A stretch of 64,000 nt of DNA, from assembly GCF_024055725.1 (NCBI RefSeq), contig NZ_JAMXMX010000010.1, positions 124,001-188,000 of the forward strand, written 5' to 3'. A model generated the notes under the pieces. The model was not told the origin of the DNA. It searched no databases and was given only the letters and a program-made list of their open reading frames with translations. Source of the DNA: Actinoallomurus spadix (GTDB lineage Bacteria; Actinomycetota; Actinomycetes; Streptosporangiales; Streptosporangiaceae). Within the stretch, counting starts at the first letter, position 1; each line of letters starts with the position of its first letter. Both the position numbers and the translations under genes were made by a program. Shown in pieces: positions 1 through 64,000 of the stretch.

Positions 1-1
1 G

Positions 2-1114
2 GCGGAGGGCGCGCAGGAGCCGGGCATGGTCGGCAGCCCCGCCCCGGCCGTCGACCCGGCCGCTCCGGAGCAGAAGCGCGTCCCGGTGCTCGTCGGCTAC
101 GGCGTGAAGGCCGGCTCGACCAAGCGCCGCCCGCGCAAGGCCCCGGCGCCCGCTGGACCGGTCCCGGCCGCGACCGCCGCTCCGGCCGTACGAGCGGCGG
201 AGCCCGCCGCTCCGGCGCAGACCGTCCCCGTTCCCCGCCCTGCGGGGTCGCGGGTCGCGGTGCTGGCCAAGCCCCCGGTCCGCAAGCTGGCCAAGGACCT
301 CGGCGTCGACCTGGCGACCGTCGCCGGCACCGGCCCGCAGGGGTCGATCACCCGCGACGACGTACGCCAGGCCGCCGAGGCGCCCGCCGCCCCGGCCCGT
401 ACGGTGGGCGAACGGCGGGAGGAGCGCATCCCGATCCGCGGGGTGCGTAAGCACACGGCGGCGGCCATGGTGCAGTCGGCGTTCACCGCGCCGCACGTCA
501 CCGAGTGGCTGCAGGTCGACGTGACCGAGACGATGAACGCCGTGAAGCGGCTGCGCGAGCTGCCCGACTTCGAGGGCGTCAAGGTCTCGCCGCTGCTGCT
601 GGTCGCCAAGGCGCTCCTGCTGGCGGTCCGCCGCAACCCGCTGATCAACTCGGCGTGGGACGAGGACGCGCAGGAGATCGTGGTCAAGCACTACGTGAAC
701 CTGGGCATCGCCGCCGCGACCGAGCGCGGGCTGATCGTGCCGAAGGTGCGCGACGCCCACGACCTGTCCCTGCCGGACCTGGCCCGGGCGCTCGCCGACC
801 TCGCCGCCACGGCGCGGGCCGGCAAGTCCACCCCGGCCGACCTGTCCGACGGCACGATCACCATCACCAACGTCGGCGTCTTCGGCGTCGACGCGGGCAC
901 CCCGCTCCTGACCCCCGGTGAGTCGGCCATCCTCGCCTTCGGCCAGATCCGGGACATGCCCTGGGTACACGGTGGCGAGATCAAGGTCCGCAAGGTGACG
1001 ACGCTGGCGCTGTCGTTCGACCACCGCATCGTCGACGGCGAGCTCGGCTCCGCCGTCCTCCGCGAGGTCGGCGCCATGCTCGAGGACCCCATGCGCATGC
1101 TCGCCTGGTCCTGA
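2..1114 (+). CDS. 2-oxoacid dehydrogenase E2 subunit (dihydrolipoamide acyltransferase), 5'-truncated
   Basis: E2 core enzyme that transfers acyl groups from a lipoyl arm to CoA, most like the branched-chain (Bkd) type of actinomycetes. The reading frame is open from base 2, so the N-terminal lipoyl domain and the start lie outside the window; 370 residues are visible. They begin with an Ala/Pro-rich linker containing LVGYGVK, then a peripheral E3/E1-binding domain (KPPVRKLAKDLGVDL to about residue 120) and a catalytic domain of about 230 residues. The hallmark SFDHRIVDGELG carries the catalytic His and Asp, and ITITNVGVFGVD is the usual preceding block. An ATG at 26 is in frame but lies inside the linker and is unlikely to be the start. 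The E1 genes should lie just upstream. Pyruvate rather than branched-chain specificity cannot be excluded. Confidence 0.93.
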   Translation, partial: AEGAQEPGMVGSPAPAVDPAAPEQKRVPVLVGYGVKAGSTKRRPRKAPAPAGPVPAATAAPAVRAAEPAAPAQTVPVPRPAGSRVAVLAKPPVRKLAKDLGVDLATVAGTGPQGSITRDDVRQAAEAPAAPARTVGERREERIPIRGVRKHTAAAMVQSAFTAPHVTEWLQVDVTETMNAVKRLRELPDFEGVKVSPLLLVAKALLLAVRRNPLINSAWDEDAQEIVVKHYVNLGIAAATERGLIVPKVRDAHDLSLPDLARALADLAATARAGKSTPADLSDGTITITNVGVFGVDAGTPLLTPGESAILAFGQIRDMPWVHGGEIKVRKVTTLALSFDHRIVDGELGSAVLREVGAMLEDPMRMLAWS

Positions 1115-1124
1115 TCGCGCGGGA

Positions 1125-1154
1125 AGGGGCTCCGGGCCACGCCTCGGAGCCCCT
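1125..1154 (+). terminator. Hairpin terminator after E2 gene
   Basis: A perfect stem (AGGGGCTCCG pairing with CGGAGCCCCT) with a 10-nt loop starts 10 nt after the E2 stop codon and is followed by a CT-rich run. It marks the end of the E2 operon. Confidence 0.75.
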
Positions 1155-1187
1155 CTCCCGTCACCACGGACGGCCCGCCCCACACCG

Positions 1188-1213
1188 AGGTACGTTGAGT
1201 ACTTGACGTACCT
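1188..1213 (+). promoter_or_regulatory. 26-bp inverted repeat, probable toxin-antitoxin operator
   Basis: AGGTACGT and ACGTACCT flank a partly symmetric 10-bp centre (TGAGTACTTG). The site ends 45 nt upstream of the antitoxin start. Type II antitoxins usually repress their own operon, so this is the natural candidate operator (inference). Confidence 0.55.
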
Positions 1214-1258
1214 GCCGTTGTCACAAAAGCGGCATGATCGGTGACAGGGAGTGGCATC

Positions 1259-1675
1259 ATGTCGTCTGTGCACTTCAACAGCTACACAGAAGCGCGCGCG
1301 CATCTGAAGGATCTCCTCGATGCGGCGGAACTCGGATGCACGGCGACCGTACGCCGGGAGTCCTCGATGGCGGCGGTCGTGGACGCCGAGCGACTACGAC
1401 ACTTCCTCGCCCTCGTCAGCCCGGTTCGCGCGCAGGTGGTGGCGGAAGACGGCGGCTGGTCGGTGTTCCTCCCAGGGATGCCCATCTCCGCCGATGGCGC
1501 CACCTTCGACGAAGCGATCGCGGAGATGGTGGACGCCCTCCGTGAGTATGCCGCCGACTGGCAGGAGCGACTGCGTGAGGCACCGAACCATCGCCGGCAG
1601 TGGGGACTGGTCCAGCTGATCAACCTCAGCGACGACGACCAGCTACGCGAGTGGCTCACCGGGGACGGCGCATGA
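1259..1675 (+). CDS. Antitoxin, Phd-like N-terminus with HicB-like C-terminus
   Basis: 138-residue protein of the actinobacterial 'prevent-host-death' class, expected to neutralise the following toxin and repress the operon. Residues 1-55 (SYTEARAHLKDLLDAAE, RRESSMAAVVDAERLRHF) resemble the Phd/YefM dimer and DNA-binding fold. Residues 60-105 (EDGGWSVFLPGMPI, TFDEAIAEMVDALREY) resemble a HicB-type RNase-H-like antitoxin domain, giving a two-module protein. The ATG at 1259 is preferred over an in-frame upstream ATG at 1241 because AGGGAG sits 7 nt before it. The stop overlaps the toxin start (ATGA), indicating translational coupling. A 26-bp palindrome lies upstream. Confidence 0.8.
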   Translation: MSSVHFNSYTEARAHLKDLLDAAELGCTATVRRESSMAAVVDAERLRHFLALVSPVRAQVVAEDGGWSVFLPGMPISADGATFDEAIAEMVDALREYAADWQERLREAPNHRRQWGLVQLINLSDDDQLREWLTGDGA

Positions 1676-2097
1676 ACTGGCCACGACCCACCCGGAAGGA
1701 TCACGAGTGCTTCTGCGTGACCGAAAGCTGGCGTCGGGTGCGCGACGCACGTGGACGCACCGGAACCCATCACGTCACCTATGAACTCGACCTTCCCGAC
1801 GGGTCGATCCTGCGTACCAGGATCTCCCACCCGGTCGATCGCAGCGGTTACGGCAAGAGCCTGTGGGCGCACATCCTCCGTGACCAGCTCGATGTCTCGG
1901 AGCAGGAGATCTGGGCCTGTGTTCGCGATGGCCAGAAACCCGACAGAGGAGCTCCCCCGCCGGCGCAAGACGCCCTCCCTGCTGAAATGGTGCGTCTTTT
2001 GATCACACGGGTCGGACTCACGGAGAAAGAGGTCGCCGAGATGACCCGGGAGCAGGCCATCATCCGGCTGCAGCAGTACTGGCTGGATGGCATCTGA
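1672..2097 (+). CDS. Toxin, 'cytotoxic translational repressor' family
   Basis: 141-residue protein matching the actinobacterial family annotated as cytotoxic translational repressor of toxin-antitoxin stability systems. The conserved opening NWPRPTRKDHECFC and the block GTHHVTYELDLPDGSILRTRISHPVDR are characteristic. The ATG overlaps the antitoxin stop, so the two are made together in the antitoxin-first order usual for type II systems. The C-terminal 50 residues (VRLLITRVGLTEKEVAEMT) look helical. RNase or translational activity is inferred from the family name; no catalytic residues are assigned here. Confidence 0.78.
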   Translation: MNWPRPTRKDHECFCVTESWRRVRDARGRTGTHHVTYELDLPDGSILRTRISHPVDRSGYGKSLWAHILRDQLDVSEQEIWACVRDGQKPDRGAPPPAQDALPAEMVRLLITRVGLTEKEVAEMTREQAIIRLQQYWLDGI

Positions 2098-2220
2098 GTG
2101 GACTGGCCACCGTGACGCCGGTGGTGACCCCCCAAGACCGGCGAACCGGTCACCGTTCGTCAACGTCGACGGCACGGAGACCACAACGGCGGCGCCATGG
2201 CCGCGTCACGGGGACGCTGT

Positions 2221-3432
2221 TCAGGTTCTGAGCCGGCCGGCCCGGGACTCCAGGTAGCGCTGTTCGGCAAGGCTGGCGGTGGCCTTCGCGGCGCGCCGGT
2301 AGTGCTCGTACGCCCCGGCCGTGTCGCCGGTCTTCTCCAGCAGGTGCGCCCGTACGGACAGCAGCCGGTGATGACCGGCCATCCGCTCGTCGCCGTCCAA
2401 GGTGGACAGCAGGGCCAGCCCGGCCGGCGGGCCCTCGATCTCGGCGAGTGCGATCGCGCGGTTCAGGGTGACCATCGGGTTGGGGGCGATCCGTTCCAGA
2501 ATCAGGTAGAGGGCGTGCACCTGCCGCCAGTCGGTCTCCCCGGCCGTGGCCGCGTCGGCGTGTGTGGCGGCGATCGCGGCCTGCAGCTGGTAGGGCCCCA
2601 GCGCCGGGCCGGCCAGTGACGCCTTGATCAGTTCGGTGCCCTCGTCGATCAGTGCCCGGTCCCACTTCGTACGGTCCTGCTCGTCCAGGGGCACGAGGTC
2701 ACCGGCCGCCGTCGTACGGGCGTCCCGGCGGGCGTGTGTCAGCAGCATCAGCGCGAGCAGGCCGGTCACCTCACCGTCCTCGGGCAGCTGCGCGTGCACC
2801 ATCCTGGTCAGCCGGATCGCCTCGCGCGCGAGGTCGGGGCGGTGCAGCGCACTGCCCGAGGACGCGGCGTACCCCTCGTTGAAGATCAGGTAGAGGACGT
2901 GCAGGACGGCCCGCAGCCGTTCCTCGCGCTCGGCGCCCTCCGGCAGGCCGAACGAGGCGCCGGCGGCCTTGATGCGCTGCTTGGCCCGGCTGATCCGGAC
3001 CGCCATCGTGCCCTCCGGCACCAGGAACGCGCGGGCGATCTCGGCGGTGGTCAGGCCGCCGACCGCCCGGAGCGTCAGCGCGATCTGGGAGGCCGGGGTC
3101 AGCATCGGATGGCAGCACAGGAACAGCAGGAGGAGCGTGTCGTCGGTGTCCGGTACGTCCTCGGGCAGCACGTCGCCGGCCGACGCCGACTCCCGCTCGC
3201 GGCGCGCGTGGTCACTGCGGATCTGGTCGATGAGCCGCCGGGACGCGACGGCCACCAGCCAGCCGCGCGGGTTGTCCGGCACGCCCACGGCCGGCCACTG
3301 CACGGTGGCGGCGAGGACGGCCTCCTGTACGGCGTCCTCGCATCCCTCGAACCGGCCATGCCGGCGTACCAGCGCGCCGAGGACCTGCGGCGTGAGCTCA
3401 CGCAGCAGGTCCTCGGTGATCGAAGCCGTCAC
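2221..3432 (-). CDS. ECF RNA polymerase sigma factor with SnoaL/TPR-like C-terminal extension (DUF6596, ECF42-like)
   Basis: 403-residue sigma-70 family protein that should direct RNA polymerase to a small regulon. Region 2 is near residues 10-75 (GRFEGCEDAVQEAVLAA, NPRGWLVAVASRRLIDQIRSD) and region 4 near 100-160 (TTAEIARAFLVPEGTMAVRISRAKQRIK). The roughly 240-residue C-terminal part is DUF6596 (VLYLIFNEGYAAS, HALYLILERIAPNPMVTLNRAIA), which replaces an anti-sigma factor in this class. Its GTG start overlaps the stop of the YCII gene (GTGA), an arrangement conserved for ECF42-like sigma factors, whose partner is a DGPF/YCII protein. Target promoters and signal are unknown. Confidence 0.9.
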   Translation of the reverse strand: MTASITEDLLRELTPQVLGALVRRHGRFEGCEDAVQEAVLAATVQWPAVGVPDNPRGWLVAVASRRLIDQIRSDHARRERESASAGDVLPEDVPDTDDTLLLLFLCCHPMLTPASQIALTLRAVGGLTTAEIARAFLVPEGTMAVRISRAKQRIKAAGASFGLPEGAEREERLRAVLHVLYLIFNEGYAASSGSALHRPDLAREAIRLTRMVHAQLPEDGEVTGLLALMLLTHARRDARTTAAGDLVPLDEQDRTKWDRALIDEGTELIKASLAGPALGPYQLQAAIAATHADAATAGETDWRQVHALYLILERIAPNPMVTLNRAIALAEIEGPPAGLALLSTLDGDERMAGHHRLLSVRAHLLEKTGDTAGAYEHYRRAAKATASLAEQRYLESRAGRLRT

Positions 3433-3800
3433 GCCTCCAATTGTCCGTCGGCGAACATCACCTGCCGCACCTCGACGCCCAGGCCCTCGATCGCGGCGTC
3501 CGGGATCCGCGCGGCGAGCTCGACCGCCCGCTCCTTGTTCTCGCAGTCGATCAGGTAGAAGCCGCCGAGGTACTCCTTGGCCTCCAGGTAGGGCCCGTCG
3601 GTCACCACCGGCCGGCCGCCGCGTACGGACACCACCGCGGCCTGGGACGGGTCGACCAGCGCCTGAGTGGTGATCAGCTCGCCGGACTCCTTCAGCGCCT
3701 CGATGAACGCGCCGTGGCCCTCACCGATCGCCGCCTTCTCCTCGTCGGTCAGCGCGTCCAGCACGGCCGGGTTGATGTGCATGCTGATCAGGAACTTCAT
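3429..3800 (-). CDS. YCII-related (DGPF domain) protein
   Basis: 123-residue protein of the YCII/DGPF family (MKFLISMHINP, VVTDGPYLEAKEYLGGFYLIDCENKERAVELAARIP). The family is a small alpha/beta ferredoxin-like fold of uncertain chemistry; an active-site His/Asp pair is proposed in YciI. It is the first gene of a two-gene unit with the ECF sigma factor, joined by a GTGA overlap. Such proteins are known as genetic partners of ECF42-type sigma factors and are often part of their regulon, so it may sense or respond to the same signal (inference). It is divergent from the MFS exporter, with 186 bp between them. Confidence 0.88.
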   Translation of the reverse strand: MKFLISMHINPAVLDALTDEEKAAIGEGHGAFIEALKESGELITTQALVDPSQAAVVSVRGGRPVVTDGPYLEAKEYLGGFYLIDCENKERAVELAARIPDAAIEGLGVEVRQVMFADGQLEA

Positions 3801-3986
3801 CGTCTGCCCCTTTGTCGTTCGCGAGCCCCTGGCCGGGGCCCTTCGCTCGGTTGGTCGGAGCCGCGGCCGCCGGCTTTACATGCCCCGCCGGAACACTTCC
3901 ACGGAATTCTCGCCGCGCCGATGTCAAGAAGTCCCCGGCCGCTCCGACCGACCGGCGAAACGTCCTGCGAACAGAGAGTCCCGAAG

Positions 3987-5477
3987 ATGCGAATCACTCG
4001 TGCCTGGCTGGGCGCGGCCCTTCTCATGCTGCCGACCCTGCTCGTCGCGATGGACACGACCGCCCTGCTCCTCGCGCTCCCGCGGCTGAGCGCCGACCTC
4101 GGCGCCGGCAACGTCGAGCAGCTGTGGATCAGTGACGGCTACGGATTCATGGTGGCCGGCCTGGTCATCACGATGGGTACGCTCGGCGACCGGATCGGCC
4201 GCCGGCGGTTGCTGATCATCGGCGCGGCGGCGTTCGCGGCGCTGTCGCTGGTCGCCGCCTTCGCCGTCGATCCGCTGATGCTGATCGTCGTACGGGCGCT
4301 GCTGGGCGTCGCCGGCGCGACCCTGGCGCCGTCCACACTCGCCCTGATCACCAACTTGTTCCGTGACGACCGGCAGCGCGGGAAGGCCATCGCGATCTGG
4401 GCGACCTGCCAGTTCACCGGTGGCGCGCTCGGCCCCGTACTCGCCGGACTCCTGCTCCAGCACTTCTGGTGGGGGTCGGTGTTCCTGGCCGCGGTACCGG
4501 CGATGGTCCTGCTGGTGCTCGCCGGGCCGGTCGTGCTGCCGGAGTTCCGCGGCGACCATGGCGGCCCGCTGGACCTGGGCGGCGTCGGACTGTCGCTCGT
4601 GGCGGTGCTGGCGACGGTGTACGGCATCAAGCGGCTGACCGTCGCGAGCGAGCCGGTCGCGCCGACGGTGGCCATCGTCGGCGGCGCGGTGTTCGGAGTC
4701 CTGTTCGTACGGCGGCAGCTGCGGCTGGAGACGCCGCTGCTGGACCTGCGGCTGTTCCGGAGCCGTCCGTTCACGGCCGTGATCATCGCCCTGGTCTTCG
4801 CCGGTGTCGCCATGGCCGGTACGGGCCTGTTGGTGACGCAGTACCTGCAGAACGTCCTGGGCCACTCGCCGGTCGCGTCGGCGGTGCTGTTCGCCCCGAT
4901 GGGCCTGGGGGTGGCGGCCGGCACCATGACCGCGCCGGTCCTGACCCGGTGGATGCGGCAGACCACCGCGATCGCCGGCGGGCTGGCCGGGTCGGCGCTG
5001 GGCGGGCTGCTGCTGGTCACCGTCGGCGGCGCCGGTGCCCTGCCGCTGGTGATGACCGGCATCGCGGTCCTCGCGCTGGGCACGGGCCCGCTGTTCGCGC
5101 TGGGCACCGGGCTCGTCCTCGGGGCCGTGCCTCCGGAGCGGGCCGGCTCCGCCGCGTCGATGTCGGAGACCGGCAACTACCTCGGTGGTTCGCTCGGCTT
5201 CGCGCTGCTCGGCGTGGTGGCCGCGGCGGTCTACCGCAGCGGGGCGCACGGCACCTCCGACTCGCTGGCCGGCGCGGTCGCCGCGAGCCGACACCTCCCC
5301 GCAGGCCAGGGCGCGGAGCTCCTGCACACGGCGCGGGAGGCGTTCACCGCGAGCCTGCACGTCACCGGCCTCGTCGCCGCGGGCATCTTCACCGCGCTGG
5401 CCGTACTCGTCCTGACCATGCGCCCGGCGACGCGGACCACCCCTGCCGTGCTCCCCGAGTACGAGGCGGCCGGCTGA
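3987..5477 (+). CDS. MFS transporter, DHA2-type (14 membrane segments) drug exporter
   Basis: 496-residue membrane protein, probably a proton-driven drug or metabolite exporter. Features of the drug:H+ antiporter-2 group are visible: motif A GDRIGRRRLL after TMS2, motif C-like ALGPVLAGLLL in TMS5, and hydrophobic segments spread through about 14 predicted spans. The N-terminus MRITRAWLGAALLMLPTLLVAMDTT is typical of actinobacterial exporters. An in-frame ATG at 3921 would add 22 residues, but the ATG at 3987 begins at the conserved family start. It is divergent from the YCII/sigma pair, so the ECF factor could control it (inference). Substrate unknown. Confidence 0.88.
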   Translation: MRITRAWLGAALLMLPTLLVAMDTTALLLALPRLSADLGAGNVEQLWISDGYGFMVAGLVITMGTLGDRIGRRRLLIIGAAAFAALSLVAAFAVDPLMLIVVRALLGVAGATLAPSTLALITNLFRDDRQRGKAIAIWATCQFTGGALGPVLAGLLLQHFWWGSVFLAAVPAMVLLVLAGPVVLPEFRGDHGGPLDLGGVGLSLVAVLATVYGIKRLTVASEPVAPTVAIVGGAVFGVLFVRRQLRLETPLLDLRLFRSRPFTAVIIALVFAGVAMAGTGLLVTQYLQNVLGHSPVASAVLFAPMGLGVAAGTMTAPVLTRWMRQTTAIAGGLAGSALGGLLLVTVGGAGALPLVMTGIAVLALGTGPLFALGTGLVLGAVPPERAGSAASMSETGNYLGGSLGFALLGVVAAAVYRSGAHGTSDSLAGAVAASRHLPAGQGAELLHTAREAFTASLHVTGLVAAGIFTALAVLVLTMRPATRTTPAVLPEYEAAG

Positions 5478-5481
5478 GGGG

Positions 5482-6309
5482 TCAGGGGCAGGTCTGGCGC
5501 TTGGCGGTGAGGTCGAGGGTCTTGCGGATCGAGCTGAGGCGCAGGCGCTTGGACTCCGCGCAGAACCTGCTCAGGGGCAGGTTGTACTCGGCGTGGAAGA
5601 CGGGCTTGCCCGCCGTGATGAAAGGCTTGAGCGTCGCGCACTCCTCGTACTCCGCGCACTGTTCGTTCACCGCGAAGTCGAAGTCCTTGACCAGGGACGG
5701 GATCTGGTCGAGGTCGTTCTTCAGCCCGACCGCGAGGCCCTTCTGGTGAGCGACGCGCGCCAGCATGCGGTTGAACGCCAGTTGCTGCTTCGCGGTGAGC
5801 GGGAAGCCGGAGTCGGCCTGGTAGGCGTCGACGTTGTCCGGCTCGACGCCGTCGAAGCCCTTGGCCCTGCACTGGTCCAGGCGCTTGGCCCAGATCCGCT
5901 GCAGCACGTCGAGCTTACGGATGTCGAGCCAGCGTTCCTTCGGCCATCCGTCGAGCTTCTTGCCGATGACGGACTTGGGGAACGACGCGTGGTCGGGCCG
6001 CCCCTCCTCCACCGAGCCGGCGCTGACGTAGCAGATGACCTTGCGCCCCTTGCCGTGCAGCGCGGTCACCGTCGACTTGGGCGTCTCGAACATGTCGACG
6101 TCGTAGACGCTCGCCTTGACCGACGTGTCGACCTTCCCGCTGAGCTGCCACTGCCAGCTCACGCCGACCTTCGGCCGCCACCAGGAGGCCGCCTGCACGG
6201 TCGCGGGCGCCGTCCGGTGAGCGGACACGTCGCGGGCGCCGCCACCGGCACCGCCACAACCCGCGAGCGTGACGAGGGAGAGCGCGAGAACCGCGTGCCG
6301 CAGAGCCAT
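5482..6309 (-). CDS. GH114-like lipoprotein (endo-alpha-1,4-polygalactosaminidase family)
   Basis: 275-residue secreted lipoprotein: signal peptide with lipobox LAGC at about residues 15-18, then a TIM-barrel glycosidase of the GH114 (TM1410-like) family. Recognisable blocks are SWQWQLSGKVD, VICYVSAGSVEEGRPD, GFDGVEPDNVDAY (the acidic pair likely catalytic) and VGLKNDLDQI. The known activity is cleavage of alpha-1,4-linked galactosamine polymers; a role in degrading bacterial or fungal exopolysaccharide is inferred. Its stop lies 4 nt from that of the convergent MFS gene, leaving no room for a terminator. Confidence 0.85.
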   Translation of the reverse strand: MALRHAVLALSLVTLAGCGGAGGGARDVSAHRTAPATVQAASWWRPKVGVSWQWQLSGKVDTSVKASVYDVDMFETPKSTVTALHGKGRKVICYVSAGSVEEGRPDHASFPKSVIGKKLDGWPKERWLDIRKLDVLQRIWAKRLDQCRAKGFDGVEPDNVDAYQADSGFPLTAKQQLAFNRMLARVAHQKGLAVGLKNDLDQIPSLVKDFDFAVNEQCAEYEECATLKPFITAGKPVFHAEYNLPLSRFCAESKRLRLSSIRKTLDLTAKRQTCP

Positions 6310-6477
6310 AGTCGATCAAGGTACCCGCAACCCGCCGGTACATCCGGGTTTCGGGAGAGGAGATGACGGGCCCGAATCGCGCGAACAAGCAGACACAGGC
6401 AGCACTCTAGACATTACTCTCAGCATCAGTCCCGATACGCTGAGCGAGGAGCACTCGAGGATGGTGGAGCCATGGCC

Positions 6478-7043
6478 ATGCCGCAGCCGGTCGAGGAAGA
6501 AGAGCCCCCCACGATCGAAGAGATCTGGGAGCAGACTCCGTCGTACCCGGGATTCCAAGTGGAGATCATCGACGGGAGCCTCGTCGTGAGCCCACACGGG
6601 AACTTCCGGCACTCCCGGATCAACTACTTCCTCCAAGACTTGTTCGTGGAGGTCGCGCGGAAGAACGGCTGGTATCTCTGCCACGAGCTCACCATCCACT
6701 TGGAGAGCAACCGCGACCGGATCGAGCCGGACCTGGTGATCGTGCCGCCGGAGCCGCCGATGTTCGGCGCGGCGAGGTGTTCGGGCGAGGAGTGCTGCTG
6801 GTGGCCGAGGTGACCTCCCGCGGCAACGCCGTCCGTGACCGGTTCACCAAACCCCGCAACTGCGCGCTCAGCGGGGTCCCGCTCTACCTCCTCGTCGACC
6901 CGGTCGACGAGCCGACCGCCGTCACGCTCTTCAGCGACCCGAGCGACGACGGGTACCGCACGATCGAGCGGGTCCTCGCCGGTGAGAAGCTGCGGCTGCC
7001 CGCCCCGTTCGACTTCACGATCGACACCGCGGCACTGCGCTGA
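6478..7043 (+). pseudogene. Uma2-family (DUF820) restriction-endonuclease-fold protein, frameshifted
   Basis: Uma2/DUF820 proteins have a PD-(D/E)XK nuclease fold and are very abundant in actinomycetes; their function is unclear. The first frame runs to residue 97 (FQVEIIDGSLVVSPHG, the family's IEPDLVIVPP metal-site strand), then goes out of frame at 6763-6776. The rest (EVFGRGVLLVAEVTSRGNAVRD, the E-x-T strand) continues one base earlier, as if one G or C were lost from the GGCGCGGCG run. Rejoined, the product is about 189 residues, the normal length. ATG 6472 is possible, but GGAG is placed correctly (8 nt) only for ATG 6478. Sequencing error and real mutation cannot be told apart. Confidence 0.72.
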
Positions 7044-7076
7044 CCTGCCGCCGCGACGGACGCGGTCGTTCGCGTC

Positions 7077-8423
7077 CTACTGGCCGCGCCACCAGCCGAC
7101 CAGGGTGCGCATCCAGCGCGGCCGCCCCGCGCCCGAGGGTTCGGGCCGGTTCGGCGTGGCGAGCGGCGGCGCCGAGGCCGCGGAACCTGCCGGCTCGACG
7201 GGCACCGGAGCGGGCACCGACACGGGCGGGAAGCGGACCGGGAGCGCGGTCAGCGCGCGGTGGAACATTCCCGGTCGCCACTGCAACCGGTCGGCGGGTA
7301 GCGCGAGTTCCATCCCGGGGAGCTTGTCGAGGAGCTTCTCGACCGCGACCGAGGCGATGAGGCGGCCGTGGCCCTGCGCCGGGCACGTGTGCGGCCCCGC
7401 GCCCCACGCCAGGTGCGCCCGGTTGCCCGTTCGGCCCTCCGACGTGAGCGACGGGTCGGTGTTCGCGGCCGCGAAGCTGATGACGACGGGCTGGTCCGCG
7501 GGCAGCCGGGCACCGTGGAGGTCGGTGTCCTTCGGGGGGTAGGTGACCGCGTAGTTCGCGATGGGCGGGTCCGTCCACAGCACCGCGTCGAGCGCGTCCT
7601 CGATCGCCAGGCTGCCCCCCGACAGGTCGTCCGCGAAGTGATCGTCGGACAGCAGCAAGAGCATGGTGTTGGCGATGAGGTTCTGCTCGGGTTCGGTCCC
7701 GGCGCCCACGAGCGTGACGAGCTGGTGCAGCATCTCCTCGTCCGTCAGCCCCGCCGGGTGGGCCATCAGCCAGGAGGTCACGTCGGCGCCCGGGTTGGCG
7801 CGTTTGTAGGCCACCAACTCCATGACGGCCTCCCCCAGGATCATGTTCGCCTTCTCCGCGTCGGTGCCCTCGAAGATCCCGCTCATCCCCTCGACCAGAC
7901 GGTCCGCGATCACCGAGGGGCAGCCGAACATCGCGTTGAACACCAGGAGCGGCAGGACACGGGCGTACTCGGTGATCAGGTCGGCCTGGCCGACGTGCGC
8001 GAATCGCGCGATGAGGGAGTCGGCGTTCCTCTCGACCCAGCCGCGCAGGATGTTGGAGTCCACGCGCGCCAGGCTGTCCGTCACCGCGGCCCGCAGGCGG
8101 GTGTGCGCGGCGCCGTCACTGAACATGCAGTTCGGCCGGTACGCCATCATCGGCAGCAGCGGGCAGTCGGGGGCGACGGTCGCCTCCCAGCGGCGGGGGT
8201 CCTTGGGGAACGTGATCGGGTCGCGCAGCACGTCGAGCGCCGCCTGGTAGCCGACGACGAGCGTGCCGGGCACGCCGGGCGCCAGTTCGACCGGCGCGGC
8301 ACTCCCGTGCCGGCGCAGGGCGGCGTACGTCCCGGCGGGATCGGTGGCGAACTCCGGCCCGTGCAACGGCAGCAGCCCGGAGTGGGCGGGGCAGGATCCG
8401 GCGGCGAACTGATCAGAGGTCAC
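7077..8423 (-). CDS. Cytochrome P450, CYP157-like, lacking the ExxR motif
   Basis: 448-residue P450. The heme-ligand loop is WGAGPHTCPAQG (Cys347), the I-helix block is VGAGTEPEQNL (240-248, replacing the usual AGxET/S), and the K-helix position reads DAVLW (279-283) in place of E-x-x-R. This matches the CYP157 group, in which EQSLW replaces EELLR and which often accompanies conservon operons; no conservon genes are seen here. After the P450 fold (about residue 400) there is a 48-residue Pro/Ala-rich tail ending RWMRTLVGWWRG, which could be a membrane-contacting amphipathic segment. The GTG start at 8423 has AAGGAG 7 nt upstream; an in-frame ATG at 8543 has no such site. Substrate unknown. 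Confidence 0.88.
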   Translation of the reverse strand: MTSDQFAAGSCPAHSGLLPLHGPEFATDPAGTYAALRRHGSAAPVELAPGVPGTLVVGYQAALDVLRDPITFPKDPRRWEATVAPDCPLLPMMAYRPNCMFSDGAAHTRLRAAVTDSLARVDSNILRGWVERNADSLIARFAHVGQADLITEYARVLPLLVFNAMFGCPSVIADRLVEGMSGIFEGTDAEKANMILGEAVMELVAYKRANPGADVTSWLMAHPAGLTDEEMLHQLVTLVGAGTEPEQNLIANTMLLLLSDDHFADDLSGGSLAIEDALDAVLWTDPPIANYAVTYPPKDTDLHGARLPADQPVVISFAAANTDPSLTSEGRTGNRAHLAWGAGPHTCPAQGHGRLIASVAVEKLLDKLPGMELALPADRLQWRPGMFHRALTALPVRFPPVSVPAPVPVEPAGSAASAPPLATPNRPEPSGAGRPRWMRTLVGWWRGQ

Positions 8424-8624
8424 TCGGGGCTCCTTTGAAGGGGGCGGTCGGAGAGCCTCTGCCAGCGGATCGACGCGTCTGCGGCCGGACGGGGCGATCC
8501 GGCCGTCCGTAACGACCGACGAGAAGATCGCGGGCAGCACCAAGGAGCCGAAAGGCTACAGCCGGTGATCTCCAGTTTCCAGTGCGATGCCGAATTTCAG
8601 GCAGTGACATCCCAAGCGTCCGGT

Positions 8625-8669
8625 CACGGCCCCCGCCCGGACCCATGCGGGGACCGGGCGGGGGCCGTG
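8625..8669 (-). terminator. Strong hairpin terminator after MBL-fold gene
   Basis: A 16-bp perfect stem (CACGGCCCCCGCCCGG with CCGGGCGGGGGCCGTG) and a 13-nt loop lie 32 nt after the stop of the leftward MBL-fold gene. It separates that gene from the P450 promoter. Confidence 0.8.
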
Positions 8670-8700
8670 CGGTTCAGGCGAGGACCGAGCAGTTCTGGGG

Positions 8701-9678
8701 TCAGGCGAAGTGGTACGGCGTGAGGTAACTCGGCAGCACGATCTCGGAGCGCGGGCTGACCTTCCGCACCGTCGAGACGAAGGCGTCGAGATGCGGTTCG
8801 ACCTGCGGGTCGGGCTTCGGTGGGTTCGTCAGCGGCGTCTCGAAGTCGTCCCAGTGGACCGGGACGATCACCGAGGGCCGGCCCAGCGCCGTGACGATCC
8901 GCTCGGCGTACGCGTGGGTCGCGTCGCTCGCCTGCATGGCGATCATCGCGACGTCCGGGGACAGACCGGCCACATTGCGCTCGACGAAGTCACTGCCGCC
9001 CATGAAGAACACCGAGGGACCGCCCTTCACGGTCACCTGGTAGGCGAGCGTGTCTCCTTCGGGCAGGTCGGCCACGGTCCGCGGCTTGTCCGGCCGCGTG
9101 AGCCGCACCCCCGGCAGCCCGACGGAGTACGCGGCGTTACGGCTGTGCAGTGAAGCGACGACCTCGACCGTGTAGTCACCGAAGTCGAGCACCTCCCCGC
9201 CTTTGACCAGCCCGAGCCGGCCCGACGGAACGTCGGAGGCCAGCGCCAGGTTGCAGGTCGTCATCGTGCCGATGACCCGCGCGCCGGTCGTCCGGGCGAT
9301 GTACGGGACGTCGTTGAAGTGGTCCCAGTGCGCGTGGGTCACCAGGACGGTCTCCGGCCTGCCGACGTTCTCGCCGACGGTCGCGGTGTCCACCGTGAGC
9401 TCCGTCGCCGGATCGAACGCCCCGCGGAACAGGCCGGTGTCGTACCGGCTGAGGTACGGATCGACGAGCAGGGTCCGCGATCCGATGTCGATCCTCCACC
9501 CCGCCGTCCCGAACCAGCGGAACGTCACGGCGGTGCTCGTGCCGCCGGCGCGGCGCGCCTTCGGCCGCTCACCGCTCGCGGGCGCCCCGGACGCCCCGGT
9601 GGCCGCCGCCGTGGCGACGGTGGCGCCGACGGTCGCGCCGCGCAGGAAACGCCGCCGGTCGACTCGCTTACCAACCAC
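8701..9678 (-). CDS. Tat-exported MBL-fold metallo-hydrolase
   Basis: 325-residue secreted hydrolase. The N-terminus has a twin-arginine signal (RRRFLRGA) and an Ala-rich hydrophobic stretch. The metallo-beta-lactamase fold shows THAHWDHFNDV (the HxHxDH zinc motif) and later VPVHWDDFETPL, a UlaG-like C-terminal His/Asp block. RTLLVDPYLSR and FMGGSDF also fit UlaG-like lactonase/phosphodiesterase relatives. The GTG at 9678 (AAGGGAG 8 nt upstream) is preferred over an in-frame start 21 codons earlier because the Tat motif then lies at residues 8-10. Substrate unknown; extracytoplasmic location follows from the signal. Confidence 0.83.
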   Translation of the reverse strand: MVGKRVDRRRFLRGATVGATVATAAATGASGAPASGERPKARRAGGTSTAVTFRWFGTAGWRIDIGSRTLLVDPYLSRYDTGLFRGAFDPATELTVDTATVGENVGRPETVLVTHAHWDHFNDVPYIARTTGARVIGTMTTCNLALASDVPSGRLGLVKGGEVLDFGDYTVEVVASLHSRNAAYSVGLPGVRLTRPDKPRTVADLPEGDTLAYQVTVKGGPSVFFMGGSDFVERNVAGLSPDVAMIAMQASDATHAYAERIVTALGRPSVIVPVHWDDFETPLTNPPKPDPQVEPHLDAFVSTVRKVSPRSEIVLPSYLTPYHFA

Positions 9679-9848
9679 GCTGATCTCCCTTTTCGAGGTG
9701 GGCCGAGTGACTGATCCGGCCGAATTCGACCACCGGACCACCGGCCCCGTCCAAGATCAACGATTTGGCCGCTCATAGGCGGATGGATATCGAGGCAGTT
9801 CAGGACGGGAGCGCAGGTGCCTCGGCCGTCCCGAATCGCCGTAGGGCG

Positions 9849-10727
9849 TCACGCGCGCAGGGCTTCGACCGCGGCTCGGGCGGCCTCGCCCATGGCCAGG
9901 TCGACGTCAATGCGCCGCGCGTCGAGCCGCTCGGCCCGGGCGAAGATCGCGATGGCGTACCGACGGCCGTCGGGATACTCGGCGACTCCGGCCTCATTGT
10001 GCAGGCCGGGGAGACTGCCGCTCTTGACGGCCACGCGGACCGGCGGCGCGAAGCCGCTGGGGATCCGCGTCCAGAAGATCTGCTGGCCCATGAGGTCCTG
10101 GACCATCGCGCACGCCGGCTCCGGCCCGGCCTCGCCACGCCAGATCAGGCTCAGCAACCGGGTCATGTCCCGGGCGGTGCCGGACGTGGTCTGCTCCGGA
10201 TCGAACACGCGCAGCGCCCGCACGCGCTCCTCCGGAAGGCCCGGGAAGATACCGGCGAACTCCGCCTCGGTCCGCGCCCCGACGTCGGCGAACACGGACG
10301 CGAGCAGCTCGCGCGGCCCGCCGACCACACGGGTGCGCGCCAGGCCGAGCTCGGCCGCCAGCAGCGGCAGCGTGTCCGGGCCGACCCGGCGCATGAGCAG
10401 GTCGGCGGCCGTGTTGTCGCTGACGGACATCGCGAAGTAGGCGAGGTCACGCAGCGACACCTCGACGTCGTCGGCGCACCCGGCCATCCCCCATCCGCCG
10501 AGCCGGTCCTCGGCGCGTACGAGGACGCGCTCGGCGGAATCGAGCTGCCCGGCGACGACCTGCCGCGCGAACTCCAGGACGAGGAGAATCTTGAACACCG
10601 ACGCGAGGACGACCGGCTCGTCAGGCTGGATCCCGACCTCCCGGCCGTCGTCGACGTCGACCACGTGAAGCCGGGCGGCGACGCCGACCGAGGCGAATCT
10701 CCGGGCGATGCTCTCCTCGGTTCGCAC
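9849..10727 (-). CDS. Serine hydrolase, class A beta-lactamase-like
   Basis: 292-residue protein with the penicillin-recognising enzyme fold: SVFK (SxxK) near residue 44, SDN in MSVSDNTAADLL near 103, and KSG in VAVKSGSLPG near 217. A clear omega-loop ExxLN (Glu166) is not obvious, and there is no signal peptide, so true secreted beta-lactamase activity is doubtful; an esterase or cytosolic beta-lactamase-like role is as likely. The GTG start is preceded by TAGCGT and 6 nt, the spacing for a leaderless transcript. It is divergent from a LysR gene 84 bp away, an AmpC-AmpR-like layout. Confidence 0.82.
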   Translation of the reverse strand: MRTEESIARRFASVGVAARLHVVDVDDGREVGIQPDEPVVLASVFKILLVLEFARQVVAGQLDSAERVLVRAEDRLGGWGMAGCADDVEVSLRDLAYFAMSVSDNTAADLLMRRVGPDTLPLLAAELGLARTRVVGGPRELLASVFADVGARTEAEFAGIFPGLPEERVRALRVFDPEQTTSGTARDMTRLLSLIWRGEAGPEPACAMVQDLMGQQIFWTRIPSGFAPPVRVAVKSGSLPGLHNEAGVAEYPDGRRYAIAIFARAERLDARRIDVDLAMGEAARAAVEALRA

Positions 10728-10733
10728 CCGATC

Positions 10734-10739
10734 ACGCTA
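10734..10739 (-). promoter_or_regulatory. -10 element for leaderless serine hydrolase transcript
   Basis: TAGCGT on the minus strand ends 6 nt before the GTG start, so transcription would begin at the start codon itself. No Shine-Dalgarno sequence is present. Confidence 0.45.
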
Positions 10740-10784
10740 CCGCCGGAGCGCCGCGCCACCGGCCGCCGTGACGCGCCCGGCCTC

Positions 10785-10805
10785 CGATAGGCGATCCCCT
10801 ATCGT
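10785..10805 (+). promoter_or_regulatory. Inverted repeat overlapping the lysR -10 (probable LysR autoregulatory site)
   Basis: CGATAGG and CCTATCG are separated by 6 bp (10785-10804). The right arm overlaps TATCGT (10800-10805), which lies 6 nt before the lysR GTG and fits a leaderless -10. LysR proteins usually repress themselves from such a site and activate the divergent gene. Confidence 0.5.
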
Positions 10806-10811
10806 GGCGGC

Positions 10812-11768
10812 GTGGACCTCTCCCGGCATCTGCGGTACTTCGTCGTCACCGCCGAGGAGCTGCACTTCGGCCGCGCCGCAGAGATCCTCGGCATCGCCCA
10901 GCCGCCGCTCAGCCAGTCGATCCAGCGCCTCGAACGCGAACTCGGCGTCGAGCTGTTCGACCGGTCCCGGCGCCAGGTCGAGCTGACGACCGCCGGCCGC
11001 CTCCTCCTCGACGAGGCCCGCGACCTGCTGGCCCGTGAGGAACGCCTGCGCACCCTGATGCGGAAGGCCGCCACCGGCGCGCTCGGCACGCTGCGCGCCG
11101 GCGTTCCGCCGGAGACGCCGGCGGTGGCCCTGCAGGCCCTGTCCCGTCGGCTCACCGACGAGGTCCCCGAACTCGACGTCGACCTGCAGGAGCTGACGAC
11201 CGCCGAGCAGGTCCGCCTGCTCGCCTCCGCCCAGCTCGACGTCGGCCTGGTGCACCGTCCGGTGGAGTCCGCCGACCTGCGGTTCGGCCCGGCGGTCGAC
11301 GTGCCGCTGGGCGTCGTCCTGCCCCGCACGTCACCGCTGGCGCGCCTGCGCGAGGTCGGACTCGCCGACCTCGCCGGCCATGGCCTGATCCTCCCTCCGA
11401 AGGCGACGGCCCCCGGCTGGCACGACCACGTCCTCGAGGTCTGCGCCCGGCACGGCTTCACTCCGCCGCGGCTGCGGCACGCCCGCAACCCGGAATTCCT
11501 GCTCGGGCTGGTGCTCGGCGGCCACGGCGTCGCGTTCGAACAGGAGGCGTTGGCCCGCCGGGAACCCCGCGTCGCGTGGCGCCCCCTCACGGACCGCCCC
11601 CTGCTGCGAAGCGTGTCGGCCGCCTGGCCCGCCGACCTGGCGCACCCGGCGACGGCGAGGTTCGCCTCGATCGCGGCGGACGTCCTCACCGCCGGGCACA
11701 CCCCGCCCTCACCCGCCGCCCCCACCATGTCGCGCCCTTGGTCCGTCGTCTTCACCGCAGGCCGGTGA
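10812..11768 (+). CDS. LysR-family transcriptional regulator
   Basis: 318-residue LysR-type regulator. The N-terminal winged helix-turn-helix is textbook (LRYFVVTAEELHFGRAAEILGIAQPPLSQSIQRLERELG, residues 6-45), followed by a linker helix and a type 2 periplasmic-binding-like effector domain (residues 90-300). It probably controls the divergent serine hydrolase in the manner of AmpR/AmpC, through the inverted repeat between them. The GTG start has no Shine-Dalgarno sequence and sits 6 nt from a -10, suggesting leaderless translation. The effector is unknown. Confidence 0.92.
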   Translation: MDLSRHLRYFVVTAEELHFGRAAEILGIAQPPLSQSIQRLERELGVELFDRSRRQVELTTAGRLLLDEARDLLAREERLRTLMRKAATGALGTLRAGVPPETPAVALQALSRRLTDEVPELDVDLQELTTAEQVRLLASAQLDVGLVHRPVESADLRFGPAVDVPLGVVLPRTSPLARLREVGLADLAGHGLILPPKATAPGWHDHVLEVCARHGFTPPRLRHARNPEFLLGLVLGGHGVAFEQEALARREPRVAWRPLTDRPLLRSVSAAWPADLAHPATARFASIAADVLTAGHTPPSPAAPTMSRPWSVVFTAGR

Positions 11769-11853
11769 ACCCCCGCGAGCAAGGCAGGCCGATGCGATCC
11801 CGTCCCCGCCCCGAGCGCCCGGTGGCCCGCCCGGGCGGGCGTCATACGACGCG

Positions 11854-11890
11854 GAGGTCCCCCCGCCGATCGACTCGGCGGCGGGACCTC
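11854..11890. terminator. Bidirectional hairpin terminator
   Basis: GAGGTCCC pairs with GGGACCTC around an inner CCGCCGA/TCGGCGG stem, between the convergent lysR and acyl-CoA dehydrogenase genes. It can serve both. Confidence 0.72.
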
Positions 11891-11916
11891 ACAGAGCGCA
11901 CGTCAGGTGGTTCGTG

Positions 11917-13749
11917 TCAGAAGGCCTCCTCGGGGAGGTCCATCAGGTCGGCCGTGGTGGCCTCGGTGATGGCGCGCTCGGCGGCGAGCTTCGGCAGCTG
12001 GGTCGCGCAGAAGAACTGGGCGGCCGCGATCTTGCCGGTGTAGAACGCCTTGTCGGCCTCGGAGACCTCGCCGCTCAGCTTGGTGAGGGCGATCTCCGCC
12101 TGGCGGCAGAGGAGCCAGGCGATGACGACGTCGCCGAGGGCCATGAGGAGGCGGGTGGTGTTGAGACCGACCTTGTAGATCTCCTCCGGCCGTTCCATCG
12201 AGCCGAGCGCCCAGCCGATCATCGGGTTGAGGATGCCCTGGGCGTCCTCGAGGGCCTTGCCGAGCAGCTCGCGCTCCTTCTTGAGCCGGCCGTTGCCCGC
12301 CTCGCTGTCCGCGAACTGCTTGATCTGCCCGGCGAGGTACTGCAGGGCCTCGCCGTTGTCACGCAGGATCTTGCGGAAGAAGAAGTCCATGCCCTGGATC
12401 GCCGTGGTGCCCTCGTACAGAGAGTCGATCTTGGCGTCCCGGATGTACTGCTCGATCGGGTAGTCCTGGAGGAAGCCGGAGCCGCCGAGGGTCTGCAGCG
12501 CCTGGGTCAGCACCTCGTACGCCCGCTCGGAGCCGACGCCCTTGACGATGGGCAGCAGCAGGTCGTTGACCTTCTCGGCGAGCTTGTCCGGCTCGCCGGC
12601 GGCCTCGGCGAGCTGCGCCTTGTCCTGGTACGTAGCGGTGTAGAGGACGAGCGCCCGCATGCCCTCGGCATAGGCCTTCTGCAGCATGAGCAGGCGGCGT
12701 ACGTCGGGGTGGTGGGTGATGGTGACGCGCGGCGCGGTCTTGTCGGCCATCTTGGTCAGGTCGGCGCCCTGGACGCGCTCCTTGGCGTAGGCGAGCGCGT
12801 TGAGGTAGCCGGTGGACAGCGTCGAGATCGCCTTCGTGCCGACCATCATGCGGGCCTGCTCGATGATCAGGAACATCTGCTTGATGCCCTCGTGGACGTC
12901 GCCCACGAGGTAGCCGATGGCCGGGTGCTTCTCGCCGAAGGTGAGCTCGCAGGTCGTGGAGACCTTCAGGCCCATCTTCTTCTCGACGTTGGTGACGTAG
13001 ACGCCGTTGCGCTCGCCGAGCTCGCCGGTCTCGGTGTCGACGAGGTACTTCGGCACGATGAACATCGACAGACCCTTGGTGCCCGGCTTGGCGCCCTCGG
13101 GGCGGGCCAGCACGTAGTGCAGGATGTTGTCGGCCATGTCGTGCTCGGCGCTGGTGATGAAGCGCTTGACGCCTTCGATGTGCCAGGTGCCGTCGGGCTG
13201 CTGGATCGCCTTCGTACGGCCGGCGCCGACGTCGGAGCCCGCGTCGGGCTCGGTGAGCACCATGGTGGAGCCCCAGTGCTTCTCGACGGCGAGCTCGGCG
13301 AGCCGCTTCTGCTCGGGCGTGCCGATGCGCCACAGGAGCTGGGCGAAGCTCGGGCCGCTGGAGAACATCCAGATGGCCGGGTTGGCGCCGAGGATGAGCT
13401 CGGCGACGGCCCAGTGCAGGCTGCGCGGGGCGTTCATGCCGCCGAGCTCGGCCGGCAGTTCGAGGCGCCACCACTCGGCGTCGTTGAAGTAGGCCCGGAA
13501 GGACTTCTTGAAGCTCTCGGGCATCGTGACCGAGTGCGTCTCGGGGTCGAACACGGGCGGGTGCCGGTCCGCGTCCTCGAAGGACTCGGCGAGTACGCCG
13601 GTGGCGAGGCGGTTCACCTCGTCCAGGACGCTGCGCGCGGTGTCCTCGTCGACCTCGCCGAACGGGCCGGTGCCCAGGATCTCCTGACGGCCGAGGACCT
13701 CGAAGAGGTTGAACTCGATGTCACGCAGGTTGCTCTTGTAGTGCCCCAT
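11917..13749 (-). CDS. Acyl-CoA dehydrogenase, large (about 600-residue) FadE type
   Basis: 610-residue flavoprotein catalysing alpha,beta-dehydrogenation of acyl-CoA in fatty-acid beta-oxidation. It carries the extra N- and C-terminal domains of the long FadE/AcdA-like class. Blocks include [13 protein letters not shown] (FAD/substrate loop), [15 protein letters not shown], and [16 protein letters not shown], the region of the catalytic base, followed by the C-terminal four-helix domain. The ATG at 13749 is preferred over GTG at 13755 because ACGGGG is 7 nt upstream. A GTTAC-N10-GTAAC site lies 39 bp upstream. The gene is monocistronic, convergent with lysR. Confidence 0.93.
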
Positions 13750-13787
13750 GAACACCCCGTTGCTCTCGGGCGGGCGGGTCGCACCCG

Positions 13788-13807
13788 GTTACGTACCAGT
13801 CAGTAAC
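13788..13807 (-). promoter_or_regulatory. Inverted repeat upstream of acyl-CoA dehydrogenase gene
   Basis: GTTAC-N10-GTAAC, 39 bp before the start codon. The form fits a TetR-type operator, which commonly controls fadE genes in actinomycetes. No regulator gene is adjacent, so this is only a candidate. Confidence 0.35.
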
Positions 13808-13937
13808 ACCTGATGCTACCCGCGAGTAACTGAACAGACAACTGTGTACCGGAATATGGGGGTTCGGTGGTGCATGGGCGATCAACGATCGGCCCGGTTC
13901 CATGACATTCGCCGCAGCCTTGGTGATCACTGGGGCC

Positions 13938-13943
13938 TACGAT
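13938..13943 (+). promoter_or_regulatory. -10 element for leaderless transcript of the beta-helix protein gene
   Basis: TACGAT ends 8 nt before the GTG at 13952 and no Shine-Dalgarno sequence precedes that start. This fits a leaderless mRNA. Confidence 0.4.
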
Positions 13944-13951
13944 GACCGTCT

Positions 13952-15442
13952 GTGGCCGATCGGTGGAACGGTGTCCGCGCGCGGCGGAACGGTGAGCGAC
14001 GACTGCGGCTGACCCCGTCCGAACGGCGGCTCTGGGACGCGTACCCCACGGGAACGCTCCTGTCGCTCGGCGACGGACGGCCGCCCCGCACCGGCGCCCC
14101 GCAGCGTACGATCCGGGCCGAGGTGATCTCGGCCCTCCTGCTCGGAGCCCGAGAGGCGGCACCGGGGCACGTGCCCGCCGTACGCCTCCGCGGCGCGCGC
14201 GTCACCGGCGTGCTCGACGTCTCCGGCGGCGAGGTCGGCTGCGAACTCCGCCTCGAACACTGCGTTCTCGAAGAACGCCCCGACTTCTCCAACGCCCGCG
14301 CCCGGCAGATGCGCCTGAACGCCTGCGCGTTCCCCGGGCTGGACGGCGGCGGGCTCCAGGTGGACGGCTACCTGAGCCTGTCCGAGTCGATGATCGACGG
14401 CGAGGTGCGGCTGACGCGGGCGGCCCTGTCCGGCGGGTTCCGCATGAACAACGTGCGCCTGCGCAACCCCGGCGGGTACGCCCTCTACGCGGGGCTGCTC
14501 ACGGTCGACGCCGGGGCGTACATCCGCAACTCCGACATCACCGGCGAGGTGCGCCTCACCGGCGCCCGCATGACGGGCGGCCTGTTCATGTACGGGACGA
14601 CGCTGCGCGACGACGTCTGCGTACTGGACGGCGACAACATGATCGTCCAGGACCGCATGGAGTGCAGCGGGGGCTTCACCGCCGAAGGGCCGGTACGCCT
14701 GCGCGGCGCGCGGATCGACGGCACGCTCTCCTTCGACCAGGGCGCGATCCGCGCGCCCGGCCGGCGCGCCCTCCACCTCAGCCACGCCGCCGTCAAGGAA
14801 CTGATCCTCATCCCCCGCGAGCCGATCCAGGGCGAGGTCACGCTGGGGTACTCCCGCATCGACGTCATCCTCGACCGGCCCGACGTCTGGCCCGAACGGC
14901 TGCGGCTCAACGGCCTCGTGTACGAGACGCTGCGCGGGGAGCCCGAGGAGGGCCAGCGACTCGACTGGATCTCCCGCGACCCGCACGGGTTCCGCCCGCA
15001 GCCGTACGAGCAGCTCGCCGCCTGGCTGCGCGGGATCGGCCGGGAGGACCTGGCCCGCAAATGCCAGCTCGCCAAGCAGCGGGCCCGGCGGCGGAGCCTC
15101 GGACCGGTCGGCAAGACGTGGGGCGTCCTGCTCGACTGGACCGTCGGGTACGGCTACCGGCCGTGGATCGCCGCCGTGTGGCTGGCGCTGCTCGTCGCCG
15201 TCGGCACCGTGGTCTTCAGCATCGACCACCCGCGTACGATCAAGCAGCCGGACGAGCGGCCGCACTTCCACGCGCTGATCTACACGCTCGACCTGATGCT
15301 GCCGATCGAGACGTTCGGGCAGCGCACCGCATGGGACCCGGTCGGCTGGTCCCGCTGGCTGGCCTGGTCCCTGACCGGCACGGGCTGGATCCTCGCCACC
15401 GCGCTGATCTCCGGGGTCGCGCGGGTGCTGCGTCGCTCCTGA
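13952..15442 (+). CDS. Beta-helix (pentapeptide-like) protein with C-terminal membrane segments, unknown function
   Basis: 496-residue protein of a family often labelled 'membrane-associated oxidoreductase' in actinomycetes without evidence for redox chemistry. Residues 60-330 consist of short repeating strands (VRLRGARVTGVLDVSGGEV, GEVRLTRAALSGGFRM, GEVRLTGARMTGGLFM, VRLRGARIDGTLSF), about 20 residues apart, typical of a right-handed beta-helix related to pentapeptide repeats. The C-terminal 110 residues contain a hydrophobic helix (WIAAVWLALLVAVGTVVF) and a second near the end, with DLMLPIETFGQR between them. It probably displays the beta-helix at the membrane. No nucleotide-binding motif is seen. 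Confidence 0.72.
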   Translation: MADRWNGVRARRNGERRLRLTPSERRLWDAYPTGTLLSLGDGRPPRTGAPQRTIRAEVISALLLGAREAAPGHVPAVRLRGARVTGVLDVSGGEVGCELRLEHCVLEERPDFSNARARQMRLNACAFPGLDGGGLQVDGYLSLSESMIDGEVRLTRAALSGGFRMNNVRLRNPGGYALYAGLLTVDAGAYIRNSDITGEVRLTGARMTGGLFMYGTTLRDDVCVLDGDNMIVQDRMECSGGFTAEGPVRLRGARIDGTLSFDQGAIRAPGRRALHLSHAAVKELILIPREPIQGEVTLGYSRIDVILDRPDVWPERLRLNGLVYETLRGEPEEGQRLDWISRDPHGFRPQPYEQLAAWLRGIGREDLARKCQLAKQRARRRSLGPVGKTWGVLLDWTVGYGYRPWIAAVWLALLVAVGTVVFSIDHPRTIKQPDERPHFHALIYTLDLMLPIETFGQRTAWDPVGWSRWLAWSLTGTGWILATALISGVARVLRRS

Positions 15443-15457
15443 GCGTCGCGGGGAAGA

Positions 15458-16192
15458 ATGAACGTCGTGGGAACCTACCTGATCACCGGAGCCACGGGCG
15501 GCATCGGCGCGGCGGTCGCCGACCTGCTGTACGAGGCCGGGCAATCGCTCATCCTCGTCGGGCGGTCGGCCGAGCGGCTGGCGGAGACCGCGGCGCGGCT
15601 CGGCCATCCGACCCCGCTGGCCGTCGAGCCGACGGCCCACCCCTCGGTCGAGCACCGCGTGCGCGTCCTGGAGTTGGACCTGTCCGATCCCCGGCGGATC
15701 GAGGCGGCGCTCGCCGACGCCGGCCTCCCGCCGCTCGACGGGGTCGTCCACAGTGCGGGCGTGGTCGAGCTGGGCAGGGTCGCGGAGGCCCCACCGGGCG
15801 CGTGGGTCGAACAGCTCCTGGTGAACGCGGCGGCCCCCGCCGAGCTGACCCGCCTGCTGCTGCCGCAGTTGCGCGCGGCCCGCGGCCACGTCGTCTTCGT
15901 GAACTCCGGCTCGGGGCTGCGCGCCCGGGGCGGCTGGGGCGCGTACGCCGCCAGCAAGCACGCGCTGCGGGCCCTCGCCGACGCGCTCCGCGACGAGGAG
16001 CCGGACATCCGGGTCACCTCGGTCTACCCCGGCCGTACGGCGAGTGAGATGCAGCGCAAGGTCCGCGACCAGGAGGGCGGGGAGTACGACCCGGCGGACT
16101 ACATGTCGGCGCCGACGGTCGCCACGGTGATCGTCAACGCGCTGACGACCCCGCGCGACGCGACCGTCACCGACATCAGCGTCCGCGGCTGA
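15458..16192 (+). CDS. Short-chain dehydrogenase/reductase (SDR)
   Basis: 244-residue classical SDR. The Rossmann motif TGATGGIG is at residues 10-17, the NAG-like strand is SAGVVELG, catalytic Ser lies in FVNSGSG, and the catalytic YxxxK is YAASK, with the PGRTASEM loop after it. It uses NAD(P)H on an unidentified carbonyl or alcohol. It begins 15 nt after the beta-helix gene stop and could be co-transcribed. ATG 15458 is used, but a GTG at 15467 is also possible. Confidence 0.9.
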   Translation: MNVVGTYLITGATGGIGAAVADLLYEAGQSLILVGRSAERLAETAARLGHPTPLAVEPTAHPSVEHRVRVLELDLSDPRRIEAALADAGLPPLDGVVHSAGVVELGRVAEAPPGAWVEQLLVNAAAPAELTRLLLPQLRAARGHVVFVNSGSGLRARGGWGAYAASKHALRALADALRDEEPDIRVTSVYPGRTASEMQRKVRDQEGGEYDPADYMSAPTVATVIVNALTTPRDATVTDISVRG

Positions 16193-16278
16193 CAGCGGGC
16201 GTACTACTTACGCGGCGGCGCAATGGACGGCGGACGCGCCGGAGGACCGGACGGCGGGCGCGCTGGGCCGCGGGCGCG

Positions 16279-16905
16279 TCAGAGGGCGGGCGGCAGCGCG
16301 GCGGGGCCGCTGCGGCTCCGGGTCAGGCGGGCGGCGAGGACGCCGCCGATCAGCCCGAACAGGTGGGCCTGCCAGGAGATCCCCGGCTGCCCGGGCAGCA
16401 CGCCGAAAATCATCGTGCCGTACACCAGGGCGATGACGACGCCGAGGAGGATGTCCAGGATGCGGCGTTCGAAGAAGCCGCGGGCCAGCAGGTAGCCGAA
16501 GTAGCCGAAGATCAGGCCGCTCGCGCCCACGGTCACGACGTTCGAGGCTGCCAGGAGCCAGACGCCGAGGCCGCTGACGACCATGACGATCAGGCTGACG
16601 GTGACGAAGCGGCCGAGGCCGCGCAGCGCCGTCAGGAAGCCGAGGATCGCCAGCGGGACCGAGTTGGCCATGATGTGGTCGAGGTTGGCGTGCAGGAACG
16701 GCGCCGTGAAGATGTGCCACAGGGCGTTCACGTTGTGCGGCTGAATGCCGTAGTCCCGGGTGAGACCGCCGCCGTAGTTGACGACCTCCAGCGCCCAGCA
16801 GACGCCGAGCAGCACGACGGTGATGATCAACGCGCTGACCGCGCGCGCGGCGTGGTGGGCGATTCCGTCGCGGGGGGAGCGAGCGGTGATCGGCGAGTCG
16901 GTCAT
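16279..16905 (-). CDS. Rhomboid-family intramembrane serine protease
   Basis: 208-residue polytopic membrane protein. The catalytic Ser lies in VGASGLIFGYFGYLLAR (GxSG motif) and the catalytic His in ISWQAHLFGLIGG; HANLDHIMANSVPL is the conserved L1-TM2 HxxxN block forming the oxyanion region. About six membrane spans are apparent. It cleaves transmembrane substrates within the bilayer; the substrate is unknown. The ATG has no Shine-Dalgarno sequence and lies 6 nt from TACGGT, consistent with a leaderless mRNA. Confidence 0.92.
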   Translation of the reverse strand: MTDSPITARSPRDGIAHHAARAVSALIITVVLLGVCWALEVVNYGGGLTRDYGIQPHNVNALWHIFTAPFLHANLDHIMANSVPLAILGFLTALRGLGRFVTVSLIVMVVSGLGVWLLAASNVVTVGASGLIFGYFGYLLARGFFERRILDILLGVVIALVYGTMIFGVLPGQPGISWQAHLFGLIGGVLAARLTRSRSGPAALPPAL

Positions 16906-16911
16906 AGCGCA

Positions 16912-16917
16912 ACCGTA
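16912..16917 (-). promoter_or_regulatory. -10 element for leaderless rhomboid transcript
   Basis: TACGGT on the minus strand ends 6 nt before the ATG of the rhomboid gene. Confidence 0.4.
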
Positions 16918-16987
16918 CGCGGCGGGCGGTCGGGGGGAAATAAGGCCCGCGGCCGGCTTCCGGCCCGGGTGCCGCCGGGCGCCGGTC

Positions 16988-17245
16988 TCAGTGCCAGGCG
17001 GGCGCGGCGGGGAGGGGCTTCAGGCGCAGGTAACGCCGCTCGTCGGGGGTGGTCCCGCCCCAGATGCCGGCCGACTCGCCCGCGCGCAGCGCCCAGGCGA
17101 GGCAGTCCGACGCCACGGGACAGCTCGCGCACACCTGCTTCGCCTCGGCCACCTGGTCCAGGGCCGGCCCGGCGGTGCTGACCGGGAAGAACAGCTCGGG
17201 GTCGGCGCTTCGGCAGGCCGCGAGATCCGTCCAGTGCTCGATCAT
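16988..17245 (-). CDS. WhiB-family iron-sulfur transcriptional regulator (WblE/WhiB1-like)
   Basis: 85-residue Wbl protein. The four cluster-binding cysteines are C11, C39, C42 and C48 (C-x2-C-x5-C core), followed by the GIWGG turn at 60-64 and a basic tail (DERRYLRLK). DPELFFPVSTAGPAL resembles the WblE/WhiB1 subgroup. Such proteins hold a redox- or NO-sensitive [4Fe-4S] cluster and bind the principal sigma factor. The ATG at 17245 is chosen because GGAGG is 8 nt upstream; longer in-frame extensions lack similarity. A double palindrome lies 84 nt upstream. Confidence 0.92.
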   Translation of the reverse strand: MIEHWTDLAACRSADPELFFPVSTAGPALDQVAEAKQVCASCPVASDCLAWALRAGESAGIWGGTTPDERRYLRLKPLPAAPAWH

Positions 17246-17328
17246 TACGATTGCCTCCAGGTCGAACGAGGCCGCGAGGGTCTCGGGGCGCGCTTCGGCG
17301 CGTCTCCGGACGGGCCTCTTGACGAATC

Positions 17329-17353
17329 GTAGTACTACCCAATGTAGTACTAC
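17329..17353. promoter_or_regulatory. Twin 10-bp palindromes between whiB-like and GNAT genes
   Basis: GTAGTACTAC, itself a perfect palindrome, occurs at 17329-17338 and 17344-17353 with CCAAT between. The inner halves also form TACTAC-N5-GTAGTA, reminiscent of BlaI/MecI-type operators (TACTACA half-sites), though with one more central base. It lies just upstream of the GNAT promoter and in the whiB upstream region, so one regulator could control both. Confidence 0.6.
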
Positions 17354-17375
17354 GGCGAGTCGTGTCAATTCTCGC

Positions 17376-17381
17376 TAAAGT
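17376..17381 (+). promoter_or_regulatory. -10 element for leaderless GNAT transcript
   Basis: TAAAGT ends 8 nt before the GTG at 17390. The expected -35 position abuts the second GTAGTACTAC palindrome, so binding there would affect this promoter. Confidence 0.45.
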
Positions 17382-17389
17382 TCCGGGAC

Positions 17390-17839
17390 GTGCCGACCGA
17401 CGTGATCTTCCGCAGCGCCACCAGGGACGACGTTCCGGCGATCGTCGCGCTCCTCGCCGACGACGCGATCGGCGCCGGTCGCGAGGGAGACGTCGACGCC
17501 TACTGGGCCGCCTTCGCCGACATCGAGGCCGACCCCCGCAACCACCTCATCGTGGCCGACATCGACGGCGAGGTCGCCGGCACCCTGCAGCTGACCTTCA
17601 TCCCCGGGCTCAGCCGCATGGGCACCGAGCGCGCCCAGATCGAGGCGGTCCGCGTCGGCGGCGCCCACCGGGGCCAGGGCCTCGGCCACCGGATGATCGA
17701 GTGGGCCATCGGCGAGGCGCGACGGCGCGGCTGCGGCCTCGTCCAGCTGACCTCTGACAAGCGCCGCACGGACGCGATCCGCTTCTACGAGTCCCTCGGT
17801 TTCGCGGCGACCCACGAGGGCATGAAGCTGCCGCTCTGA
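17390..17839 (+). CDS. GNAT-family N-acetyltransferase
   Basis: 149-residue acetyl-CoA-dependent acetyltransferase. Motif A is RVGGAHRGQGLGHRMIEWAI (Q/RxxGxG/A), with motif B in LVQLTSDKRRTDAIRFYESLGF, the usual FYxxxGF end. FRSATRDDVPAIVALL is the standard N-terminal strand and helix. Substrate unknown. It is divergent from the whiB-like gene across paired palindromes. The GTG start has no Shine-Dalgarno sequence. Confidence 0.9.
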   Translation: MPTDVIFRSATRDDVPAIVALLADDAIGAGREGDVDAYWAAFADIEADPRNHLIVADIDGEVAGTLQLTFIPGLSRMGTERAQIEAVRVGGAHRGQGLGHRMIEWAIGEARRRGCGLVQLTSDKRRTDAIRFYESLGFAATHEGMKLPL

Positions 17840-17983
17840 CGGCCTTCGGTAAACCAAGATCTTCTTGCGGACGTCCTTACTGTGAATCATCCCCGGACTC
17901 ACAACACGCGGTTAGCCGGACGTTTACCCGACTGTTGGTTCCATGTCCGGACACAGGAGTAGGACGAAGGGATCCCCCCAGCG

Positions 17984-18721
17984 ATGGCCGCACTCGCCGC
18001 GTCGGCGCGGCTCGACGCAGACGACGTCCTTCGTATCCGCTGGGCCGAACCGCCGGTCGACGCGACCACGCTCACCCTCCGCCGCGAGGGCACCACGCAC
18101 ACGGTCGGCCTCGACGGCGAGGCCGCCGACCTCTCGCGACTGGACCTGACCCCCGGCACCTGGTCGGTCCACGCGGCCGACGCCGAGATCATCACCACCG
18201 ACCCGGGCTTCTCCCTCGACGGCCTGGTGGAGTACGCCCGCCGCGCCCGCCGCCGGGCACTGCGGGCCTTCCGCGCCCGCTCGGGCGGCCTGCGCGTCGA
18301 CGTGCGGGCCGTCGAGCCGTACGCCGAGGTCACCGCCGTCCACCCCGGCGAGGAGAAGCTCACCCTCGAAGGGTTCCTCGCATACGGTGCGAACCCCGAC
18401 TCGGCGGAGATCGTCGCCACCCGGCGCAAGACGGCGCAGCGGGTCACGGGGACGGTATCGGTCACCGGCGATCACTGGCACGCCGAGATCCCGATCGCCC
18501 CCTTCGCGGTGGAGACCGAGCGCGGCTTCTGGGACCTGCGGCTCGGCGGGCTCACCGTCGCCACCTGGATCGACGACATCCCGGACAAGAAGAACAAGGT
18601 CCGCTTCCCGGCACGGCACGTCGCGCGGGAGACCGACCGCGTACGCGTGCGCGCCTACTACACCGACAAGGATCAGCTCGCGATCGCCGCCACGGTCGTC
18701 CCGAACGCGGAGGCGTCGTGA
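17984..18721 (+). CDS. Conserved hypothetical protein coupled to glycosyltransferase
   Basis: 245-residue protein, not confidently assigned. The sequence is rich in beta-strand-like segments (TLTLRREGTTHTVGL, LTPGTWSVHA, HWHAEIPIAPFAVETERGFWDLRLGG, VRVRAYYTDKDQLAI), with no signal peptide and no catalytic motif. Similar C-terminal modules occur with teichoic-acid-type glycerophosphotransferases and glycosyltransferases, and the gene overlaps the following GT4 gene by GTGA, so a role in the same cell-surface glycan step is inferred. The start at 17984 has only a distant GAAGGG upstream. Confidence 0.62.
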   Translation: MAALAASARLDADDVLRIRWAEPPVDATTLTLRREGTTHTVGLDGEAADLSRLDLTPGTWSVHAADAEIITTDPGFSLDGLVEYARRARRRALRAFRARSGGLRVDVRAVEPYAEVTAVHPGEEKLTLEGFLAYGANPDSAEIVATRRKTAQRVTGTVSVTGDHWHAEIPIAPFAVETERGFWDLRLGGLTVATWIDDIPDKKNKVRFPARHVARETDRVRVRAYYTDKDQLAIAATVVPNAEAS

Positions 18722-19878
18722 AGATCTCCATCCTCATCATGAACGCCTACGGCATGGGCGGCACGATCCGTGCGACGTTCAACCTGGCGGACGAGCTGTC
18801 CCGGCGCCACGAGGTCGAGGTCGTCAGCGTCTTCCGGCACCGGGACACGCCGTTCCTGCCGCTCTCCGACCGGGTGACGCTGTCCAGCCTGGTCGACCTC
18901 CGGCCGGAGACCCGGAAGTGGTGGCGGTTCGGCGTCGCCTCCCGGCTCAAGAAGCCCAGCACGCTGATGCACCCGGAAGAGCGGGCGTACGACAACTTCA
19001 GCGCCGAGAGCGACCGGGTGCTGACGCGGCACCTCACCGACCTGCGGGCCGACGTACTGGTCACCACCCGGGCCGGGCTGAACATCGCCGCAGCCAGGCT
19101 GGCCCCCGCGGGCGTCACCCTCATCGGCCAGGAACACCTGCACTTCGGCGCGCACAAGCCCGGCATCCTCGAAGAGATCCGCGCCTGGTACCCCAAGCTC
19201 GACGCGGTCGTCACCCTGACCGACGCGGACCACGCCGCGTACGCGCAGATGCTCGAGGGCAGTCCGACCCGGGTCTACACGATCGGCAACGGGCTGCCCG
19301 ACGGGCCGCGTCCGCAGTCCCGGCTGGACAACCGCGTCGTCATCGCCGCCGGCAGACTCGTCCGGGTCAAGGGGTACGACCGGCTGCTCGACGCGTTCGC
19401 CAAGGTCGCCGAGAAGCGTCCCGACTGGAAACTGCGCATCTACGGTCAGGGGACCCAGGCCGACAAGCTCGGCCGCCGGGCCCGCCGCCTGAACCTGCAC
19501 AACAACGTGGCCTTCATGGGGCCGACGAACGACATCGAGGGTGAGCTGGCCAAGGCGTCGATCCACGTCATCACCTCGCGGTTCGAGGGGTTCGGCATGA
19601 CGATCGTTGAGGCGTTCGCCGCCGGGGTGCCGGTGGTGTCGTTCGACTGCCCACAGGGTCCCCCCGAGATCATCACGTCCGGCGAGGACGGGCTGCTGGT
19701 GCCCGACGGCGACATCGACGCCTTCGCCGACGCCCTGCTGTCCCTCATGGACGACCCGGAGGAGCTGCGCCGGCTCGCCGAGAACGGCCGCCGGACCGCG
19801 CTGCGCTACCGGAGCTCCGAGGTCGGGGACCGCTGGGACGAGATGTTCGCCGACCTGCGTCACGCGCGGACCGCGTAG
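18718..19878 (+). CDS. GT4-family glycosyltransferase
   Basis: 386-residue GT-B fold retaining glycosyltransferase. The C-terminal nucleotide-sugar domain shows VIAAGRLVRVKGYDRLLDAF, SRFEGFGMTIVEAFAAGVPVV (the EX7E motif) and GPPEIITSGEDGLLV. The N-terminal half has the acceptor-side loop NAYGMGGTIRATFNLA. It likely adds a sugar to a cell-envelope or exported glycan in the cytoplasm. The GTG start overlaps the previous stop, so it is translated with that protein. Donor and acceptor unknown. Confidence 0.9.
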   Translation: MKISILIMNAYGMGGTIRATFNLADELSRRHEVEVVSVFRHRDTPFLPLSDRVTLSSLVDLRPETRKWWRFGVASRLKKPSTLMHPEERAYDNFSAESDRVLTRHLTDLRADVLVTTRAGLNIAAARLAPAGVTLIGQEHLHFGAHKPGILEEIRAWYPKLDAVVTLTDADHAAYAQMLEGSPTRVYTIGNGLPDGPRPQSRLDNRVVIAAGRLVRVKGYDRLLDAFAKVAEKRPDWKLRIYGQGTQADKLGRRARRLNLHNNVAFMGPTNDIEGELAKASIHVITSRFEGFGMTIVEAFAAGVPVVSFDCPQGPPEIITSGEDGLLVPDGDIDAFADALLSLMDDPEELRRLAENGRRTALRYRSSEVGDRWDEMFADLRHARTA

Positions 19879-20020
19879 TCGCGCAGCGCGGAGGCCGTTG
19901 CGGCCCGCGTTCCATGCCTCGGTCAACGGCGTTCCCGTTTTCCGTCGTGCGCCCGTCGTCCGCGCCATGACGCGCTGAATCATCTGCGTCATCATCGGCG
20001 AGTATTCGAGGGGAAACGCC

Positions 20021-20608
20021 ATGATCGACAACGAACTCTTCGGCGGAGCCGAACCCGCGTGGCGCGTGACGGTCGCCGCCGAGCTGTACCGGATCGAGGA
20101 GCACTGCTCGCACTCGGCGCGCGCCCAGGCCGAGACGGTGAAGATCTGGCGGGTCCTCAACCTGTGGCTCGGGTCGACCGCCGTCCTGGCCGCCGGGGTG
20201 GCCGGCAGCCTGGTCCTCGCCGGTGACCGGTTCCCTCTCGTCGCGGGCGGGCTGGCGCTGGCCGCCGCCCTGCTGGCCACGGTCGTCAGCATGGTCGCGC
20301 CCGGCCGTAAGGAGAACCAGGCGGCCGAGGCCGCCAAGGCCTACCGGTCGGTGGAGACGGCCGCGCGGCAGGCCCGCGAGGTCGACCTGCCCGGCCACGC
20401 CTTCATGCAGGCCCGGCAGGTGCTCGACGAGCTGACCGCCCGCTGGCACGCGGTGATCCGCAACGCTCCGCCCGCCCCCGCGTGGGCGCAGCACCGCGCC
20501 GAGCGCAACCGGTACGTCGAGCGGGCCGAGCAGGTCATGACCGAGCGCATGAGCGACATCGTCCGCGTCTTCCAGACTCCCCGGCGGGCCGCCGACCAGC
20601 CGGCCTGA
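20021..20608 (+). CDS. Two-helix membrane protein, SLATT-like
   Basis: 195-residue protein with a hydrophobic pair (VLNLWLGSTAVLAAGVAGSLVLAG and FPLVAGGLALAAALLATVVSMVAP, residues 48-92) between an N-terminal helix and a long helical C-terminus. This is the layout of SLATT domains, which are predicted pore-forming effectors in nucleotide-signalling defence systems and are also found alone. No cyclase, nuclease or other defence gene is adjacent, so a housekeeping role is as likely. GAGGGG lies 8 nt before the ATG. Assignment is by architecture, not by a diagnostic motif. Confidence 0.6.
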   Translation: MIDNELFGGAEPAWRVTVAAELYRIEEHCSHSARAQAETVKIWRVLNLWLGSTAVLAAGVAGSLVLAGDRFPLVAGGLALAAALLATVVSMVAPGRKENQAAEAAKAYRSVETAARQAREVDLPGHAFMQARQVLDELTARWHAVIRNAPPAPAWAQHRAERNRYVERAEQVMTERMSDIVRVFQTPRRAADQPA

Positions 20609-20629
20609 GCCTCGCCGGCCGCTCCTTCC

Positions 20630-21553
20630 CTAAGGTGCCGGCGTGCGTGCCGTCTCCACGGCGCGGACGTGCTGGCCGAGGAAGAAGGCCGCGCGATCGA
20701 GTGCCTGGCCGGCCTCGTCCAGGACGCCGACGTACGCCTGGAAGACGTGCGGCGCGTCGGCGGTGACGTCCAGGATGACGTCCACCCCGGCGTCCCGGGC
20801 GCGCGCGGCCAGGCGCGTCGAGTCGTCCAGGAGCAGCTCGTTCGTCCCCACCTGCAGCAGCATCGGGGGGAATCCGCTCAGGTCGGCCAGGACGGCGGGA
20901 CTGAGCAGAGGATGGTGCGGGTCCCGCCCCGCGAGGTACAAGGACCCGGTGTACCGCACGGCCGCCCGCGTGAAGATCGGGTCGATGCCCTCCTTGGTCC
21001 GCATGCTCTCGCCCGAGCGGGTGTGGTCGAGCCCGGGGGAGAACGCCATGATCGCGGCGGGCAGGGGCAGGCCCGCGTCGCGGGCGGCGAGGCAGGCGGT
21101 GACGGTGAGACCGCCTCCGGCGGAGTCGCCGGCGAACGCGATCGCCGAAGGGTCCTCGCCGCCGTCGAGGAGCGCGCGGTACGCGCTGAGCGCGTCGTCG
21201 ATCGCGGCCGGGAAAGGGTGCTCGGGGGCGAGCCGGTAGTCCAGGGAGAAGGCCCGGAACCCGGTCCTGACCACGAGGTTCGCCGTCAGGCACAGCGCCG
21301 TCTCCGGTGAGCCGAACACGTTGCCGCCGCCGTGGAAGTACAGGATCGTCCCGGCCTTCGGATCGTCGTCCGGTTCGACGCGTACCGCGCGCCGGTCGCC
21401 GAGCACCTCGTCCCGGGTACGGATCCCCGGCGGAACGATCATCCCGGCCATCAGTGCCCTGAATCCGGCGCGCAGCTCCTCCACCGAGCGAGGCCCGTCA
21501 CCGCCGGACCGCCGCAGCATCGCGTCGATCCGCGCGCGCTGTTCCCTGCTCAT
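20630..21553 (-). CDS. Alpha/beta hydrolase, hormone-sensitive-lipase (family IV) esterase
   Basis: 307-residue carboxylesterase. The oxyanion motif HGGG (ILYFHGGGNVFGS) and nucleophile elbow GDSAGGGL are diagnostic of the HSL family; the acid is probably Asp in the LLLDDSTRLA region and the base His in DAPHVFQAYVG. DYRLAPEHPFPAAIDD is the usual intervening block. No signal peptide, so cytosolic. An 18-bp near-palindrome centred on CCTAGG lies 33 nt upstream. Convergent with the SLATT-like gene. Confidence 0.92.
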   Translation of the reverse strand: MSREQRARIDAMLRRSGGDGPRSVEELRAGFRALMAGMIVPPGIRTRDEVLGDRRAVRVEPDDDPKAGTILYFHGGGNVFGSPETALCLTANLVVRTGFRAFSLDYRLAPEHPFPAAIDDALSAYRALLDGGEDPSAIAFAGDSAGGGLTVTACLAARDAGLPLPAAIMAFSPGLDHTRSGESMRTKEGIDPIFTRAAVRYTGSLYLAGRDPHHPLLSPAVLADLSGFPPMLLQVGTNELLLDDSTRLAARARDAGVDVILDVTADAPHVFQAYVGVLDEAGQALDRAAFFLGQHVRAVETARTPAP

Positions 21554-21585
21554 CGTGTCCTCCGTCCAGGTGCCTGCCGAGACAC

Positions 21586-21603
21586 TATATGCCTAGGAAT
21601 ATA
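21586..21603 (-). promoter_or_regulatory. 18-bp near-palindrome upstream of esterase gene
   Basis: TATATGCCTAGGAATATA matches its complement at 8 of 9 base pairs. It is unusually AT-rich for this chromosome and stands 33 nt before the esterase ATG, so it may be an operator overlapping the -10 region. Confidence 0.45.
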
Positions 21604-21839
21604 CGCGGGACGTACCGGAGCGATGAGCATGGCCGAACGGCGTCCTCCGCACGACCGCTCCCACGACCCTCCGGCGACAGCGTCCGTCGAGGTCGAAGGA
21701 TCCGGGGAAGCGACGTCACCGGCTGTGGCAACAACAGGTGACATCCCCACCCGAGAAGGGTCGTCTCACCCCACCCCCCACCGCTCCCGTTCACGCGGGA
21801 CGGTATGCCGCCATGCCCGGCGGCCGACGAAAGGCTCCG

Positions 21840-23618
21840 ATGAGAAGACGAACGGCCACCCTCGCGACCGTCGCGACGGCCCTCACCCTGGCGACGACCG
21901 GGCCGCTACCCACGTCTCACGCCGCTCCCCGCCCGGCCCACGCGCCGGACCGCGCGACCTATCCCAACGGTTACCGGGGCATCGCCGTGCACGGCGGCAC
22001 GCCGGTCGCGCGGGGCGGCGCGACCGGCGACGCCCTCGGCATGCTGCGGAAGTCGAAACCGCTCTCGAGCGTGCGTGCCGCATCGGCCGCGGCCGGCACG
22101 CACACGCTCACCGTCGACCTCATCGACCGCAACGGAGCGGCCCCGCGGACGGCCGACGCGCAGAACGTGTTCTTCCTTCCGCTGGACGGCTCGACGCCGC
22201 TCTACGGCCAGGCCGAGGACGGGCACCTGACCGCCGGACTACCGCCGGGCGAGTACGTCGTCGAAGCCGGCGTCACCACGCCGCAGGCCGACGCCGGGCG
22301 ATCGCTGACCCTCGTCTACCTGCCTCGCCTCGACATCGACCGCGACCGTACGGTGACGCTGGACGCCCGCCTGGGCCGCCCCATGTCCATCGCGGCCGAC
22401 CGCCCGGACGCCCGCCTGACCGGTGGAGACGGGGGCGGAGGGCTCGCGCGTGTGGTGCAGGACATCGGCGGCCGGACCACGACGACCGCCAACGTCTTCC
22501 TCGACGGAACGCCCACCTACGTCACGCCGACCGGCCGTGCGCCGGGACTCGCGCTCCTGATGGCGGGGCGGCTGACGAAGGCCGGCGCGGTCATGGGCAG
22601 TCCGTACATCTACAACGTCGCCGGGAGCACCTCCGACGCGGAGGTCATTCCCGCCGAACCCGTGCTGCGCGTCCGCACGGCGGATCTGGCCGCCGTACGG
22701 ACCCGCTACGCCCGGCAGGGCGAACCCGGCTGCGCCGGCACGCACGCCGCCGCGCTCCTGCCGGGGGGAGGCTTCGACGAGGGGTTCTTCGTGGGCGTCG
22801 GCCCGATGCCCGCCGTCAGGACCGAGTACTTCAGCCCCGGCGTCGGCTGGGACACCGACACCGTCGTCGGACCGGACTGCTCCTTCGAAGAGGGCGGCGT
22901 CATGGGTGTCACCGAGCGGTTCTCGCAGGCGGGCACGTACACCCGTGACCGGACGACGGGGCCGCTCGGGCCCGGAGCCGACTACAACGCCGTGACGGGC
23001 GACGGCACCCTGCTGTTCTGGGTGCCCATGCTGAGCTCCTGGGGGGCGAGTTCGGGGATCGCCCCGTACGACCGCGTCACCGGGCGGACGACACTGCAGG
23101 ACGCCACCGGGAAGGTCACCGGCACGAGCGACCAGCCGGGCTACGGCGAGTTCCCGCTGCCACCGGGGCAGGGTACGTACAAGGTCACCACCGACCTCCA
23201 GCGCCAGGCCCCCTGGTCGGACCTCGCGACGCGGCAGCACGTCGTCTGGACGTTCTCCGCGAACGTCCCGGACGGTGACGCGGTCGGGACGGCGTCCCTG
23301 CTCTCCGTGCTGTACCGCACCCCGCTGGACGACGACAACCGCGCACCGGCGGGCACCCAGCGGATCGATCTCGACGCGCGGACCGACGGGCAGGGACCGG
23401 CGCCCGTGATCCGCCGAATGACCGCCCAGGTCTCCTACGACGACGGCGCGACCTGGACGAACGCCCCGGTCGCCAGAACGACGGACGGCTGGACGGCCAC
23501 GGTGCGCAACCCGCAGGGCACGCGAAGCGGGTACGTGTCGCTCCGCACCGTCGCCGAGGACACCGCGGGGCGCACCGTCGACCAGACGATCGTGCACGCC
23601 TACGGCCTGAAGCCCTGA
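21840..23618 (+). CDS. Large secreted protein with subtilase-type accessory C-terminus, no protease domain
   Basis: 592-residue exported protein. The signal peptide (RRRTATLATVATALTLATTGPL, cleavage after SHA) is followed by PNGYRGIAVHGG and a long beta-rich body resembling the non-catalytic C-terminal part of large actinobacterial S8 serine proteases. The last 90 residues (MTAQVSYDDGATWTNAPV, GWTATVRNP, GYVSLRTVAEDTAGRTVDQTIVHAYGL) match the terminal Ig/jelly-roll module of such proteases. The subtilase catalytic triad motifs are absent. The ATG at 21840 has GAAAGG upstream; an earlier in-frame ATG lacks a signal. Binding or scaffolding is inferred. Confidence 0.72.
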   Translation: MRRRTATLATVATALTLATTGPLPTSHAAPRPAHAPDRATYPNGYRGIAVHGGTPVARGGATGDALGMLRKSKPLSSVRAASAAAGTHTLTVDLIDRNGAAPRTADAQNVFFLPLDGSTPLYGQAEDGHLTAGLPPGEYVVEAGVTTPQADAGRSLTLVYLPRLDIDRDRTVTLDARLGRPMSIAADRPDARLTGGDGGGGLARVVQDIGGRTTTTANVFLDGTPTYVTPTGRAPGLALLMAGRLTKAGAVMGSPYIYNVAGSTSDAEVIPAEPVLRVRTADLAAVRTRYARQGEPGCAGTHAAALLPGGGFDEGFFVGVGPMPAVRTEYFSPGVGWDTDTVVGPDCSFEEGGVMGVTERFSQAGTYTRDRTTGPLGPGADYNAVTGDGTLLFWVPMLSSWGASSGIAPYDRVTGRTTLQDATGKVTGTSDQPGYGEFPLPPGQGTYKVTTDLQRQAPWSDLATRQHVVWTFSANVPDGDAVGTASLLSVLYRTPLDDDNRAPAGTQRIDLDARTDGQGPAPVIRRMTAQVSYDDGATWTNAPVARTTDGWTATVRNPQGTRSGYVSLRTVAEDTAGRTVDQTIVHAYGLKP

Positions 23619-23626
23619 TCGCCTGT

Positions 23627-23701
23627 GTCCGGGGGCGAGACGTGTGTCCCGCCCCCGGACGCGTACGAGCGCCTCCCGCCCGATGCGGCGGCCGGGAGGC
23701 G
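23627..23701. terminator. Two tandem hairpin terminators between convergent genes
   Basis: Hairpin 1 pairs GTCCGGGGGCG with CGCCCCCGGAC (23627-23660, 11-bp perfect stem). Hairpin 2 pairs CGCCTCCCG with CGGGAGGCG (23670-23701). They lie between the secreted-protein gene and the ABC permease gene and can act in both directions. Confidence 0.75.
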
Positions 23702-23742
23702 GACTCGTCCCCGTTCGCGAGAAGCGATCACGACCGTATGGG

Positions 23743-24969
23743 TCACACCGTGCGGAGGGCCTCCGTCGGGGCCATCCGCGAGGCGCGGAGGGCCGGGAGC
23801 AGGCCGGCGAGGGCACCGATGAGGATCGCGGAGCCGATGCCGCCCGTCCACGCCTCCGCGGGGACGACGATCGCCCAGTGCTTGGTCGTGGCGTAGACGG
23901 CCGTGGCCAGGACACCGGCCGCCACCCCGACCGCACCGCCGAGGAACGCCAGCACGATCGCCTCGGACAGGAACTGCGCGCGGATCTGCCCCCGGGTCGC
24001 GCCGAGGGCGCGGCGCAGACCGATCTCCGAGCGGCGTTCGAGCACCGAGATGATCATGATGTTGGCCACCCCGACCGCGCCGACGATCAGCGCGACGACG
24101 CCGAGGCCCAGGAACAGGCTGTTGAACGCCCCGCTCGCCGCCGCGCGGGCGGTGAGCGCGTCCGACGGCCGGCTCACGTCGACCTCGTTCGGCGACTCGG
24201 GGTCGGCCGTCCGGGCCAGCACCTCATGCACCGCGTCGACCTGATCGGTCCGGCAACGGACATAGACGGTGCTCGGCGGTCCCTGCGTCACCGTGCCGTG
24301 AACGATGCTCGCGTAGTTCAGATAGCGCTGCGCGGCCGGATAACCGATCAGGGCGCTGGTGTCGATCTCCGGTGCCAGCACCGCGGGCCGGAGGATCCCG
24401 GCGACGTAGAACCACTGGCCGCCGAGCCAGACGCGCTGCCCCGGGCGGACCCTGTCGATCCCGAGCCGCTGCGCGGCGACCGCGCCGAGCACCACGACGG
24501 GCTTCGTGGCGGTCGCGGAGTTCAGCCAGCGGCCCTGGGCGACGCCGGTGGCGACCACCGGCAGCAGGTTGAGATCGGCCGCCCTGACCTTCAGCGCGTT
24601 GGTGCTCACCGGGGGGATCAGCGGACTGCGGTACACGTTCGCGGTCGCGATGGTGGCGGTGTCGGCCACCTGCTCCACGGCCGTCAGCCGCGAGATCCTG
24701 GCGGGCGCCTCAGGCGGCAGCCGAGCGGCGTCCCCGCTGAAGCTCTGCCCGCTCTCGGCGGTGAGCAGGTTGGTGCCGAGACGGTCGATCTCGCTCAGGA
24801 GGCCGGCCTGGGACGATGATGACAGTCCCAGCACCGCGACGATCGCGGCCGTGCCGATCGCGATCCCGAGCGCCGACAGCGCCGACCGCAGCCGCCGGGC
24901 CCGCAGCCCGACGCTCGCCACCCGTGCTCGGTCGCCCGGCCGCAGCCGGGCGGGGACGAGCGTCGTCAT
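23743..24969 (-). CDS. MacB-like ABC transporter permease (FtsX superfamily)
   Basis: 408-residue permease: one N-terminal membrane helix (SALSALGIAIGTAAIVAVLGL), a roughly 200-residue extracytoplasmic MacB periplasmic-type domain, then three C-terminal helices with the conserved IMIISVLERRSEIGLRRALGATRGQI stretch and LPALRASRMAPTEALR end. With the ATPase and fusion protein encoded just upstream it forms a MacAB-like mechanotransmission exporter, likely of a peptide, lipid or antibiotic. The ATG overlaps the ATPase stop by 4 bp. Confidence 0.92.
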   Translation of the reverse strand: MTTLVPARLRPGDRARVASVGLRARRLRSALSALGIAIGTAAIVAVLGLSSSSQAGLLSEIDRLGTNLLTAESGQSFSGDAARLPPEAPARISRLTAVEQVADTATIATANVYRSPLIPPVSTNALKVRAADLNLLPVVATGVAQGRWLNSATATKPVVVLGAVAAQRLGIDRVRPGQRVWLGGQWFYVAGILRPAVLAPEIDTSALIGYPAAQRYLNYASIVHGTVTQGPPSTVYVRCRTDQVDAVHEVLARTADPESPNEVDVSRPSDALTARAAASGAFNSLFLGLGVVALIVGAVGVANIMIISVLERRSEIGLRRALGATRGQIRAQFLSEAIVLAFLGGAVGVAAGVLATAVYATTKHWAIVVPAEAWTGGIGSAILIGALAGLLPALRASRMAPTEALRTV

Positions 24970-25736
24970 GATCGGTCCTCCTGCTCCGCTCCGACGGGCA
25001 CGCGCGCGCCGGTGGTCCGGGGCGTCGCCCGGTCGTCGGGGTCCGGGTCGTGGGCGCTGTCCGAGACGATCCGCCCGTCGCGTACGTGCACCTGGCGGGG
25101 CAGATCGGCGGCCAGCTCGGCGTCATGCGTGATCACGACGATCGTCGCGCCTTCGGCGTTGAGCTCGTGCAGCAGCTCGATGATCGAGGCGCCGGTGACG
25201 CTGTCGAGGTTGCCCGTCGGCTCGTCGGCGAGCACGATCGCCGGCCGGCCGACGAGCGCCCGGGCGATCGCGACGCGCTGCCGCTGCCCGCCCGACATCT
25301 GGGTCGGCCGGGCGGACGCCCGGTCGGCCAGGCCGACGCGTTCGAGCGCCGCCAGGGCCCGCCGCCGCCGCTCGCGGACCTCGACGCCCGCGTACAGCAG
25401 CCCGTCGGCGACGTTGTCCAGCACGGTGGAGTGCTCGGCCAGGAAGAACTGCTGGAAGACGAACCCGATGCTGCGGGCCCGCAGCGCCGACAGGCCGCGG
25501 TCGTCGAGACGGTCGATGTCGACGCCGTCGATCCGGACCGTGCCCCCGGTGGGCCGTTCCAGCGTCCCCATGACGTGCAGCAGGGTCGTCTTGCCCGATC
25601 CGGACGGCCCGACGATCGCCACCAGTTCGCCCTTCCGGACGCTGAAGGTCACTCCCCGGAGCGCCAGGACGGGCGGCCGCTCCCCGTAGACCTTCGTAAC
25701 CGCCTCCAGCTCCAGAGCCGCTCGCGTCGGCCTCAT
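24966..25736 (-). CDS. MacB/LolD-like ABC transporter ATP-binding protein
   Basis: 256-residue ATPase. Walker A GPSGSGKTT, Q-loop FVFQQFFLAEHSTV, signature MSGGQRQRVAIARAL, Walker B IVLADEPTGNLDS and switch His in VVITHDAELA are all present. The LolD/MacB type is shown by ALRGVTFSVRKGELVAIVG and the TGNLD after Walker B. It overlaps both neighbours by ATGA, so the exporter subunits are made in step. Confidence 0.95.
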   Translation of the reverse strand: MRPTRAALELEAVTKVYGERPPVLALRGVTFSVRKGELVAIVGPSGSGKTTLLHVMGTLERPTGGTVRIDGVDIDRLDDRGLSALRARSIGFVFQQFFLAEHSTVLDNVADGLLYAGVEVRERRRRALAALERVGLADRASARPTQMSGGQRQRVAIARALVGRPAIVLADEPTGNLDSVTGASIIELLHELNAEGATIVVITHDAELAADLPRQVHVRDGRIVSDSAHDPDPDDRATPRTTGARVPVGAEQEDRS

Positions 25737-26920
25737 GTCGCGGGCACCACCACTCGGTCGCCCGGGGCGAGGTTCCCCGACACCTGCACCAGACCGTCGG
25801 CGTTGTCGAACAGCCCCAGCGTGACCGGTACGACGCCGCGCGCGCCCCGCGCGTCGACCTTCTCCACCGAGTAGCCGCCGCCGGCCTGACCGATCAGCGC
25901 CGTGACCGGCACGATCAGCGCGTCCTTGACGCCGCCGGTCGTGATCTGCACGCGGACGGGTGCCTGGTCGAGCCGGCCCGCGTCCTTCGGATGCGTGAGC
26001 GTGACGTACACCGGGATCGTCGCGCCGGACGAGCCGGACGAGTCCTTCTGGTCGGAGGACGAGGTCGCGACCGCGCCGATGCGGCCGACCTTCCCGGAGG
26101 TGGTGCGGTTGTCCGGCAGGGTGATCTCCACCTTGTCCCCGACCTTGACCTGGGCTTGCTGTGACGCGTCCAGGTTCACGGTCACCTGGCGGTCGGTCGA
26201 GGTCGCCTGCGCGACCTGTTCCCCCGGCCGCGCGTTCGTGCCGAGCCGGGCCGCCGCCTTCGTGATCCGGAGCGGGCCGGGCAGGAAGACGGCGGACCCC
26301 AGCTTCAGCGACCCGGTCTCCTCCGCGCCGATCTCGTCCTGCAGTTTCTCGAGCGCCGTGGCGGTCGCCGAACCGAAGTACTTCGAATCCGGGTCGAGGT
26401 CCGAGTCATCGGCGTAACCGAGTTTCACCAGGTTGCGGTTGAGCTCGCGAACGTCCTTGCCGCTGTCGCCCTCGGACAGGTCGCGGTAGGCGGGCCACGT
26501 GCCGCACAGCAGCGGCACCGGCGTGCCTGCGACCCAGTAGAGGACCTTCCCGCATTCGACCTCGTCGCCCGCCCGCGGCACCCAGGTGTAGACACCGTTC
26601 GCGTGGTTGACGACCGAGTACGGCGTCCCGTCGGCACGGGCGACGTACGAGAGGGTTCCGCTCTGGTCGACCTGTGACGACAGCGGGCCCTTCCGCACGG
26701 ACGCGAGGGACTCACCGCCGGTCGTCGGTCCAGGCGCCTTCTTCCGGTCGCCGAACGGACCGGCGGTGAAGATCACGATGCCCGCCGCGACCGCCAGGAC
26801 GACGATGGCGCCGCCGACGCGCGCGAACCGGCGCCGCCGCCGGCGCGGTGCCGTGCGGCCGGACGTGTCGGAGCCGGGGACCTCCGCCTCACCGACGGCG
26901 TCACGGATCTCCGCACTCAC
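25733..26920 (-). CDS. Membrane fusion protein (MacA/HlyD-like) with peptidoglycan-binding domain
   Basis: 395-residue single-pass protein. One membrane helix (VGGAIVVLAVAAGIVIFTAG, about residues 36-55) is followed by a PG_binding_1-type domain (SEGDSGKDVRELNRNLVKLGY, ATATALEKLQDEIG, about 160-205), then a barrel-sandwich/beta-barrel portion (DKVEITLPDNRTTSGKVGRIG) and a C-terminal HlyD-like region (LIVPVTALIGQAGGGYSVEKV). This is the Gram-positive MacA-like partner of the ATPase and permease. The start is GTG 26920, overlapping the lipoprotein stop (GTGA). The peptidoglycan-binding insert probably anchors the export channel in the wall. Confidence 0.85.
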   Translation of the reverse strand: MSAEIRDAVGEAEVPGSDTSGRTAPRRRRRRFARVGGAIVVLAVAAGIVIFTAGPFGDRKKAPGPTTGGESLASVRKGPLSSQVDQSGTLSYVARADGTPYSVVNHANGVYTWVPRAGDEVECGKVLYWVAGTPVPLLCGTWPAYRDLSEGDSGKDVRELNRNLVKLGYADDSDLDPDSKYFGSATATALEKLQDEIGAEETGSLKLGSAVFLPGPLRITKAAARLGTNARPGEQVAQATSTDRQVTVNLDASQQAQVKVGDKVEITLPDNRTTSGKVGRIGAVATSSSDQKDSSGSSGATIPVYVTLTHPKDAGRLDQAPVRVQITTGGVKDALIVPVTALIGQAGGGYSVEKVDARGARGVVPVTLGLFDNADGLVQVSGNLAPGDRVVVPAT

Positions 26921-27480
26921 TGGAGGCCGCCGGGCATCAGCTTCTGGCAGGTCTTCTGTGCCGCCTTGAACTGCGGCGAGTCGGGATCGACCCCGCCGCC
27001 CTTCTTGAGGATCATCTTCCCGCCCTCCGGGTCGGGGAAGTCCGGCACGCCGTTCTTGCGCATGCACTCGGCGAACTTCAGCATCGCGGTGTTGTCCTGG
27101 GCGCCCATCCCGGTGCCGTTCGGCGCGTATGCCTTGCACTTCTGGTCGGCGGCCTTGAACTGCGGCGAGTCGGGATTCAGGTCACTGCCCGGCCCCGCCT
27201 TGATCTGGATCTTGCCGTCCTGCGGGTCGGGGAAGTCGGGCACGCCGTTCTTACGCATGCACTCGGAGTACTTGACCGCCTTCCCCGAGTCCGCGCCCTT
27301 CGCGGCGCCTCCACCACGGCCGGCCGCCGCGGAGCTCGAAGCACCGGCGGAACCCCCGGAACCGCCCCCGCAGGCCGTGAGGGCCAACCCGGCCATCAGG
27401 AGTACCGCGGCGAGCGAGCGGCCGCGCCGGATCCGGCGCGGCGTGATCGGGGTGATGCGCATACCGGCTGCGTCGTTCAT
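26917..27480 (-). CDS. Lipoprotein with two tandem Cys-containing repeats, first gene of MacAB-like operon
   Basis: 187-residue predicted lipoprotein: basic N-terminus, hydrophobic stretch and lipobox LTAC. The mature part is built of two repeats of about 55 residues, each with ECMRKNGVPDFPDP near its start, DSPQFKAA near its end and a second Cys (CKAYAPNG / CQKLMPGG), giving one Cys pair per repeat. The function is not known; such proteins recur with MacAB-like exporters and may deliver or sense the substrate outside the membrane. The ATG at 27480 fits the signal peptide. The operon is divergent from the two-component genes, which probably control it. Confidence 0.75.
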   Translation of the reverse strand: MNDAAGMRITPITPRRIRRGRSLAAVLLMAGLALTACGGGSGGSAGASSSAAAGRGGGAAKGADSGKAVKYSECMRKNGVPDFPDPQDGKIQIKAGPGSDLNPDSPQFKAADQKCKAYAPNGTGMGAQDNTAMLKFAECMRKNGVPDFPDPEGGKMILKKGGGVDPDSPQFKAAQKTCQKLMPGGLQ

Positions 27481-27668
27481 GTCCCGGCCTCTCTTCAGGT
27501 CGACGCCACCGGACCGTCGTGGCCCGGCGGCCGTTCGTCGTGAGGCCAGTTGTACGGATCGGCCGGTCACATCCCGGTGCGAGCCGCTGTGACCGACCTG
27601 TGACCGGTCGTCGGGCATCCTGACCGCATGGACCAGACCACCCTGCCCGGGCCGCGGGGCGTACGCGG

Positions 27669-28322
27669 ATGAGAGTGCTGGTCGTGGAGGACCAGGTCGA
27701 ACTCGCGGACTCGGTGGCGCGCGTGCTGCGCCGTGAGGGGATGGCGGTCGACGTGTCCTACGACGGACGGGACGCCCTCGACCGCACCTCGCTGACCGAC
27801 TACGACGTCGTCGTGCTCGACCGGGACCTCCCCGAGGTCCACGGTGACGAGGTCTGCGCCGCCCTGATCGAGAAGGGACCGCGCACTCGGATCCTGATGC
27901 TGACCGCGTCGGGCACGATCGCGGACCGGGTGGAGGGGCTCAGCCTCGGCGCCGACGACTACCTGCCCAAACCGTTCGCGTACGCGGAACTGATCGCGCG
28001 GGTCCGCGCGCTCGCCCGGCGCGCGCAGCCGGCCCTGCCGCCGGTGCTGGCGCGCGGTGACGTACGGCTCGACCCCGCGCAGCGGACCGCCTTCCGCGCC
28101 GGCGCACGCCTGGCCCTCAGCCCCAAGGAGTTCGCGGTGCTGGAGTACCTGCTCGGCGCGCAGGGCCGGGTCGTGCCCGCCGAGGAACTGCTCGAACGGG
28201 TCTGGGACGAGGCGACCGACCCGTTCACCACGACGGTCAAGGCGACGATCAACCGCCTGCGGTCGAAGCTCGGAGCCCCACCCGTGATCGAGACCGTCCC
28301 CCGGGGCGGCTACCGGATCTGA
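27669..28322 (+). CDS. OmpR/PhoB-family response regulator
   Basis: 217-residue regulator. The receiver domain (1-118) has the acidic pair ED at 7-8, phosphoacceptor D51 in VVVLDRDLP, T in LMLTASG and K in YLPKPF. The C-terminal winged-helix domain (ALSPKEFAVLEYLLGAQGRVV, TVKATINRLRSKLG, IETVPRGGYRI) binds DNA. It is followed 8 nt later by the histidine kinase and is divergent from the MacAB-like operon, its likely target. Confidence 0.94.
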   Translation: MRVLVVEDQVELADSVARVLRREGMAVDVSYDGRDALDRTSLTDYDVVVLDRDLPEVHGDEVCAALIEKGPRTRILMLTASGTIADRVEGLSLGADDYLPKPFAYAELIARVRALARRAQPALPPVLARGDVRLDPAQRTAFRAGARLALSPKEFAVLEYLLGAQGRVVPAEELLERVWDEATDPFTTTVKATINRLRSKLGAPPVIETVPRGGYRI

Positions 28323-28330
28323 AGGCCCCC

Positions 28331-29527
28331 ATGCTCACGCTGCTTCGTCCCCGGGTCCCGGCCGGTCTGCGGCCGCGCACCGTACGCCTCCGGTTCACCG
28401 CCCTGTACGGCGCGCTGTTCGCCGTCTCCGGCGCCATCCTGCTCGCGATCACCTACCTGCTCGTCCGTCACGCCACGGGACCGCGGCGAGTCATCTACCG
28501 GACCGGTCAGATCGGACCGGCCACCTCGGGCGGCGGGATCTTCCCGAAGCAGCCCGTTCCGCCCGACCTGCAGCGCCTCACCACGCAGCTGGACGCCGAG
28601 GTGGCCCGGCAGCACGCGGCCCAGATGCACGCCCTGCTCGTCCAGTCCGGCATCGCGCTGACGATCATGATGCTGGTGTCGGTCGTGCTGGGCTGGCTGG
28701 TCGCCGGGCGGGTGCTGCGCCCACTGCGGACGATGACCTTCACGATCCGGCGGATCTCCGCGCGCAACGTGCACGAACGGCTGGCCGTCCAAGGCCCCCG
28801 CGACGAACTCAAGGACCTGGCCGACACCGTCGACGGCCTCCTCGGCCGGCTGGAGACGGCGCTGGGCGCGCACAAGCGCTTCGTCGCCAACGCCGCGCAC
28901 GAGCTTCGCACCCCGCTCACCCTGGGGCACGCGCTGCTGGAGGAGACGCTCACCGACCGCGAAGCCGACGTCCCGGCGTTCCGGGCGACGTCGGAACGCG
29001 TGCTGGCCATCGGCGAGCAGCAGGAACGCCTGCTGGAGGCGCTCCTCACCCTGGCGACGAGCGAACGGGGGCTGGACCGCCGCGAGCGTTTCGACCTGTG
29101 CGAGCTCACCGGTCAGGCGCTGCTCGCCCCCCGGCCCCAGGTCGATCGGCTCGGGCTCCGGATCGAGGCGCGGACGCTTCCCGCGCCGGCCGCCGGCGAC
29201 CCGGCACTCGCCGAACGCCTCGTCGCGAACCTCCTCGACAACGCGGTCCGCCACAACGTCCCCGGCGGCCGGGTCGAGGTCGGTACGGCGACCGAGACGG
29301 GGCGGGCGGTCCTGCGGGTGCGCAACACCGGCCCGGTCATCCCGCCGGACCGGGTGGCGGAGCTGTTCGAGCCGTTCCAGCGCCTCGGGGGGCGTACGGC
29401 CCGCGATGACGGCGGCCACGGCCTGGGCCTGTCGATCGTCCGCGCCATCGCCACCGCCCACGACGCCACCGTCACGGCGCACGCCCGCCCGGAAGGCGGT
29501 CTGGACGTCGAGGTCCGCTTCCCCTGA
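28331..29527 (+). CDS. HAMP-domain sensor histidine kinase
   Basis: 398-residue kinase. Two membrane helices (LYGALFAVSGAILLAITYLLV and GIALTIMMLVSVVLGWLVAG) enclose a short extracellular loop of about 60 residues; HAMP follows (LRPLRTMTFTIRRISARN). The phosphorylated His is H190 in VANAAHELRTPL. ATPase boxes are ANLLDNAVRHN (N), VRNTGPVIPPD (G1/D) and GGHGLGLSIVRAIA (G2). The small sensor loop suggests detection at or in the membrane, as in cell-envelope stress and antibiotic sensors. Confidence 0.94.
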   Translation: MLTLLRPRVPAGLRPRTVRLRFTALYGALFAVSGAILLAITYLLVRHATGPRRVIYRTGQIGPATSGGGIFPKQPVPPDLQRLTTQLDAEVARQHAAQMHALLVQSGIALTIMMLVSVVLGWLVAGRVLRPLRTMTFTIRRISARNVHERLAVQGPRDELKDLADTVDGLLGRLETALGAHKRFVANAAHELRTPLTLGHALLEETLTDREADVPAFRATSERVLAIGEQQERLLEALLTLATSERGLDRRERFDLCELTGQALLAPRPQVDRLGLRIEARTLPAPAAGDPALAERLVANLLDNAVRHNVPGGRVEVGTATETGRAVLRVRNTGPVIPPDRVAELFEPFQRLGGRTARDDGGHGLGLSIVRAIATAHDATVTAHARPEGGLDVEVRFP

Positions 29528-29603
29528 CCACCCGGCCGCCGTACTCCTCAAAGCACGAGACGACGGTCGCGCCCCCTCTCCCTCCGCCCCGTGGGCGCAC
29601 GTT

Positions 29604-31037
29604 TCACGTCGGCAGCCTTCCCTCGAGGTCGCGCAGGAGGTTCTTCACCTCGGGTGACCGGCGGGCGTGTGGGGCGAGTTCACGGCCGAGTCGCTGCAGC
29701 AGGTCCGTGCTACGGGCCGAGGTCACGCCGGGCAGCCGGTTGACGGCACGACGCGCGGCGGCCACGGCCTGGTCGAGGTCTCCGGCGTGGACATGGGCCA
29801 GCCCCAGCCATGCTCCGTGCCGGAGCGCGGACCGCTGCGGCTCTCCGGACGGATCGGTCCGCGCCCGGCCGCTGAGCAGATCCTGAGCCTCCGCCAGGAG
29901 ACGGCGCCGGCGCGTCGGCATCTGACCGGCCAGAACGACCATGCCCCGCCCAGCGATCGCGTCGAGTTCGGTCCGGGTGACGTAACCCGCCCAATCAGGA
30001 ACGGCTTCTCCCCGGTCCTTCGCGTCGTCGATCAACTCCAGCGTTTGCTCCCGCAAACGCTGGAAGGTCGCCGAGTCACCTGCCACCGCGCTGGCGAGGC
30101 CACTGCGCGCGGCGATGAGCGCTCGCACCGTCGAAGGCCCCTGCGAGGCCGCTTCCTGCGCGGCCGTGGCGAGTTGCAACGCGTCACCCGTCCTGCCCGT
30201 CTCCGTCGCCTGGTTGCTCATCAGGCCGAGGATGCTCGCAGCCAGAGCGCGGTCATCGGCGGCGTGCGCCGCACGGAGACCGACGAGGTACCAGCGCTGC
30301 GCCTCGCCGTCCCGGGCGGAGTCGAACGCCATGAAACCGGAGGTCTGCGCGAGCTGGGCAAGAGCCGAGGTAAGCCGCCGACCGGTGCGCGCGTCGTACC
30401 GGGACCGCCGGAGTAACCGTGACACGCAGGCGAACTGGTCGGCCACGAAGGCGGCACCTGCCGCGCCGTGCCGCTCGTCCAGCCGGCGGCATCGCGCGAC
30501 GATCTCCTCGACGAGTTCGAGCATCGGCGCGGTGACGGGGTCTCCCTCTCGCACGGCCGAGGCAAGAGCCGGAACGGGAGCCTCGGCCCACTGCCACGCA
30601 TGGCGCGTCAGCGTCATACCGGAGACCGCCATGAACGTCCGCCGGGTCAGCATCGGATGCGACCACTCCTCCAGGAGACGCAGCAAACCGCCCGCGTCCC
30701 AGGGTAGATCGAGGCGGTGGTCGGCGGGCAAGAGCAGCGAAGAACGCGGTGCTCCGCGGGGCCACACCTGGTCGAACGTCAGGTCGCGTCCAGTGGCGTC
30801 GGCGAGGAGCCACACCACGACCTCGGGAACCGGCGCATGGGGGACCTCGCCACGGTTCAGCCAACGATAGGGGGTCTTATGGTGGATTTGGCGGTTCTCC
30901 CGGCGCATTGTTGATATGGCCGCATTAATACGGCGCGCGAGACTTTCCGGGCGCCACCCGACTTCTTCGAGGAGATCCTTCAGTTTCTCATTCGGCTTGC
31001 CCGCTTTGCAGTTGTCCTCGTCGGTGATGACCGTCAT
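29604..31037 (-). CDS. NsdA-like regulator (helical repeat protein with N-terminal HTH-like region)
   Basis: 477-residue protein resembling the actinobacterial regulator family that includes NsdA, a negative regulator of sporulation and antibiotic production. The N-terminal 100 residues have an HTH-like helix set (LKDLLEEVGWRPESLARRINAAI, KTPYRWLNRGEVPH, VVWLLADATGRDLTFDQVW). The rest is alpha-helical with TPR-like repeats (ALAASILGLMSNQATETGRTGDALQLATAA, HVHAGDLDQAVAAARRAVN). A TGTCAC-G-GTGACA palindrome lies upstream, and two small coupled genes of unknown function stand divergently beyond it. Direct DNA binding is inferred. Confidence 0.78.
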   Translation of the reverse strand: MTVITDEDNCKAGKPNEKLKDLLEEVGWRPESLARRINAAISTMRRENRQIHHKTPYRWLNRGEVPHAPVPEVVVWLLADATGRDLTFDQVWPRGAPRSSLLLPADHRLDLPWDAGGLLRLLEEWSHPMLTRRTFMAVSGMTLTRHAWQWAEAPVPALASAVREGDPVTAPMLELVEEIVARCRRLDERHGAAGAAFVADQFACVSRLLRRSRYDARTGRRLTSALAQLAQTSGFMAFDSARDGEAQRWYLVGLRAAHAADDRALAASILGLMSNQATETGRTGDALQLATAAQEAASQGPSTVRALIAARSGLASAVAGDSATFQRLREQTLELIDDAKDRGEAVPDWAGYVTRTELDAIAGRGMVVLAGQMPTRRRRLLAEAQDLLSGRARTDPSGEPQRSALRHGAWLGLAHVHAGDLDQAVAAARRAVNRLPGVTSARSTDLLQRLGRELAPHARRSPEVKNLLRDLEGRLPT

Positions 31038-31072
31038 GGGGTGTCCGCCCAGGAAGCGTTGCCGTCAGGGGG

Positions 31073-31085
31073 TGTCACGGTGACA
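31073..31085. promoter_or_regulatory. 13-bp palindrome upstream of NsdA-like gene
   Basis: TGTCAC and GTGACA around a single central G, 35 bp before the start codon of the NsdA-like gene and about 150 bp from the divergent small genes. Candidate autoregulatory operator. Confidence 0.35.
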
Positions 31086-31235
31086 ACCTTAATCGTGACG
31101 CCAGGCAAAAACTAAAGCACACCGAACACACCGATCCGCGCCTGTTCGCACCTGCCTTCCCAGATCCGGGTCCATTTCACGGCGTCCGATGCCCGACCGT
31201 GAAGAGCGCGATCCCGAGCGATCGAAAGGAGCCAG

Positions 31236-31508
31236 GTGGACAGCGAACGAAAGATCCGCGCACTGACCGGTTTGTGCCAGGCACTCGCTGGATCCGGACT
31301 GTATGTGGGGTTGAGCGACGCCCGGCCGGCCCTGTCCGTCCGGGCGTGCCTCACCGGCGGCAGGGTCTGGATCGGCATCGAAGACGACGCGTTCGTCTGG
31401 CGTCGCGTCGACGAGATGCGTCATCCGGTGGGCGATCCGGCCGGGGCGGCCGCCGAAATCGTGGCGTACCTCGACGTGGGCGCCGAACGGCCGGACCAAC
31501 GTCCGTGA
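31236..31508 (+). CDS. Small hypothetical protein (90 residues)
   Basis: Not assigned to a named family. The sequence LTGLCQALAGSGLYVGLSDARPALSVRA and GGRVWIGIEDDAFVWRR suggests a small alpha/beta fold with no signal peptide. GTG start with AAAGGAG upstream. It overlaps the next gene by GTGA and stands divergent from the NsdA-like regulator, an arrangement typical of actinobacterial regulator plus small-partner modules. A role in the same regulatory unit is inferred from position only. Confidence 0.65.
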   Translation: MDSERKIRALTGLCQALAGSGLYVGLSDARPALSVRACLTGGRVWIGIEDDAFVWRRVDEMRHPVGDPAGAAAEIVAYLDVGAERPDQRP

Positions 31509-31732
31509 GCGCCGACGCACTGGGCGTCCTGCGTCGGCGGTTCCCGGGGATGCCGATCTGGTTCGGTTCGTACACCAGGTCGTGGTGGGCCCTCGTACCG
31601 CCGCCTTCCGGGTGGCGGTTGATCGAGGCGCTCGACCCCGAGGAGTTGACCCGCGCGATCATCAATGCGAGGTCGTGGCCTTGGCCGACGGCCGAGTGGC
31701 GGCCGACGGGGCGGCCGCCGCGTCCGCGGTGA
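31505..31732 (+). CDS. Small hypothetical protein (75 residues), coupled to preceding gene
   Basis: Contains LGVLRRRFPGMPIWFGSYTRSWWALVPPPSGWRLIEAL; Trp- and Pro-rich, with no recognised domain. The GTG start overlaps the previous stop (GTGA), so both are translated together. The aromatic-rich centre suggests a compact fold or a protein-binding role rather than an enzyme. Confidence 0.6.
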   Translation: MSADALGVLRRRFPGMPIWFGSYTRSWWALVPPPSGWRLIEALDPEELTRAIINARSWPWPTAEWRPTGRPPRPR

Positions 31733-31810
31733 CGCGGCCGGTGCCTGTGCCTGGTGACCGCCTCGTCGCCGGTGACAGTGCGGGCGCCTCGTACGAGTGA
31801 CGTGGTGTCG

Positions 31811-31850
31811 CCCCGGGGGCCTCGGTCCTCCGCACGCGAGGCCCCCGGGG
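31811..31850. terminator. Strong hairpin terminator (xylanase side)
   Basis: A 14-bp perfect stem (CCCCGGGGGCCTCG with CGAGGCCCCCGGGG) and 12-nt loop between the convergent small-protein gene and GH10 gene. It serves the xylanase transcript and possibly both. Confidence 0.8.
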
Positions 31851-31866
31851 GGACGATCGGTGGCAC

Positions 31867-33258
31867 TCAGCCGCAGGCCGTGCCGTTGAGGGTGAACGAA
31901 CTCGGGGCCGAGTTGGAGCCGCTGTAGGTGAAGTTCGCGCCGACCGAGGTCGACGCGCCGGCGGCCAGGGCGCCGTTCCAGCTCGCGTTGGTGACGGTGA
32001 CGGTGCCGCCGGACTGGGACCAGGTGCCGCTCCAGCCCTGGGACAGCTTCTGGTTGCCGGCGTACGAGAACTTCAGCGTCCAGCCGTTGATGGCCGTACT
32101 GCCGTTGGTGATCGTGACGTTCGCGGTGAAGCCGGTCCCCCAGTCGTTGGCCGAGTACGCGACCTTGCAGCTGCCGGGCGGCGGGGGCGTCGGGGTGCCG
32201 CCGTCGTCCGTACCGCCGAGCGCGGTGCTGATCGCGCCGTAGATCTGCGGCTTCTTGTTGAGGTTCTCGTCCCAGGGCAGGGCCGAGCCCTCACCGCTGA
32301 AGGTGCCGGGGATCCAGGAGTACTTGTCGGTGTAGTCCCAGATCGTGATGCCGACGCAGCGGGTCACGGCGAGGCATGCCTTCACGGCGTCCGTGTAGTA
32401 CTGCGCCTGGGTGCTGACCTTGCTGGTGTCGGCGGGCAACTGCATCCGCACGTCGAGTTCGGTGACGGCGACGTCCACACCGAGGTCGGCGAAGCGCTGC
32501 ATGTTCTGCTGCATGTTGGTCGGGTAGCCGTACTGGATCGCGAGGTGGCCCTCGAAGCCGACGCCGTCGATCGGGACGCCCTGCTGCTTGAGCGACTTGA
32601 CGAGGTTGTACATGCCGTCGCTCTTCGCGCCGAGGCCCTCGATGTTGTAGTCGTTCAGGTAGAGCTTGGCGTCCGGGTCGGCGGCGTGCGCGGTGCGCAG
32701 CGCGTCGGCGATGTAGCCGTTGCCCATCGCGTTGGTGAAGGCGTCGGTGCGGAAGGTGCCGTCCTCGTTGAACGGCTCGTTCACCACGTCCCAGGCGTAG
32801 AGCTGACCTTTGTAGTGGGTCACCTCGGTGGTGATGTGGTTCTCCATCGCGGCCTGCACCTGGTTGCTCGGCAGGCTCGACACCCAGTTCGGGAGCTGCT
32901 GGTGCCAGACCAGGTTGTGGCCGCGCACGATCATGTTGTGGCTCTTGGCGAAGGAGACGATCTGGTCGCCGCCGCTGAAGTTGAACGATCCCCTGGAGGG
33001 CTCGGTGGTGTCCCACTTCATCGAGTTGCCCGGGGTGGTCGCCCCGAACTCACCGCCGCCCAGGATCGCCGTGTAGGCGCTGTTGGACAGTTCGGAGTTG
33101 TCGGTGGCCGAGCCGAAGTACCTGCCCTTGGCCTTGGCGAGCTGGTCGAGCGTTGACGCCGCGGACGCCGGGCGCATCACCGTCGCGGTGAGCGCCAGGA
33201 GCACGCCGAGGGCCAGCGCCAGGACGGCCGCGAGTCTCGGCCGGAGTGGCGAGGACAT
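31867..33258 (-). CDS. GH10 endo-1,4-beta-xylanase with C-terminal CBM2
   Basis: 463-residue secreted xylanase. A signal peptide (to about residue 35) is followed by the GH10 barrel: acid/base Glu in WDVVNEPFNEDG and nucleophile Glu in VAVTELDVRMQ, with GHNLVWHQQLPNWV and WDYTDKYSWIPGTF as family blocks. A short PTPPPP linker joins a CBM2 of about 100 residues (CKVAYSANDWGTGFTANVTI, WTLKFSYAGNQKL, TVTNASWNGALAAG) bounded by two cysteines, which binds cellulose or xylan. GGAGG lies 7 nt before the ATG. Monocistronic, with hairpins on both sides. Cleaves the xylan backbone outside the cell. Confidence 0.97.
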   Translation of the reverse strand: MSSPLRPRLAAVLALALGVLLALTATVMRPASAASTLDQLAKAKGRYFGSATDNSELSNSAYTAILGGGEFGATTPGNSMKWDTTEPSRGSFNFSGGDQIVSFAKSHNMIVRGHNLVWHQQLPNWVSSLPSNQVQAAMENHITTEVTHYKGQLYAWDVVNEPFNEDGTFRTDAFTNAMGNGYIADALRTAHAADPDAKLYLNDYNIEGLGAKSDGMYNLVKSLKQQGVPIDGVGFEGHLAIQYGYPTNMQQNMQRFADLGVDVAVTELDVRMQLPADTSKVSTQAQYYTDAVKACLAVTRCVGITIWDYTDKYSWIPGTFSGEGSALPWDENLNKKPQIYGAISTALGGTDDGGTPTPPPPGSCKVAYSANDWGTGFTANVTITNGSTAINGWTLKFSYAGNQKLSQGWSGTWSQSGGTVTVTNASWNGALAAGASTSVGANFTYSGSNSAPSSFTLNGTACG

Positions 33259-33301
33259 GCTGGTTCCTCCAGGGGGTGTTTCGGGAAATGCGCCGGCGCA
33301 T

Positions 33302-33341
33302 GACACGGCGCGGGGAGAGCAGTGCTTCCCCGCGCCGTGTC
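33302..33341 (-). terminator. Strong hairpin terminator after LPMO gene
   Basis: A 15-bp perfect stem (GACACGGCGCGGGGA with TCCCCGCGCCGTGTC) and 10-nt loop, 6 nt beyond the LPMO stop. It insulates the xylanase gene. Confidence 0.82.
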
Positions 33342-33347
33342 CGCGGG

Positions 33348-34409
33348 TCAGGGGCTGGTGCAGGAGATCATCGACGCGCCCGCGGAGCCGTTCGCGACGA
33401 ATCCGAAGGTGGTCGACGCACCGCCGTTCACCGTTCTGTTCCAGTCGGTGTTCCGGACCGTGACCATGTCCCCGCTGACGGTCAGCGTGCCGTTCCAGAC
33501 GCTGTTGATGGTCTGGCCGCTCGCCGGCATCCAGCTCACGGTCCAGCCGTTGAGAGGAGTGGTTCCGGGGTTGCTGACCGTCATCTCGCCCTGGAAGCCG
33601 CCCGACCAGCTGCTGGTCGTCTTGAACGTCGCGGTGCACGGCGTGCTCGTGCCGCCGCCACCGCCACCGGTGCCACCGCCGCCCCCGGTGCCACCGCCAC
33701 CGCCGTTGCCGACGCCGGTGACCTCACCGTTACCGCCGTCGAAGACGACGTCGGAGCAGCCGTAGAACGTCTCGTTGCTGTCCGAGCGCTTCCAGACGGA
33801 GTAGATGATGTGCCGGCCGGTCTTGTGCGCCGGGAGGTTGCCGGACCAGTAGTAGTAGCCGTCCACGCTGCCCACCGGGCCGGTGTCCGCCGGGTGGTCC
33901 GCGGTCAGGAACGGATCGGTCTCCAGCTCGTCCCAGGTGAGCGGCTTGCTCGGGTCCCAGCCGTCCTTCGTGACGTACAGGTAGAACCAGCCGGGATGCG
34001 CCGCCCACTTGTTGTAGCGGAACTGGTAGTTCGCGCCGCTCGTCAGGTGCGTGACCGGCCAGTCCGTGCCGGGTAGGTCGAAACCGGAGAAGTTCGGGTT
34101 CCCGCCGCTGCACAGCTGCCCGTCGGGGATGAAGCCCCGCGTACGGCCCGCGCCGTCGGACCGGAGCACGGAGAACCAGTTGTAGAGCGAGTTGGTCCCG
34201 CTCTGCGCGACGGCGGCCGCGCACGCCGGGTTCTGGGGTTTGATCTCCCCGGTCGAGGTGAGGCCGTCCTTCCAGCACAGGAACGTACGGCTGCCCGGCT
34301 GCATGGACGCTCCGTGGGCCCACGCCGGTGTGCCCGTGAAGACGCTCATGAGCAGGATCGACACCATGCCGAGGGCTGCGGCGAGCGCGCTTCTCCGTCG
34401 CTTTCTCAC
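33348..34409 (-). CDS. AA10 lytic polysaccharide monooxygenase with CBM2 (cellulose-type)
   Basis: 353-residue secreted copper enzyme. The signal peptide ends PAWA so that His is the first mature residue (HGASMQPGSRTFLCW), forming the copper brace with the His in KWAAHPGWFYLYVT. NPACAAAVAQSG, DWPVTHLTSG and SCSDVVFDGGNGEVTG-like blocks resemble the cellulose-oxidising Streptomyces CelS2 group. A Gly/Thr-rich linker of about 35 residues leads to a C-terminal CBM2 (CTATFKTTSSWSGGFQGEM, GWTVSWMPASGQTINSVWNG). The GTG start at 34409 has AAGGGA upstream; longer in-frame extensions lack sense. Works with the neighbouring xylanase on plant cell walls. Confidence 0.95.
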   Translation of the reverse strand: MRKRRRSALAAALGMVSILLMSVFTGTPAWAHGASMQPGSRTFLCWKDGLTSTGEIKPQNPACAAAVAQSGTNSLYNWFSVLRSDGAGRTRGFIPDGQLCSGGNPNFSGFDLPGTDWPVTHLTSGANYQFRYNKWAAHPGWFYLYVTKDGWDPSKPLTWDELETDPFLTADHPADTGPVGSVDGYYYWSGNLPAHKTGRHIIYSVWKRSDSNETFYGCSDVVFDGGNGEVTGVGNGGGGGTGGGGGTGGGGGGTSTPCTATFKTTSSWSGGFQGEMTVSNPGTTPLNGWTVSWMPASGQTINSVWNGTLTVSGDMVTVRNTDWNRTVNGGASTTFGFVANGSAGASMISCTSP

Positions 34410-34606
34410 GACACCGTTTCCCTTCGATCCGCCCGCGGTCCGGGCGTGCGGACCCGCGAGAGTTCGGCGCGGTGGGAGCGCCTGCCCAGGATGCGCGCGG
34501 GTTCCGGCGGAGGCAACGGTCGTCGTCTCAGGGGGGCCGGGATCGCCCCCGACATGCAGATTCGTCATCTCCTGGGTGAAAGCAGATGAAAGCGCCGCCG
34601 GGTGGC

Positions 34607-35305
34607 TCAGGGCACGTAGGTGTCGAGGCGGCCGCACATGCCGAAGGCGCGCTCCGGCGGTGGTTCGAGCCGGTGCACGGCCGCCTCCGTCAGGTGGCCG
34701 ATGTCGCCCGCGCCCAGGCGGCTCAGCTGCGCGCCGGTCCGCAGCGCCTCGGCGAACGCGCCGGTCTGCCAGCGCTTCTCCCACTCAGGGAACAGGTGCG
34801 CCTTGAGGCTCACGGCCGACCGGTAGAAGTCGTGCAGCGCCGCCGGGTCGCCGTCGTCGAGCCGCGCCCGCAGCGCGGTGAAGCCCTCCAGGGCCAGGTC
34901 GCGGCGGCGCCGGGCGGTGTCCGCCCGCGCGGCGGGGTCCAGGGTCGCCGCCCGCCCGTACGCCGCCGGGTCGTTCAGCGTCTCGGGCGGGAAGGTGAAG
35001 ACGGCGTCGCCCGCCTCGGGCAGCCCGCCGTTCTGCATGACGACGACGATGTGCAGCGCGCCGTCACCGTTCACGAGGCGGTGCACGGTGCCGGGCGTGA
35101 ACCAGGCGACGGTGCCCGGGGTCAGGGGCGTCTCGGCGAAGCCGTCGCAGGTCAGCGTCTGCACGCTGCCCTCGCCGGCGACGACGACGTACGCCTCGGC
35201 GCAGGTCAGGTGGGCGTGCGGTGAGCCGCCGCACAGCCCGTCGGCGGTCGGCCAGTCGTACACGCGCAGCCCGGAGATCCCGACGGCACCGGGCAGCGGG
35301 CTCAC
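34607..35305 (-). CDS. Cupin-domain protein, last gene of sugar operon
   Basis: 232-residue protein. A cupin barrel occupies about residues 15-120: PHAHLTCAEAYVVVAGEG supplies the metal-binding HxH and Glu of motif 1, and PGTVHRLVNGDGALHIVVVMQNGG motif 2. A helical C-terminus of about 100 residues follows (ALHDFYRSAVSLKAHLFPEWEKRW). Probably a sugar isomerase, epimerase or oxygenase-like enzyme acting on the imported saccharide. GTG 35305 overlaps the PmoA-like stop; GTG 35308 is also possible. Last gene of a seven-gene leftward operon. Confidence 0.8.
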   Translation of the reverse strand: MSPLPGAVGISGLRVYDWPTADGLCGGSPHAHLTCAEAYVVVAGEGSVQTLTCDGFAETPLTPGTVAWFTPGTVHRLVNGDGALHIVVVMQNGGLPEAGDAVFTFPPETLNDPAAYGRAATLDPAARADTARRRRDLALEGFTALRARLDDGDPAALHDFYRSAVSLKAHLFPEWEKRWQTGAFAEALRTGAQLSRLGAGDIGHLTEAAVHRLEPPPERAFGMCGRLDTYVP

Positions 35306-36177
35306 CACGCGTGGTCCTTGGCGTACGCGTCGAGCCGCGCGCGGTCCCACGCGCCGTCGGCGACGACGATCCGGTACCGCAGGCGCAGCGTCTCGCCGGG
35401 CGGCAGCGTGAACTCCTCGGCGAAGGCGAGCGAGGGGTTGACCGCCGGGAACGGTGTGTTCCGGACGAACCAGTCGCTGCCGTACTCCGGGTCGTCGAAG
35501 AACAGCAGCGTCGAGGCCCGGTCGACCTCGTCGTGCCGGCCGACGTACGCGAGCCAGGCCGCGGGCCGCCCCATCATCTCGGGGCCGCCCCGGCCGTCCG
35601 CCGCGATGACCTCCCCGTCGGTGAAGGCGCGCGGTCCGCGCCAGAACAGCCCGCTGTACCCGGCCGCCGGGCGGCCGTTCGTGGTCGGGCTGCCGAAGAC
35701 GAGCGGCTCCCCTCGCACGTTGGTCAGCGCGGTCGCGAACTCCAGCGCCCACGAGTCCTCGGTGACGTCGCGCACGGTGAGTTCGCGCTGCTCGTCCACC
35801 CAGTGCTCGCCCGCCTGCGTGTGCCAGGTGAGCCGCTCGGCGATCCGGCCACTGCCGGCGTCGGCGTCGGCGAAGCCCTCGTGCCGCATGACGCCGACGT
35901 TCGGCAGGTCGACGTAGCCCTGGTCGCGGACGTAGCTGCCGCCGCCCCAGAAGTTCTCCCCGGACAGGTGCGACACGGTCATCTGGACACCCTTGTGCCA
36001 GCGGTGGTCGTGCGGCCGGAAGGCGGTCACGACGTCCCCGGCGAGCGTACGGACCGGGTGCAGGTACGGCTTCGGTCCCTCGAAGGCCGGCGTCGCGGGC
36101 CGGTAGACGTACCGGAAGAGCTCCACGCCGCGCTCGCGCACGGCGAGCGTGTGGTCGCCGATGTACTCGATCCTCAC
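35302..36177 (-). CDS. PmoA-like family protein (DUF6807)
   Basis: 291-residue protein of the family named from methane monooxygenase PmoA but unrelated in function here; it is common in carbohydrate loci. Blocks are PYLHPVRTLAGDVVTAFRPHDHRWHKGVQ, AFTDGEVIAADG and TNGRPAAGYSGLFWRGPRA. It has a galactose-mutarotase-like beta-rich look and conserved His residues (HDHRWHKG). GTG start overlapping the oxidoreductase stop (GTGA). It presumably handles the sugar product of the GH30 enzyme; the reaction is unknown. Confidence 0.82.
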   Translation of the reverse strand: MRIEYIGDHTLAVRERGVELFRYVYRPATPAFEGPKPYLHPVRTLAGDVVTAFRPHDHRWHKGVQMTVSHLSGENFWGGGSYVRDQGYVDLPNVGVMRHEGFADADAGSGRIAERLTWHTQAGEHWVDEQRELTVRDVTEDSWALEFATALTNVRGEPLVFGSPTTNGRPAAGYSGLFWRGPRAFTDGEVIAADGRGGPEMMGRPAAWLAYVGRHDEVDRASTLLFFDDPEYGSDWFVRNTPFPAVNPSLAFAEEFTLPPGETLRLRYRIVVADGAWDRARLDAYAKDHAW

Positions 36178-37250
36178 AGGGCCATCCCGCCGTTCATCGC
36201 TCGGTAGAAGGGGTCCGTGTCGTCGATCTCACCGCGGCGTACGGGCCGCCCGGTGAGCGCCGACTTGTAGAGCGCGGCGATGAGTTCGAGGGTCTGCCGG
36301 CCGCCCGCGCCGCTGGTCTCCGGGCGTTCGCCGCGCTCGTACGCGTCGAGCAGGTCGGCGAGCAGCGCGGTGTGCGAGCTCGGCACGTCGCGGTCCGGAG
36401 TCCGCCACGCGGCGATCCGCGCCTCGTCGGTGACGTGCGGCGCGGGCGTGTAGGTCCAGTCCGCGTTGCCGTACCCGTACAGGTGCGACAGCTCGACCGT
36501 CGCCTCGGTGAGGTCGAACCGCAGCCGGCTCTCCTCGCGCGGCGACAGCACGCTGTTGACGACCGACGCGAGAGCGCCGTTCTCGAACCGGACCGACGCG
36601 ACGGACGCGTCCTCGGTGTCGACGTCCCGGGCGAGGCGGCCGGCCATGGCACGGACCTCGGCCCAGTCGCCGAGCGTGGCCAGCAGCAGGTCCATCTGGT
36701 GGATGCCGTGGCCCATGGCCGGGCCGCCGCCCTCGGTGTCCCACCGGCCCCGCCAGGGGACGTCGAAGTAGGCCTGGTCGCGGTACCAGGTGGTGAGGCA
36801 GACCGCGACCAGGGGCCGGCCCAGCTCTCCCTCGGTGACGAGGCGGCGCAGGTGGCGGGCACCGGAGCCGAACCGGTGCTGGTAGACGACCGCCGCGTAC
36901 GGGCCGCCGTCGCGTTCGGCGGCGGTCATGGCGTCGTACTCGGCGAGCGAGAGGGCCGGCGGCTTCTCGCACAGCACCCACGCGCCGGCCTCCAGGCACG
37001 CCGTCACCTGCGCGGCGTGGACGTGCGGCGGCGTGCAGACGTGGACGAGGTCGGGGCGGGCCTCGGCGAGCATCTCCGCCAGGCCGGTGTAGGCGGCCGG
37101 GATGTCGTTTGCGGCGCAGAAGTCCTTGACGCGCCCGGCGTCGACGTCGACGGCGGCCACGACCCGGGCGCGGTGCGCCTCCGCCCGCAGCGCGGGCAGG
37201 TGGCAGATCCCCGCGATCCCGCCCGTGCCGACGATCGCGGCCCGGATCAC
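36174..37250 (-). CDS. Gfo/Idh/MocA-family NAD(P)-dependent oxidoreductase
   Basis: 358-residue sugar dehydrogenase-like enzyme. The N-terminal Rossmann fold begins IRAAIVGTGGIAG, with VCTPPHVHAAQV and the catalytic Lys of CEKPPALSLAE; the C-terminal alpha/beta domain carries GGGPAMGHGIHQMDLLL with the conserved Asp and His. It oxidises or reduces a sugar hydroxyl or keto group with NAD(P). GTG start overlapping the GH30 stop. Substrate inferred to be an imported plant-wall saccharide or its uronic-acid side group. Confidence 0.9.
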   Translation of the reverse strand: MIRAAIVGTGGIAGICHLPALRAEAHRARVVAAVDVDAGRVKDFCAANDIPAAYTGLAEMLAEARPDLVHVCTPPHVHAAQVTACLEAGAWVLCEKPPALSLAEYDAMTAAERDGGPYAAVVYQHRFGSGARHLRRLVTEGELGRPLVAVCLTTWYRDQAYFDVPWRGRWDTEGGGPAMGHGIHQMDLLLATLGDWAEVRAMAGRLARDVDTEDASVASVRFENGALASVVNSVLSPREESRLRFDLTEATVELSHLYGYGNADWTYTPAPHVTDEARIAAWRTPDRDVPSSHTALLADLLDAYERGERPETSGAGGRQTLELIAALYKSALTGRPVRRGEIDDTDPFYRAMNGGMAL

Positions 37251-38644
37251 CGCAGGACGACCGTGGTCAGCGAGCGCGGGGCGAGGGCGACCGACAGGGC
37301 CCGGCCGTGGAGGCGCGCGGCGGCGACGGGGGACACCGAGTGGCCGGCGTCGGTCAGGTACGCCTGCGCGTGCCCGGCCGGGGAGCCGAGGGCCAGGTGC
37401 GTCGTCGACGCGGTGGTGCCGGTGTTGAGGATCTCGACGACCTTGGTGCCGCCGACGTTGCGGTACGCCGAGACCTTCAGCGCCGGGTCGGCGGCGGTCA
37501 CGGCCACGCGGGTCGCGCCCGGGCGGATGAACCGGCTGTACGCCGCGAACGCCCACAGCCGCTTGGACACGTGGTACGCGTCGCCGTCGAGCTGGATCAG
37601 CGCGCGGGTCGCCCCGATGGAGGCGCCGAGCCAGTAGACGTACGCGCTCGCGCCGCCGTCGGTCAGGGTCCGGTGGATGTTCTCCGCGACCGCGAAGCCG
37701 GAGGACTCGGTGCCGTCGTCCCAGTTCTCGTTCCAGGTGCTGCCGCCGGGGCCCCACTCCGACATCCACGTGCGTTTCCGGGTCGGCTGCGGCGCGGTGA
37801 CCGGGCTGGAGTAGGCGTGGCCGGTGACGGTCGTGACCCAGCGGGCCGCCCGCGGGTCCGCCTCGATGGCCCGGGTGTAGTCCTGCTGCCCGTCCCAGCC
37901 GGTGTGGTCGCAGCAGGACAGGTTCAGGCCGGCCTTGCGGGCGAGCGGGCCGAGGACCTTGACGAACTCGACCGCCTGGGCGGGGGTGAAGTTCATCGAG
38001 GCGTACGAGACGGTGATGTCCGGCTCGTTGGTGAAGCCCAGGTCGGTGATCCGGATGCCCTCGCGGCGGTAGAACCTCGTGTACTGGACGAGGTACTTCG
38101 CGTACGCCTTGCGCCAGTCGCCGCTCGCGCAGTCCGCTCCTTGCAGGCCGCAGAGCGTGCCGCCGTTCGCGTCGGTGCCGTTGTCCTTCATGAAGCCCGG
38201 CGCGCTCCACGCGTCGGCGTAGAACCGCCGCACGCCGTACGACTGCGCCTGCTTCGCCAGCCAGACCTGGCCGCCGTCGTCGCCGTCCCAGGCGTACTTC
38301 GGCGGTGCGGTCGGCCCTCCCGGGTCGGCGGGCTCGATGGACGGCATGTGGTCGTACACCGTGTCGGCGGACGAGCCGATGCCGAGCCGCAGGATGGAGG
38401 CGCCCGCGCCGGTACGCCGGCCGAACAGCAGGTCGACGACCTCCTTCTGCTTCGGCGCCGGCAGCCCGTTCAGCCCGTGGATCACGGCGGCCCGCTGGAA
38501 CGCCTCGGAGAAACCGAACCCGTCGATGGGCTGCAGGTTCGCGCGGAAGTCGACCCGGCCGCGGGATGGCTCCTGGGCGTGCGCGGGCACGCCCAGCGAG
38601 CAGGCGGTCGCCACGGTGAGGGCGAGGGCGAGCGATCTGCGCAT
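37247..38644 (-). CDS. GH30-family glycoside hydrolase, secreted
   Basis: 465-residue enzyme: signal peptide (to AHA), (beta/alpha)8 barrel and a C-terminal beta domain. The acid/base Glu is in LGFTNEPDITVS and the nucleophile Glu in MSEWGPGGSTW; RLGIGSSADTVYDH and FYADAWSAPGFMKDNG are typical of the clan A GH30 fold. The subfamily (glucuronoxylanase, beta-1,6-galactanase or other) cannot be fixed by eye. Fourth gene of the operon, 12 nt after the permease stop and overlapping the oxidoreductase start, so an extracellular hydrolase is translated with intracellular sugar enzymes. Confidence 0.85.
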   Translation of the reverse strand: MRRSLALALTVATACSLGVPAHAQEPSRGRVDFRANLQPIDGFGFSEAFQRAAVIHGLNGLPAPKQKEVVDLLFGRRTGAGASILRLGIGSSADTVYDHMPSIEPADPGGPTAPPKYAWDGDDGGQVWLAKQAQSYGVRRFYADAWSAPGFMKDNGTDANGGTLCGLQGADCASGDWRKAYAKYLVQYTRFYRREGIRITDLGFTNEPDITVSYASMNFTPAQAVEFVKVLGPLARKAGLNLSCCDHTGWDGQQDYTRAIEADPRAARWVTTVTGHAYSSPVTAPQPTRKRTWMSEWGPGGSTWNENWDDGTESSGFAVAENIHRTLTDGGASAYVYWLGASIGATRALIQLDGDAYHVSKRLWAFAAYSRFIRPGATRVAVTAADPALKVSAYRNVGGTKVVEILNTGTTASTTHLALGSPAGHAQAYLTDAGHSVSPVAAARLHGRALSVALAPRSLTTVVLR

Positions 38645-38656
38645 GGGGGGAGGGCT

Positions 38657-39544
38657 CTACTTTCCGCCCACGCCGGCCAGGCCCGCGATGAGCCAGCGGC
38701 GCGCGAACAGGTAGACGACGAAGATGGGGAGAGCCGAGAGCACCACGGCGGCCATCAGCCTGGGCACGTTGGAGCCGAACTGGTTCTGGAAGGCCCACAG
38801 GCCGAGCGTCTGGACGCGCTGCTCGGTGGACTGCGTCAGGATCAGTGGGAACAGGAATCCGTTCCAGGCGCTCAGCGCGCTGTAGACCGAGATCGTGGTC
38901 AGCGAGGCGCGGCTGAGCGGCAGCGCCAGGCTCCACATCAGCCGGAACGACCCTCCTCCGTCGATGGTCATCGCCTCGTACAGCTCGCGGGGGACGTCCC
39001 GCAGCGCCGACGACAGCACCAGCACACTGAGCGGCAGGCCGAACGCCACGGTCGGCAGGATGATCGCCGTCAGCGAGTCGTACAGGTGCATCCGAGTGAT
39101 CATCAGGTAGACCGGGATGATCGTGGCCTGCGCGGGGACGGCCAGTCCGGCCAGGAAGATCCGGAAGGTCCCGGACACGACCCGGCTGCGCGACCGCACG
39201 ATCGCATACGCCGCGGGGAAGGCGAGCAGCACGGTGAGCGCGACGCTCGCCACCGTGACGACCGCCGTGTTGATCAGATAGCGGGTGTACCCGGCGTGGA
39301 AGACATCGGCGAAGCGTCCGAGCGTCAGGCTGTGCGGCAGGGACAACGGGCCGCTGTCGAGGTAGGCGTCCTGCGACTGGACGCTGTCCTTGATCATGAT
39401 GTAGATCGGCACACCCACGAACACGAGCCAGACCACCGCCAGGAGCCCGGCGGCCCAGTTCGGCCGCTGTCGCCTCCGCCGCGGACCGCTGGGGTGCCGG
39501 TCGCTCGCGACCGGCACCGGCGTCTGTTCTCGGACTATCGTCAT
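38657..39544 (-). CDS. Carbohydrate ABC transporter permease, MalG-type
   Basis: 295-residue inner-membrane subunit with six predicted spans. The EAA loop that docks the ATPase is EAMTIDGGGSFRLMWSLALPLS. The N-terminus is cytoplasmic and Arg-rich. Follows the MalF-type permease with a 4-nt gap. The ATPase is not encoded nearby, as usual in actinomycetes, where MsiK serves several sugar importers. Confidence 0.93.
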   Translation of the reverse strand: MTIVREQTPVPVASDRHPSGPRRRRQRPNWAAGLLAVVWLVFVGVPIYIMIKDSVQSQDAYLDSGPLSLPHSLTLGRFADVFHAGYTRYLINTAVVTVASVALTVLLAFPAAYAIVRSRSRVVSGTFRIFLAGLAVPAQATIIPVYLMITRMHLYDSLTAIILPTVAFGLPLSVLVLSSALRDVPRELYEAMTIDGGGSFRLMWSLALPLSRASLTTISVYSALSAWNGFLFPLILTQSTEQRVQTLGLWAFQNQFGSNVPRLMAAVVLSALPIFVVYLFARRWLIAGLAGVGGK

Positions 39545-39548
39545 GGCG

Positions 39549-40487
39549 TCAGATCCCCTCCAGCGTGCTGCGCATCTTCCCGAAGCCGGAGAAGCGGACG
39601 ATGAGCATCGACAGCGCCGTGCCGAGTGCGGCCAGGACCAGCGCGATCACACTCGCGTACCCCATCTGGAAGCTTTGGAAGGCGCTGATGTACATGCGCT
39701 GAGGCAGGACCATGGTCGCGGTGCCCGGTCCGCCGTCGGTGACGATGAGGATGGTCTCGAAGTAGGTCAGCGACCCGACGAGCATCAGCACCGACGACGT
39801 GACGATGGTGTTCCTCAGCTGCGGCAGCGTGATCTTCCAGAACTGCTGGAACCGTGTGGCGCCGTCGATGAGCGCGGCGTCATAGAGCATCTTCGGAATC
39901 TGCCGGGCCGCGCCCTGGTACAGCAGGGCGTGGAACGGCACGAACTGCCAGGCGACGACGACGACCACGGCGGCCACGGCACCGTGCTGGTCGCCGGCGA
40001 TGTTCCCGTCCGGGAATCCGATGTAGGGGCCGATCGTGGCGGCGAGCCCGAAGTTCGGGTCGAGCAGCACCCGCCACGTGATGGCGATCGCCGCGGTCGA
40101 CATCAGCAACGGCAGGAAGAAGATCGAGGACAGCACCGCGCGGTTCAGCTCCCGGCCCGCCGCCCACACGCCGATCAGCAGGGCGAGCGGGGTCTGCACC
40201 ACCCAGCACAACACCATGAAGACCAGGCTGACCCGCAGTGAGTCCCACACCGCGCCGTCCGACAGCACATGGCGCCAGTTGTGCAGGCCGTTGAAGGCGG
40301 GCGTACCGAGGCCGTTCCACTGGGTGAAGGACAGGACGGCCGTCAGGAGCAGGGGAATCCCGGCGAACACGCCGAAGAACAGCGCTGCGGGGAGGACCCA
40401 CAGTGCGCCGGGCCGCGACGCCTGGTCCGAACCCCTTCCGGCGTCCGTCGCCCGCCCGCCTCGGCGCGTGCTCGCGACGGCGGTCAT
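39549..40487 (-). CDS. Carbohydrate ABC transporter permease, MalF-type
   Basis: 312-residue membrane subunit, six spans; EAA loop DAALIDGATRFQQFWKITLPQLRNTI. ALWVLPAALFFGVFAGIPLL is the first span and FTQWNGLGTPAFNGLHNW the typical first external loop. Forms the importer channel with the MalG-type subunit, fed by the lipoprotein encoded upstream. Confidence 0.93.
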   Translation of the reverse strand: MTAVASTRRGGRATDAGRGSDQASRPGALWVLPAALFFGVFAGIPLLLTAVLSFTQWNGLGTPAFNGLHNWRHVLSDGAVWDSLRVSLVFMVLCWVVQTPLALLIGVWAAGRELNRAVLSSIFFLPLLMSTAAIAITWRVLLDPNFGLAATIGPYIGFPDGNIAGDQHGAVAAVVVVVAWQFVPFHALLYQGAARQIPKMLYDAALIDGATRFQQFWKITLPQLRNTIVTSSVLMLVGSLTYFETILIVTDGGPGTATMVLPQRMYISAFQSFQMGYASVIALVLAALGTALSMLIVRFSGFGKMRSTLEGI

Positions 40488-40515
40488 CGGCCGCCCGCCT
40501 CGGTCCGGGCCACCA

Positions 40516-41853
40516 TTACTTCACCGCGCCCAGCGTCTGCACGAACTGCTCGGGCGTCATCTTCTTGAGGAACACCTTCTGCAGGTTGCTGTGCAGCGGG
40601 TCGGTGAACACGTGCGGCAGCGCCTGGTCCCAGGACAGCGTGAAGCTCGGCGCCTTCTGCACCATCTGGTAGACGTACTTGGAGAACTCCGGGTTGGGGG
40701 AGGCGGACAGCCTCGCCTCCAGGCCGGTGGCGGCCGGCACGTCGCCCGCCTTGATCAGCTTGTCGATGTACATCGGGCTGCCCATCTCCTTCTTGAGGAA
40801 GGCGAGGGCGGCGTTGACGTCCTTGCTCTTGCTGCTGATCGAGAAGTAGTTGGTGGGGTTGCCGACGACGCTGTTCGGGTCGCCCTTGCCCCCGCTGATG
40901 GTCGGGAAGGGCGCGAACGCCAGGTCGTTCTTGGCGAACTTCACATGCTTGTCGACCTGGTTCGAGTACTCCCACGTCCCCATCAGGTGCATCGCGGCCT
41001 TGCCCTTGGCGAACAGCACCCCGGCGCCGTCGTTGACGTAGTTCACCGACGCGAAGTTGGTACCGAACGCCTTGCGGTCGACCAGATCCACGATCCGGTG
41101 CAGGGCGTCGAGCACGACAGGATTCGACCAGGCGTTCGGCTTGCCGGCGAGGATGTCCGCGAAGACCGTCGGGCCGCCGAGGCGCTCGACGAGGTACTCC
41201 AGCCACATCAGGTCGGGCCAGGCGTCCAGGTGGCCCAGCGCGAACGGCTGGATCTTCTGCGAGTTCCAGTACGTGACGAGGTTGAGCAGGTCGTCGTACG
41301 TGGTCGGGGGCTTCTGCCCGTGCTGGGTGAACAGGGTCTTGTTGTAGAAGAGCAGCACGGGCTGCATGCCGCGCATCGGGATGCCGTAGTACTTCCCGTC
41401 GGCCGCCTTCCCGGCGTCGAGCACCGAGGGCAGGAAGGAGTTCTTCCAGGCCGTGTCGCTCGTGAGCTGCGGGGTGAGGTCGACGAGCCGGCCGGACTGG
41501 GCGTAGTCCTGGATGCTGCCGGTGCCCCAGTTGAAGAACAGGTCCGGCGGGTTCGGTGAGCCCATGCCGATGCGGAGCTTGTCGGGGTAGGTGGAACCGC
41601 CGGAGTCGGGGATCGGCACCAGCTTGAGCTTGGTGGCCGACGACTTGTTGAAGTCGTCGAGTGCCGCCTGCTGGATGGGGTTCTGCCCGTCGTCCTGGAG
41701 GGCCCAGACCTGGAGGGTCTTCTTTCCGCCTCCGCCGCCACCGGAGGGCCCGGAGCTTCCGCAGGCGCTGAGCAGAGGGGCGGTGAGGCCGGCGATTCCG
41801 GCGGCTCCGGCGGCCGAGAGGAAGGTGCGGCGCGAGAGCGGTGAGTCGCCCAT
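40516..41853 (-). CDS. Extracellular sugar-binding lipoprotein (CUT1 family)
   Basis: 445-residue solute-binding protein. The N-terminus combines a twin-arginine motif (SRRTFLSAAG) with a lipobox (LSAC), so it is probably Tat-exported and lipid-anchored. The mature domain is the type 1 extracellular-solute-binding fold (LQVWALQDDGQNP, GRLVDLTPQL, GKAAMHLMGTWEYSNQ). First gene of the operon; AGGAGG is well placed before the ATG. From context with GH3, GH30 and GH10 enzymes, xylobiose or xylooligosaccharide is the likely ligand (inference, by analogy with BxlE). Confidence 0.92.
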   Translation of the reverse strand: MGDSPLSRRTFLSAAGAAGIAGLTAPLLSACGSSGPSGGGGGGKKTLQVWALQDDGQNPIQQAALDDFNKSSATKLKLVPIPDSGGSTYPDKLRIGMGSPNPPDLFFNWGTGSIQDYAQSGRLVDLTPQLTSDTAWKNSFLPSVLDAGKAADGKYYGIPMRGMQPVLLFYNKTLFTQHGQKPPTTYDDLLNLVTYWNSQKIQPFALGHLDAWPDLMWLEYLVERLGGPTVFADILAGKPNAWSNPVVLDALHRIVDLVDRKAFGTNFASVNYVNDGAGVLFAKGKAAMHLMGTWEYSNQVDKHVKFAKNDLAFAPFPTISGGKGDPNSVVGNPTNYFSISSKSKDVNAALAFLKKEMGSPMYIDKLIKAGDVPAATGLEARLSASPNPEFSKYVYQMVQKAPSFTLSWDQALPHVFTDPLHSNLQKVFLKKMTPEQFVQTLGAVK

Positions 41854-41910
41854 CGGTCCTCCTTGGGGGATTGCGGCAGAGACGGGCGTTGCGACGACGT
41901 GTCGGCGCGG

Positions 41911-41918
41911 TTTCGAAA
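41911..41918. promoter_or_regulatory. TTTCGAAA palindrome, candidate LacI-type (BxlR-like) operator
   Basis: Lies about 25 nt downstream of the predicted transcription start of the sugar operon and 58 nt before its first codon, within a wider GGTTTC-N13-GAAACC repeat (41909-41933). CGAA/TTCG half-sites are reported for xylose-responsive LacI-family repressors of actinomycetes. No regulator gene is adjacent. Confidence 0.45.
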
Positions 41919-41945
41919 AAGTGTCGGGAAACCAGTTGCTGCCGT

Positions 41946-41974
41946 ACCTTAAGAAAGCGCCCCGCAGCGGTCAA
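41946..41974 (-). promoter_or_regulatory. Promoter of the sugar-uptake operon
   Basis: On the minus strand TTGACC (41974-41969), a 17-bp spacer and TAAGGT (41951-41946) make a good housekeeping promoter. It would give a leader of about 85 nt containing the TTTCGAAA site. The rest of the 379-bp gap (41854-42232) holds the divergent GH3 promoter and a tandem CTAGCGAG pair at 42007-42022; I see no gene in it. Confidence 0.6.
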
Positions 41975-42025
41975 CCCTTCGCGTCATTTCTTGATAAATC
42001 GGCGATCTAGCGAGCTAGCGAGACC

Positions 42026-42063
42026 TTGGCGGCTCCGAAACATTGCGATAACGTTCACTTCGG
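42026..42063 (+). promoter_or_regulatory. Promoter of GH3 gene with overlapping inverted repeat
   Basis: TTGGCG (42026-42031), 17-bp spacer, TAACGT (42049-42054). The -10 contains the palindrome AACGTT and is spanned by CCGAA-N19-TTCGG (42035-42063), which could be a LacI-type repressor site shared in logic with the divergent operon. Confidence 0.5.
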
Positions 42064-42232
42064 CCGCTCGGCGAGAACGCTCCTCGCCATCGAGCCGCGC
42101 GTCCGGCCATCCACGGCGCCACCGCCGGCCGCACCCAGGACGCGTGCCCCGTGGACCTCGATGCGGTGGGAGCGCGAGGCCCACGGGACACGCCCGGCCC
42201 ACACTCGACCGCCAGACGGGAGCCCACCGAAG

Positions 42233-44626
42233 ATGGCCGAAACGCTTCCTCACCCCACCCGACCGACCGGGTCATGGCGTGACCGCCGCCTGCCGACCGC
42301 CGAGCGGGTGGCCGACCTGCTGAGCCGGATGACCGTGGAGGAGAAGGCGGCCCAGCTGGTCGGCTACTGGGCCGTGTCCGCCCGACCCGGCGAGGAGGTG
42401 GCGCCGCTCCCCGACGACTTCGGCGAGCCGCCGCCGCTGGGCGACGTCATCAAGGCCGGACTCGGCCAGCTGACCCGGGTCTTCGGCACCGCGCCCGTCC
42501 CCCCGGCCGAAGGCGCGGCGCGGCTGCGCGAACTCCAGGCGCGGGTCGCCGCCGGCAACCGGTTCGGCATCCCGGCGATCGCGCACGAAGAGTGCCTCAC
42601 CGGCTTCATGACCCACACCGCGACCGTCTTCCCCAGCCCCCTGGCGTGGGGCGCGACCTTCGACCCCGAACTGGTCGAGGAGATGGCCGGCGCGATCGCC
42701 GACAGCATGCGGCAGGTCGGCGTCCATCAGGGCCTCGCGCCCGTCCTCGACGTCACCCGCGACGCCCGGTGGGGCCGGACCGAGGAGACCATCGGCGAGG
42801 ACCCGTACCTCGTCGGCCGAATCGGCACGGCGTACGTGCGCGGCCTCGAGAGCCACGGGATCGTCGCCACGCTGAAGCACTTCGCGGCGTACGCCTCGTC
42901 CCGGGCCGGCCGGAACATGGCGTCCGCCGCCATCGGCCCCCGCGAGTACGCCGACATCGTCCTCGAACCGTTCCTGCTCGCGCTCCGCGAGGGCGGCGCC
43001 CGCTCGGTCATGGCCGCGTACGTCGACGTCGACGGCGTCCCGGCCCACGCCGACGAACGCCTGATGACCCGGCTGCTCCGCGACGAGCTCGGTTTCACCG
43101 GCATAGTCGTGGCCGACTACTTCGGCATCTCCTTCCTGGAGGACATGCACGGCGTCGCCGGCTCCCCCGGCGAGTCCGCCGCCCTGGCCCTGCGCGCGGG
43201 CGTCGACGTCGAGCTGCCGACGATCCGCTGCTACGGCGCGCCGCTGGTCGAGCTGGTGCGGCGCGGCGCGGTCCCGGAGGAGCACCTGGACCGCTCGGTG
43301 TCCCGCGTGCTCACCCTCAAGTGCGAACTGGGCCTGCTCGACGAGGCCCCCACCGGCGCCGCGGTCGACGGGCTGCCCGTGGACGGCGCGGGCGACGGTG
43401 TTCCCGTGGACGGCGCGACCGACGGGGTACGGCCCGGCGACCCGATCGACCTGGACCCCCCCGCCCACCGGCGGCTGGCCCGCCGTGTCGCGGAGGAGTC
43501 GGTCGTCCTGCTCGCCAACGACGGGACCCTGCCGCTGCGCGCCGGCCGCGTCGCGGTGACCGGCCCGCTCGCCGCCGACGCGCGGGCCATGATGGGCTGC
43601 TACGCCTTCCCCAACCACATGACCGCGCGCTTCCCCGACCTGCCGTTCGGCGTGGAGATCCCGCCCCTCGGAGACGCGCTCCGCGCCGAGCTGTCCGGCG
43701 CGCAGGTCGAGGTGACGGCCGGCCATGACGTCCTGGTCACCGACGACGCGGACATCGCCGCGGCCGTCGCGGCCGCCCGCCGCGCGGAGGTCTGTGTCCT
43801 CACCCTCGGCGACCGGGCGGACCTGTTCGGCCGCGGCACCTCGGGTGAGGGCTGCGACGCCGAGAGCCTCGCCCTGCCGGGCCGGCAGGCCGAGCTCGCC
43901 GACGCGGTCCTGGCCACCGGCACGCCCACGGTGATCGTGCTGCTCGCCGGCCGCCCGTACGCCCTCGGTGGCCTGGTCGACCGGGCGGCGGCGATCGTGC
44001 AGGCCTTCTTCCCCGGTGAGGAGGGCGGCCCGGCGGTCGCGGGCGTCCTGTCCGGCCGGGTCGAGCCGTCGGGACGGCTGCCGGTCAGCGTGCCGCACGG
44101 CCCCGGCGGCCAGCCGGCGACGTACCTGCACTCCCGGACGGGCGGGCCGTCGCGCTGGAGCTCGATCGACCCGACGCCGCTGTTCCCCTTCGGCCACGGG
44201 CTGACCTGGACCCGGTTCGCGTACGACGCGCTGGAGGTGGACCCATCGGCCGCCACGGACGGGACCGTCCGCGTCGCCGCCACCGTCCGCAACACGGGCG
44301 ACCGGCCCGGTACCGAGGTCGTCCAGCTGTACCTCGGCGACCCGGTCTGCTCGGTCGTACGGCCGGTGCGGTGGCTGGCCGGCTGGGCGCGGGTCCGGCT
44401 CGAACCCGGTGCCGCCGCCCGGGTGGAGTTCACCGTGCACGCGGACCGGACCTCGTTCACCGACCTCGGCCTGCGGCGCATCGTCGAGCCCGGCCGGATC
44501 GACGTCGCGGTCGGCCGGTCCAGCGCCGACCTGCCCCTCCAGGGGGCCTTCACGCTGACCGGCCCGGAGCGTGTGCTCGGACCGGACCGCGTCCTGACCG
44601 TGCCCGTCGAGGTGACGCCGTGCTGA
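42233..44626 (+). CDS. GH3-family beta-glycosidase, probably beta-xylosidase
   Basis: 797-residue cytosolic enzyme, no signal peptide. The N-terminal TIM barrel has the nucleophile Asp in GIVVADYFGISFLED and substrate-binding VDIKH-like ATLKHFAAYASS. The C-terminal alpha/beta sandwich (VVLLANDGTLPL, VIVLLAGRPYAL, FFPGEEGGPAVAGVLSG) and fibronectin-like domain (GTEVVQLYLGDP, LAGWARVRLEPG) complete the three-domain layout. The ADYFG form is typical of actinobacterial beta-xylosidases. An Asp/Gly/Val-rich insert near residue 380 carries a 15-bp exact repeat. ATG 42233 chosen; GGGAG is 10 nt upstream. Hydrolyses oligosaccharides brought in by the divergent importer. Confidence 0.9.
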   Translation: MAETLPHPTRPTGSWRDRRLPTAERVADLLSRMTVEEKAAQLVGYWAVSARPGEEVAPLPDDFGEPPPLGDVIKAGLGQLTRVFGTAPVPPAEGAARLRELQARVAAGNRFGIPAIAHEECLTGFMTHTATVFPSPLAWGATFDPELVEEMAGAIADSMRQVGVHQGLAPVLDVTRDARWGRTEETIGEDPYLVGRIGTAYVRGLESHGIVATLKHFAAYASSRAGRNMASAAIGPREYADIVLEPFLLALREGGARSVMAAYVDVDGVPAHADERLMTRLLRDELGFTGIVVADYFGISFLEDMHGVAGSPGESAALALRAGVDVELPTIRCYGAPLVELVRRGAVPEEHLDRSVSRVLTLKCELGLLDEAPTGAAVDGLPVDGAGDGVPVDGATDGVRPGDPIDLDPPAHRRLARRVAEESVVLLANDGTLPLRAGRVAVTGPLAADARAMMGCYAFPNHMTARFPDLPFGVEIPPLGDALRAELSGAQVEVTAGHDVLVTDDADIAAAVAAARRAEVCVLTLGDRADLFGRGTSGEGCDAESLALPGRQAELADAVLATGTPTVIVLLAGRPYALGGLVDRAAAIVQAFFPGEEGGPAVAGVLSGRVEPSGRLPVSVPHGPGGQPATYLHSRTGGPSRWSSIDPTPLFPFGHGLTWTRFAYDALEVDPSAATDGTVRVAATVRNTGDRPGTEVVQLYLGDPVCSVVRPVRWLAGWARVRLEPGAAARVEFTVHADRTSFTDLGLRRIVEPGRIDVAVGRSSADLPLQGAFTLTGPERVLGPDRVLTVPVEVTPC

Positions 44627-44724
44627 GACCCGCGCACCGGTAGAAATCCGATCGGGGCTGCCACTAGTCTCGGCGCGGCTGAGGCCGAACGAGCGGACAC
44701 AGCCGACGCACCCGGGAGCGCCCT

Positions 44725-45264
44725 GTGCAGTCCGAGGACGACGCAGCAGAGTTCCACGCCTTCTTCGAGGCGCACCATCGGGAGCTGGCACGTCTCGCCT
44801 ATCTGCTGACCGGCGACGCGGACGCCGCCGACGACCTCGCCGCCGACGCGTTCCTCGCCGCCTGGGACCGGTGGGACCGCGTCCGCGCGGCGGACCAGCC
44901 GCTCGCCTACGTCCGCCGCATCGTGGTGAACCTCGCCGCCACCCGCGTCCGTACTCTTGTCCGGGAACGCACGCGCGCCGGGCTGCTCAGGGCCATGTTC
45001 CGGGACCGGACCGAGGATCCGGACGTCCCCGCCGTGGTGGACGTACGGGCGGCGCTGCGGCGCCTGCCGATGCGCAAGCGCGCGTGCGTCGTCCTGCGGT
45101 ACGCCTTCGACCTGTCGGAGCAGGAGACGGCCCGCGTCCTGGGGATCTCGGTCGGAACCGTGAAGAGCCAGACGTCACGGGGGGTGGCGGAGTTGGAGAA
45201 GGCCCTGAGCGCCTGGCGGTCGCCGCCGGCGCACCCGGCGGGCCGGGCCGGGGAGGCGCGGTGA
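44725..45264 (+). CDS. ECF RNA polymerase sigma factor, SigE family
   Basis: 179-residue sigma factor. Region 2: FFEAHHRELARLAYLLTGDADAADDLAADAFLAAWDRW with PLAYVRRIVVNLA; region 4: RLPMRKRACVVLRYAFDLSEQETARVLGISVGTVKSQTSRG. This is the actinobacterial SigE/SACE-type small ECF group. GTG start with GGGAG 7 nt upstream. Its stop overlaps the start of a membrane protein that probably acts as its regulator or effector. Confidence 0.92.
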   Translation: MQSEDDAAEFHAFFEAHHRELARLAYLLTGDADAADDLAADAFLAAWDRWDRVRAADQPLAYVRRIVVNLAATRVRTLVRERTRAGLLRAMFRDRTEDPDVPAVVDVRAALRRLPMRKRACVVLRYAFDLSEQETARVLGISVGTVKSQTSRGVAELEKALSAWRSPPAHPAGRAGEAR

Positions 45265-46025
45265 AGGAGCCGCCGCCCTGGCTGCGCCCCGCCCTCCGCG
45301 AGGAGGCCGACGCGCACCGGCCTGACAGTGACCGCATGCGGTCCCGGGTGGAGGCCGGGGTCCGCGCGCGGCGGGACCGCCCGGCGCGTGGCCGCTCGCC
45401 GGCCGCGGCGGCGCTGGCGGCGGCCGGCGTGGCCGTGGTCGCGGTCGCCGTGGGGGTGGTGACGTGGCGTTCCGGGGGATCGGCGGACCCGGCCGTCCCG
45501 GCCGGGCACGCGTCCGCTCCGAGCGACCGGCCGTCCCCGTCCGCGGCCTCCACGTGGGCGAGCGCCGGACCGACGTCCCGCCCCGGCCGTCCCTCCCCGT
45601 CGGGCCACGCCGGCGGCTCGTCGGCGGTCCCGCCGCGGTCTCCGGCGGCGTCCCCGGCGGTCACGGCCCGGCTCGACCCGCAGAGCAGCGCCTACTGGGC
45701 GCAGGAGGACGTCACCGTGTCCGGGACCCGGCGGCTCACCGCGCTCCGCGTCATCGTGCGCGTGGCGCGCACGCAGGGCGTGCGGTCGGTGGGCTCCTGG
45801 TCGTCGCTGCCCGGTGACGCCTTCCAGGTCACGGTCGGCGAGGAGCGGACCGCCTTCGTCTACACGTGGGAACTGCGGCCCGGCCGCTCGGTGCCGCCCG
45901 GCCGGTACGTCTTCGCCGCCCAGTACGGCCGTACGCCGGCCGCCCATGACGCCCACGAGGACACCTACACCGTGACGGGCACCGACGCCGCCGGCCACCC
46001 GATCACCGACAGCGGCCGGTTCTGA
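45261..46025 (+). CDS. Single-pass membrane protein coupled to sigma factor
   Basis: 254-residue protein: a 45-residue basic cytoplasmic start (LRPALREEADAHRPDSDRM), one membrane helix (AALAAAGVAVVAVAVGVV), a long Ser/Pro-rich linker and a beta-rich external domain (YWAQEDVTVSGTRRLTALRVIVRVA, AFVYTWELRPGRSVPPGRYVFAAQYG). The membrane topology and GTGA coupling fit an anti-sigma-like partner, but no zinc-binding ZAS motif (HxxxCxxC) is present in the N-terminus. The external domain recurs beside actinobacterial sigma factors; its function is unknown. Confidence 0.75.
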   Translation: MKEPPPWLRPALREEADAHRPDSDRMRSRVEAGVRARRDRPARGRSPAAAALAAAGVAVVAVAVGVVTWRSGGSADPAVPAGHASAPSDRPSPSAASTWASAGPTSRPGRPSPSGHAGGSSAVPPRSPAASPAVTARLDPQSSAYWAQEDVTVSGTRRLTALRVIVRVARTQGVRSVGSWSSLPGDAFQVTVGEERTAFVYTWELRPGRSVPPGRYVFAAQYGRTPAAHDAHEDTYTVTGTDAAGHPITDSGRF

Positions 46026-46062
46026 CGGCCGGGCGCCGCGGCCGGGCGCCATTCTTGGGTGT

Positions 46063-46476
46063 CTACTCGATGACGAGCTCCACCGGGATGTTGCCGCGGG
46101 TGGCGTTGGAGTAGGGGCAGACCTGGTGGGCGGCCTCGACGAGCTCGCGGCCGGTCTCGGCGGCGACGCCGTCGGGCAGTTCGACGCGCAGGACGGCCTG
46201 GAGGGCGAACCCGCCCGAGCCGTTCGACCCGATGCCGACCTCGGCGGTGACGGCGGCGTCGGAGACATCGATCTTCTTCTTGCCGGCGACGAGGTTCAGC
46301 GCGCTCGCGAAGCAGGCGGCGTAGCCGGCGGCGAACAGCTGCTCGGGGTTGGTGCCCTCCCCGGTCCCGCCCATCTCGGGCGGCAGGGCCAGAGTGACGT
46401 CGAGCTTCTTGTCGGAGGTGACCGCGCGGCCGTCCCGGCCGGAGGCGGTGGCGATCGCGGTGTAGATGGCACTCAT
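46063..46476 (-). CDS. Organic hydroperoxide resistance protein (Ohr/OsmC family)
   Basis: 137-residue thiol peroxidase that reduces organic hydroperoxides. The two redox cysteines are in GYAACFASAL and HQVCPYSNATRGN, and the early Arg is in ASGRDGRA. Length and motifs are those of Ohr rather than OsmC. It faces a TetR gene across two identical operators; control of ohr by a TetR rather than the usual MarR-type OhrR is notable. GGGGAT lies before the ATG. Confidence 0.95.
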   Translation of the reverse strand: MSAIYTAIATASGRDGRAVTSDKKLDVTLALPPEMGGTGEGTNPEQLFAAGYAACFASALNLVAGKKKIDVSDAAVTAEVGIGSNGSGGFALQAVLRVELPDGVAAETGRELVEAAHQVCPYSNATRGNIPVELVIE

Positions 46477-46492
46477 TGTCGATCCCCAAACT

Positions 46493-46540
46493 AGACAGAC
46501 CTGTCTGTGCGGACAAGACCCAAGGTAGACAGACCTGTCT
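46493..46540. promoter_or_regulatory. Two identical TetR-type operators (AGACAG-AC-CTGTCT)
   Basis: Exact 14-bp copies at 46493-46506 and 46527-46540, 34 bp apart (about three helical turns), lie between the divergent ohr and tetR genes. One is close to the ohr start, the other immediately upstream of the tetR -10. Binding by the TetR protein encoded here would repress both genes. Confidence 0.8.
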
Positions 46541-46542
46541 GG

Positions 46543-46548
46543 TAAAGT
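46543..46548 (+). promoter_or_regulatory. -10 element for leaderless tetR transcript
   Basis: TAAAGT lies 6 nt before the GTG start at 46555, with operator copy 2 directly upstream in the spacer region. Confidence 0.5.
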
Positions 46549-46554
46549 CAACCC

Positions 46555-47130
46555 GTGACTCCGACCACCACCGCTCCCCGCCGCCAGAGCCCGGCGCGCC
46601 GCCGGGTGCTCGACACCGCGTCCGCGCTGTTCTACGCGGAGGGCATCCACACGGTGGGCATCGACCGGATCATCGCCGAGGCCGGCGTGGCGAAGGCGAC
46701 CTTCTACCACCACTTCCCGTCCAAGGACGACCTGGTCTGCGCCTACCTACGGGAGCAGATCGACCAGCTCCGGCAGCAGGTGGTCCCCCAGGGCGCGACG
46801 CCCGAGGAGAAGATCGCCTTCGTCTTCGAGGGCGTCGGCGAGATCACCTGCCGGCCGGGCTTCCGCGGCTGCGCCTTCATCAACGCGGCGGCCGAGTACC
46901 CCGACCCCGGCCACCCCGTCCGCCGGGTGGTCGCCGACTTCCGCGGATGGTTCAAGGGCCTGCTGGAGGAGCTGCTCGCCGCGGCGGGACACCCGGACCC
47001 GCGGCGTACGGCCGTGATGCTCATGACGCTCCGCGACGGCCTCACCGTCGCCGGCGCGCTCGACGACCCGGCCGAGGCCCGCCCCGCCGTCCACGCCGCC
47101 GTCACCCGCCTCATCGGCAGCGGCGATTGA
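46555..47130 (+). CDS. TetR/AcrR-family transcriptional regulator
   Basis: 191-residue repressor. The HTH is VLDTASALFYAEGIHTVGIDRIIAEAGVAKATFYHHFPSKDDLV (residues 19-62). The C-terminal ligand domain contains two cysteines (EITCRPGFRGCAFINAAAEYP, a block common in TetR_C_33-like regulators) that might sense oxidants. Divergent from ohr, with paired operators between, so it probably controls peroxide resistance. No Shine-Dalgarno sequence; leaderless start inferred. Confidence 0.92.
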   Translation: MTPTTTAPRRQSPARRRVLDTASALFYAEGIHTVGIDRIIAEAGVAKATFYHHFPSKDDLVCAYLREQIDQLRQQVVPQGATPEEKIAFVFEGVGEITCRPGFRGCAFINAAAEYPDPGHPVRRVVADFRGWFKGLLEELLAAAGHPDPRRTAVMLMTLRDGLTVAGALDDPAEARPAVHAAVTRLIGSGD

Positions 47131-47159
47131 TTCCCCCAGCCCCCACCCCCGAACAAGCA

Positions 47160-47194
47160 GTCGGCCCACCGCGCGGAGTGCGTGGTGGGCCGAC
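47160..47194. terminator. Bidirectional hairpin terminator
   Basis: GTCGGCCCACC pairs with GGTGGGCCGAC (11 bp, 13-nt loop) between the convergent tetR and 5'-nucleotidase genes. Confidence 0.78.
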
Positions 47195-47209
47195 GTGCGA
47201 GGGCTCGGG

Positions 47210-49102
47210 TCAGGACAGCGGGGTGATGCGGTCCCGCGCCGGGACGGCGACGCCGGTGTTCCCGGCGGCGGTGAGGTAGTCGACGAACGCGTCGATGTCC
47301 TGCGCGCCGCCGAGCGGGTCGGTGCCCTCGTTGAAGACGGTGAACCCGTCGCCGCCGGTGGCGAGGAAGTTGTTCATCGTCACGCGGAGGGTCGTGGCCG
47401 GGGTGACGGTCGCGCCGTTCACCGTGATCTCACCGATCTTGCCGGCGCAGGTCGCCGCGGACGGGTTCGACCGGTAGCTCAGCGTCTTGGAGATCTGCAG
47501 GATCTTCTGGCTGGTCTGGCCGCCGCAGCCGGTGAACTGCTGCTCCAGCACGCGCCGGAGCATGTCGCCGGTCATCGTCTTGGTCACGAGGCTGTTGCCG
47601 AACGGCTGGACGGTGAACGCCTCGCCATAGGTGACCTCGCCGACGGCCTCACCGCCGGCGGAGATGTCGGCGGCCTTGAGGTCCGCGCGGACGCCGCCCG
47701 GGTTCATCAGCGCGAGCTGGGCGCCGCCCTTGCCCGCGTCGGCGGTCGCGGCGAGCTGCGCGTCGGCGATCACGTCCCCGAGCGTCGTCTCGCCGACGGA
47801 GGTCGCGTCGCGGGTCAGGTCGCCCTGGATCCTGCCGACCACCTTGTTGGCCAGCGGCGCGGACGCGTCGACGTACTGCTTGACGACCTTGGCGACGGCC
47901 GGGTCGGCCTTGGACGGGTCCTCCTGGCGGGTGACGCCGGCGCCCGGGGTGTTCAGCGCGTTCTCGACGATCGAGTTGGTCGCGTCCGCCGAGACGAGCG
48001 TGCCGGTCCGGTTGTCGACCTTCAGGGTGATGTCGCTGAGGACGCGGCCGAACGACGAGGCGCTGGTGATCAGGCGCGTCACACCGTTCACCGTGATCGT
48101 GCAGCGGTACTCCGCGTGCGTGTGACCGGACACGATCACCTTGATGGAGGGGTCGAGCTTCTTGGCGATCGCCTCGATGTCGCTGCCGGCGAGGTTCCCG
48201 GCGCAGCCGTTCGGGCTGCTGATCGCACCGGTCTGGAAGCCGCCCTGGTGGATGACGAGGACCGGGATCTTCACGCCCTGCCGGGCGAGCCGCTTGGCCG
48301 CGCGGTTCGCGGCGGCGGCCTCGTCGCCGAAGTCGAGGCCGGCGACGCCGGTCGGAGTGACGATCGTGGGCGTGGCCTGCAGCACCTCACCGATGAAGCC
48401 GACGGAGATCGGCCGCCCGCCGGTGGAGGGGAACCGCTTGACGCCGTACGCGGGCAGCAGCGTCTTACCGGTGGCCTTGTCCGTGACGTTGGCGGACAGG
48501 TACTGGAAGCCGGCGCCCGGGTAGGTGTTCGTCGTCGTCCACCGGCCGTGCCGCTCGACCGGGTACGGCGCGCCCTTGCAGCCGGTGCTCGCGCAGCCGC
48601 CGTTCTGGATGCGCAGCAGTTCGGTCTTGCCCTTGTCGAACTCGTGGTTGCCGACCGAGGCGAAGTCGGCGTTCATCAGGTTGGCCATGATGGTGGCCGG
48701 TTCCTCGTTGAACAGCCCGTTGACGAGGGGGCTGGCGCCGATGTCGTCACCGGCCATGACGCTGGCCTGGCGGGCGCCGTACCGCTTCTGCCGGTCCTTC
48801 ACCGCCTTGGCGAGGAAGGCGGCGCCGCCCGCGAACCGGTTGTAGATGGTCAGGCCGGCGGGTTCGAGGTTGCCGTGGAAGTCGTTCCAGGCGAGCAGGT
48901 GAACGTCCGTCGTACGGGCGGGGTGGTGCTTGCCCGACCAGTCGACGGCGACCTTGTCGGAGAGCGTACGGGCGCCGGCGATGGTCACCGCGCCGGCCGG
49001 CTGTGAACCCGTCACGGCCAGCGGTGCGGCGGCCACCGCGCCCAGCGCGACGGCGATGAGTCCCGCACGGGCCGCACGGGAACGCAGGAACGCAGGGAGC
49101 AA
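47210..49102 (-). CDS. Secreted 5'-nucleotidase / 2',3'-cyclic phosphodiesterase (UshA-like)
   Basis: 630-residue exported metallophosphatase. The signal peptide (GLIAVALGAVAAAPLAVTG) precedes the calcineurin-like domain: LLAWNDFHGNLEP (DxH), GDDIGASPL, SVGNHEFDKG (GNHE) and VSGHTHAEYRC (GHxH). The C-terminal 5'-nucleotidase domain (LALMNPGGVRADL, VTYGEAFTVQPFGNSLVTKTMTG) binds the base. It releases phosphate and nucleosides from extracellular nucleotides. The likely start is TTG 49102 with GGAGG 6 nt upstream; an in-frame ATG at 49135 has no ribosome site. No wall-sorting signal at the C-terminus. Confidence 0.93.
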   Translation of the reverse strand: MLPAFLRSRAARAGLIAVALGAVAAAPLAVTGSQPAGAVTIAGARTLSDKVAVDWSGKHHPARTTDVHLLAWNDFHGNLEPAGLTIYNRFAGGAAFLAKAVKDRQKRYGARQASVMAGDDIGASPLVNGLFNEEPATIMANLMNADFASVGNHEFDKGKTELLRIQNGGCASTGCKGAPYPVERHGRWTTTNTYPGAGFQYLSANVTDKATGKTLLPAYGVKRFPSTGGRPISVGFIGEVLQATPTIVTPTGVAGLDFGDEAAAANRAAKRLARQGVKIPVLVIHQGGFQTGAISSPNGCAGNLAGSDIEAIAKKLDPSIKVIVSGHTHAEYRCTITVNGVTRLITSASSFGRVLSDITLKVDNRTGTLVSADATNSIVENALNTPGAGVTRQEDPSKADPAVAKVVKQYVDASAPLANKVVGRIQGDLTRDATSVGETTLGDVIADAQLAATADAGKGGAQLALMNPGGVRADLKAADISAGGEAVGEVTYGEAFTVQPFGNSLVTKTMTGDMLRRVLEQQFTGCGGQTSQKILQISKTLSYRSNPSAATCAGKIGEITVNGATVTPATTLRVTMNNFLATGGDGFTVFNEGTDPLGGAQDIDAFVDYLTAAGNTGVAVPARDRITPLS

Positions 49103-49237
49103 GACTTCCTCCGGGAGCCGGGACCACGCCGTCACCGGCGGGGGACGCTGGATACCGGGCGTACCTTGTCATGCGGCGGCGACGGACGGGAAGACGCCGG
49201 GTTAATTCGTGTTCATGGCGTGATCCAGACAAAGAGG

Positions 49238-49243
49238 TAGATT
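49238..49243 (+). promoter_or_regulatory. -10 element for leaderless permease transcript
   Basis: TAGATT ends 7 nt before GTG 49251. This favours that start over the in-frame TTG at 49242, which overlaps the -10. Confidence 0.4.
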
Positions 49244-49250
49244 GCCGCCT

Positions 49251-50261
49251 GTGCCGACCCCCGCCTCCTCGCCGGAGGCTCCTCCCGCCGACGCGGCCGC
49301 GTCCGGCCGGCGCCCCCGTGGAGCCGGGCTGCCGCTGGTCACCGCGCTGATCGTCGCCGCGGTGGTGCTGCGGCCGGTGCTGACCGGGCTGCTCGGCCAC
49401 CCCGCCGTCGCCAACTGGGCCACCGTCTTCGTCGCGATCACGATCCAGGCCCTGCCGTTCCTCGTGCTCGGCGTGGCCGTCAGCGCGTCGATCGCGGCGT
49501 TCGTCCCTCCGGGCCTGATCGCCCGGCTGCTGCCGAAACGCCCCGCGCTCGCCGTCCCCGCCGCCGCGGTGGCCGGAGCGGCCCTGCCCGGCTGCGAGTG
49601 CGGGTCGGTCCCGGTCGCCGCCCGGCTCGTCTCGATCGGCGTGACCCCGGCGGCGGCGCTGGCCTTCTTGCTGTCGGCGCCCGCCATCAACCCGGTCGTC
49701 CTGGTCTCGACGGCGGTCGCGTTCCCCGGACGGCCCGCGATGGTCCTCGCGCGGTTCCTGGCGAGCCTGGCCGCCTCCGTCGTCATGGGCCTGCTGTGGA
49801 TCGCGCTGGGCCGCGACGACCTGATCAAGCCGAGGCGCCCGCACGACGCCGGGGACGGTCCCCGGCTCGCGGTCTTCCTCTCCACCGCGCAGCACGACTT
49901 CCTGCAGGCCGGCGGCTTCCTCGTCATCGGGGCCGGCACCGCCGCCACGCTGCAGACCCTCGTGCCCCGCACCATCGTCGACTCCGTCGCCGGGACCGGC
50001 CCGCTCTCCCTGCTCGTCCTCGGCGTCCTGGCCGTCGTCGTGGCGCTCTGCTCGGAGGCGGACGCCTTCGTCGCGGCCGGGCTCAAGCAGTTCTCCCTCA
50101 CCGCGCGGCTGGCGTTCCTCGTCGTCGGGCCGATGGTGGACGTGAAGCTGTTCGCACTGCAGGCGGGGACGTTCGGCACCCGGTTCGCGTGGCGGTTCTC
50201 GCTCGCGACGTTCGCGGTCGCGGTCGCCTGCGCCGGTCTCGTCGGATGGTGGCTGCTGTGA
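49251..50261 (+). CDS. DUF318/UPF0718-family permease
   Basis: 336-residue membrane protein of the YraQ/YcgR type, about eight spans. Diagnostic are ALPGCECGSVPVAARL (conserved GCxCG) and LLSAPAINPVVLVSTAVAF with its mirrored partner SEADAFVAAGL in the second half, showing the two-fold repeat of the family. Encoded with a TIGR03943 protein (GTGA overlap), the same pairing as B. subtilis YcgR-YcgQ, which is linked to zinc homeostasis; a metal role is inferred. GTG 49251 is preferred on promoter spacing. Confidence 0.88.
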   Translation: MPTPASSPEAPPADAAASGRRPRGAGLPLVTALIVAAVVLRPVLTGLLGHPAVANWATVFVAITIQALPFLVLGVAVSASIAAFVPPGLIARLLPKRPALAVPAAAVAGAALPGCECGSVPVAARLVSIGVTPAAALAFLLSAPAINPVVLVSTAVAFPGRPAMVLARFLASLAASVVMGLLWIALGRDDLIKPRRPHDAGDGPRLAVFLSTAQHDFLQAGGFLVIGAGTAATLQTLVPRTIVDSVAGTGPLSLLVLGVLAVVVALCSEADAFVAAGLKQFSLTARLAFLVVGPMVDVKLFALQAGTFGTRFAWRFSLATFAVAVACAGLVGWWLL

Positions 50262-50953
50262 CCGAGGACGCCCGCGCGACGACCGTCCTGCTCGTCGGCG
50301 CGATGATGGTCCGCCTCGCGCTCACCGGCGCGTACGCCAAGTACGTCCGGACCGGCATGGGCGGCGTGCTGCTGGCCGCCGGGATCCTGCTCGTCGCCCT
50401 CGGCCTGGCCGGTGTCGCCCGCGCCCTCGGGTTCGTACGGAGCCGGGGCGACGCCCACGGCCACGGCCACGGCCACGGCGATCGGGCCGGGTGGCTGCTG
50501 CTCGGCCCCGTCCTCGCGCTGCTGCTGGTCACGCCGCCCGCGCTCGGCAGTTTCGGCGTCGGCCGCAGCGCCGCCGTCGACGTCAGCTCCGGCGGGCGGA
50601 CCTTCGACCCGCTCCCCGCCGGGCGTACGGTGCCGATGACGCTGCTGGAGTTCGACGAGCGCGCCGCCGACCACGGCGGCGCGAGCTTCGGCGCGACCCC
50701 CGTACGGCTCACCGGCTTCGTCACCCCGGCGAGCGACCGGACGGGCTTCCGCATCGCGCGGTACCAGATCGCCTGTTGCGCCGCCGACGCCGTCGCGGCG
50801 GTCGTACGCGTCACCGGCACCACCGGGAACACGCCCGCGCGCGACCAGTGGGTCACCGTGACCGGGACGTTCCAGCGCTCGGCCGACGGCGTCCCCGAAC
50901 TGCGCGCCACCAGCCTCGGCGAGATCACCGCCCCGCGCGACCCGTACGAGTGA
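50258..50953 (+). CDS. TIGR03943-family protein (YcgQ-like permease partner)
   Basis: 231-residue membrane protein with two N-terminal spans (LLVGAMMVRLALTGAYAKYV, GVLLAAGILLVALGLAGVA), a His-rich cytoplasmic or linker stretch (DAHGHGHGHGD, near residue 70), a third span and a beta-rich C-terminal domain (VRLTGFVTPASD, GFRIARYQIACCAADAVA with paired Cys). The His run and Cys pair would suit metal binding. Overlaps the permease gene by GTGA and is presumably a subunit of the same transporter. Confidence 0.88.
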   Translation: MTEDARATTVLLVGAMMVRLALTGAYAKYVRTGMGGVLLAAGILLVALGLAGVARALGFVRSRGDAHGHGHGHGDRAGWLLLGPVLALLLVTPPALGSFGVGRSAAVDVSSGGRTFDPLPAGRTVPMTLLEFDERAADHGGASFGATPVRLTGFVTPASDRTGFRIARYQIACCAADAVAAVVRVTGTTGNTPARDQWVTVTGTFQRSADGVPELRATSLGEITAPRDPYE

Positions 50954-50991
50954 CCGTCACCGCCGGCGGCGCGCGGACTCGGTGGCGGTCC

Positions 50992-52746
50992 TCATCGCAG
51001 CAGCCGCTCCGGAAGGGGTACGTGGCGGGCGCGCAGCCACTCGCCGAGCGCCTTGGCCTGGGTGTCGAACCGGCGCGCCTCGGTCGCGCCGCCGTCGAGG
51101 AGGCCCCGGACGACGAAGTTGACCGCCCGGAGGTTCGGCAGGACGTACCGGTCGACGGCCAGCTCGCGCGTCTCCGGCAGCAGCTCCTGGAACCGCTCGA
51201 CGGTCATCGTCGCGGCGAGCCACGGCCACGCCTCCGGGTCGGCGACCCACAGCCCGACGTTCGCGTTGCCGCCCTTGTCGCCGGACCGGGCGTGGACGAG
51301 CCGGCCCAGCGGCCCCTCCACGGTCGGCCCCGCCTCGTACGGAGGCAGGGCGACGTCGGTGGCAGGTCCGGCGGCGGGTTCGTCGGTCGCCGGGGGCGGG
51401 ACGATCTCCTCGCGCCCGTCGGCGTGCATGACCGTGTGCCGCAGGACGTCCTGGGGGACGATCGTCGGCCAGTACACCCCGTACGCGGACCCGCCCGACG
51501 GCACCCCCATGCCGTAGATCCCCGGATAGCTCGACAGGGCGAGTTCGACGCAGAGCGCGGAGAAGGCCCGGCCCGCGCTCTTCTGGTCGCCGTCGACGGC
51601 GACGTGCAGGAGGCTGGACCCGGCCATCTGGTCCGCCGGGTCGGCCGCGGGCACGCCGATGCGGGTGAAGCGCAGGTCGGTGACGCCGGGAACGCCGTCG
51701 AGCCGCGCGCGCACCGCCCGCTCGACCAGTGCGGCCTTCGCGTCGGCGTCCAGCCCGGTCAGCACGAACGTGCAGGAGTTCCGCCAGCCGCCGAGCCCGG
51801 TCACGGCCACCTTGGTGGTCGGCGGGGGCGCCTCGCCCCGCGCGCCGGCGATCCGGACGCGGTCGGGCCTCTCCTGCTCGACGCGGACGGTGTCGAGCCG
51901 GGCGATCACGTCCGGGTTGAGGTACCCGGGCGCACCGACCTCGTACAGCAGCTGCGCGGTGACCGTGTCCACCGTGACCGCCCCGCCCGTGCCCTCGTGC
52001 TTGGTGATCAAACTCGACCCGTCGCGGTCGACCTCGGCGATCGGGAACCCGGGGTGGCGCAGGTCGGGGATGCCGGTGAAGCCGGAGAAGTTACCGCCGG
52101 TGGCCTGGGCCCCGCACTCGATCACGTGCCCGGCGACGACGGCCCCCGCGAGCGCGTCGTAATCATCCGGCGACCACCCCCACCACCAGGCGGCGGCCCC
52201 CGCCACCAGCGACGCGTCCGCGACCCGGCCGGTGATCACGATGTCGGCCCCGCCGGCGAGGGCGGCCGCGACGCCGAACCCGCCCAGGTACGCGTTGGCG
52301 GTCAGCGGCTCGTGCCCCCAGCTCGCGAACGGTTCGCCGGTGTCCAGGTGGGCCAGGCCGTGGCCCTCGGCCGCCAGCCCGGTCAGCCGGGCCGACAGGT
52401 CGTCGCCCTCGACGTGCGCGACCGCGAGGCAGACGCCGGCCTCGGCCAGCAGCGCGCGGGTGTCCCGGGCCAGGCCCGCCGGGTCGAGGCCGCCCGCGTT
52501 CACGACGACCTTGATCCCGCGTTCGGCGATCTCGGCGGCCACCGGCTCGAGCTGGCGGAGGAACGTCGTGGCGTACCCGCCGGTGGGCTTCTTCAGGCGG
52601 TTCTTGGCCAGCACGAGCATCGTGACCTCGGCCAGATAGTCGCCCGTCACGACGTCGACGGGTCCGCCGCGCACCATCTCGGCGAGTGCGGAGAGCCGGT
52701 CGCCGTAGAAGCCGGAGCAGTTCGCGATTCGTACCGGCCGATTCAT
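50992..52746 (-). CDS. AtuA-family (DUF1446) acyclic terpene utilisation protein
   Basis: 584-residue protein of the AtuA family required for citronellol/geraniol catabolism in Pseudomonas, of unknown chemistry. The N-terminal domain holds VRIANCSGFYGDRLSA, VVTGDYLAEVTMLVLAKN and VVNAGGLDPAGLA; EGTGGAVTVDTVTAQLLYEVG and ARSGDKGGNANVGLWV are further family signatures. The C-terminal part (AtuA-like ferredoxin fold, from about 480) is fused. No atu or liu carboxylase genes are adjacent, so a different acyl substrate is possible. Confidence 0.88.
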   Translation of the reverse strand: MNRPVRIANCSGFYGDRLSALAEMVRGGPVDVVTGDYLAEVTMLVLAKNRLKKPTGGYATTFLRQLEPVAAEIAERGIKVVVNAGGLDPAGLARDTRALLAEAGVCLAVAHVEGDDLSARLTGLAAEGHGLAHLDTGEPFASWGHEPLTANAYLGGFGVAAALAGGADIVITGRVADASLVAGAAAWWWGWSPDDYDALAGAVVAGHVIECGAQATGGNFSGFTGIPDLRHPGFPIAEVDRDGSSLITKHEGTGGAVTVDTVTAQLLYEVGAPGYLNPDVIARLDTVRVEQERPDRVRIAGARGEAPPPTTKVAVTGLGGWRNSCTFVLTGLDADAKAALVERAVRARLDGVPGVTDLRFTRIGVPAADPADQMAGSSLLHVAVDGDQKSAGRAFSALCVELALSSYPGIYGMGVPSGGSAYGVYWPTIVPQDVLRHTVMHADGREEIVPPPATDEPAAGPATDVALPPYEAGPTVEGPLGRLVHARSGDKGGNANVGLWVADPEAWPWLAATMTVERFQELLPETRELAVDRYVLPNLRAVNFVVRGLLDGGATEARRFDTQAKALGEWLRARHVPLPERLLR

Positions 52747-52940
52747 GCCGCTCCCAGGTGACGAGTCCTGCGCCCGGGGACGGGACAGCGTCGCACCCGT
52801 CCCAGGAGAGCGAAGTTACCGCACGGTCGCCCCGCCGGTCCCGGCCGGCCCACGGCGGGCAACTCACCGAACGTGAGCCGCATCTTTCGCGTGCGGCGGG
52901 TAGGTGGCCTGCGAGACCGATGAGCCGGAAGGAGACGACC

Positions 52941-53348
52941 ATGGGCGATCAGAGCGCCAAGCACGGGCCGCACATCGACGATGAGATGCGGCACGAGACC
53001 GAGGGACTGCAGCGTGCGGGCCGTCCGACGCACGCGGAGGAGTGGAAGGAGACCGAACCGGTGGTGGACGACAGGGGCCGCGACGCGACGTCCGCGAATC
53101 TCGCGGGCCGCGAGGGAACGCCGGCCGGCATGAGCCCGGACGACGTCGAGCGGCGCAGCGACATGGCGCGCTACCTCGCGGGCTTCCACGAGCCCATGCG
53201 CCCGGCCGCACTGGCCGACCGCGCGGCGGGCAACGGCGCCCCGGACGACGTCGTCAGGGACCTGCGGAAACTGCCGGACCAGGAGTACACGCGCGTCGCC
53301 GAGGTCTCCGAGGCGCTGGGCCTGGGCAACGAGACCCGGCGAGCCTGA
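52941..53348 (+). CDS. DUF2795-domain protein
   Basis: 135-residue soluble protein. The N-terminal 60 residues are charged and probably disordered (HGPHIDDEMRHETEGLQRAGR). The C-terminal half (RSDMARYLAGFHEPMRPAALADRAAGNGAPDDVVRDLRKLP, YTRVAEVSEALG) matches the small helical DUF2795 domain, common in actinomycetes and linked by some to stress responses. AAGGAG lies 8 nt before the ATG. Function unknown. Confidence 0.82.
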   Translation: MGDQSAKHGPHIDDEMRHETEGLQRAGRPTHAEEWKETEPVVDDRGRDATSANLAGREGTPAGMSPDDVERRSDMARYLAGFHEPMRPAALADRAAGNGAPDDVVRDLRKLPDQEYTRVAEVSEALGLGNETRRA

Positions 53349-53381
53349 CGACGCGACGGCGAGGCGCGCGGCGACCATTGA

Positions 53382-54083
53382 TCAGGTCGCCCGCGCTCCG
53401 TCTCCGGCATCTGCGGGAGCGTCGCTGCGACCGGTGTCAGGCCGGGGCGCGGTCAGTGGCATCAGCACTTCGTCCACGATCGACTGCACGTCCGCCCGGC
53501 CGACGGTTCCCTTCTCCAGGAACTCGGCCATGATCAGGCGAGGACCCACGGACGCCACGCGCGGGGTGACGCACTGGGGGGCCGCCTCACCGCGGTCGGC
53601 GGCCGCCTGCAGAACGGCCAGCAGGATTCGCTGGTTCGGGAGGATGACCAGGCGGCGGACCTCCTCGAAGACCTCGGGATGGCGGGCTCGCTGGGTCAGC
53701 AGGGGTCGCAGTGCGCGGCCTCGCGGCTCGTCCAGGACGCCGGCGAAGCGGCCGAGGAGCGCGATCAGGTCCCCGCGCAGGGAGCCGGTGTCGGGGGCGA
53801 CGGGGTCGCCGAAGCCGGTGGACGGGTCGGTCAGGGCGGCGATGACCAGCTCCTCGGGAGTGGCCCAGCGGCGGTAGAGGGCGGACTTCCCGGTGCCGGC
53901 GAGGGGCGCGATCTTGTCGAAGGAGAGCTCCTCGAAGCTGGTGCGCGCCAGTTCATTCAGAGTGGCCTGGTAGATGGCGCGGGTCAGTGCCTCGCCGCGG
54001 CGCCGGGTGGCGCGGGGAGTGGCGGGCCCGGGCGGCTGGGCCGCCGCGGTGGGGGCATCGGGAGCGTGGGAGGTGGTGGCCAC
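53382..54083 (-). CDS. TetR-family transcriptional regulator
   Basis: 233-residue repressor. The HTH is ALTRAIYQATLNELARTSFEELSFDKIAPLAGTGKSALYRRWATPEELV (about residues 32-80); the C-terminal domain resembles TetR_C_11-like (GFGDPVAPDTGSLRGDLIALLGRFAG). Divergent from an amidohydrolase-SnoaL pair 95 bp away, its probable target. TATAAC lies 7 nt before the GTG start, so a leaderless mRNA is possible. Confidence 0.9.
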   Translation of the reverse strand: MATTSHAPDAPTAAAQPPGPATPRATRRRGEALTRAIYQATLNELARTSFEELSFDKIAPLAGTGKSALYRRWATPEELVIAALTDPSTGFGDPVAPDTGSLRGDLIALLGRFAGVLDEPRGRALRPLLTQRARHPEVFEEVRRLVILPNQRILLAVLQAAADRGEAAPQCVTPRVASVGPRLIMAEFLEKGTVGRADVQSIVDEVLMPLTAPRPDTGRSDAPADAGDGARAT

Positions 54084-54133
54084 CTGTTCGGTTATAGCCG
54101 CCGGATGAGCGTCCGTCGACCAAGGGGTGGATG

Positions 54134-54150
54134 TATAGTCACGATAGTGA
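54134..54150 (+). promoter_or_regulatory. -10 (TATAGT) overlapping TCAC-GATA-GTGA repeat, amidohydrolase promoter
   Basis: TATAGT (54134-54139) is followed by TCACGATAGTGA (54139-54150), so a bound TetR would cover the transcription start. This also shows that the coding start is ATG 54179, not the in-frame ATG 54131 upstream of the -10. Confidence 0.45.
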
Positions 54151-54178
54151 ACAGACTTGTCCCTTATTTGGGTCTCCT

Positions 54179-55255
54179 ATGACCGCGCCCACCAGGACCG
54201 CCCTGACCAATGTCCGGGTGTTCGACGGCCACCGGCTCACCGACCCGCGCACCGTCGTCATCGATGGCACGGTGATCGGCGCCGACCCCACCGGCGCCCG
54301 GGAGATCGATGCCTCTGACGCGGTGCTCCTACCCGGCCTGATCGACGCCCACGTCCACCTGCACAGTCCCCAGACGCTGGACACGCTGGCCTCCTGGGGC
54401 GTCACCACCGGACTGGACATGGCGTGCTGGCCGCACGAGCGGGTCATGTCCCTGCGCGAGGTCACCGGTTCCGCCGACTTCCGCACGGCGGGCCTGCCGG
54501 CGATCGGTCCCGCCGGCAACCACGCCCGCATGCCGGGCATGCCGGCCGAGGCGATCATTCTCACTCCCGAAGACGCCCGCAGGCACGTCGCGGCCCGTGC
54601 CGCCGAGGGCGTCGACTACATCAAGGGGGTCGCCGAGGCTCCCGGCGACGGCGGACCCACCTCCGAGGCGCTCCGCGCCTTGGTCGCCGCCGCCCGTGCG
54701 CACGGTCTGAAGACCGTCATCCACGCGGTCACCGTCGGCGCCTACACCGTCGCCGTCGACTCGGGCGCGGATTTCATCACCCACACCCCGCTGATCGGCA
54801 CCATCCGGCCCGAAGACATCGTCATGATGCAGGCCGGCAACCAGGTCGCCATTCCCACGATCACGATGATGGAGGGCATCCTGGCGGGCAAGGCGCCTAT
54901 CGCCGGCCTGCTCACCAGCGTCGCCGACCTGCACCGGGCGGGAATCGAGATCCTGGCCGGCACGGACGCCAACACCCAGCCCGGCTCGCCGCACTCCGTC
55001 CCGCACGGCGAAAGCCTCCACCACGAACTCGAACTCATGGCCCGCGCCGGGATCGGCCCCGTGGACGTCCTGCGCTCGGCGACCGTCCTGCCGGCCCGCG
55101 CCTTCGGCCTGACCGACCGCGGCGCCGTCGAACCGGGCCTGCGCGCCGATCTCGTCCTCGTCGACGGCGACCCGACCACCGACATCACCGCCACCCGCAA
55201 GATCCGCGCCGTCTGGTGCGCCGGCCACCCGATCACCCCTGCCACCGGCGCCTGA
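54179..55255 (+). CDS. Amidohydrolase-family protein (imidazolonepropionase/prolidase-like)
   Basis: 358-residue metal-dependent hydrolase. The metal ligands are visible: HVHLHS (HxH) on strand 1, Lys in VDYIKGVAEAP, His in LKTVIHAVTVG and DFITHTPL, and Asp in ILAGTDANTQPG. VEPGLRADLVLVDGDPTTDIT is the C-terminal composite domain. Such enzymes hydrolyse amide or cyclic imide bonds; the substrate is unknown. Divergent from the TetR gene and followed 69 nt later by a SnoaL-like gene. Confidence 0.9.
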   Translation: MTAPTRTALTNVRVFDGHRLTDPRTVVIDGTVIGADPTGAREIDASDAVLLPGLIDAHVHLHSPQTLDTLASWGVTTGLDMACWPHERVMSLREVTGSADFRTAGLPAIGPAGNHARMPGMPAEAIILTPEDARRHVAARAAEGVDYIKGVAEAPGDGGPTSEALRALVAAARAHGLKTVIHAVTVGAYTVAVDSGADFITHTPLIGTIRPEDIVMMQAGNQVAIPTITMMEGILAGKAPIAGLLTSVADLHRAGIEILAGTDANTQPGSPHSVPHGESLHHELELMARAGIGPVDVLRSATVLPARAFGLTDRGAVEPGLRADLVLVDGDPTTDITATRKIRAVWCAGHPITPATGA

Positions 55256-55324
55256 CCACCGGCCGCACCGCCATGGACAGGACCGGCCGCACCGCGCCGA
55301 CGACCCGCACACCGAAGGGAACAC

Positions 55325-55906
55325 ATGGGCAGCGACATCACCGAGATCACCCAACTCGTGCTCCACGAGCGGCAGGGCCGTGACCGCGGCTGGTGGGACC
55401 AGATGCGGTCCTGCTACGCCGACGAAGCGACCGTTCGCCTGAGCTGGTTCCGCGGCAGCGGCGCCGACTTCGTCGCCGAGTCCGAGAAGATGGCCAGCCG
55501 CGGTGACACCACCGTCCACCGGCTCAGCCCTCCCGTCGTCCACCACCACGGTGACCGCGCCCTGGTCGAACTGCCCGCCCTCATCGAGATGCGCACCGAC
55601 CTCGACGACATCGAGGTCGACCTCGCCTCCGCCGCCCGTCTCTACTACCGCGTCGAACGCCGCGACCGCTGGCTGGTGGTCCGTATCGACCCGGTCTACG
55701 AACGTGACACTCTCACCGCCGCCCACCCCGGCGTCCAGTTGCCCGTCGGCCCGGAGGAGGTCGCGGGCTACCGGCCTTCCTACCGCTTCCTGTCCTACGT
55801 GCTGTCCCGTCGCGGTTACACCATCGGCGACGACCTCTATGGAGACGACCGCCCCCAGCAGGCCACCCGCTTCTACGACGACGCCCGTGCGTGGCTCAAC
55901 GGCTGA
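55325..55906 (+). CDS. SnoaL-like / NTF2-fold protein
   Basis: 193-residue protein of the NTF2-like superfamily (cone-shaped alpha+beta barrel): EITQLVLHERQGRDRGWWDQMRSCYADEATVRLSWFRG and the central ESEKMASRGDTTVHRL, HHHGDRALVELPALI, LYYRVERRDRWLVVRI. Members include SnoaL cyclases, dehydratases and small-molecule hydrolases. Probably in the same transcript as the amidohydrolase (GAAGGG before the ATG) and acts on a related compound. Confidence 0.85.
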   Translation: MGSDITEITQLVLHERQGRDRGWWDQMRSCYADEATVRLSWFRGSGADFVAESEKMASRGDTTVHRLSPPVVHHHGDRALVELPALIEMRTDLDDIEVDLASAARLYYRVERRDRWLVVRIDPVYERDTLTAAHPGVQLPVGPEEVAGYRPSYRFLSYVLSRRGYTIGDDLYGDDRPQQATRFYDDARAWLNG

Positions 55907-56114
55907 CACTCCTCGATCCGGCGCGTCCTCCTATCGAGGCCGGGCCCGCATCGGCGCCGGCCGATGGGGAATGACGGAGTCACAGGGGGTGGCGAGCCGA
56001 GCCGCAGGTGAGAGCGGGTCTCACGGGTCAGCGGACACGGACCGACTGGCCGATCGGGTTTCACAGCAGAGAGCGGCTGGACCCACCCGCCGCTCACCGC
56101 CTCCGCCGAGAAGA

Positions 56115-56146
56115 AGCGGCCGGCCCCACGCCCACCCCCGGCCGCT
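56115..56146 (-). terminator. Hairpin terminator at the end of DUF2071 gene
   Basis: AGCGGCCGG pairs with CCGGCCGCT; the stem begins at the stop codon of the leftward DUF2071 gene. The rest of the 240-bp gap after the SnoaL-like gene shows no coding sense. Confidence 0.6.
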
Positions 56147-56895
56147 CACCGCCGCGTGTGCTTGGGCAGGCCGCTGCGGGCGTGGGCATGGGGGGCGTAC
56201 AGCACGCTGGTCGGCGGGCCGCCGGGGGCCGGCACTCCGGCCGCCGCGAGCAGGCCCTCGTCCCTCAGGTCGAGGAGTTCCGCCGAGTGCAGCGGCCAGG
56301 GTTCGTGGACGAAGGGGAGGTACAGCGGCGCGCCGTACCACGGGGTGTGCAGGCCCCAGCGGGCGGTCACGAAGTCGTCCGCCGGTGTGGCCTCGCGAGG
56401 TGCCCCGATCCGTACGGTGAACCGGATGCCCACGCCGGCCGGTCCCGGCAGCCGCCGGCGGGTGGCGTGGGCGACGGTGTCGCCCACGTGCCGGCGACCG
56501 ACGTGCGACCACGTGTACGGCAGGCGCAGCGCCGTGCGCGCGCCGACGACGAACGGCAGGCGTTCGGCCTCCATGGCCAGGAACACGGTGCCGCGGCGGC
56601 CATCGTCGTCGACCGTGTAGATCCGTACGTTCAGTTCGTTGAAGTCCCCGCGGTAGGGCACTCCGCCGATGCGGACCTTCGTCATCCGCAGGCCCACCAC
56701 GCCGAGCCAGGTGACCCCGTCCCGGACGTCGAGTCTGGTGCCGGGCGGGGCCAGGTGTGCCAGCTCGGCCGGATCGTAGGGCCAGTGCAGGAAGACGACG
56801 TCCCGCCAGACCTGGGTCGTGGTCGGCAGCCGGATGCCGTCGCGCGGGGCCCTCGTCACGGGTTCGGGCGGCCGCCTGCGGCCCTCCGGGCTCAC
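56146..56895 (-). CDS. DUF2071 (YqjF-like) protein
   Basis: 249-residue protein of the YqjF/DUF2071 family, distantly like acetoacetate decarboxylase. Blocks: WRDVVFLHWPYDPAELAHLAPPGTRLDVRDGVTWLGVVG, YRGDFNELNVRIYTVDDDGRRGTVFLAMEAERLPFV and LHSAELLDLRDEGLL. Soluble, function unknown. The GTG start overlaps the stop of the small acidic gene (GTGA). Confidence 0.88.
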   Translation of the reverse strand: MSPEGRRRPPEPVTRAPRDGIRLPTTTQVWRDVVFLHWPYDPAELAHLAPPGTRLDVRDGVTWLGVVGLRMTKVRIGGVPYRGDFNELNVRIYTVDDDGRRGTVFLAMEAERLPFVVGARTALRLPYTWSHVGRRHVGDTVAHATRRRLPGPAGVGIRFTVRIGAPREATPADDFVTARWGLHTPWYGAPLYLPFVHEPWPLHSAELLDLRDEGLLAAAGVPAPGGPPTSVLYAPHAHARSGLPKHTRR

Positions 56896-57080
56896 TCGAA
56901 GTCGTCGGGGTTGAGGTCCTCCGGCCGGGACATGCCACCCGGCGGCCGGTATCCCTCGTCCCCGGGGGCCTCCCCGGCCGGGCCGTGTCCGGCTTCTTCC
57001 TCCGTCGGTGTGACCGGTGTTCCGGTGGCCTCTTCAGCGGCGCCTCGCTCGGCGCCCTCCTGGCCGCTCTGCTCAGTCAT
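56892..57080 (-). CDS. Small acidic hypothetical protein (62 residues)
   Basis: Glu-, Gly- and Pro-rich, with no hydrophobic core (EQSGQEGAERGAAEEATG, PEDLNPDDFE), so probably disordered. Its overlap with the DUF2071 gene and a start preceded by GGAGG-like sequence support it as a real gene. It is divergent from the HSP90-like gene, with 151 bp between. No function can be assigned. Confidence 0.6.
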   Translation of the reverse strand: MTEQSGQEGAERGAAEEATGTPVTPTEEEAGHGPAGEAPGDEGYRPPGGMSRPEDLNPDDFE

Positions 57081-57231
57081 TCTCGGCCTCCTCCCTGGTC
57101 AGGGCTCCCCTACCCGCCGCCGGAAGCCCGCACACGGCCGATACTCCTCATCTCACGATATTGGAAAGCGTGTCCGGTAGGCCGCCGTTAGGGTGATCGG
57201 CAGCAATGCCGACCGAGGAGAGGCCACCGGG

Positions 57232-59004
57232 GTGGACCAGGCGTTCCAAGTCGATCTACGCGGGGTCGTCGACCTGCTGAGCAGGCACCTGTACTCCAGT
57301 CCCCGCGTGTACCTGCGGGAGCTGCTGCAGAACGGGGTCGACGCGATCACCGCGCGCGGTGACGGGCCGGGGCGGATCCGGGTCGAGACCGGGGCCGAGC
57401 TCCGCGTGCACGATGACGGGATCGGCCTGACCGAGGCGGAGGTCCACGAGCTGCTGGCGACCATCGGCCGGTCGTCCAAGCGCGACGAGCTCGGCCTGGC
57501 CCGGCACGACTTCCTCGGTCAGTTCGGCATCGGCCTGCTGTCGGCGTTCCTGGTCGCGGACGAGATCACCGTGGTCACGCGGTCCGCCCGCGGCGGCGAC
57601 GCCGTACGGTGGACCGGCTTCGCCGACGGCCGCTACCGCGTCGAACCCGGCACGCGCGAGGAGCCGGGGACCACCGTGAGCCTGCGGCCCCGGCACGGCG
57701 CGAGCGACTGGCTCACCCCCGCGACCGTCACCGAGCTCGCCGCGACGTACGGCGAGCTGCTGCCCGTCGAGCTGACGGTCGACGGGCGGCGGATCACCGC
57801 GGGCGGTCCGCCGTGGCGGGCGGCGTACCCCGATCCGGGCCGCCGCCGCGCGACGCTGGAGGAGTACTCCCGGCGGCTGTTCGGGTTCACGCCGTTCGAC
57901 GTCATCGACCTGGAGGTTCCCGAGGCGGGGCTGACCGGGGTGGCGTTCGTCCTCCCGCAGCCGGTGACCCCGTCCGCGCGGGGCGCGCACCGCGTGTACC
58001 TGAAGCGGATGCTGCTGGCCGAGGGCGTGGAGGGGCTGCTGCCCGACTGGGCGTTCTTCGTCCGCTGCGTGGTGGACGCCGGGGAGCTGCGCCCGACGGC
58101 GGGGCGCGAGGCACTGTACGAGGACGAGCTGCTCGACGCCACCCGCGAGGCACTGGGCCGGCAGGTACGGCAGTGGCTGGTGCGGCTGTCGGAGACCGAC
58201 CCGGCGAAGCTGCGCGCCTTCCTGCGCCTGCACCACCTCGGCGTCAAGGCGATGGCGCTGAACGACGACGACATGCTGCGGATCGTCGACCGATGGCTGG
58301 AGTTCGAGACGTCCGACGGCCCGATGACCCTGGCGGAGTTCCGCACCCGGCACCGGGACGGGCGCTACACCGCGGACGTCGACGAGTTCCGGCGCCTGGC
58401 GGCCGTCTCCGGCGCGCAGGGCGTCGCGCTGGTCAACGGCGGTTACGTGTACGACGCCGGCATCATCGAGCGGCTCCCGGCCATCGACCCCGACGCGGTG
58501 CTGCGGCCGCTGGACGCCTCCGAGCTGACCTCTCACTTCGGCGTGCTGGACCCGGAGACCGAGCTGGCGCTGCGGCCCTTCCTGAGCGTCGCGCAGCGGG
58601 CCGTCGACCCGCTCGGCTGCGAGGTCGTCGTCCGTGACTTCGACCCGGCGTCGCTGCCCGCGCTGTACCTGACGAGCCGGGCCGCCCGGCACCAGGCCGA
58701 GCTGCGCGAGACGCGGGAGTCCGCCGACGCGCTGTGGTCGGACGTGCTCGGCGCGCTGGAGGGCATGGCGGCCGTGAGCGACCGCCCGCAGCTCGTCCTC
58801 AACCACCGCAACCCGCTCGCCCGGCGCATCGCGGCGCTGAAGGAGACCGGGCTGATCGAGCTCGCGGTGCAGGCCCTGTACGGCCAGGCGCTCCTGCTCG
58901 GCCACCACCCCCTGCGGGCCGCCGACACCGCCGTGCTCAACCGATCCTTCCTCGGCCTGCTCGACTGGGCCGTCCACGACCCCGCCCCGGAGGACGACGA
59001 ATGA
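57232..59004 (+). CDS. HSP90-family paralogue (HtpG-like)
   Basis: 590-residue GHKL ATPase chaperone-like protein, distinct from canonical HtpG. ATP-site motifs: RELLQNGVDA (E30, N34), DDGIGLTE, lid GQFGIGLLSAFLVADEI and GTTVSLRPR. The middle domain keeps the catalytic Arg block ELRPTAGREALYED, corresponding to LPLNVSRE of HtpG. The C-terminal dimerisation region is recognisable by LVLNHRNPLARRI. The last residues are APEDDE, an acidic tail HtpG lacks. GTG 57232 has GAGAGG 8 nt upstream. Its stop overlaps the start of a TPR gene (ATGA), a chaperone/TPR pairing reminiscent of eukaryotic HSP90 co-chaperones. Confidence 0.9.
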   Translation: MDQAFQVDLRGVVDLLSRHLYSSPRVYLRELLQNGVDAITARGDGPGRIRVETGAELRVHDDGIGLTEAEVHELLATIGRSSKRDELGLARHDFLGQFGIGLLSAFLVADEITVVTRSARGGDAVRWTGFADGRYRVEPGTREEPGTTVSLRPRHGASDWLTPATVTELAATYGELLPVELTVDGRRITAGGPPWRAAYPDPGRRRATLEEYSRRLFGFTPFDVIDLEVPEAGLTGVAFVLPQPVTPSARGAHRVYLKRMLLAEGVEGLLPDWAFFVRCVVDAGELRPTAGREALYEDELLDATREALGRQVRQWLVRLSETDPAKLRAFLRLHHLGVKAMALNDDDMLRIVDRWLEFETSDGPMTLAEFRTRHRDGRYTADVDEFRRLAAVSGAQGVALVNGGYVYDAGIIERLPAIDPDAVLRPLDASELTSHFGVLDPETELALRPFLSVAQRAVDPLGCEVVVRDFDPASLPALYLTSRAARHQAELRETRESADALWSDVLGALEGMAAVSDRPQLVLNHRNPLARRIAALKETGLIELAVQALYGQALLLGHHPLRAADTAVLNRSFLGLLDWAVHDPAPEDDE

Positions 59005-61686
59005 GCGTGGAACAGGTGTACGACCTGATGGGCCGCGCGGGCGAACTGCCGTACGGCCAGGCTCGTACGATCATGGTCGAGGAGGCACTGCGCCTGGCCG
59101 AGGCCGACGCCGACGAGCGCCTCGCCTACCGCGTCCGCCACTCCCTGCGGCAGGAGTACGAGCAGAGCGGCGAGCGCGCCAAGGCGTTCGCGACGTTCGC
59201 GCGCTGCCTGAGCGACTACGACCGGAACCCCGAGCTCGGTGAGGAGTACCTCCTGTTCTGGGGTTTCAAGGGGACCGTCACCGGGCTGACGCGGTTCCCC
59301 GAGATCCCGCTCGACCGCACGCTGGCGGTCCTGGACGACATGGAGCGCCGCTACCGGCTCGCCGGTGAGGGTCTGCAGCCGGTGTACATGTGCCGGACGG
59401 TCGTCACCCGGCACGTCCACGGCGCGGAGGCGGCCGATGAGTGGTACACCCGGTGGCACGCCGCCCCGCGGACCCACCTGTCGGACTGTGTGGGCTGTGA
59501 CCCGAGCCACAAGGTCGTGTACCTGGCCGCGCGCGGCCGGGACGAGGACGCGATCGCCCCTCGCCGAGCCGCTGCTGCGCGGTGAGTTCACCTGCTCCGA
59601 ACAGCCCCAGACGATCCTCACCGAGCTCCTGCCGATCTATCTCCGTACGGGCCGCCTCGACGCCGCCGTCGACGCGCACCGGCGCGCCTACCGGGCCGTG
59701 CGGGACCAGCTGGCCGAACTGTGGGCCGTCGCCGTGCACCTGGAGTTCTGCGCCCGGACCGGGAACGAGGCGCGCGGCCTGGAGCTGCTGGAACGCCACC
59801 TCGGCTGGCTCGACCGTGCCCCGACGCCGTACGACGGCATGCGGTTCGCCGCGGCGGGCGCGCTCCTGCTGCGGCGGCTCGCCGAGATCGGTCACGGTGA
59901 CGTCACCGTACGGCGGCCCGCGCACGGGGACCGGCCCGCCGCCGACGTGCCGGCCGCCGGCCTGCGCGCGGACCTCACCCGGCACGCCCTGGACCTCGCC
60001 GCCCGGTTCGATGCCCGCAACGGCACGCCGGAACAGGGCCGGCTCGTCCGGGAACTCCTCGACGCCGAGCCGCTCGTCGACCACCTGCCGCTGACCCCGT
60101 ACGCGCGCCGCGCCCCGGCGCCGTCCCCGGCACCGGCTCCCCAGGAGGATCTCGAGGGCGTCGAGGACGTCGACCGGCTGTTCGACCTCGCCGAGGAGCA
60201 CTGGAGGCGGCGCGAGTTCCCCGCGGCGCTGGCCGCCTGGCGGCGCGTCGACGCGGTCGCGGGCGAGCTCTCCGCCGTGCAGCGGGGACGGCGCGCCGAC
60301 GGGGAGGGCCTCGAACGCCTCCTCACCGGAGATTCGGAGGGCGCGATCGAGCTGTGGCGGCGGTCCGCCGAGCTGTACGCGCAGGGCGGCGACGAGGAGA
60401 GCGCCCGGTCGGCGACCAGCCGGTACGCCGCGGTGCTCTGCGAGACCGGGCAGGCCGAGACCGGACTGCCGCTGCTCGAGTCGGCCTTCGCCTGGCTCGC
60501 CGCCCACGACGCGGAACCCGGGCGTGTGGTCGCGGCCCGGGGACGGCTGGCCGCCGCGTACGGCGAGGCGGGCCGTACCGACGAGGCGCTCGCCCTGCTC
60601 GACGGCGCGCCCGCGCCCACGGAGCCCGGCGATCTCGCCGACCAGGAGATGATCCGCGCCCGGATCCTGGGGGCGGCGGGCCGTGAGGCGGAGCTCACGC
60701 CGGTGCTCCGGCGGGCGGTCGAGGGTTTCCGCGCGAGCGGTCAGCGCGTGGTCCTGGCCGAGGCCGCCTTCCTGCTCGGCCGGCGGCTGGCCGCGAGCGA
60801 GGCGGAGGACGAGGCCGCCGAGGCGGACGCGCTGCTCACCGAGGCCATCACGAACGCCCCCGCCGACATGGCCGGGCTCCGCGCCGCCGCGTACGCCGTC
60901 CGGGGCGGACACCTCCTGGCCCGCGGCGACGCCGGCCGGGCCGCCGAGGACCTGATCGAGGCCGTCGCGGGGCTCACCGCCGAGGGCTCCCACCACCAGG
61001 CCGCGTACGCGCGCCAGGACCTGTGCGTCGCCTACCTGGAGACCGGCCGGTACCTCGAAGCGGCCGAAACCGCCGAGGAGGCGCTGCCGCTGTTCGAGGC
61101 GCACGGCGACACCGACGCCGCGCGCCGCACCCGGTACCTGCTCGGCAACGCCCAGCGCGACCTCGGCGAGGTCGACGCCGCCGCGGAGACGTTCACCCGC
61201 CTCGCCGAAGACGAACGCGCCGATCAGCCGGCCGTCGCCGCGCGCCTTCTCGCCGAAGCGGGCGACCTGCTGAGCCGGCTCGACAAGGACGCGACCGCCG
61301 CCGAACGCTTCGCCGCGGCCGCCGAGGCGTCGACCGCGGCCGGCGACCCGTACGGCACCGTTCAGTCGCTGCGCCGCCAGGCGCTGTGCGTGATGTGGAG
61401 CGGCAGCGCCGAGGACGGCCTGGCCGTCATGGGATCCGCGCGGGCCGCGCTCGCGCACCTGCCCGCCGACGAACCCGCCGCCCTGACCTGGGAGACGGCC
61501 CTCACCGACTTCGACGAGGCGCGGATCCTCGGGGCCCTGGAGCGGTTCGACGCGGCGATCGCCTCGGTCGACCGGGCGACCGCCGCGTTCACCGCGCTCG
61601 ACCAGAAGGACCCCGCCGAGGCCGCGGCCCGGCTGCGCGCCGACCTCCTCGCCGCGCGGCCGGGTCCCGGTGACGCGAGTACCTGA
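59001..61686 (+). CDS. TPR protein coupled to HSP90 paralogue, frame interrupted at 59557-59560
   Basis: Large helical-repeat protein of about 894 residues when rejoined. The first 187 codons (VEQVYDLMGRAGELPYGQARTIMVEEAL, TRHVHGAEAADEWYTRWH, a CxxC in LSDCVGCDPSHK) are in frame with ATG 59001; a CCCC run at 59557-59560 holds one base too many, after which LAEPLLRGEFTCSEQPQ continues in the next frame to 61686. The second part contains at least eight TPR-like pairs (EEHWRRREFPAALAAWRRVD, LLTGDSEGAIELWRRSAELYAQGG, LGNAQRDLGEVDAAAETFTRLAE). Probably binds proteins and partners the HSP90 paralogue. Sequencing error or true mutation unresolved. Confidence 0.8.
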
Positions 61687-61697
61687 AGGAGTGCCTG

Positions 61698-61862
61698 CTA
61701 GGGCCTGTCTCGAAGTCCCCGGCTAGCGAGCGGTGTCCAGATGGTGCGTCGCAAGGCGGAGGAGGGAGGCAGCCTGGTTTTGGCTGCCGACCGACGACAA
61801 CGCGGCGAGGCGCTGCCTGGACACCGCGTAGTAGGACAGCGGGGCTTTGAGACAGGCTCTAG
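61698..61862. mobile_element. 165-bp MITE-like foldback element (IS5-type ends)
   Basis: Ends are imperfect inverted repeats of about 19 bp: GGCCTGTCTCGAAGTCCCC on the left and AGCCTGTCTCAAAGCCCC reading inward from the right, each flanked by CTAG, a likely 4-bp target duplication (YTAR, as for IS5-group elements). Inside, CGGTGTCCAG (61731-61740) pairs with CTGGACACCG (61817-61826) and GGCAGCC with GGCTGCC around a central loop, so the whole element can fold as one long hairpin. It has no transposase gene. It lies 11 nt after the TPR stop and just before the stop of the convergent toxin gene. Confidence 0.75.
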
Positions 61863-61871
61863 CGTCCAGCC

Positions 61872-62222
61872 TCACTCGGTCTTCTTCGGATGCCCGCAGG
61901 AGGCGGTGATCACCCATACGGTCCGCTTCTCGTCATCGACCAGGTAGAAGATGCGCCCACCGCCGGTGACCTCGATCTGCCACTGCTCGAGCGGGCGACC
62001 TTCGAACTGGTGGGTGGCGAGCTCACCGCGAAGACGCTTGTGTCGATGGTCTTCGACCGGCCGCGGATTCGACCGCATGAGCTCAAAGGCTTCACGGGTG
62101 TTCTTCGGCGCTTGCTTCGCGAGCTCGGGCCAGCCCTTCGCCGCTTCGCTCGTGCCGAACCGAACGTCCCATTCCCGGCCGATCGGCGGAGGAGCAACCG
62201 GGTCCTTACGCTTCGGGCTCAT
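61872..62222 (-). CDS. Type II toxin, RelE/ParE-like
   Basis: 116-residue protein resembling RelE-superfamily toxins: FGTSEAAKGWPELAKQAPKNTREAFELMRSNPRP, then HRHKRLRGELATHQFEGRPLEQWQIEVTGGGRIFYLVDDEKRTVWVITASCGHPK, which is the strand order and terminal His/Lys-rich end of this family. It follows its antitoxin by 6 nt. Expected to cleave mRNA on the ribosome or otherwise stop growth. A mobile element ends 9 nt beyond its stop. Confidence 0.82.
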   Translation of the reverse strand: MSPKRKDPVAPPPIGREWDVRFGTSEAAKGWPELAKQAPKNTREAFELMRSNPRPVEDHRHKRLRGELATHQFEGRPLEQWQIEVTGGGRIFYLVDDEKRTVWVITASCGHPKKTE

Positions 62223-62228
62223 CGAACC

Positions 62229-62690
62229 TCAAAGGACCGAGACAGGACCGTAGTCGGTGCCGTCCAGAGGCTCGGTGAGCCTGGCACGCAACTCCGGGTC
62301 CGCGTGAATCCTGGCAGTGCTCCGCCACGCCTCGACCACGGTCTCCAGCGGAGCGAGCGTGTCCAGTTCCGCACAGGCGTTCGCCGTTTCCACCAGCTCG
62401 ACCAGGAACGCCCGCACGTCTTCGGTCGGCAGGAACTTCACCCAGGGGAACGCCTCCGGCAGCACCATGAGCAGAGCCCGCGCCCCCTCGTCCTGTTTCA
62501 CCAGTGAGACGAACAGACGGGTCGTCACGCTCATGGCCGCAGCGGCAGCCTCCGCACGGTCGGCCGTCTCCAGAACGAGATCTTCTCCGTCACGGCGCAC
62601 GAGTCGCAGTTGCTGCGCCTCGTCCAGCTTGGCGACCGTCTTGCCAGGCTGCTGAATGAGCTGTGAGAAGGGAACCTTGGTGGTACTCAC
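62229..62690 (-). CDS. Antitoxin of RelE-like pair (Phd-like N-terminus)
   Basis: 153-residue protein, first gene of the pair. Residues 1-50 (KVPFSQLIQQPGKTVAKLDEAQQLRLVRRDGEDLVLETADRA) resemble the Phd/YefM DNA-binding and dimer part; the longer helical C-terminus (AFLVELVETANACAELDTLAPLETVVEAWRSTARIHADPELRARL) probably wraps the toxin. GTG start 6 nt from a TACTCT -10, so the mRNA is probably leaderless. A 24-bp palindrome covers the -35 region. Confidence 0.78.
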   Translation of the reverse strand: MSTTKVPFSQLIQQPGKTVAKLDEAQQLRLVRRDGEDLVLETADRAEAAAAAMSVTTRLFVSLVKQDEGARALLMVLPEAFPWVKFLPTEDVRAFLVELVETANACAELDTLAPLETVVEAWRSTARIHADPELRARLTEPLDGTDYGPVSVL

Positions 62691-62696
62691 CTCTCT

Positions 62697-62729
62697 AGAG
62701 TAACCGACCTTTGAACTACTTCAAAGGTC
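62697..62729 (-). promoter_or_regulatory. Promoter and 24-bp palindromic operator of the RelE-like TA operon
   Basis: GACCTTTGAA-CTAC-TTCAAAGGTC (62706-62729) has perfect 10-bp arms. On the minus strand TTGAAG (62724-62719) within it is a -35, followed by 16 bp and TACTCT (62702-62697), which ends 6 nt before the GTG. Antitoxin binding would block this promoter directly. Confidence 0.7.
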
Positions 62730-62754
62730 TTCGCGCAGCGGCCCGTGGAGCGCT

Positions 62755-62790
62755 CTCGTGAGGAGGCCCGTGCACTGGTCTCCTCACGAG
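62755..62790 (-). terminator. Hairpin terminator after choice-of-anchor-P-like gene
   Basis: CTCGTGAGGAG pairs with CTCCTCACGAG (11 bp, 14-nt loop), 17 nt past the stop of the leftward gene and before the TA operon promoter. Confidence 0.75.
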
Positions 62791-62807
62791 GGCTCCGTAC
62801 GGCAGGG

Positions 62808-63515
62808 TCAGCCGGTGACGGGCAGGTCGCCGGTGACGGGGGTGGGCTTGGGCGCCTGGCCGGGCGGCGCGGAGATGGGGCTGCCGGTCGCGGTCGGGGT
62901 GGGCGTCGGCTTCGGGCCGCCGGGCGGCTGGGTGGGCGGCTTCTCGCCGGTGGCGGAGCAGGTGGCGGAGGAGACGCTGAGGGTCTGGGTCCGGCCGGCT
63001 CCGAGGGGGAGGGTGACCTGGATGGCGGTGACGGTAAGGGAGCCGTCGGCGTTGCGGGTCTGTTTGTTGAGGACGACGGACGCGGTGCCGAGTCCCTGGA
63101 CGGGGATGCTGAGGGCGCTGTTGGGCGCGGCGTCGGCGGCGAGGCGGTGCCCGGCGAGGCTCGCCTTGGCCAGGTGGGATCTGGCCGTCCCGTTGTCGCA
63201 GGTGGCGGTGACCAGGTGGGCGGTGAGGGCGGCCTTGGCGACGCGCAGGTCGGTGACGCTGGCCCGGGCGAAGGCGGGTTTGGTGGTGACGTGCAGGACC
63301 TTAACGTCGATGAGGGGGTTGGCCGGCAGGTGCAGCAGGCTCTTGTCGGCGGTGCCGGCGACGGCCGGGGTGGCGGGGATGGCGACCAGGCCACCGGCGG
63401 CCAGGCCGTAGGCCGACCCGGTCCCGGTGGTGGCCGAGGCCGTACCGGCCAGGGCGAGGGGCGCGGCCAGCGCACCGGCGATGGCCGTGACGGCGGAAAG
63501 ACGCTTCAAGCGCAC
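62808..63515 (-). CDS. Secreted choice-of-anchor-P-like protein ending in LPVTG
   Basis: 235-residue exported protein: signal peptide (SAVTAIAGALAAPLALAGTASA), then a beta-rich body (SAYGLAAGGLVAIPATPAV, VLHVTTKPAFARASVTDLRVAKAALTAHLVTATCDNG, SVSSATCSATG) like the choice-of-anchor P family, a Pro/Thr-rich stretch (GPKPTPTPTATG) and a terminus TPVTGDLPVTG. The LPxTG sortase motif is the last five residues; the usual hydrophobic helix and basic tail are missing. Other starts in frame upstream lack a signal peptide; GTG 63515 has AAAGGAG upstream. Probably secreted or wall-associated. Confidence 0.75.
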   Translation of the reverse strand: MRLKRLSAVTAIAGALAAPLALAGTASATTGTGSAYGLAAGGLVAIPATPAVAGTADKSLLHLPANPLIDVKVLHVTTKPAFARASVTDLRVAKAALTAHLVTATCDNGTARSHLAKASLAGHRLAADAAPNSALSIPVQGLGTASVVLNKQTRNADGSLTVTAIQVTLPLGAGRTQTLSVSSATCSATGEKPPTQPPGGPKPTPTPTATGSPISAPPGQAPKPTPVTGDLPVTG

Positions 63516-63622
63516 AGGTGTCCACTCCTTTGGGGGGCTCTCGGCGAGCAGGTACTTCCGCCCGCCAATACGCATGGAGGGGAGCCGAGGTTGCACGCTT
63601 CCTGAAAAGAATTTCCTGCGAC

Positions 63623-64000
63623 TTAAGCGGACAGCCGTTCCTCGGCGACCTGGTCCAGGAAGGTGTTCAGGTTGCCCCGCATCCGGTCCACCTGCTCCTC
63701 GAGGGTGAGCGACTCGGTGTACCGGGTGGCCAGGGGATTCTTCTTCTTGCCGCGTACGTACAGCGGACAGGCCAGGTCGCCGCAGATGTACGTGCCCACC
63801 GTGTTGCCGTCGCGCCCGGCGGCGCCCGCGCGCCGCGCGACGAAGAGGGAGACCCCCGACCCCGCGTGGGAGGTCAGGCAGACCGAACAGACCGTCGTCT
63901 TGACCATGCTCCTGCGGACCTCGGCCGAGACGCGCAGCGAGACCCCGATCAGCCCGTCGCCGCGCTCCGCGACCAGATAGCCGCGGTCCGGCGCTCCCGG
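63623..64000 (-). CDS. FBP-domain protein (FusB/EF-G-binding zinc-finger type), 5'-truncated by window
   Basis: The visible 125 C-terminal residues run open to the window edge (GAPDRGYLVAERGDGLIGVSLRV upstream of an internal Met at 63907). They contain the treble-clef zinc finger of the FBP C-terminal domain: VCSVCLTSHAG (CxxC) and YICGDLACPLYVRG (CxxxxC), followed by a helix pair (LEEQVDRMRGNLNTFLDQV). FusB-type proteins bind elongation factor G and free it from fusidic acid; actinobacterial members are chromosomal and may act on ribosome recycling. The true start lies beyond 64000. Confidence 0.87.
   Translation of the reverse strand, partial: PGAPDRGYLVAERGDGLIGVSLRVSAEVRRSMVKTTVCSVCLTSHAGSGVSLFVARRAGAAGRDGNTVGTYICGDLACPLYVRGKKKNPLATRYTESLTLEEQVDRMRGNLNTFLDQVAEERLSA

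Follow-up and report, generated by a model that had tools for sequence, protein, structure and literature searches.

In eukaryotes, Hsp90 and its TPR co-chaperones (Hop/Sti1, Cpr6, and others) form an HSP90-TPR pair, and both the MEEVD motif of the chaperone and its TPR co-chaperones are described in one article (PMC11687934). The standard bacterial Hsp90 is HtpG (NF003555 / PRK05218), with a GHKL ATP site, a catalytic Arg, and an N-M-C domain architecture. A 2021 article states that no cochaperones taking part in protein remodelling have been identified for bacterial Hsp90 (PMC7926864), and the title of a 2023 article reports that M. tuberculosis HtpG associates directly with DnaJ2 (PMC10269695). 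In Chen et al. 2006 (PMC1525184), the HTPGs of Actinobacteria and Firmicutes fall into Groups A and C, and S. coelicolor is listed with two HTPG copies; the terms “tetratricopeptide,” “TPR,” and “operon” are absent from a word search of the main text.

The window analyzed here, a 64,000-nucleotide stretch of DNA from Actinoallomurus spadix, carries on its forward strand a gene for a different HSP90, directly followed by a partner gene. The encoded HSP90 has the ATP site, catalytic Arg, and N-M-C architecture in common with HtpG but belongs to a separate family and a separate tree branch. The two genes recall the eukaryotic system in the way it works without being a member of it: the bacterial side is without a conserved MEEVD-like tail, and what is conserved in the partner lies in another kind of domain, at the N terminus. 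We found the pair undescribed among the matches listed for the open-licence PMC literature (titles and abstract openings).

An HSP90 Family Separate from HtpG

The HSP90 gene (57232–59004, GTG start, stop TGA at 59002–59004) encodes a 590-residue member of the NCBIfam family NF010683 / PRK14083, which probably corresponds to Group C of Chen et al. 2006 (PMC1525184). An in-frame GTG upstream, at 57193, would give a 603-residue alternative; where the protein would begin at 57232, 14 of the 25 alignment rows have Met or Val (1 has another residue, and 10 do not cover the column), and we therefore favor 57232 as the start. A sequence-only reading had proposed an intact HSP90 with ATP-site motifs and a catalytic Arg region, ending in acidic residues, and this is borne out: the ORF is intact and its product ends in DPAPEDDE. 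The GHKL ATP site comprises the N-box with E30, N34, and D37 (57319–57342), which aligns to HtpG; the G1 box D61-x-G-x-G65 (57412–57426), placed by the family alignment; and the G2 box GQFGIGLL, residues 96–103 (57517–57540), placed by the family and HtpG alignments. The catalytic Arg region of the middle domain, R292-E293 (58105–58110), was located by the family alignment and by HtpG chain 1y4s, in which position 336 lies opposite R292. Residues E30, N34, D37, D61, G63, G65, G99, G101, R292, and E293 are invariant in all 25 aligned family members.

The protein scores 824.4 bits against the NF010683 model, above the curated cut-off of 455, and 168.2 bits against the HtpG model NF003555, under its curated cut-off of 371. 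HtpG is also encoded in the same genome (G000:C29, tree row L017), and in our tree the HSP90 family (22 rows) stands apart, with support 0.94, from 14 HtpG proteins, which are the 14 of 24 loci retained by motif, and one Pseudanabaena protein. The predicted fold of a relative (L083) matches full-length TRAP1, Hsp90, and HtpG over approximately residues 1–588, spanning the N, M, and C domains. A tethered HSP90-partner model of a relative (one AlphaFold run; pTM 0.61, mean pLDDT 89.7) does not point to a confident interface; its HSP90 half aligns along almost all of its length with TRAP1 (7kcl_B; Z 30.4, rmsd 5.2, 524 aligned) and with HtpG (9a6t_B; Z 29.7, rmsd 5.8, 540 aligned).

Linkage of the HSP90 Gene to Its Downstream Partner

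Across 394 genomes of the same class, the partner domain is encoded immediately downstream at 52 of the 53 NF010683-type HSP90 loci found; at the remaining locus (G332), a different TPR protein, whose relation to the usual partner is undetectable, is ATGA-coupled to its HSP90. Tallied by genome, both genes occur in 45, the HSP90 alone in 1, the partner alone in 4, and neither in 344 (Fisher P 2.5e-53 for co-occurrence among these 394 genomes, rows not being independent). These class searches scored up to 3 HSP90 and up to 5 partner candidates per genome, with some possibly missed, and 4 weak partner matches (E >1e-5) were left out of the linkage counts. In a search with the HSP90 alone, the partner is present at 80/80 named loci; these are the best 80 of 481 matches and thus the closest relatives, and the profile used includes 24 of them among its own rows. 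The partner gene starts no more than 2 nt past the HSP90 stop, or overlaps it, at 81 of the 89 loci measured.

The linkage extends to another phylum. The same HSP90 family is found in Listeria (799 bits) and Paenibacillus (715 bits, against the NF010683 cut-off of 455), in both cases with a short homologue of the partner N-terminal domain behind it (hhalign E 9e-31 and 2e-38, respectively), the partners being just 320–353 aa long. In one article (PMC6901971), lmo0941 is listed as hypothetical, its function unknown, and shows signs of selection. HSP90s scoring over the family cut-off also occur in Deinobacterium chartae and Corynebacterium glutamicum. HSP90 identity between the two phyla is 34–37%, and adjacency kept over this distance is judged unusual for unrelated operon mates, which makes it quite improbable that the two genes merely share one promoter and have separate functions. 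The two genes are a genuine and ancient pair, and the linkage in both phyla upholds the suggestion, made from the window, of a dedicated HSP90-TPR pair.

Eight partner matches were without HSP90; two of these belong, as second pieces, to genes that had been counted before (G000 and G719), leaving six partner genes with no HSP90 within the 13–14 kb around them. The partner domain can thus occur on its own, or has been put to another use; two of the six follow a YbjN-like gene. We found no natural HSP90-partner fusion among the 51 pairs of the class sample: five pairs share one frame, but the HSP90 open frames there, at 645–758 aa, are too short for both proteins (in one, G578, the frame has an internal TGA). 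Two suspiciously long frames were checked and are not fusions, and an apparent fusion in L079 is due to a frameshift in its HSP90. A Pseudanabaena HSP90-like protein of 877 aa with an extra C-terminal region (L191) was excluded, scoring 383 bits against the cut-off of 455; a TPR gene lies two genes on from it.

The family is patchily distributed (46/394 class genomes and 4/8 genomes in the genus), and HSP90-like ATPases occur in conflict systems. Such a distribution, and the weak similarity of the ATPase part to TmtA models and to a MzaB model, would suit a module for sensing or anti-phage defense, with the HSP90-like ATPase as its switch and the TPR protein as its detector. We regard this as improbable: the best PADLOC match of the HSP90 reaches 24.7 bits and covers residues 9–116, the ATPase fold only, and both partner pieces are without a PADLOC match. 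No third neighbor is conserved across genera beyond the partner and apparent antisense or spurious ORFs (58/80 loci), and this includes any recurring effector-like gene. The neighborhood of the pair in Actinomadura and Thermomonospora is a repeated one of folD-, icd-, and mdh-like genes (7 to 10 loci each), presumably metabolic, which also speaks against defense.

The Acidic Tail and the Shine-Dalgarno Motif

The last HSP90 residues in the window, PEDDE (58987–59001), directly precede a TPR gene, an arrangement that invites comparison with eukaryotes, in which the acidic MEEVD tail would be the counterpart and the tail would bind the TPR protein. Conservation of the HSP90s reaches ...NRSFLGLL(D/E)WA, beyond which both length and charge vary, and PEDDE is not conserved in relatives. 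The commonest final residue is Arg (44/93), three terminal acidic residues or an EEVD-like motif occur in 2/93 (the window protein and one other), and in Listeria the tail is absent; these counts exclude L079 and include one gene twice (L008 and L055), leaving 92 distinct of 93. The conserved acidic C-terminus that had been expected is thus not found.

The nucleotide sequence offers a simpler cause. A GGAGG Shine-Dalgarno-like motif (58989–58993) lies 7 nt before the partner ATG, within the acidic-tail codons. A Shine-Dalgarno motif is present at 67/80 coupled loci vs 4633/39200 same-frame windows further upstream, and among the last 8 codons at 69 loci, acidic ones make up 89/170 of those that overlap the motif vs 52/382 of the others (unlocatable rows and L008, L063, L065, L079, and L133 being excluded). 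Pairing of the genes exceeds chance, but acidity of the tail does not. On these sequence grounds, the acidic tail is better explained as the ribosome-binding site for the partner gene. A carboxylate-clamp pattern, applied without a positive control, matches 0/92 partners. A link between the two proteins through a MEEVD-like tail is given up, and we dropped the tail as a docking peptide in favor of the Shine-Dalgarno explanation; that it would engage the TPR protein in the manner of eukaryotic MEEVD seems to us extremely improbable.

The Partner Gene and Its Domains

The overlap of stop and start noted earlier is present in the window, where ATGA at 59001–59004 contains both the partner ATG (59001–59003) and the HSP90 TGA (59002–59004). 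The intact 890-residue TPR ORF described with it is not: the frame from this ATG ends at 59585 after 194 aa, and the remainder of the gene lies in the next frame. The first piece (59001–59585), approximately 186 aa of which are homologous to relatives, encodes the first half of the conserved helical domain, including C163-x2-C166 of the DC-x2-C motif (59487–59498). The second piece (59560–61686) encodes the remainder of that domain, with the third conserved Cys in GEFTC-x-EQPQ (59593–59595), and then the TPR array. Pfam TPR repeats are confined to this second frame (TPR_12, 36.2 bits, 7e-09, cut-off 30.1), and the 194-residue piece has no Pfam match.

Comparison with two relatives (L007 and L055) places the change of reading frame at 59553–59560; their partner frames are uninterrupted at the same place and differ from the window by one base in length. 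Since both relatives read through, the window gene has either been recently frameshifted or been misassembled, and in this strain the pair may be broken, or the assembly wrong. A programmed frameshift was ruled out by the same uninterrupted relatives. No second copy of the partner was found in the genome among the best 4 or 5 of 129 candidates, which were the ones scored.

The conserved core of the partner is the N-terminal domain with DC-x2-C and the third Cys, and the TPR array behind it varies (mean majority fraction 0.64–0.65 for the N-terminal domain vs 0.41–0.44 for the rest of the partner; 26 rows). The predicted model of the partner of a relative (L056) is nearly all helical (pLDDT 91.8). 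The scans run turned up no Pfam or NCBIfam model specific to the N-terminal domain; taken alone, it matches ten chains at E values up to 1, most of them designed helical proteins, and its best match among solved chains has an E value of 8.5e-08 over 53 positions.

The closest sequence matches among solved structures for the C-terminal repeats are the TPR arrays of AfsR (1.6e-13) and of LGN/Pins (LGN 3.4e-10), both confined to those repeats (profile positions ~430 on); Hop, FKBPs, and PP5 are absent by name among 58 sequence matches of the partner profile. This likeness to signaling scaffolds (LGN) and to the AfsR regulator is one point for reading the partner as the dedicated client of the HSP90, a scaffold, sensor, or regulator that does the actual work, rather than as a co-chaperone, and tight coupling fits a chaperone and its own client equally well. 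We consider this rather unlikely, given the six partner genes without an adjoining HSP90, which show that the domain is not always dependent on an adjacent one, and the small size of the Listeria and Paenibacillus partners.

A Candidate Chaperone and Adaptor Pair

Near-constant position of the partner gene directly behind a second, non-standard HSP90 makes a chaperone-partner pair likely. The direct basis for our interpretation is HSP90 family membership, near-constant adjacency in two phyla, gene overlap or near-contact, the conservation pattern, and predicted folds. On balance we lean toward an HSP90 paralogue distinct from HtpG together with a dedicated, translationally coupled adaptor or co-chaperone, which would dock away from the tail through its N-terminal domain. 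Both proteins would be made together via translational coupling, as genes that overlap or nearly touch suggest. The HSP90, complete in its N, M, and C domains, would act as an ATP-driven chaperone; the N-terminal helical domain of the partner (~370 aa, DC-x2-C plus a third Cys) would most likely dock on it at a site other than the C-terminal tail; clients or other proteins would most likely be bound by the variable TPR array, making the partner an adaptor or co-chaperone. A broader version is somewhat less probable: a bacterial co-chaperone system built on an ancient HSP90 paralogue of Actinomycetota and Bacillota, in which the Cys-bearing helical domain of the partner might be a new HSP90-docking module that arose independently of the eukaryotic MEEVD and TPR clamp.

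HSP90 paralogues that keep one partner gene in two phyla provide a concrete candidate for a bacterial Hsp90 cochaperone, and the Listeria and Paenibacillus partners, at 320–353 aa, are a small one. The pairing also gives a lead to function for a partner N-terminal domain without a Pfam or NCBIfam model in the scans run. If the two proteins bind each other, regulation of HSP90 by partners can arise without a MEEVD tail.

HSP90 Family Membership

The window contains at 57232-59004, on the forward strand, an HSP90 gene whose 590-aa product ends in DPAPEDDE. With NCBIfam NF010683 (PRK14083, HSP90 family protein), whose cut-off is 455 bits, this protein reaches 824 bits; its score with the HtpG model, 168 bits, is below that model's cut-off of 371. 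A separate HtpG gene lies elsewhere in the same genome. Phylogenetically, the 22 NF010683-type proteins group apart from the 14 HtpGs and the single Pseudanabaena protein included in the tree (support 0.94). All 25 alignment rows agree at the ATP-site residues and at the catalytic Arg. The HSP90 part of a model from a relative's locus, L083, can be superposed almost end to end on full-length TRAP1 (7kcl_B; Z 30.4, rmsd 5.2, 524 aligned) and HtpG (9a6t_B; Z 29.7, rmsd 5.8, 540 aligned), and likewise on full-length Hsp90. The family score, the tree, the invariant residues, and the structural alignments of the relative's model identify the product as a full HSP90 belonging to a recognized bacterial type, in agreement with the sequence-only reading, which had described intact ATP-site motifs and a catalytic Arg. 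Chen et al. 2006 (PMC1525184) sorted bacterial HTPGs into three groups (A, B, and C) and placed those of Actinobacteria and Firmicutes in Groups A and C; the window protein probably belongs to their Group C. The nearest named relative, among the best 80 of 481, is Actinoallomurus purpureus (HSP90 94% identical), and four of the eight genomes of the genus have an HSP90 over the family cut-off.

Linkage of HSP90 and Its Partner

Two samples were searched with a profile of the N-terminal domain of the partner, the protein encoded directly downstream. The first, obtained with HSP90 alone as query, comprises 80 named loci (the best 80 of 481 relatives), and the partner domain lies directly downstream in all 80, 24 of which are themselves rows of the profile. 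The second comprises 394 genomes of the class, picked independently of either gene; 46 of them carry a total of 53 HSP90 loci, and 49 have 60 strong partner matches between them. The partner is immediately downstream on the same strand at 52 of the 53 loci. Both genes occur in 45 genomes, HSP90 only in 1, the partner only in 4, and neither in 344 (Fisher P 2.5e-53, related genomes not being independent). The adjacency from which a chaperone/co-chaperone pair had been proposed is thus conserved in related genomes, and it extends to Listeria and Paenibacillus. No natural fusion of the two proteins was found among 51 pairs of the class sample.

The sole exception, genome G332 (locus L177), has a 297-aa protein ATGA-coupled to HSP90, with TPR_2 and TPR_8 over the Pfam cut-offs and no relation to the usual partner detectable by profile comparison. 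The pair spans L177:6719-9369, its HSP90 is 37% identical to the family member at L035, and its unrelated TPR protein adds another type of TPR partner to that usual in this HSP90 family.

Eight partner matches have no HSP90 next to them: two are second pieces belonging to genes included above, and six are orphans, with no HSP90 within the 13-14 kb around each. Two orphans, L171 and L175, lie downstream of a YbjN-like gene and carry at their own C-terminal end a further stretch resembling that gene's product. Partner-domain proteins that lack an HSP90 and lie behind YbjN-like genes are those at L171:5532-7609, L175:5969-8019, and L193:2319-7036; in the case of an Actinomyces oris plasmid, the YbjN-domain gene is the second one upstream. 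The arrangement is perhaps a second partnership of the domain. The orphan at L174 is directly followed by what appears, by eye, to be a cyclic-nucleotide-binding gene.

The Conserved Core of the Partner

Outside the phylum, the HSP90s of Listeria monocytogenes (799 bits) and Paenibacillus cellulosilyticus (715 bits) belong to the same NCBIfam family, and the proteins immediately downstream, of 320-353 aa, are homologous to the N-terminal domain of the partner only (hhalign E 9.1e-31 and 2.1e-38, respectively). Sequence comparison therefore indicates that this domain, not the TPR array, is the partner's core. Its mean majority fraction is 0.64-0.65 vs. 0.41-0.44 for the rest (26 full-length partners); of 92 partner proteins, 89 carry D-C-x2-C or a close variant, 88 of them together with a third Cys. 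Neither the first Listeria partner protein nor the Paenibacillus one has a match in NCBIfam, and one Listeria partner protein has a single TPR repeat, marginally over the Pfam cut-off. L. monocytogenes has two tandem partner-type genes behind its HSP90 (L190:7797-9765), one of which is probably lmo0941, matched by gene order beside fri and not by sequence; PMC6901971 lists lmo0941 as hypothetical and reports signs of selection on it. The partner from Thermomonospora (881 aa) is modeled as nearly all helical (pLDDT 91.8, pTM 0.84), and the repeats closest in sequence to its C-terminal ones are those of AfsR and LGN.

Among divergent pairs, the partners at L086, L088, and L010 are without the DC-x2-C cysteines, and that at L178 (genome G719) gives two consecutive matches to the profile of the N-terminal domain. 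At the Pseudanabaena locus (L191:5932-9314), an 877-aa HSP90-like protein has an extra C-terminal region resembling, by eye, the next gene's product, and a TIR-domain gene lies upstream on the opposite strand.

The HSP90 Tail and the Ribosome-Binding Site

The acidic tail had been proposed as an EEVD-like link to the partner, and this does not hold across the family. Beyond the last conserved stretch, ...NRSFLGLL(D/E)WA, we compared 93 proteins (92 distinct; L079, with a frameshift, omitted): 44 end in Arg, the final five residues carry a net charge between -4 and +2, and an acidic or EEVD-like pattern is matched only by the window protein and that of L030. The Listeria HSP90 is tail-less, ending ...MLRILEML, with AGGAGG after its stop. 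No carboxylate clamp was matched in 92 partners by a sequence pattern run without a positive control.

In pairs whose genes overlap or are almost in contact, a Shine-Dalgarno site necessarily falls inside the last HSP90 codons. Such a motif occurs 3-12 nt before the partner start at 67 of 80 coupled loci, vs. 4633 of 39200 windows taken in the same frame farther upstream, and among the last eight HSP90 codons 89 of the 170 overlapping it are acidic, vs. 52 of the 382 others. In the window, GGAGG (58989-58993, forward strand) lies 7 nt before the partner ATG within the P-E-D codons of the tail. The motif does not explain every acidic tail, since it is absent from 13 of 81 coupled loci, L030 included.

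A Frame Change in the Partner Gene

The HSP90 stop TGA (59002-59004) overlaps the partner ATG (59001-59003) on the forward strand, confirming the reported ATGA. The 890-residue TPR ORF said to follow does not exist as written: the frame opened at 59001 closes at 59585 after 194 aa, and the remainder, up to 61686, lies in the next reading frame. The first piece, half of the N-terminal domain, has no match in Pfam or NCBIfam. In relatives the protein is uninterrupted; at L007 and L055 the first piece aligns to residue 186 and the second continues in one frame, and DNA alignment with both reveals a one-base length difference at the site. No second partner copy was found among the few candidates scored in the genome (the best 4 or 5 of 129). 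Either the gene has recently acquired a frameshift or the assembly is wrong here.

Directly after the gene lies a MITE-like 169-bp element with inverted ends (61697-61865); further copies occur in the genome, three of them nearly full-length (93-95%) and several fragmentary. Two adjacent small genes follow on the minus strand (61872-62690), a possible toxin-antitoxin pair: the product of one (116 aa) matches ParE toxin weakly, under the cut-off, and that of the other (153 aa) falls barely short of the DUF6247 cut-off.

Interpretation

The strongest claim that the evidence carries is that the NF010683-type HSP90 has a dedicated partner, whose gene lies next to its own in both phyla and in most cases overlaps or touches it. 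When the natural stop between the two L083 genes is read as Trp, the tethered model has both parts well folded (pLDDT 89.7; bodies of 588 and 375 residues), and its pTM of 0.61 could reflect two well-folded, loosely placed parts. The likeliest reading, which we favor by a little over even chances, is that the partner would serve HSP90 as an adaptor or co-chaperone; second is that it is a dedicated client, which we consider rather improbable. A role of the pair in defense, less probable still, would have the shared ATPase fold, and nothing further, in its favor, and the Actinomadura and Thermomonospora pairs lie within a repeated metabolic neighborhood, which speaks against it.

The title of a 2023 article (PMC10269695) reports that M. 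tuberculosis HtpG associates with DnaJ2. According to a 2021 article (PMC7926864), no cochaperones of bacterial Hsp90 that act in remodeling have been identified; an experimentally tested HSP90/partner pair would matter.
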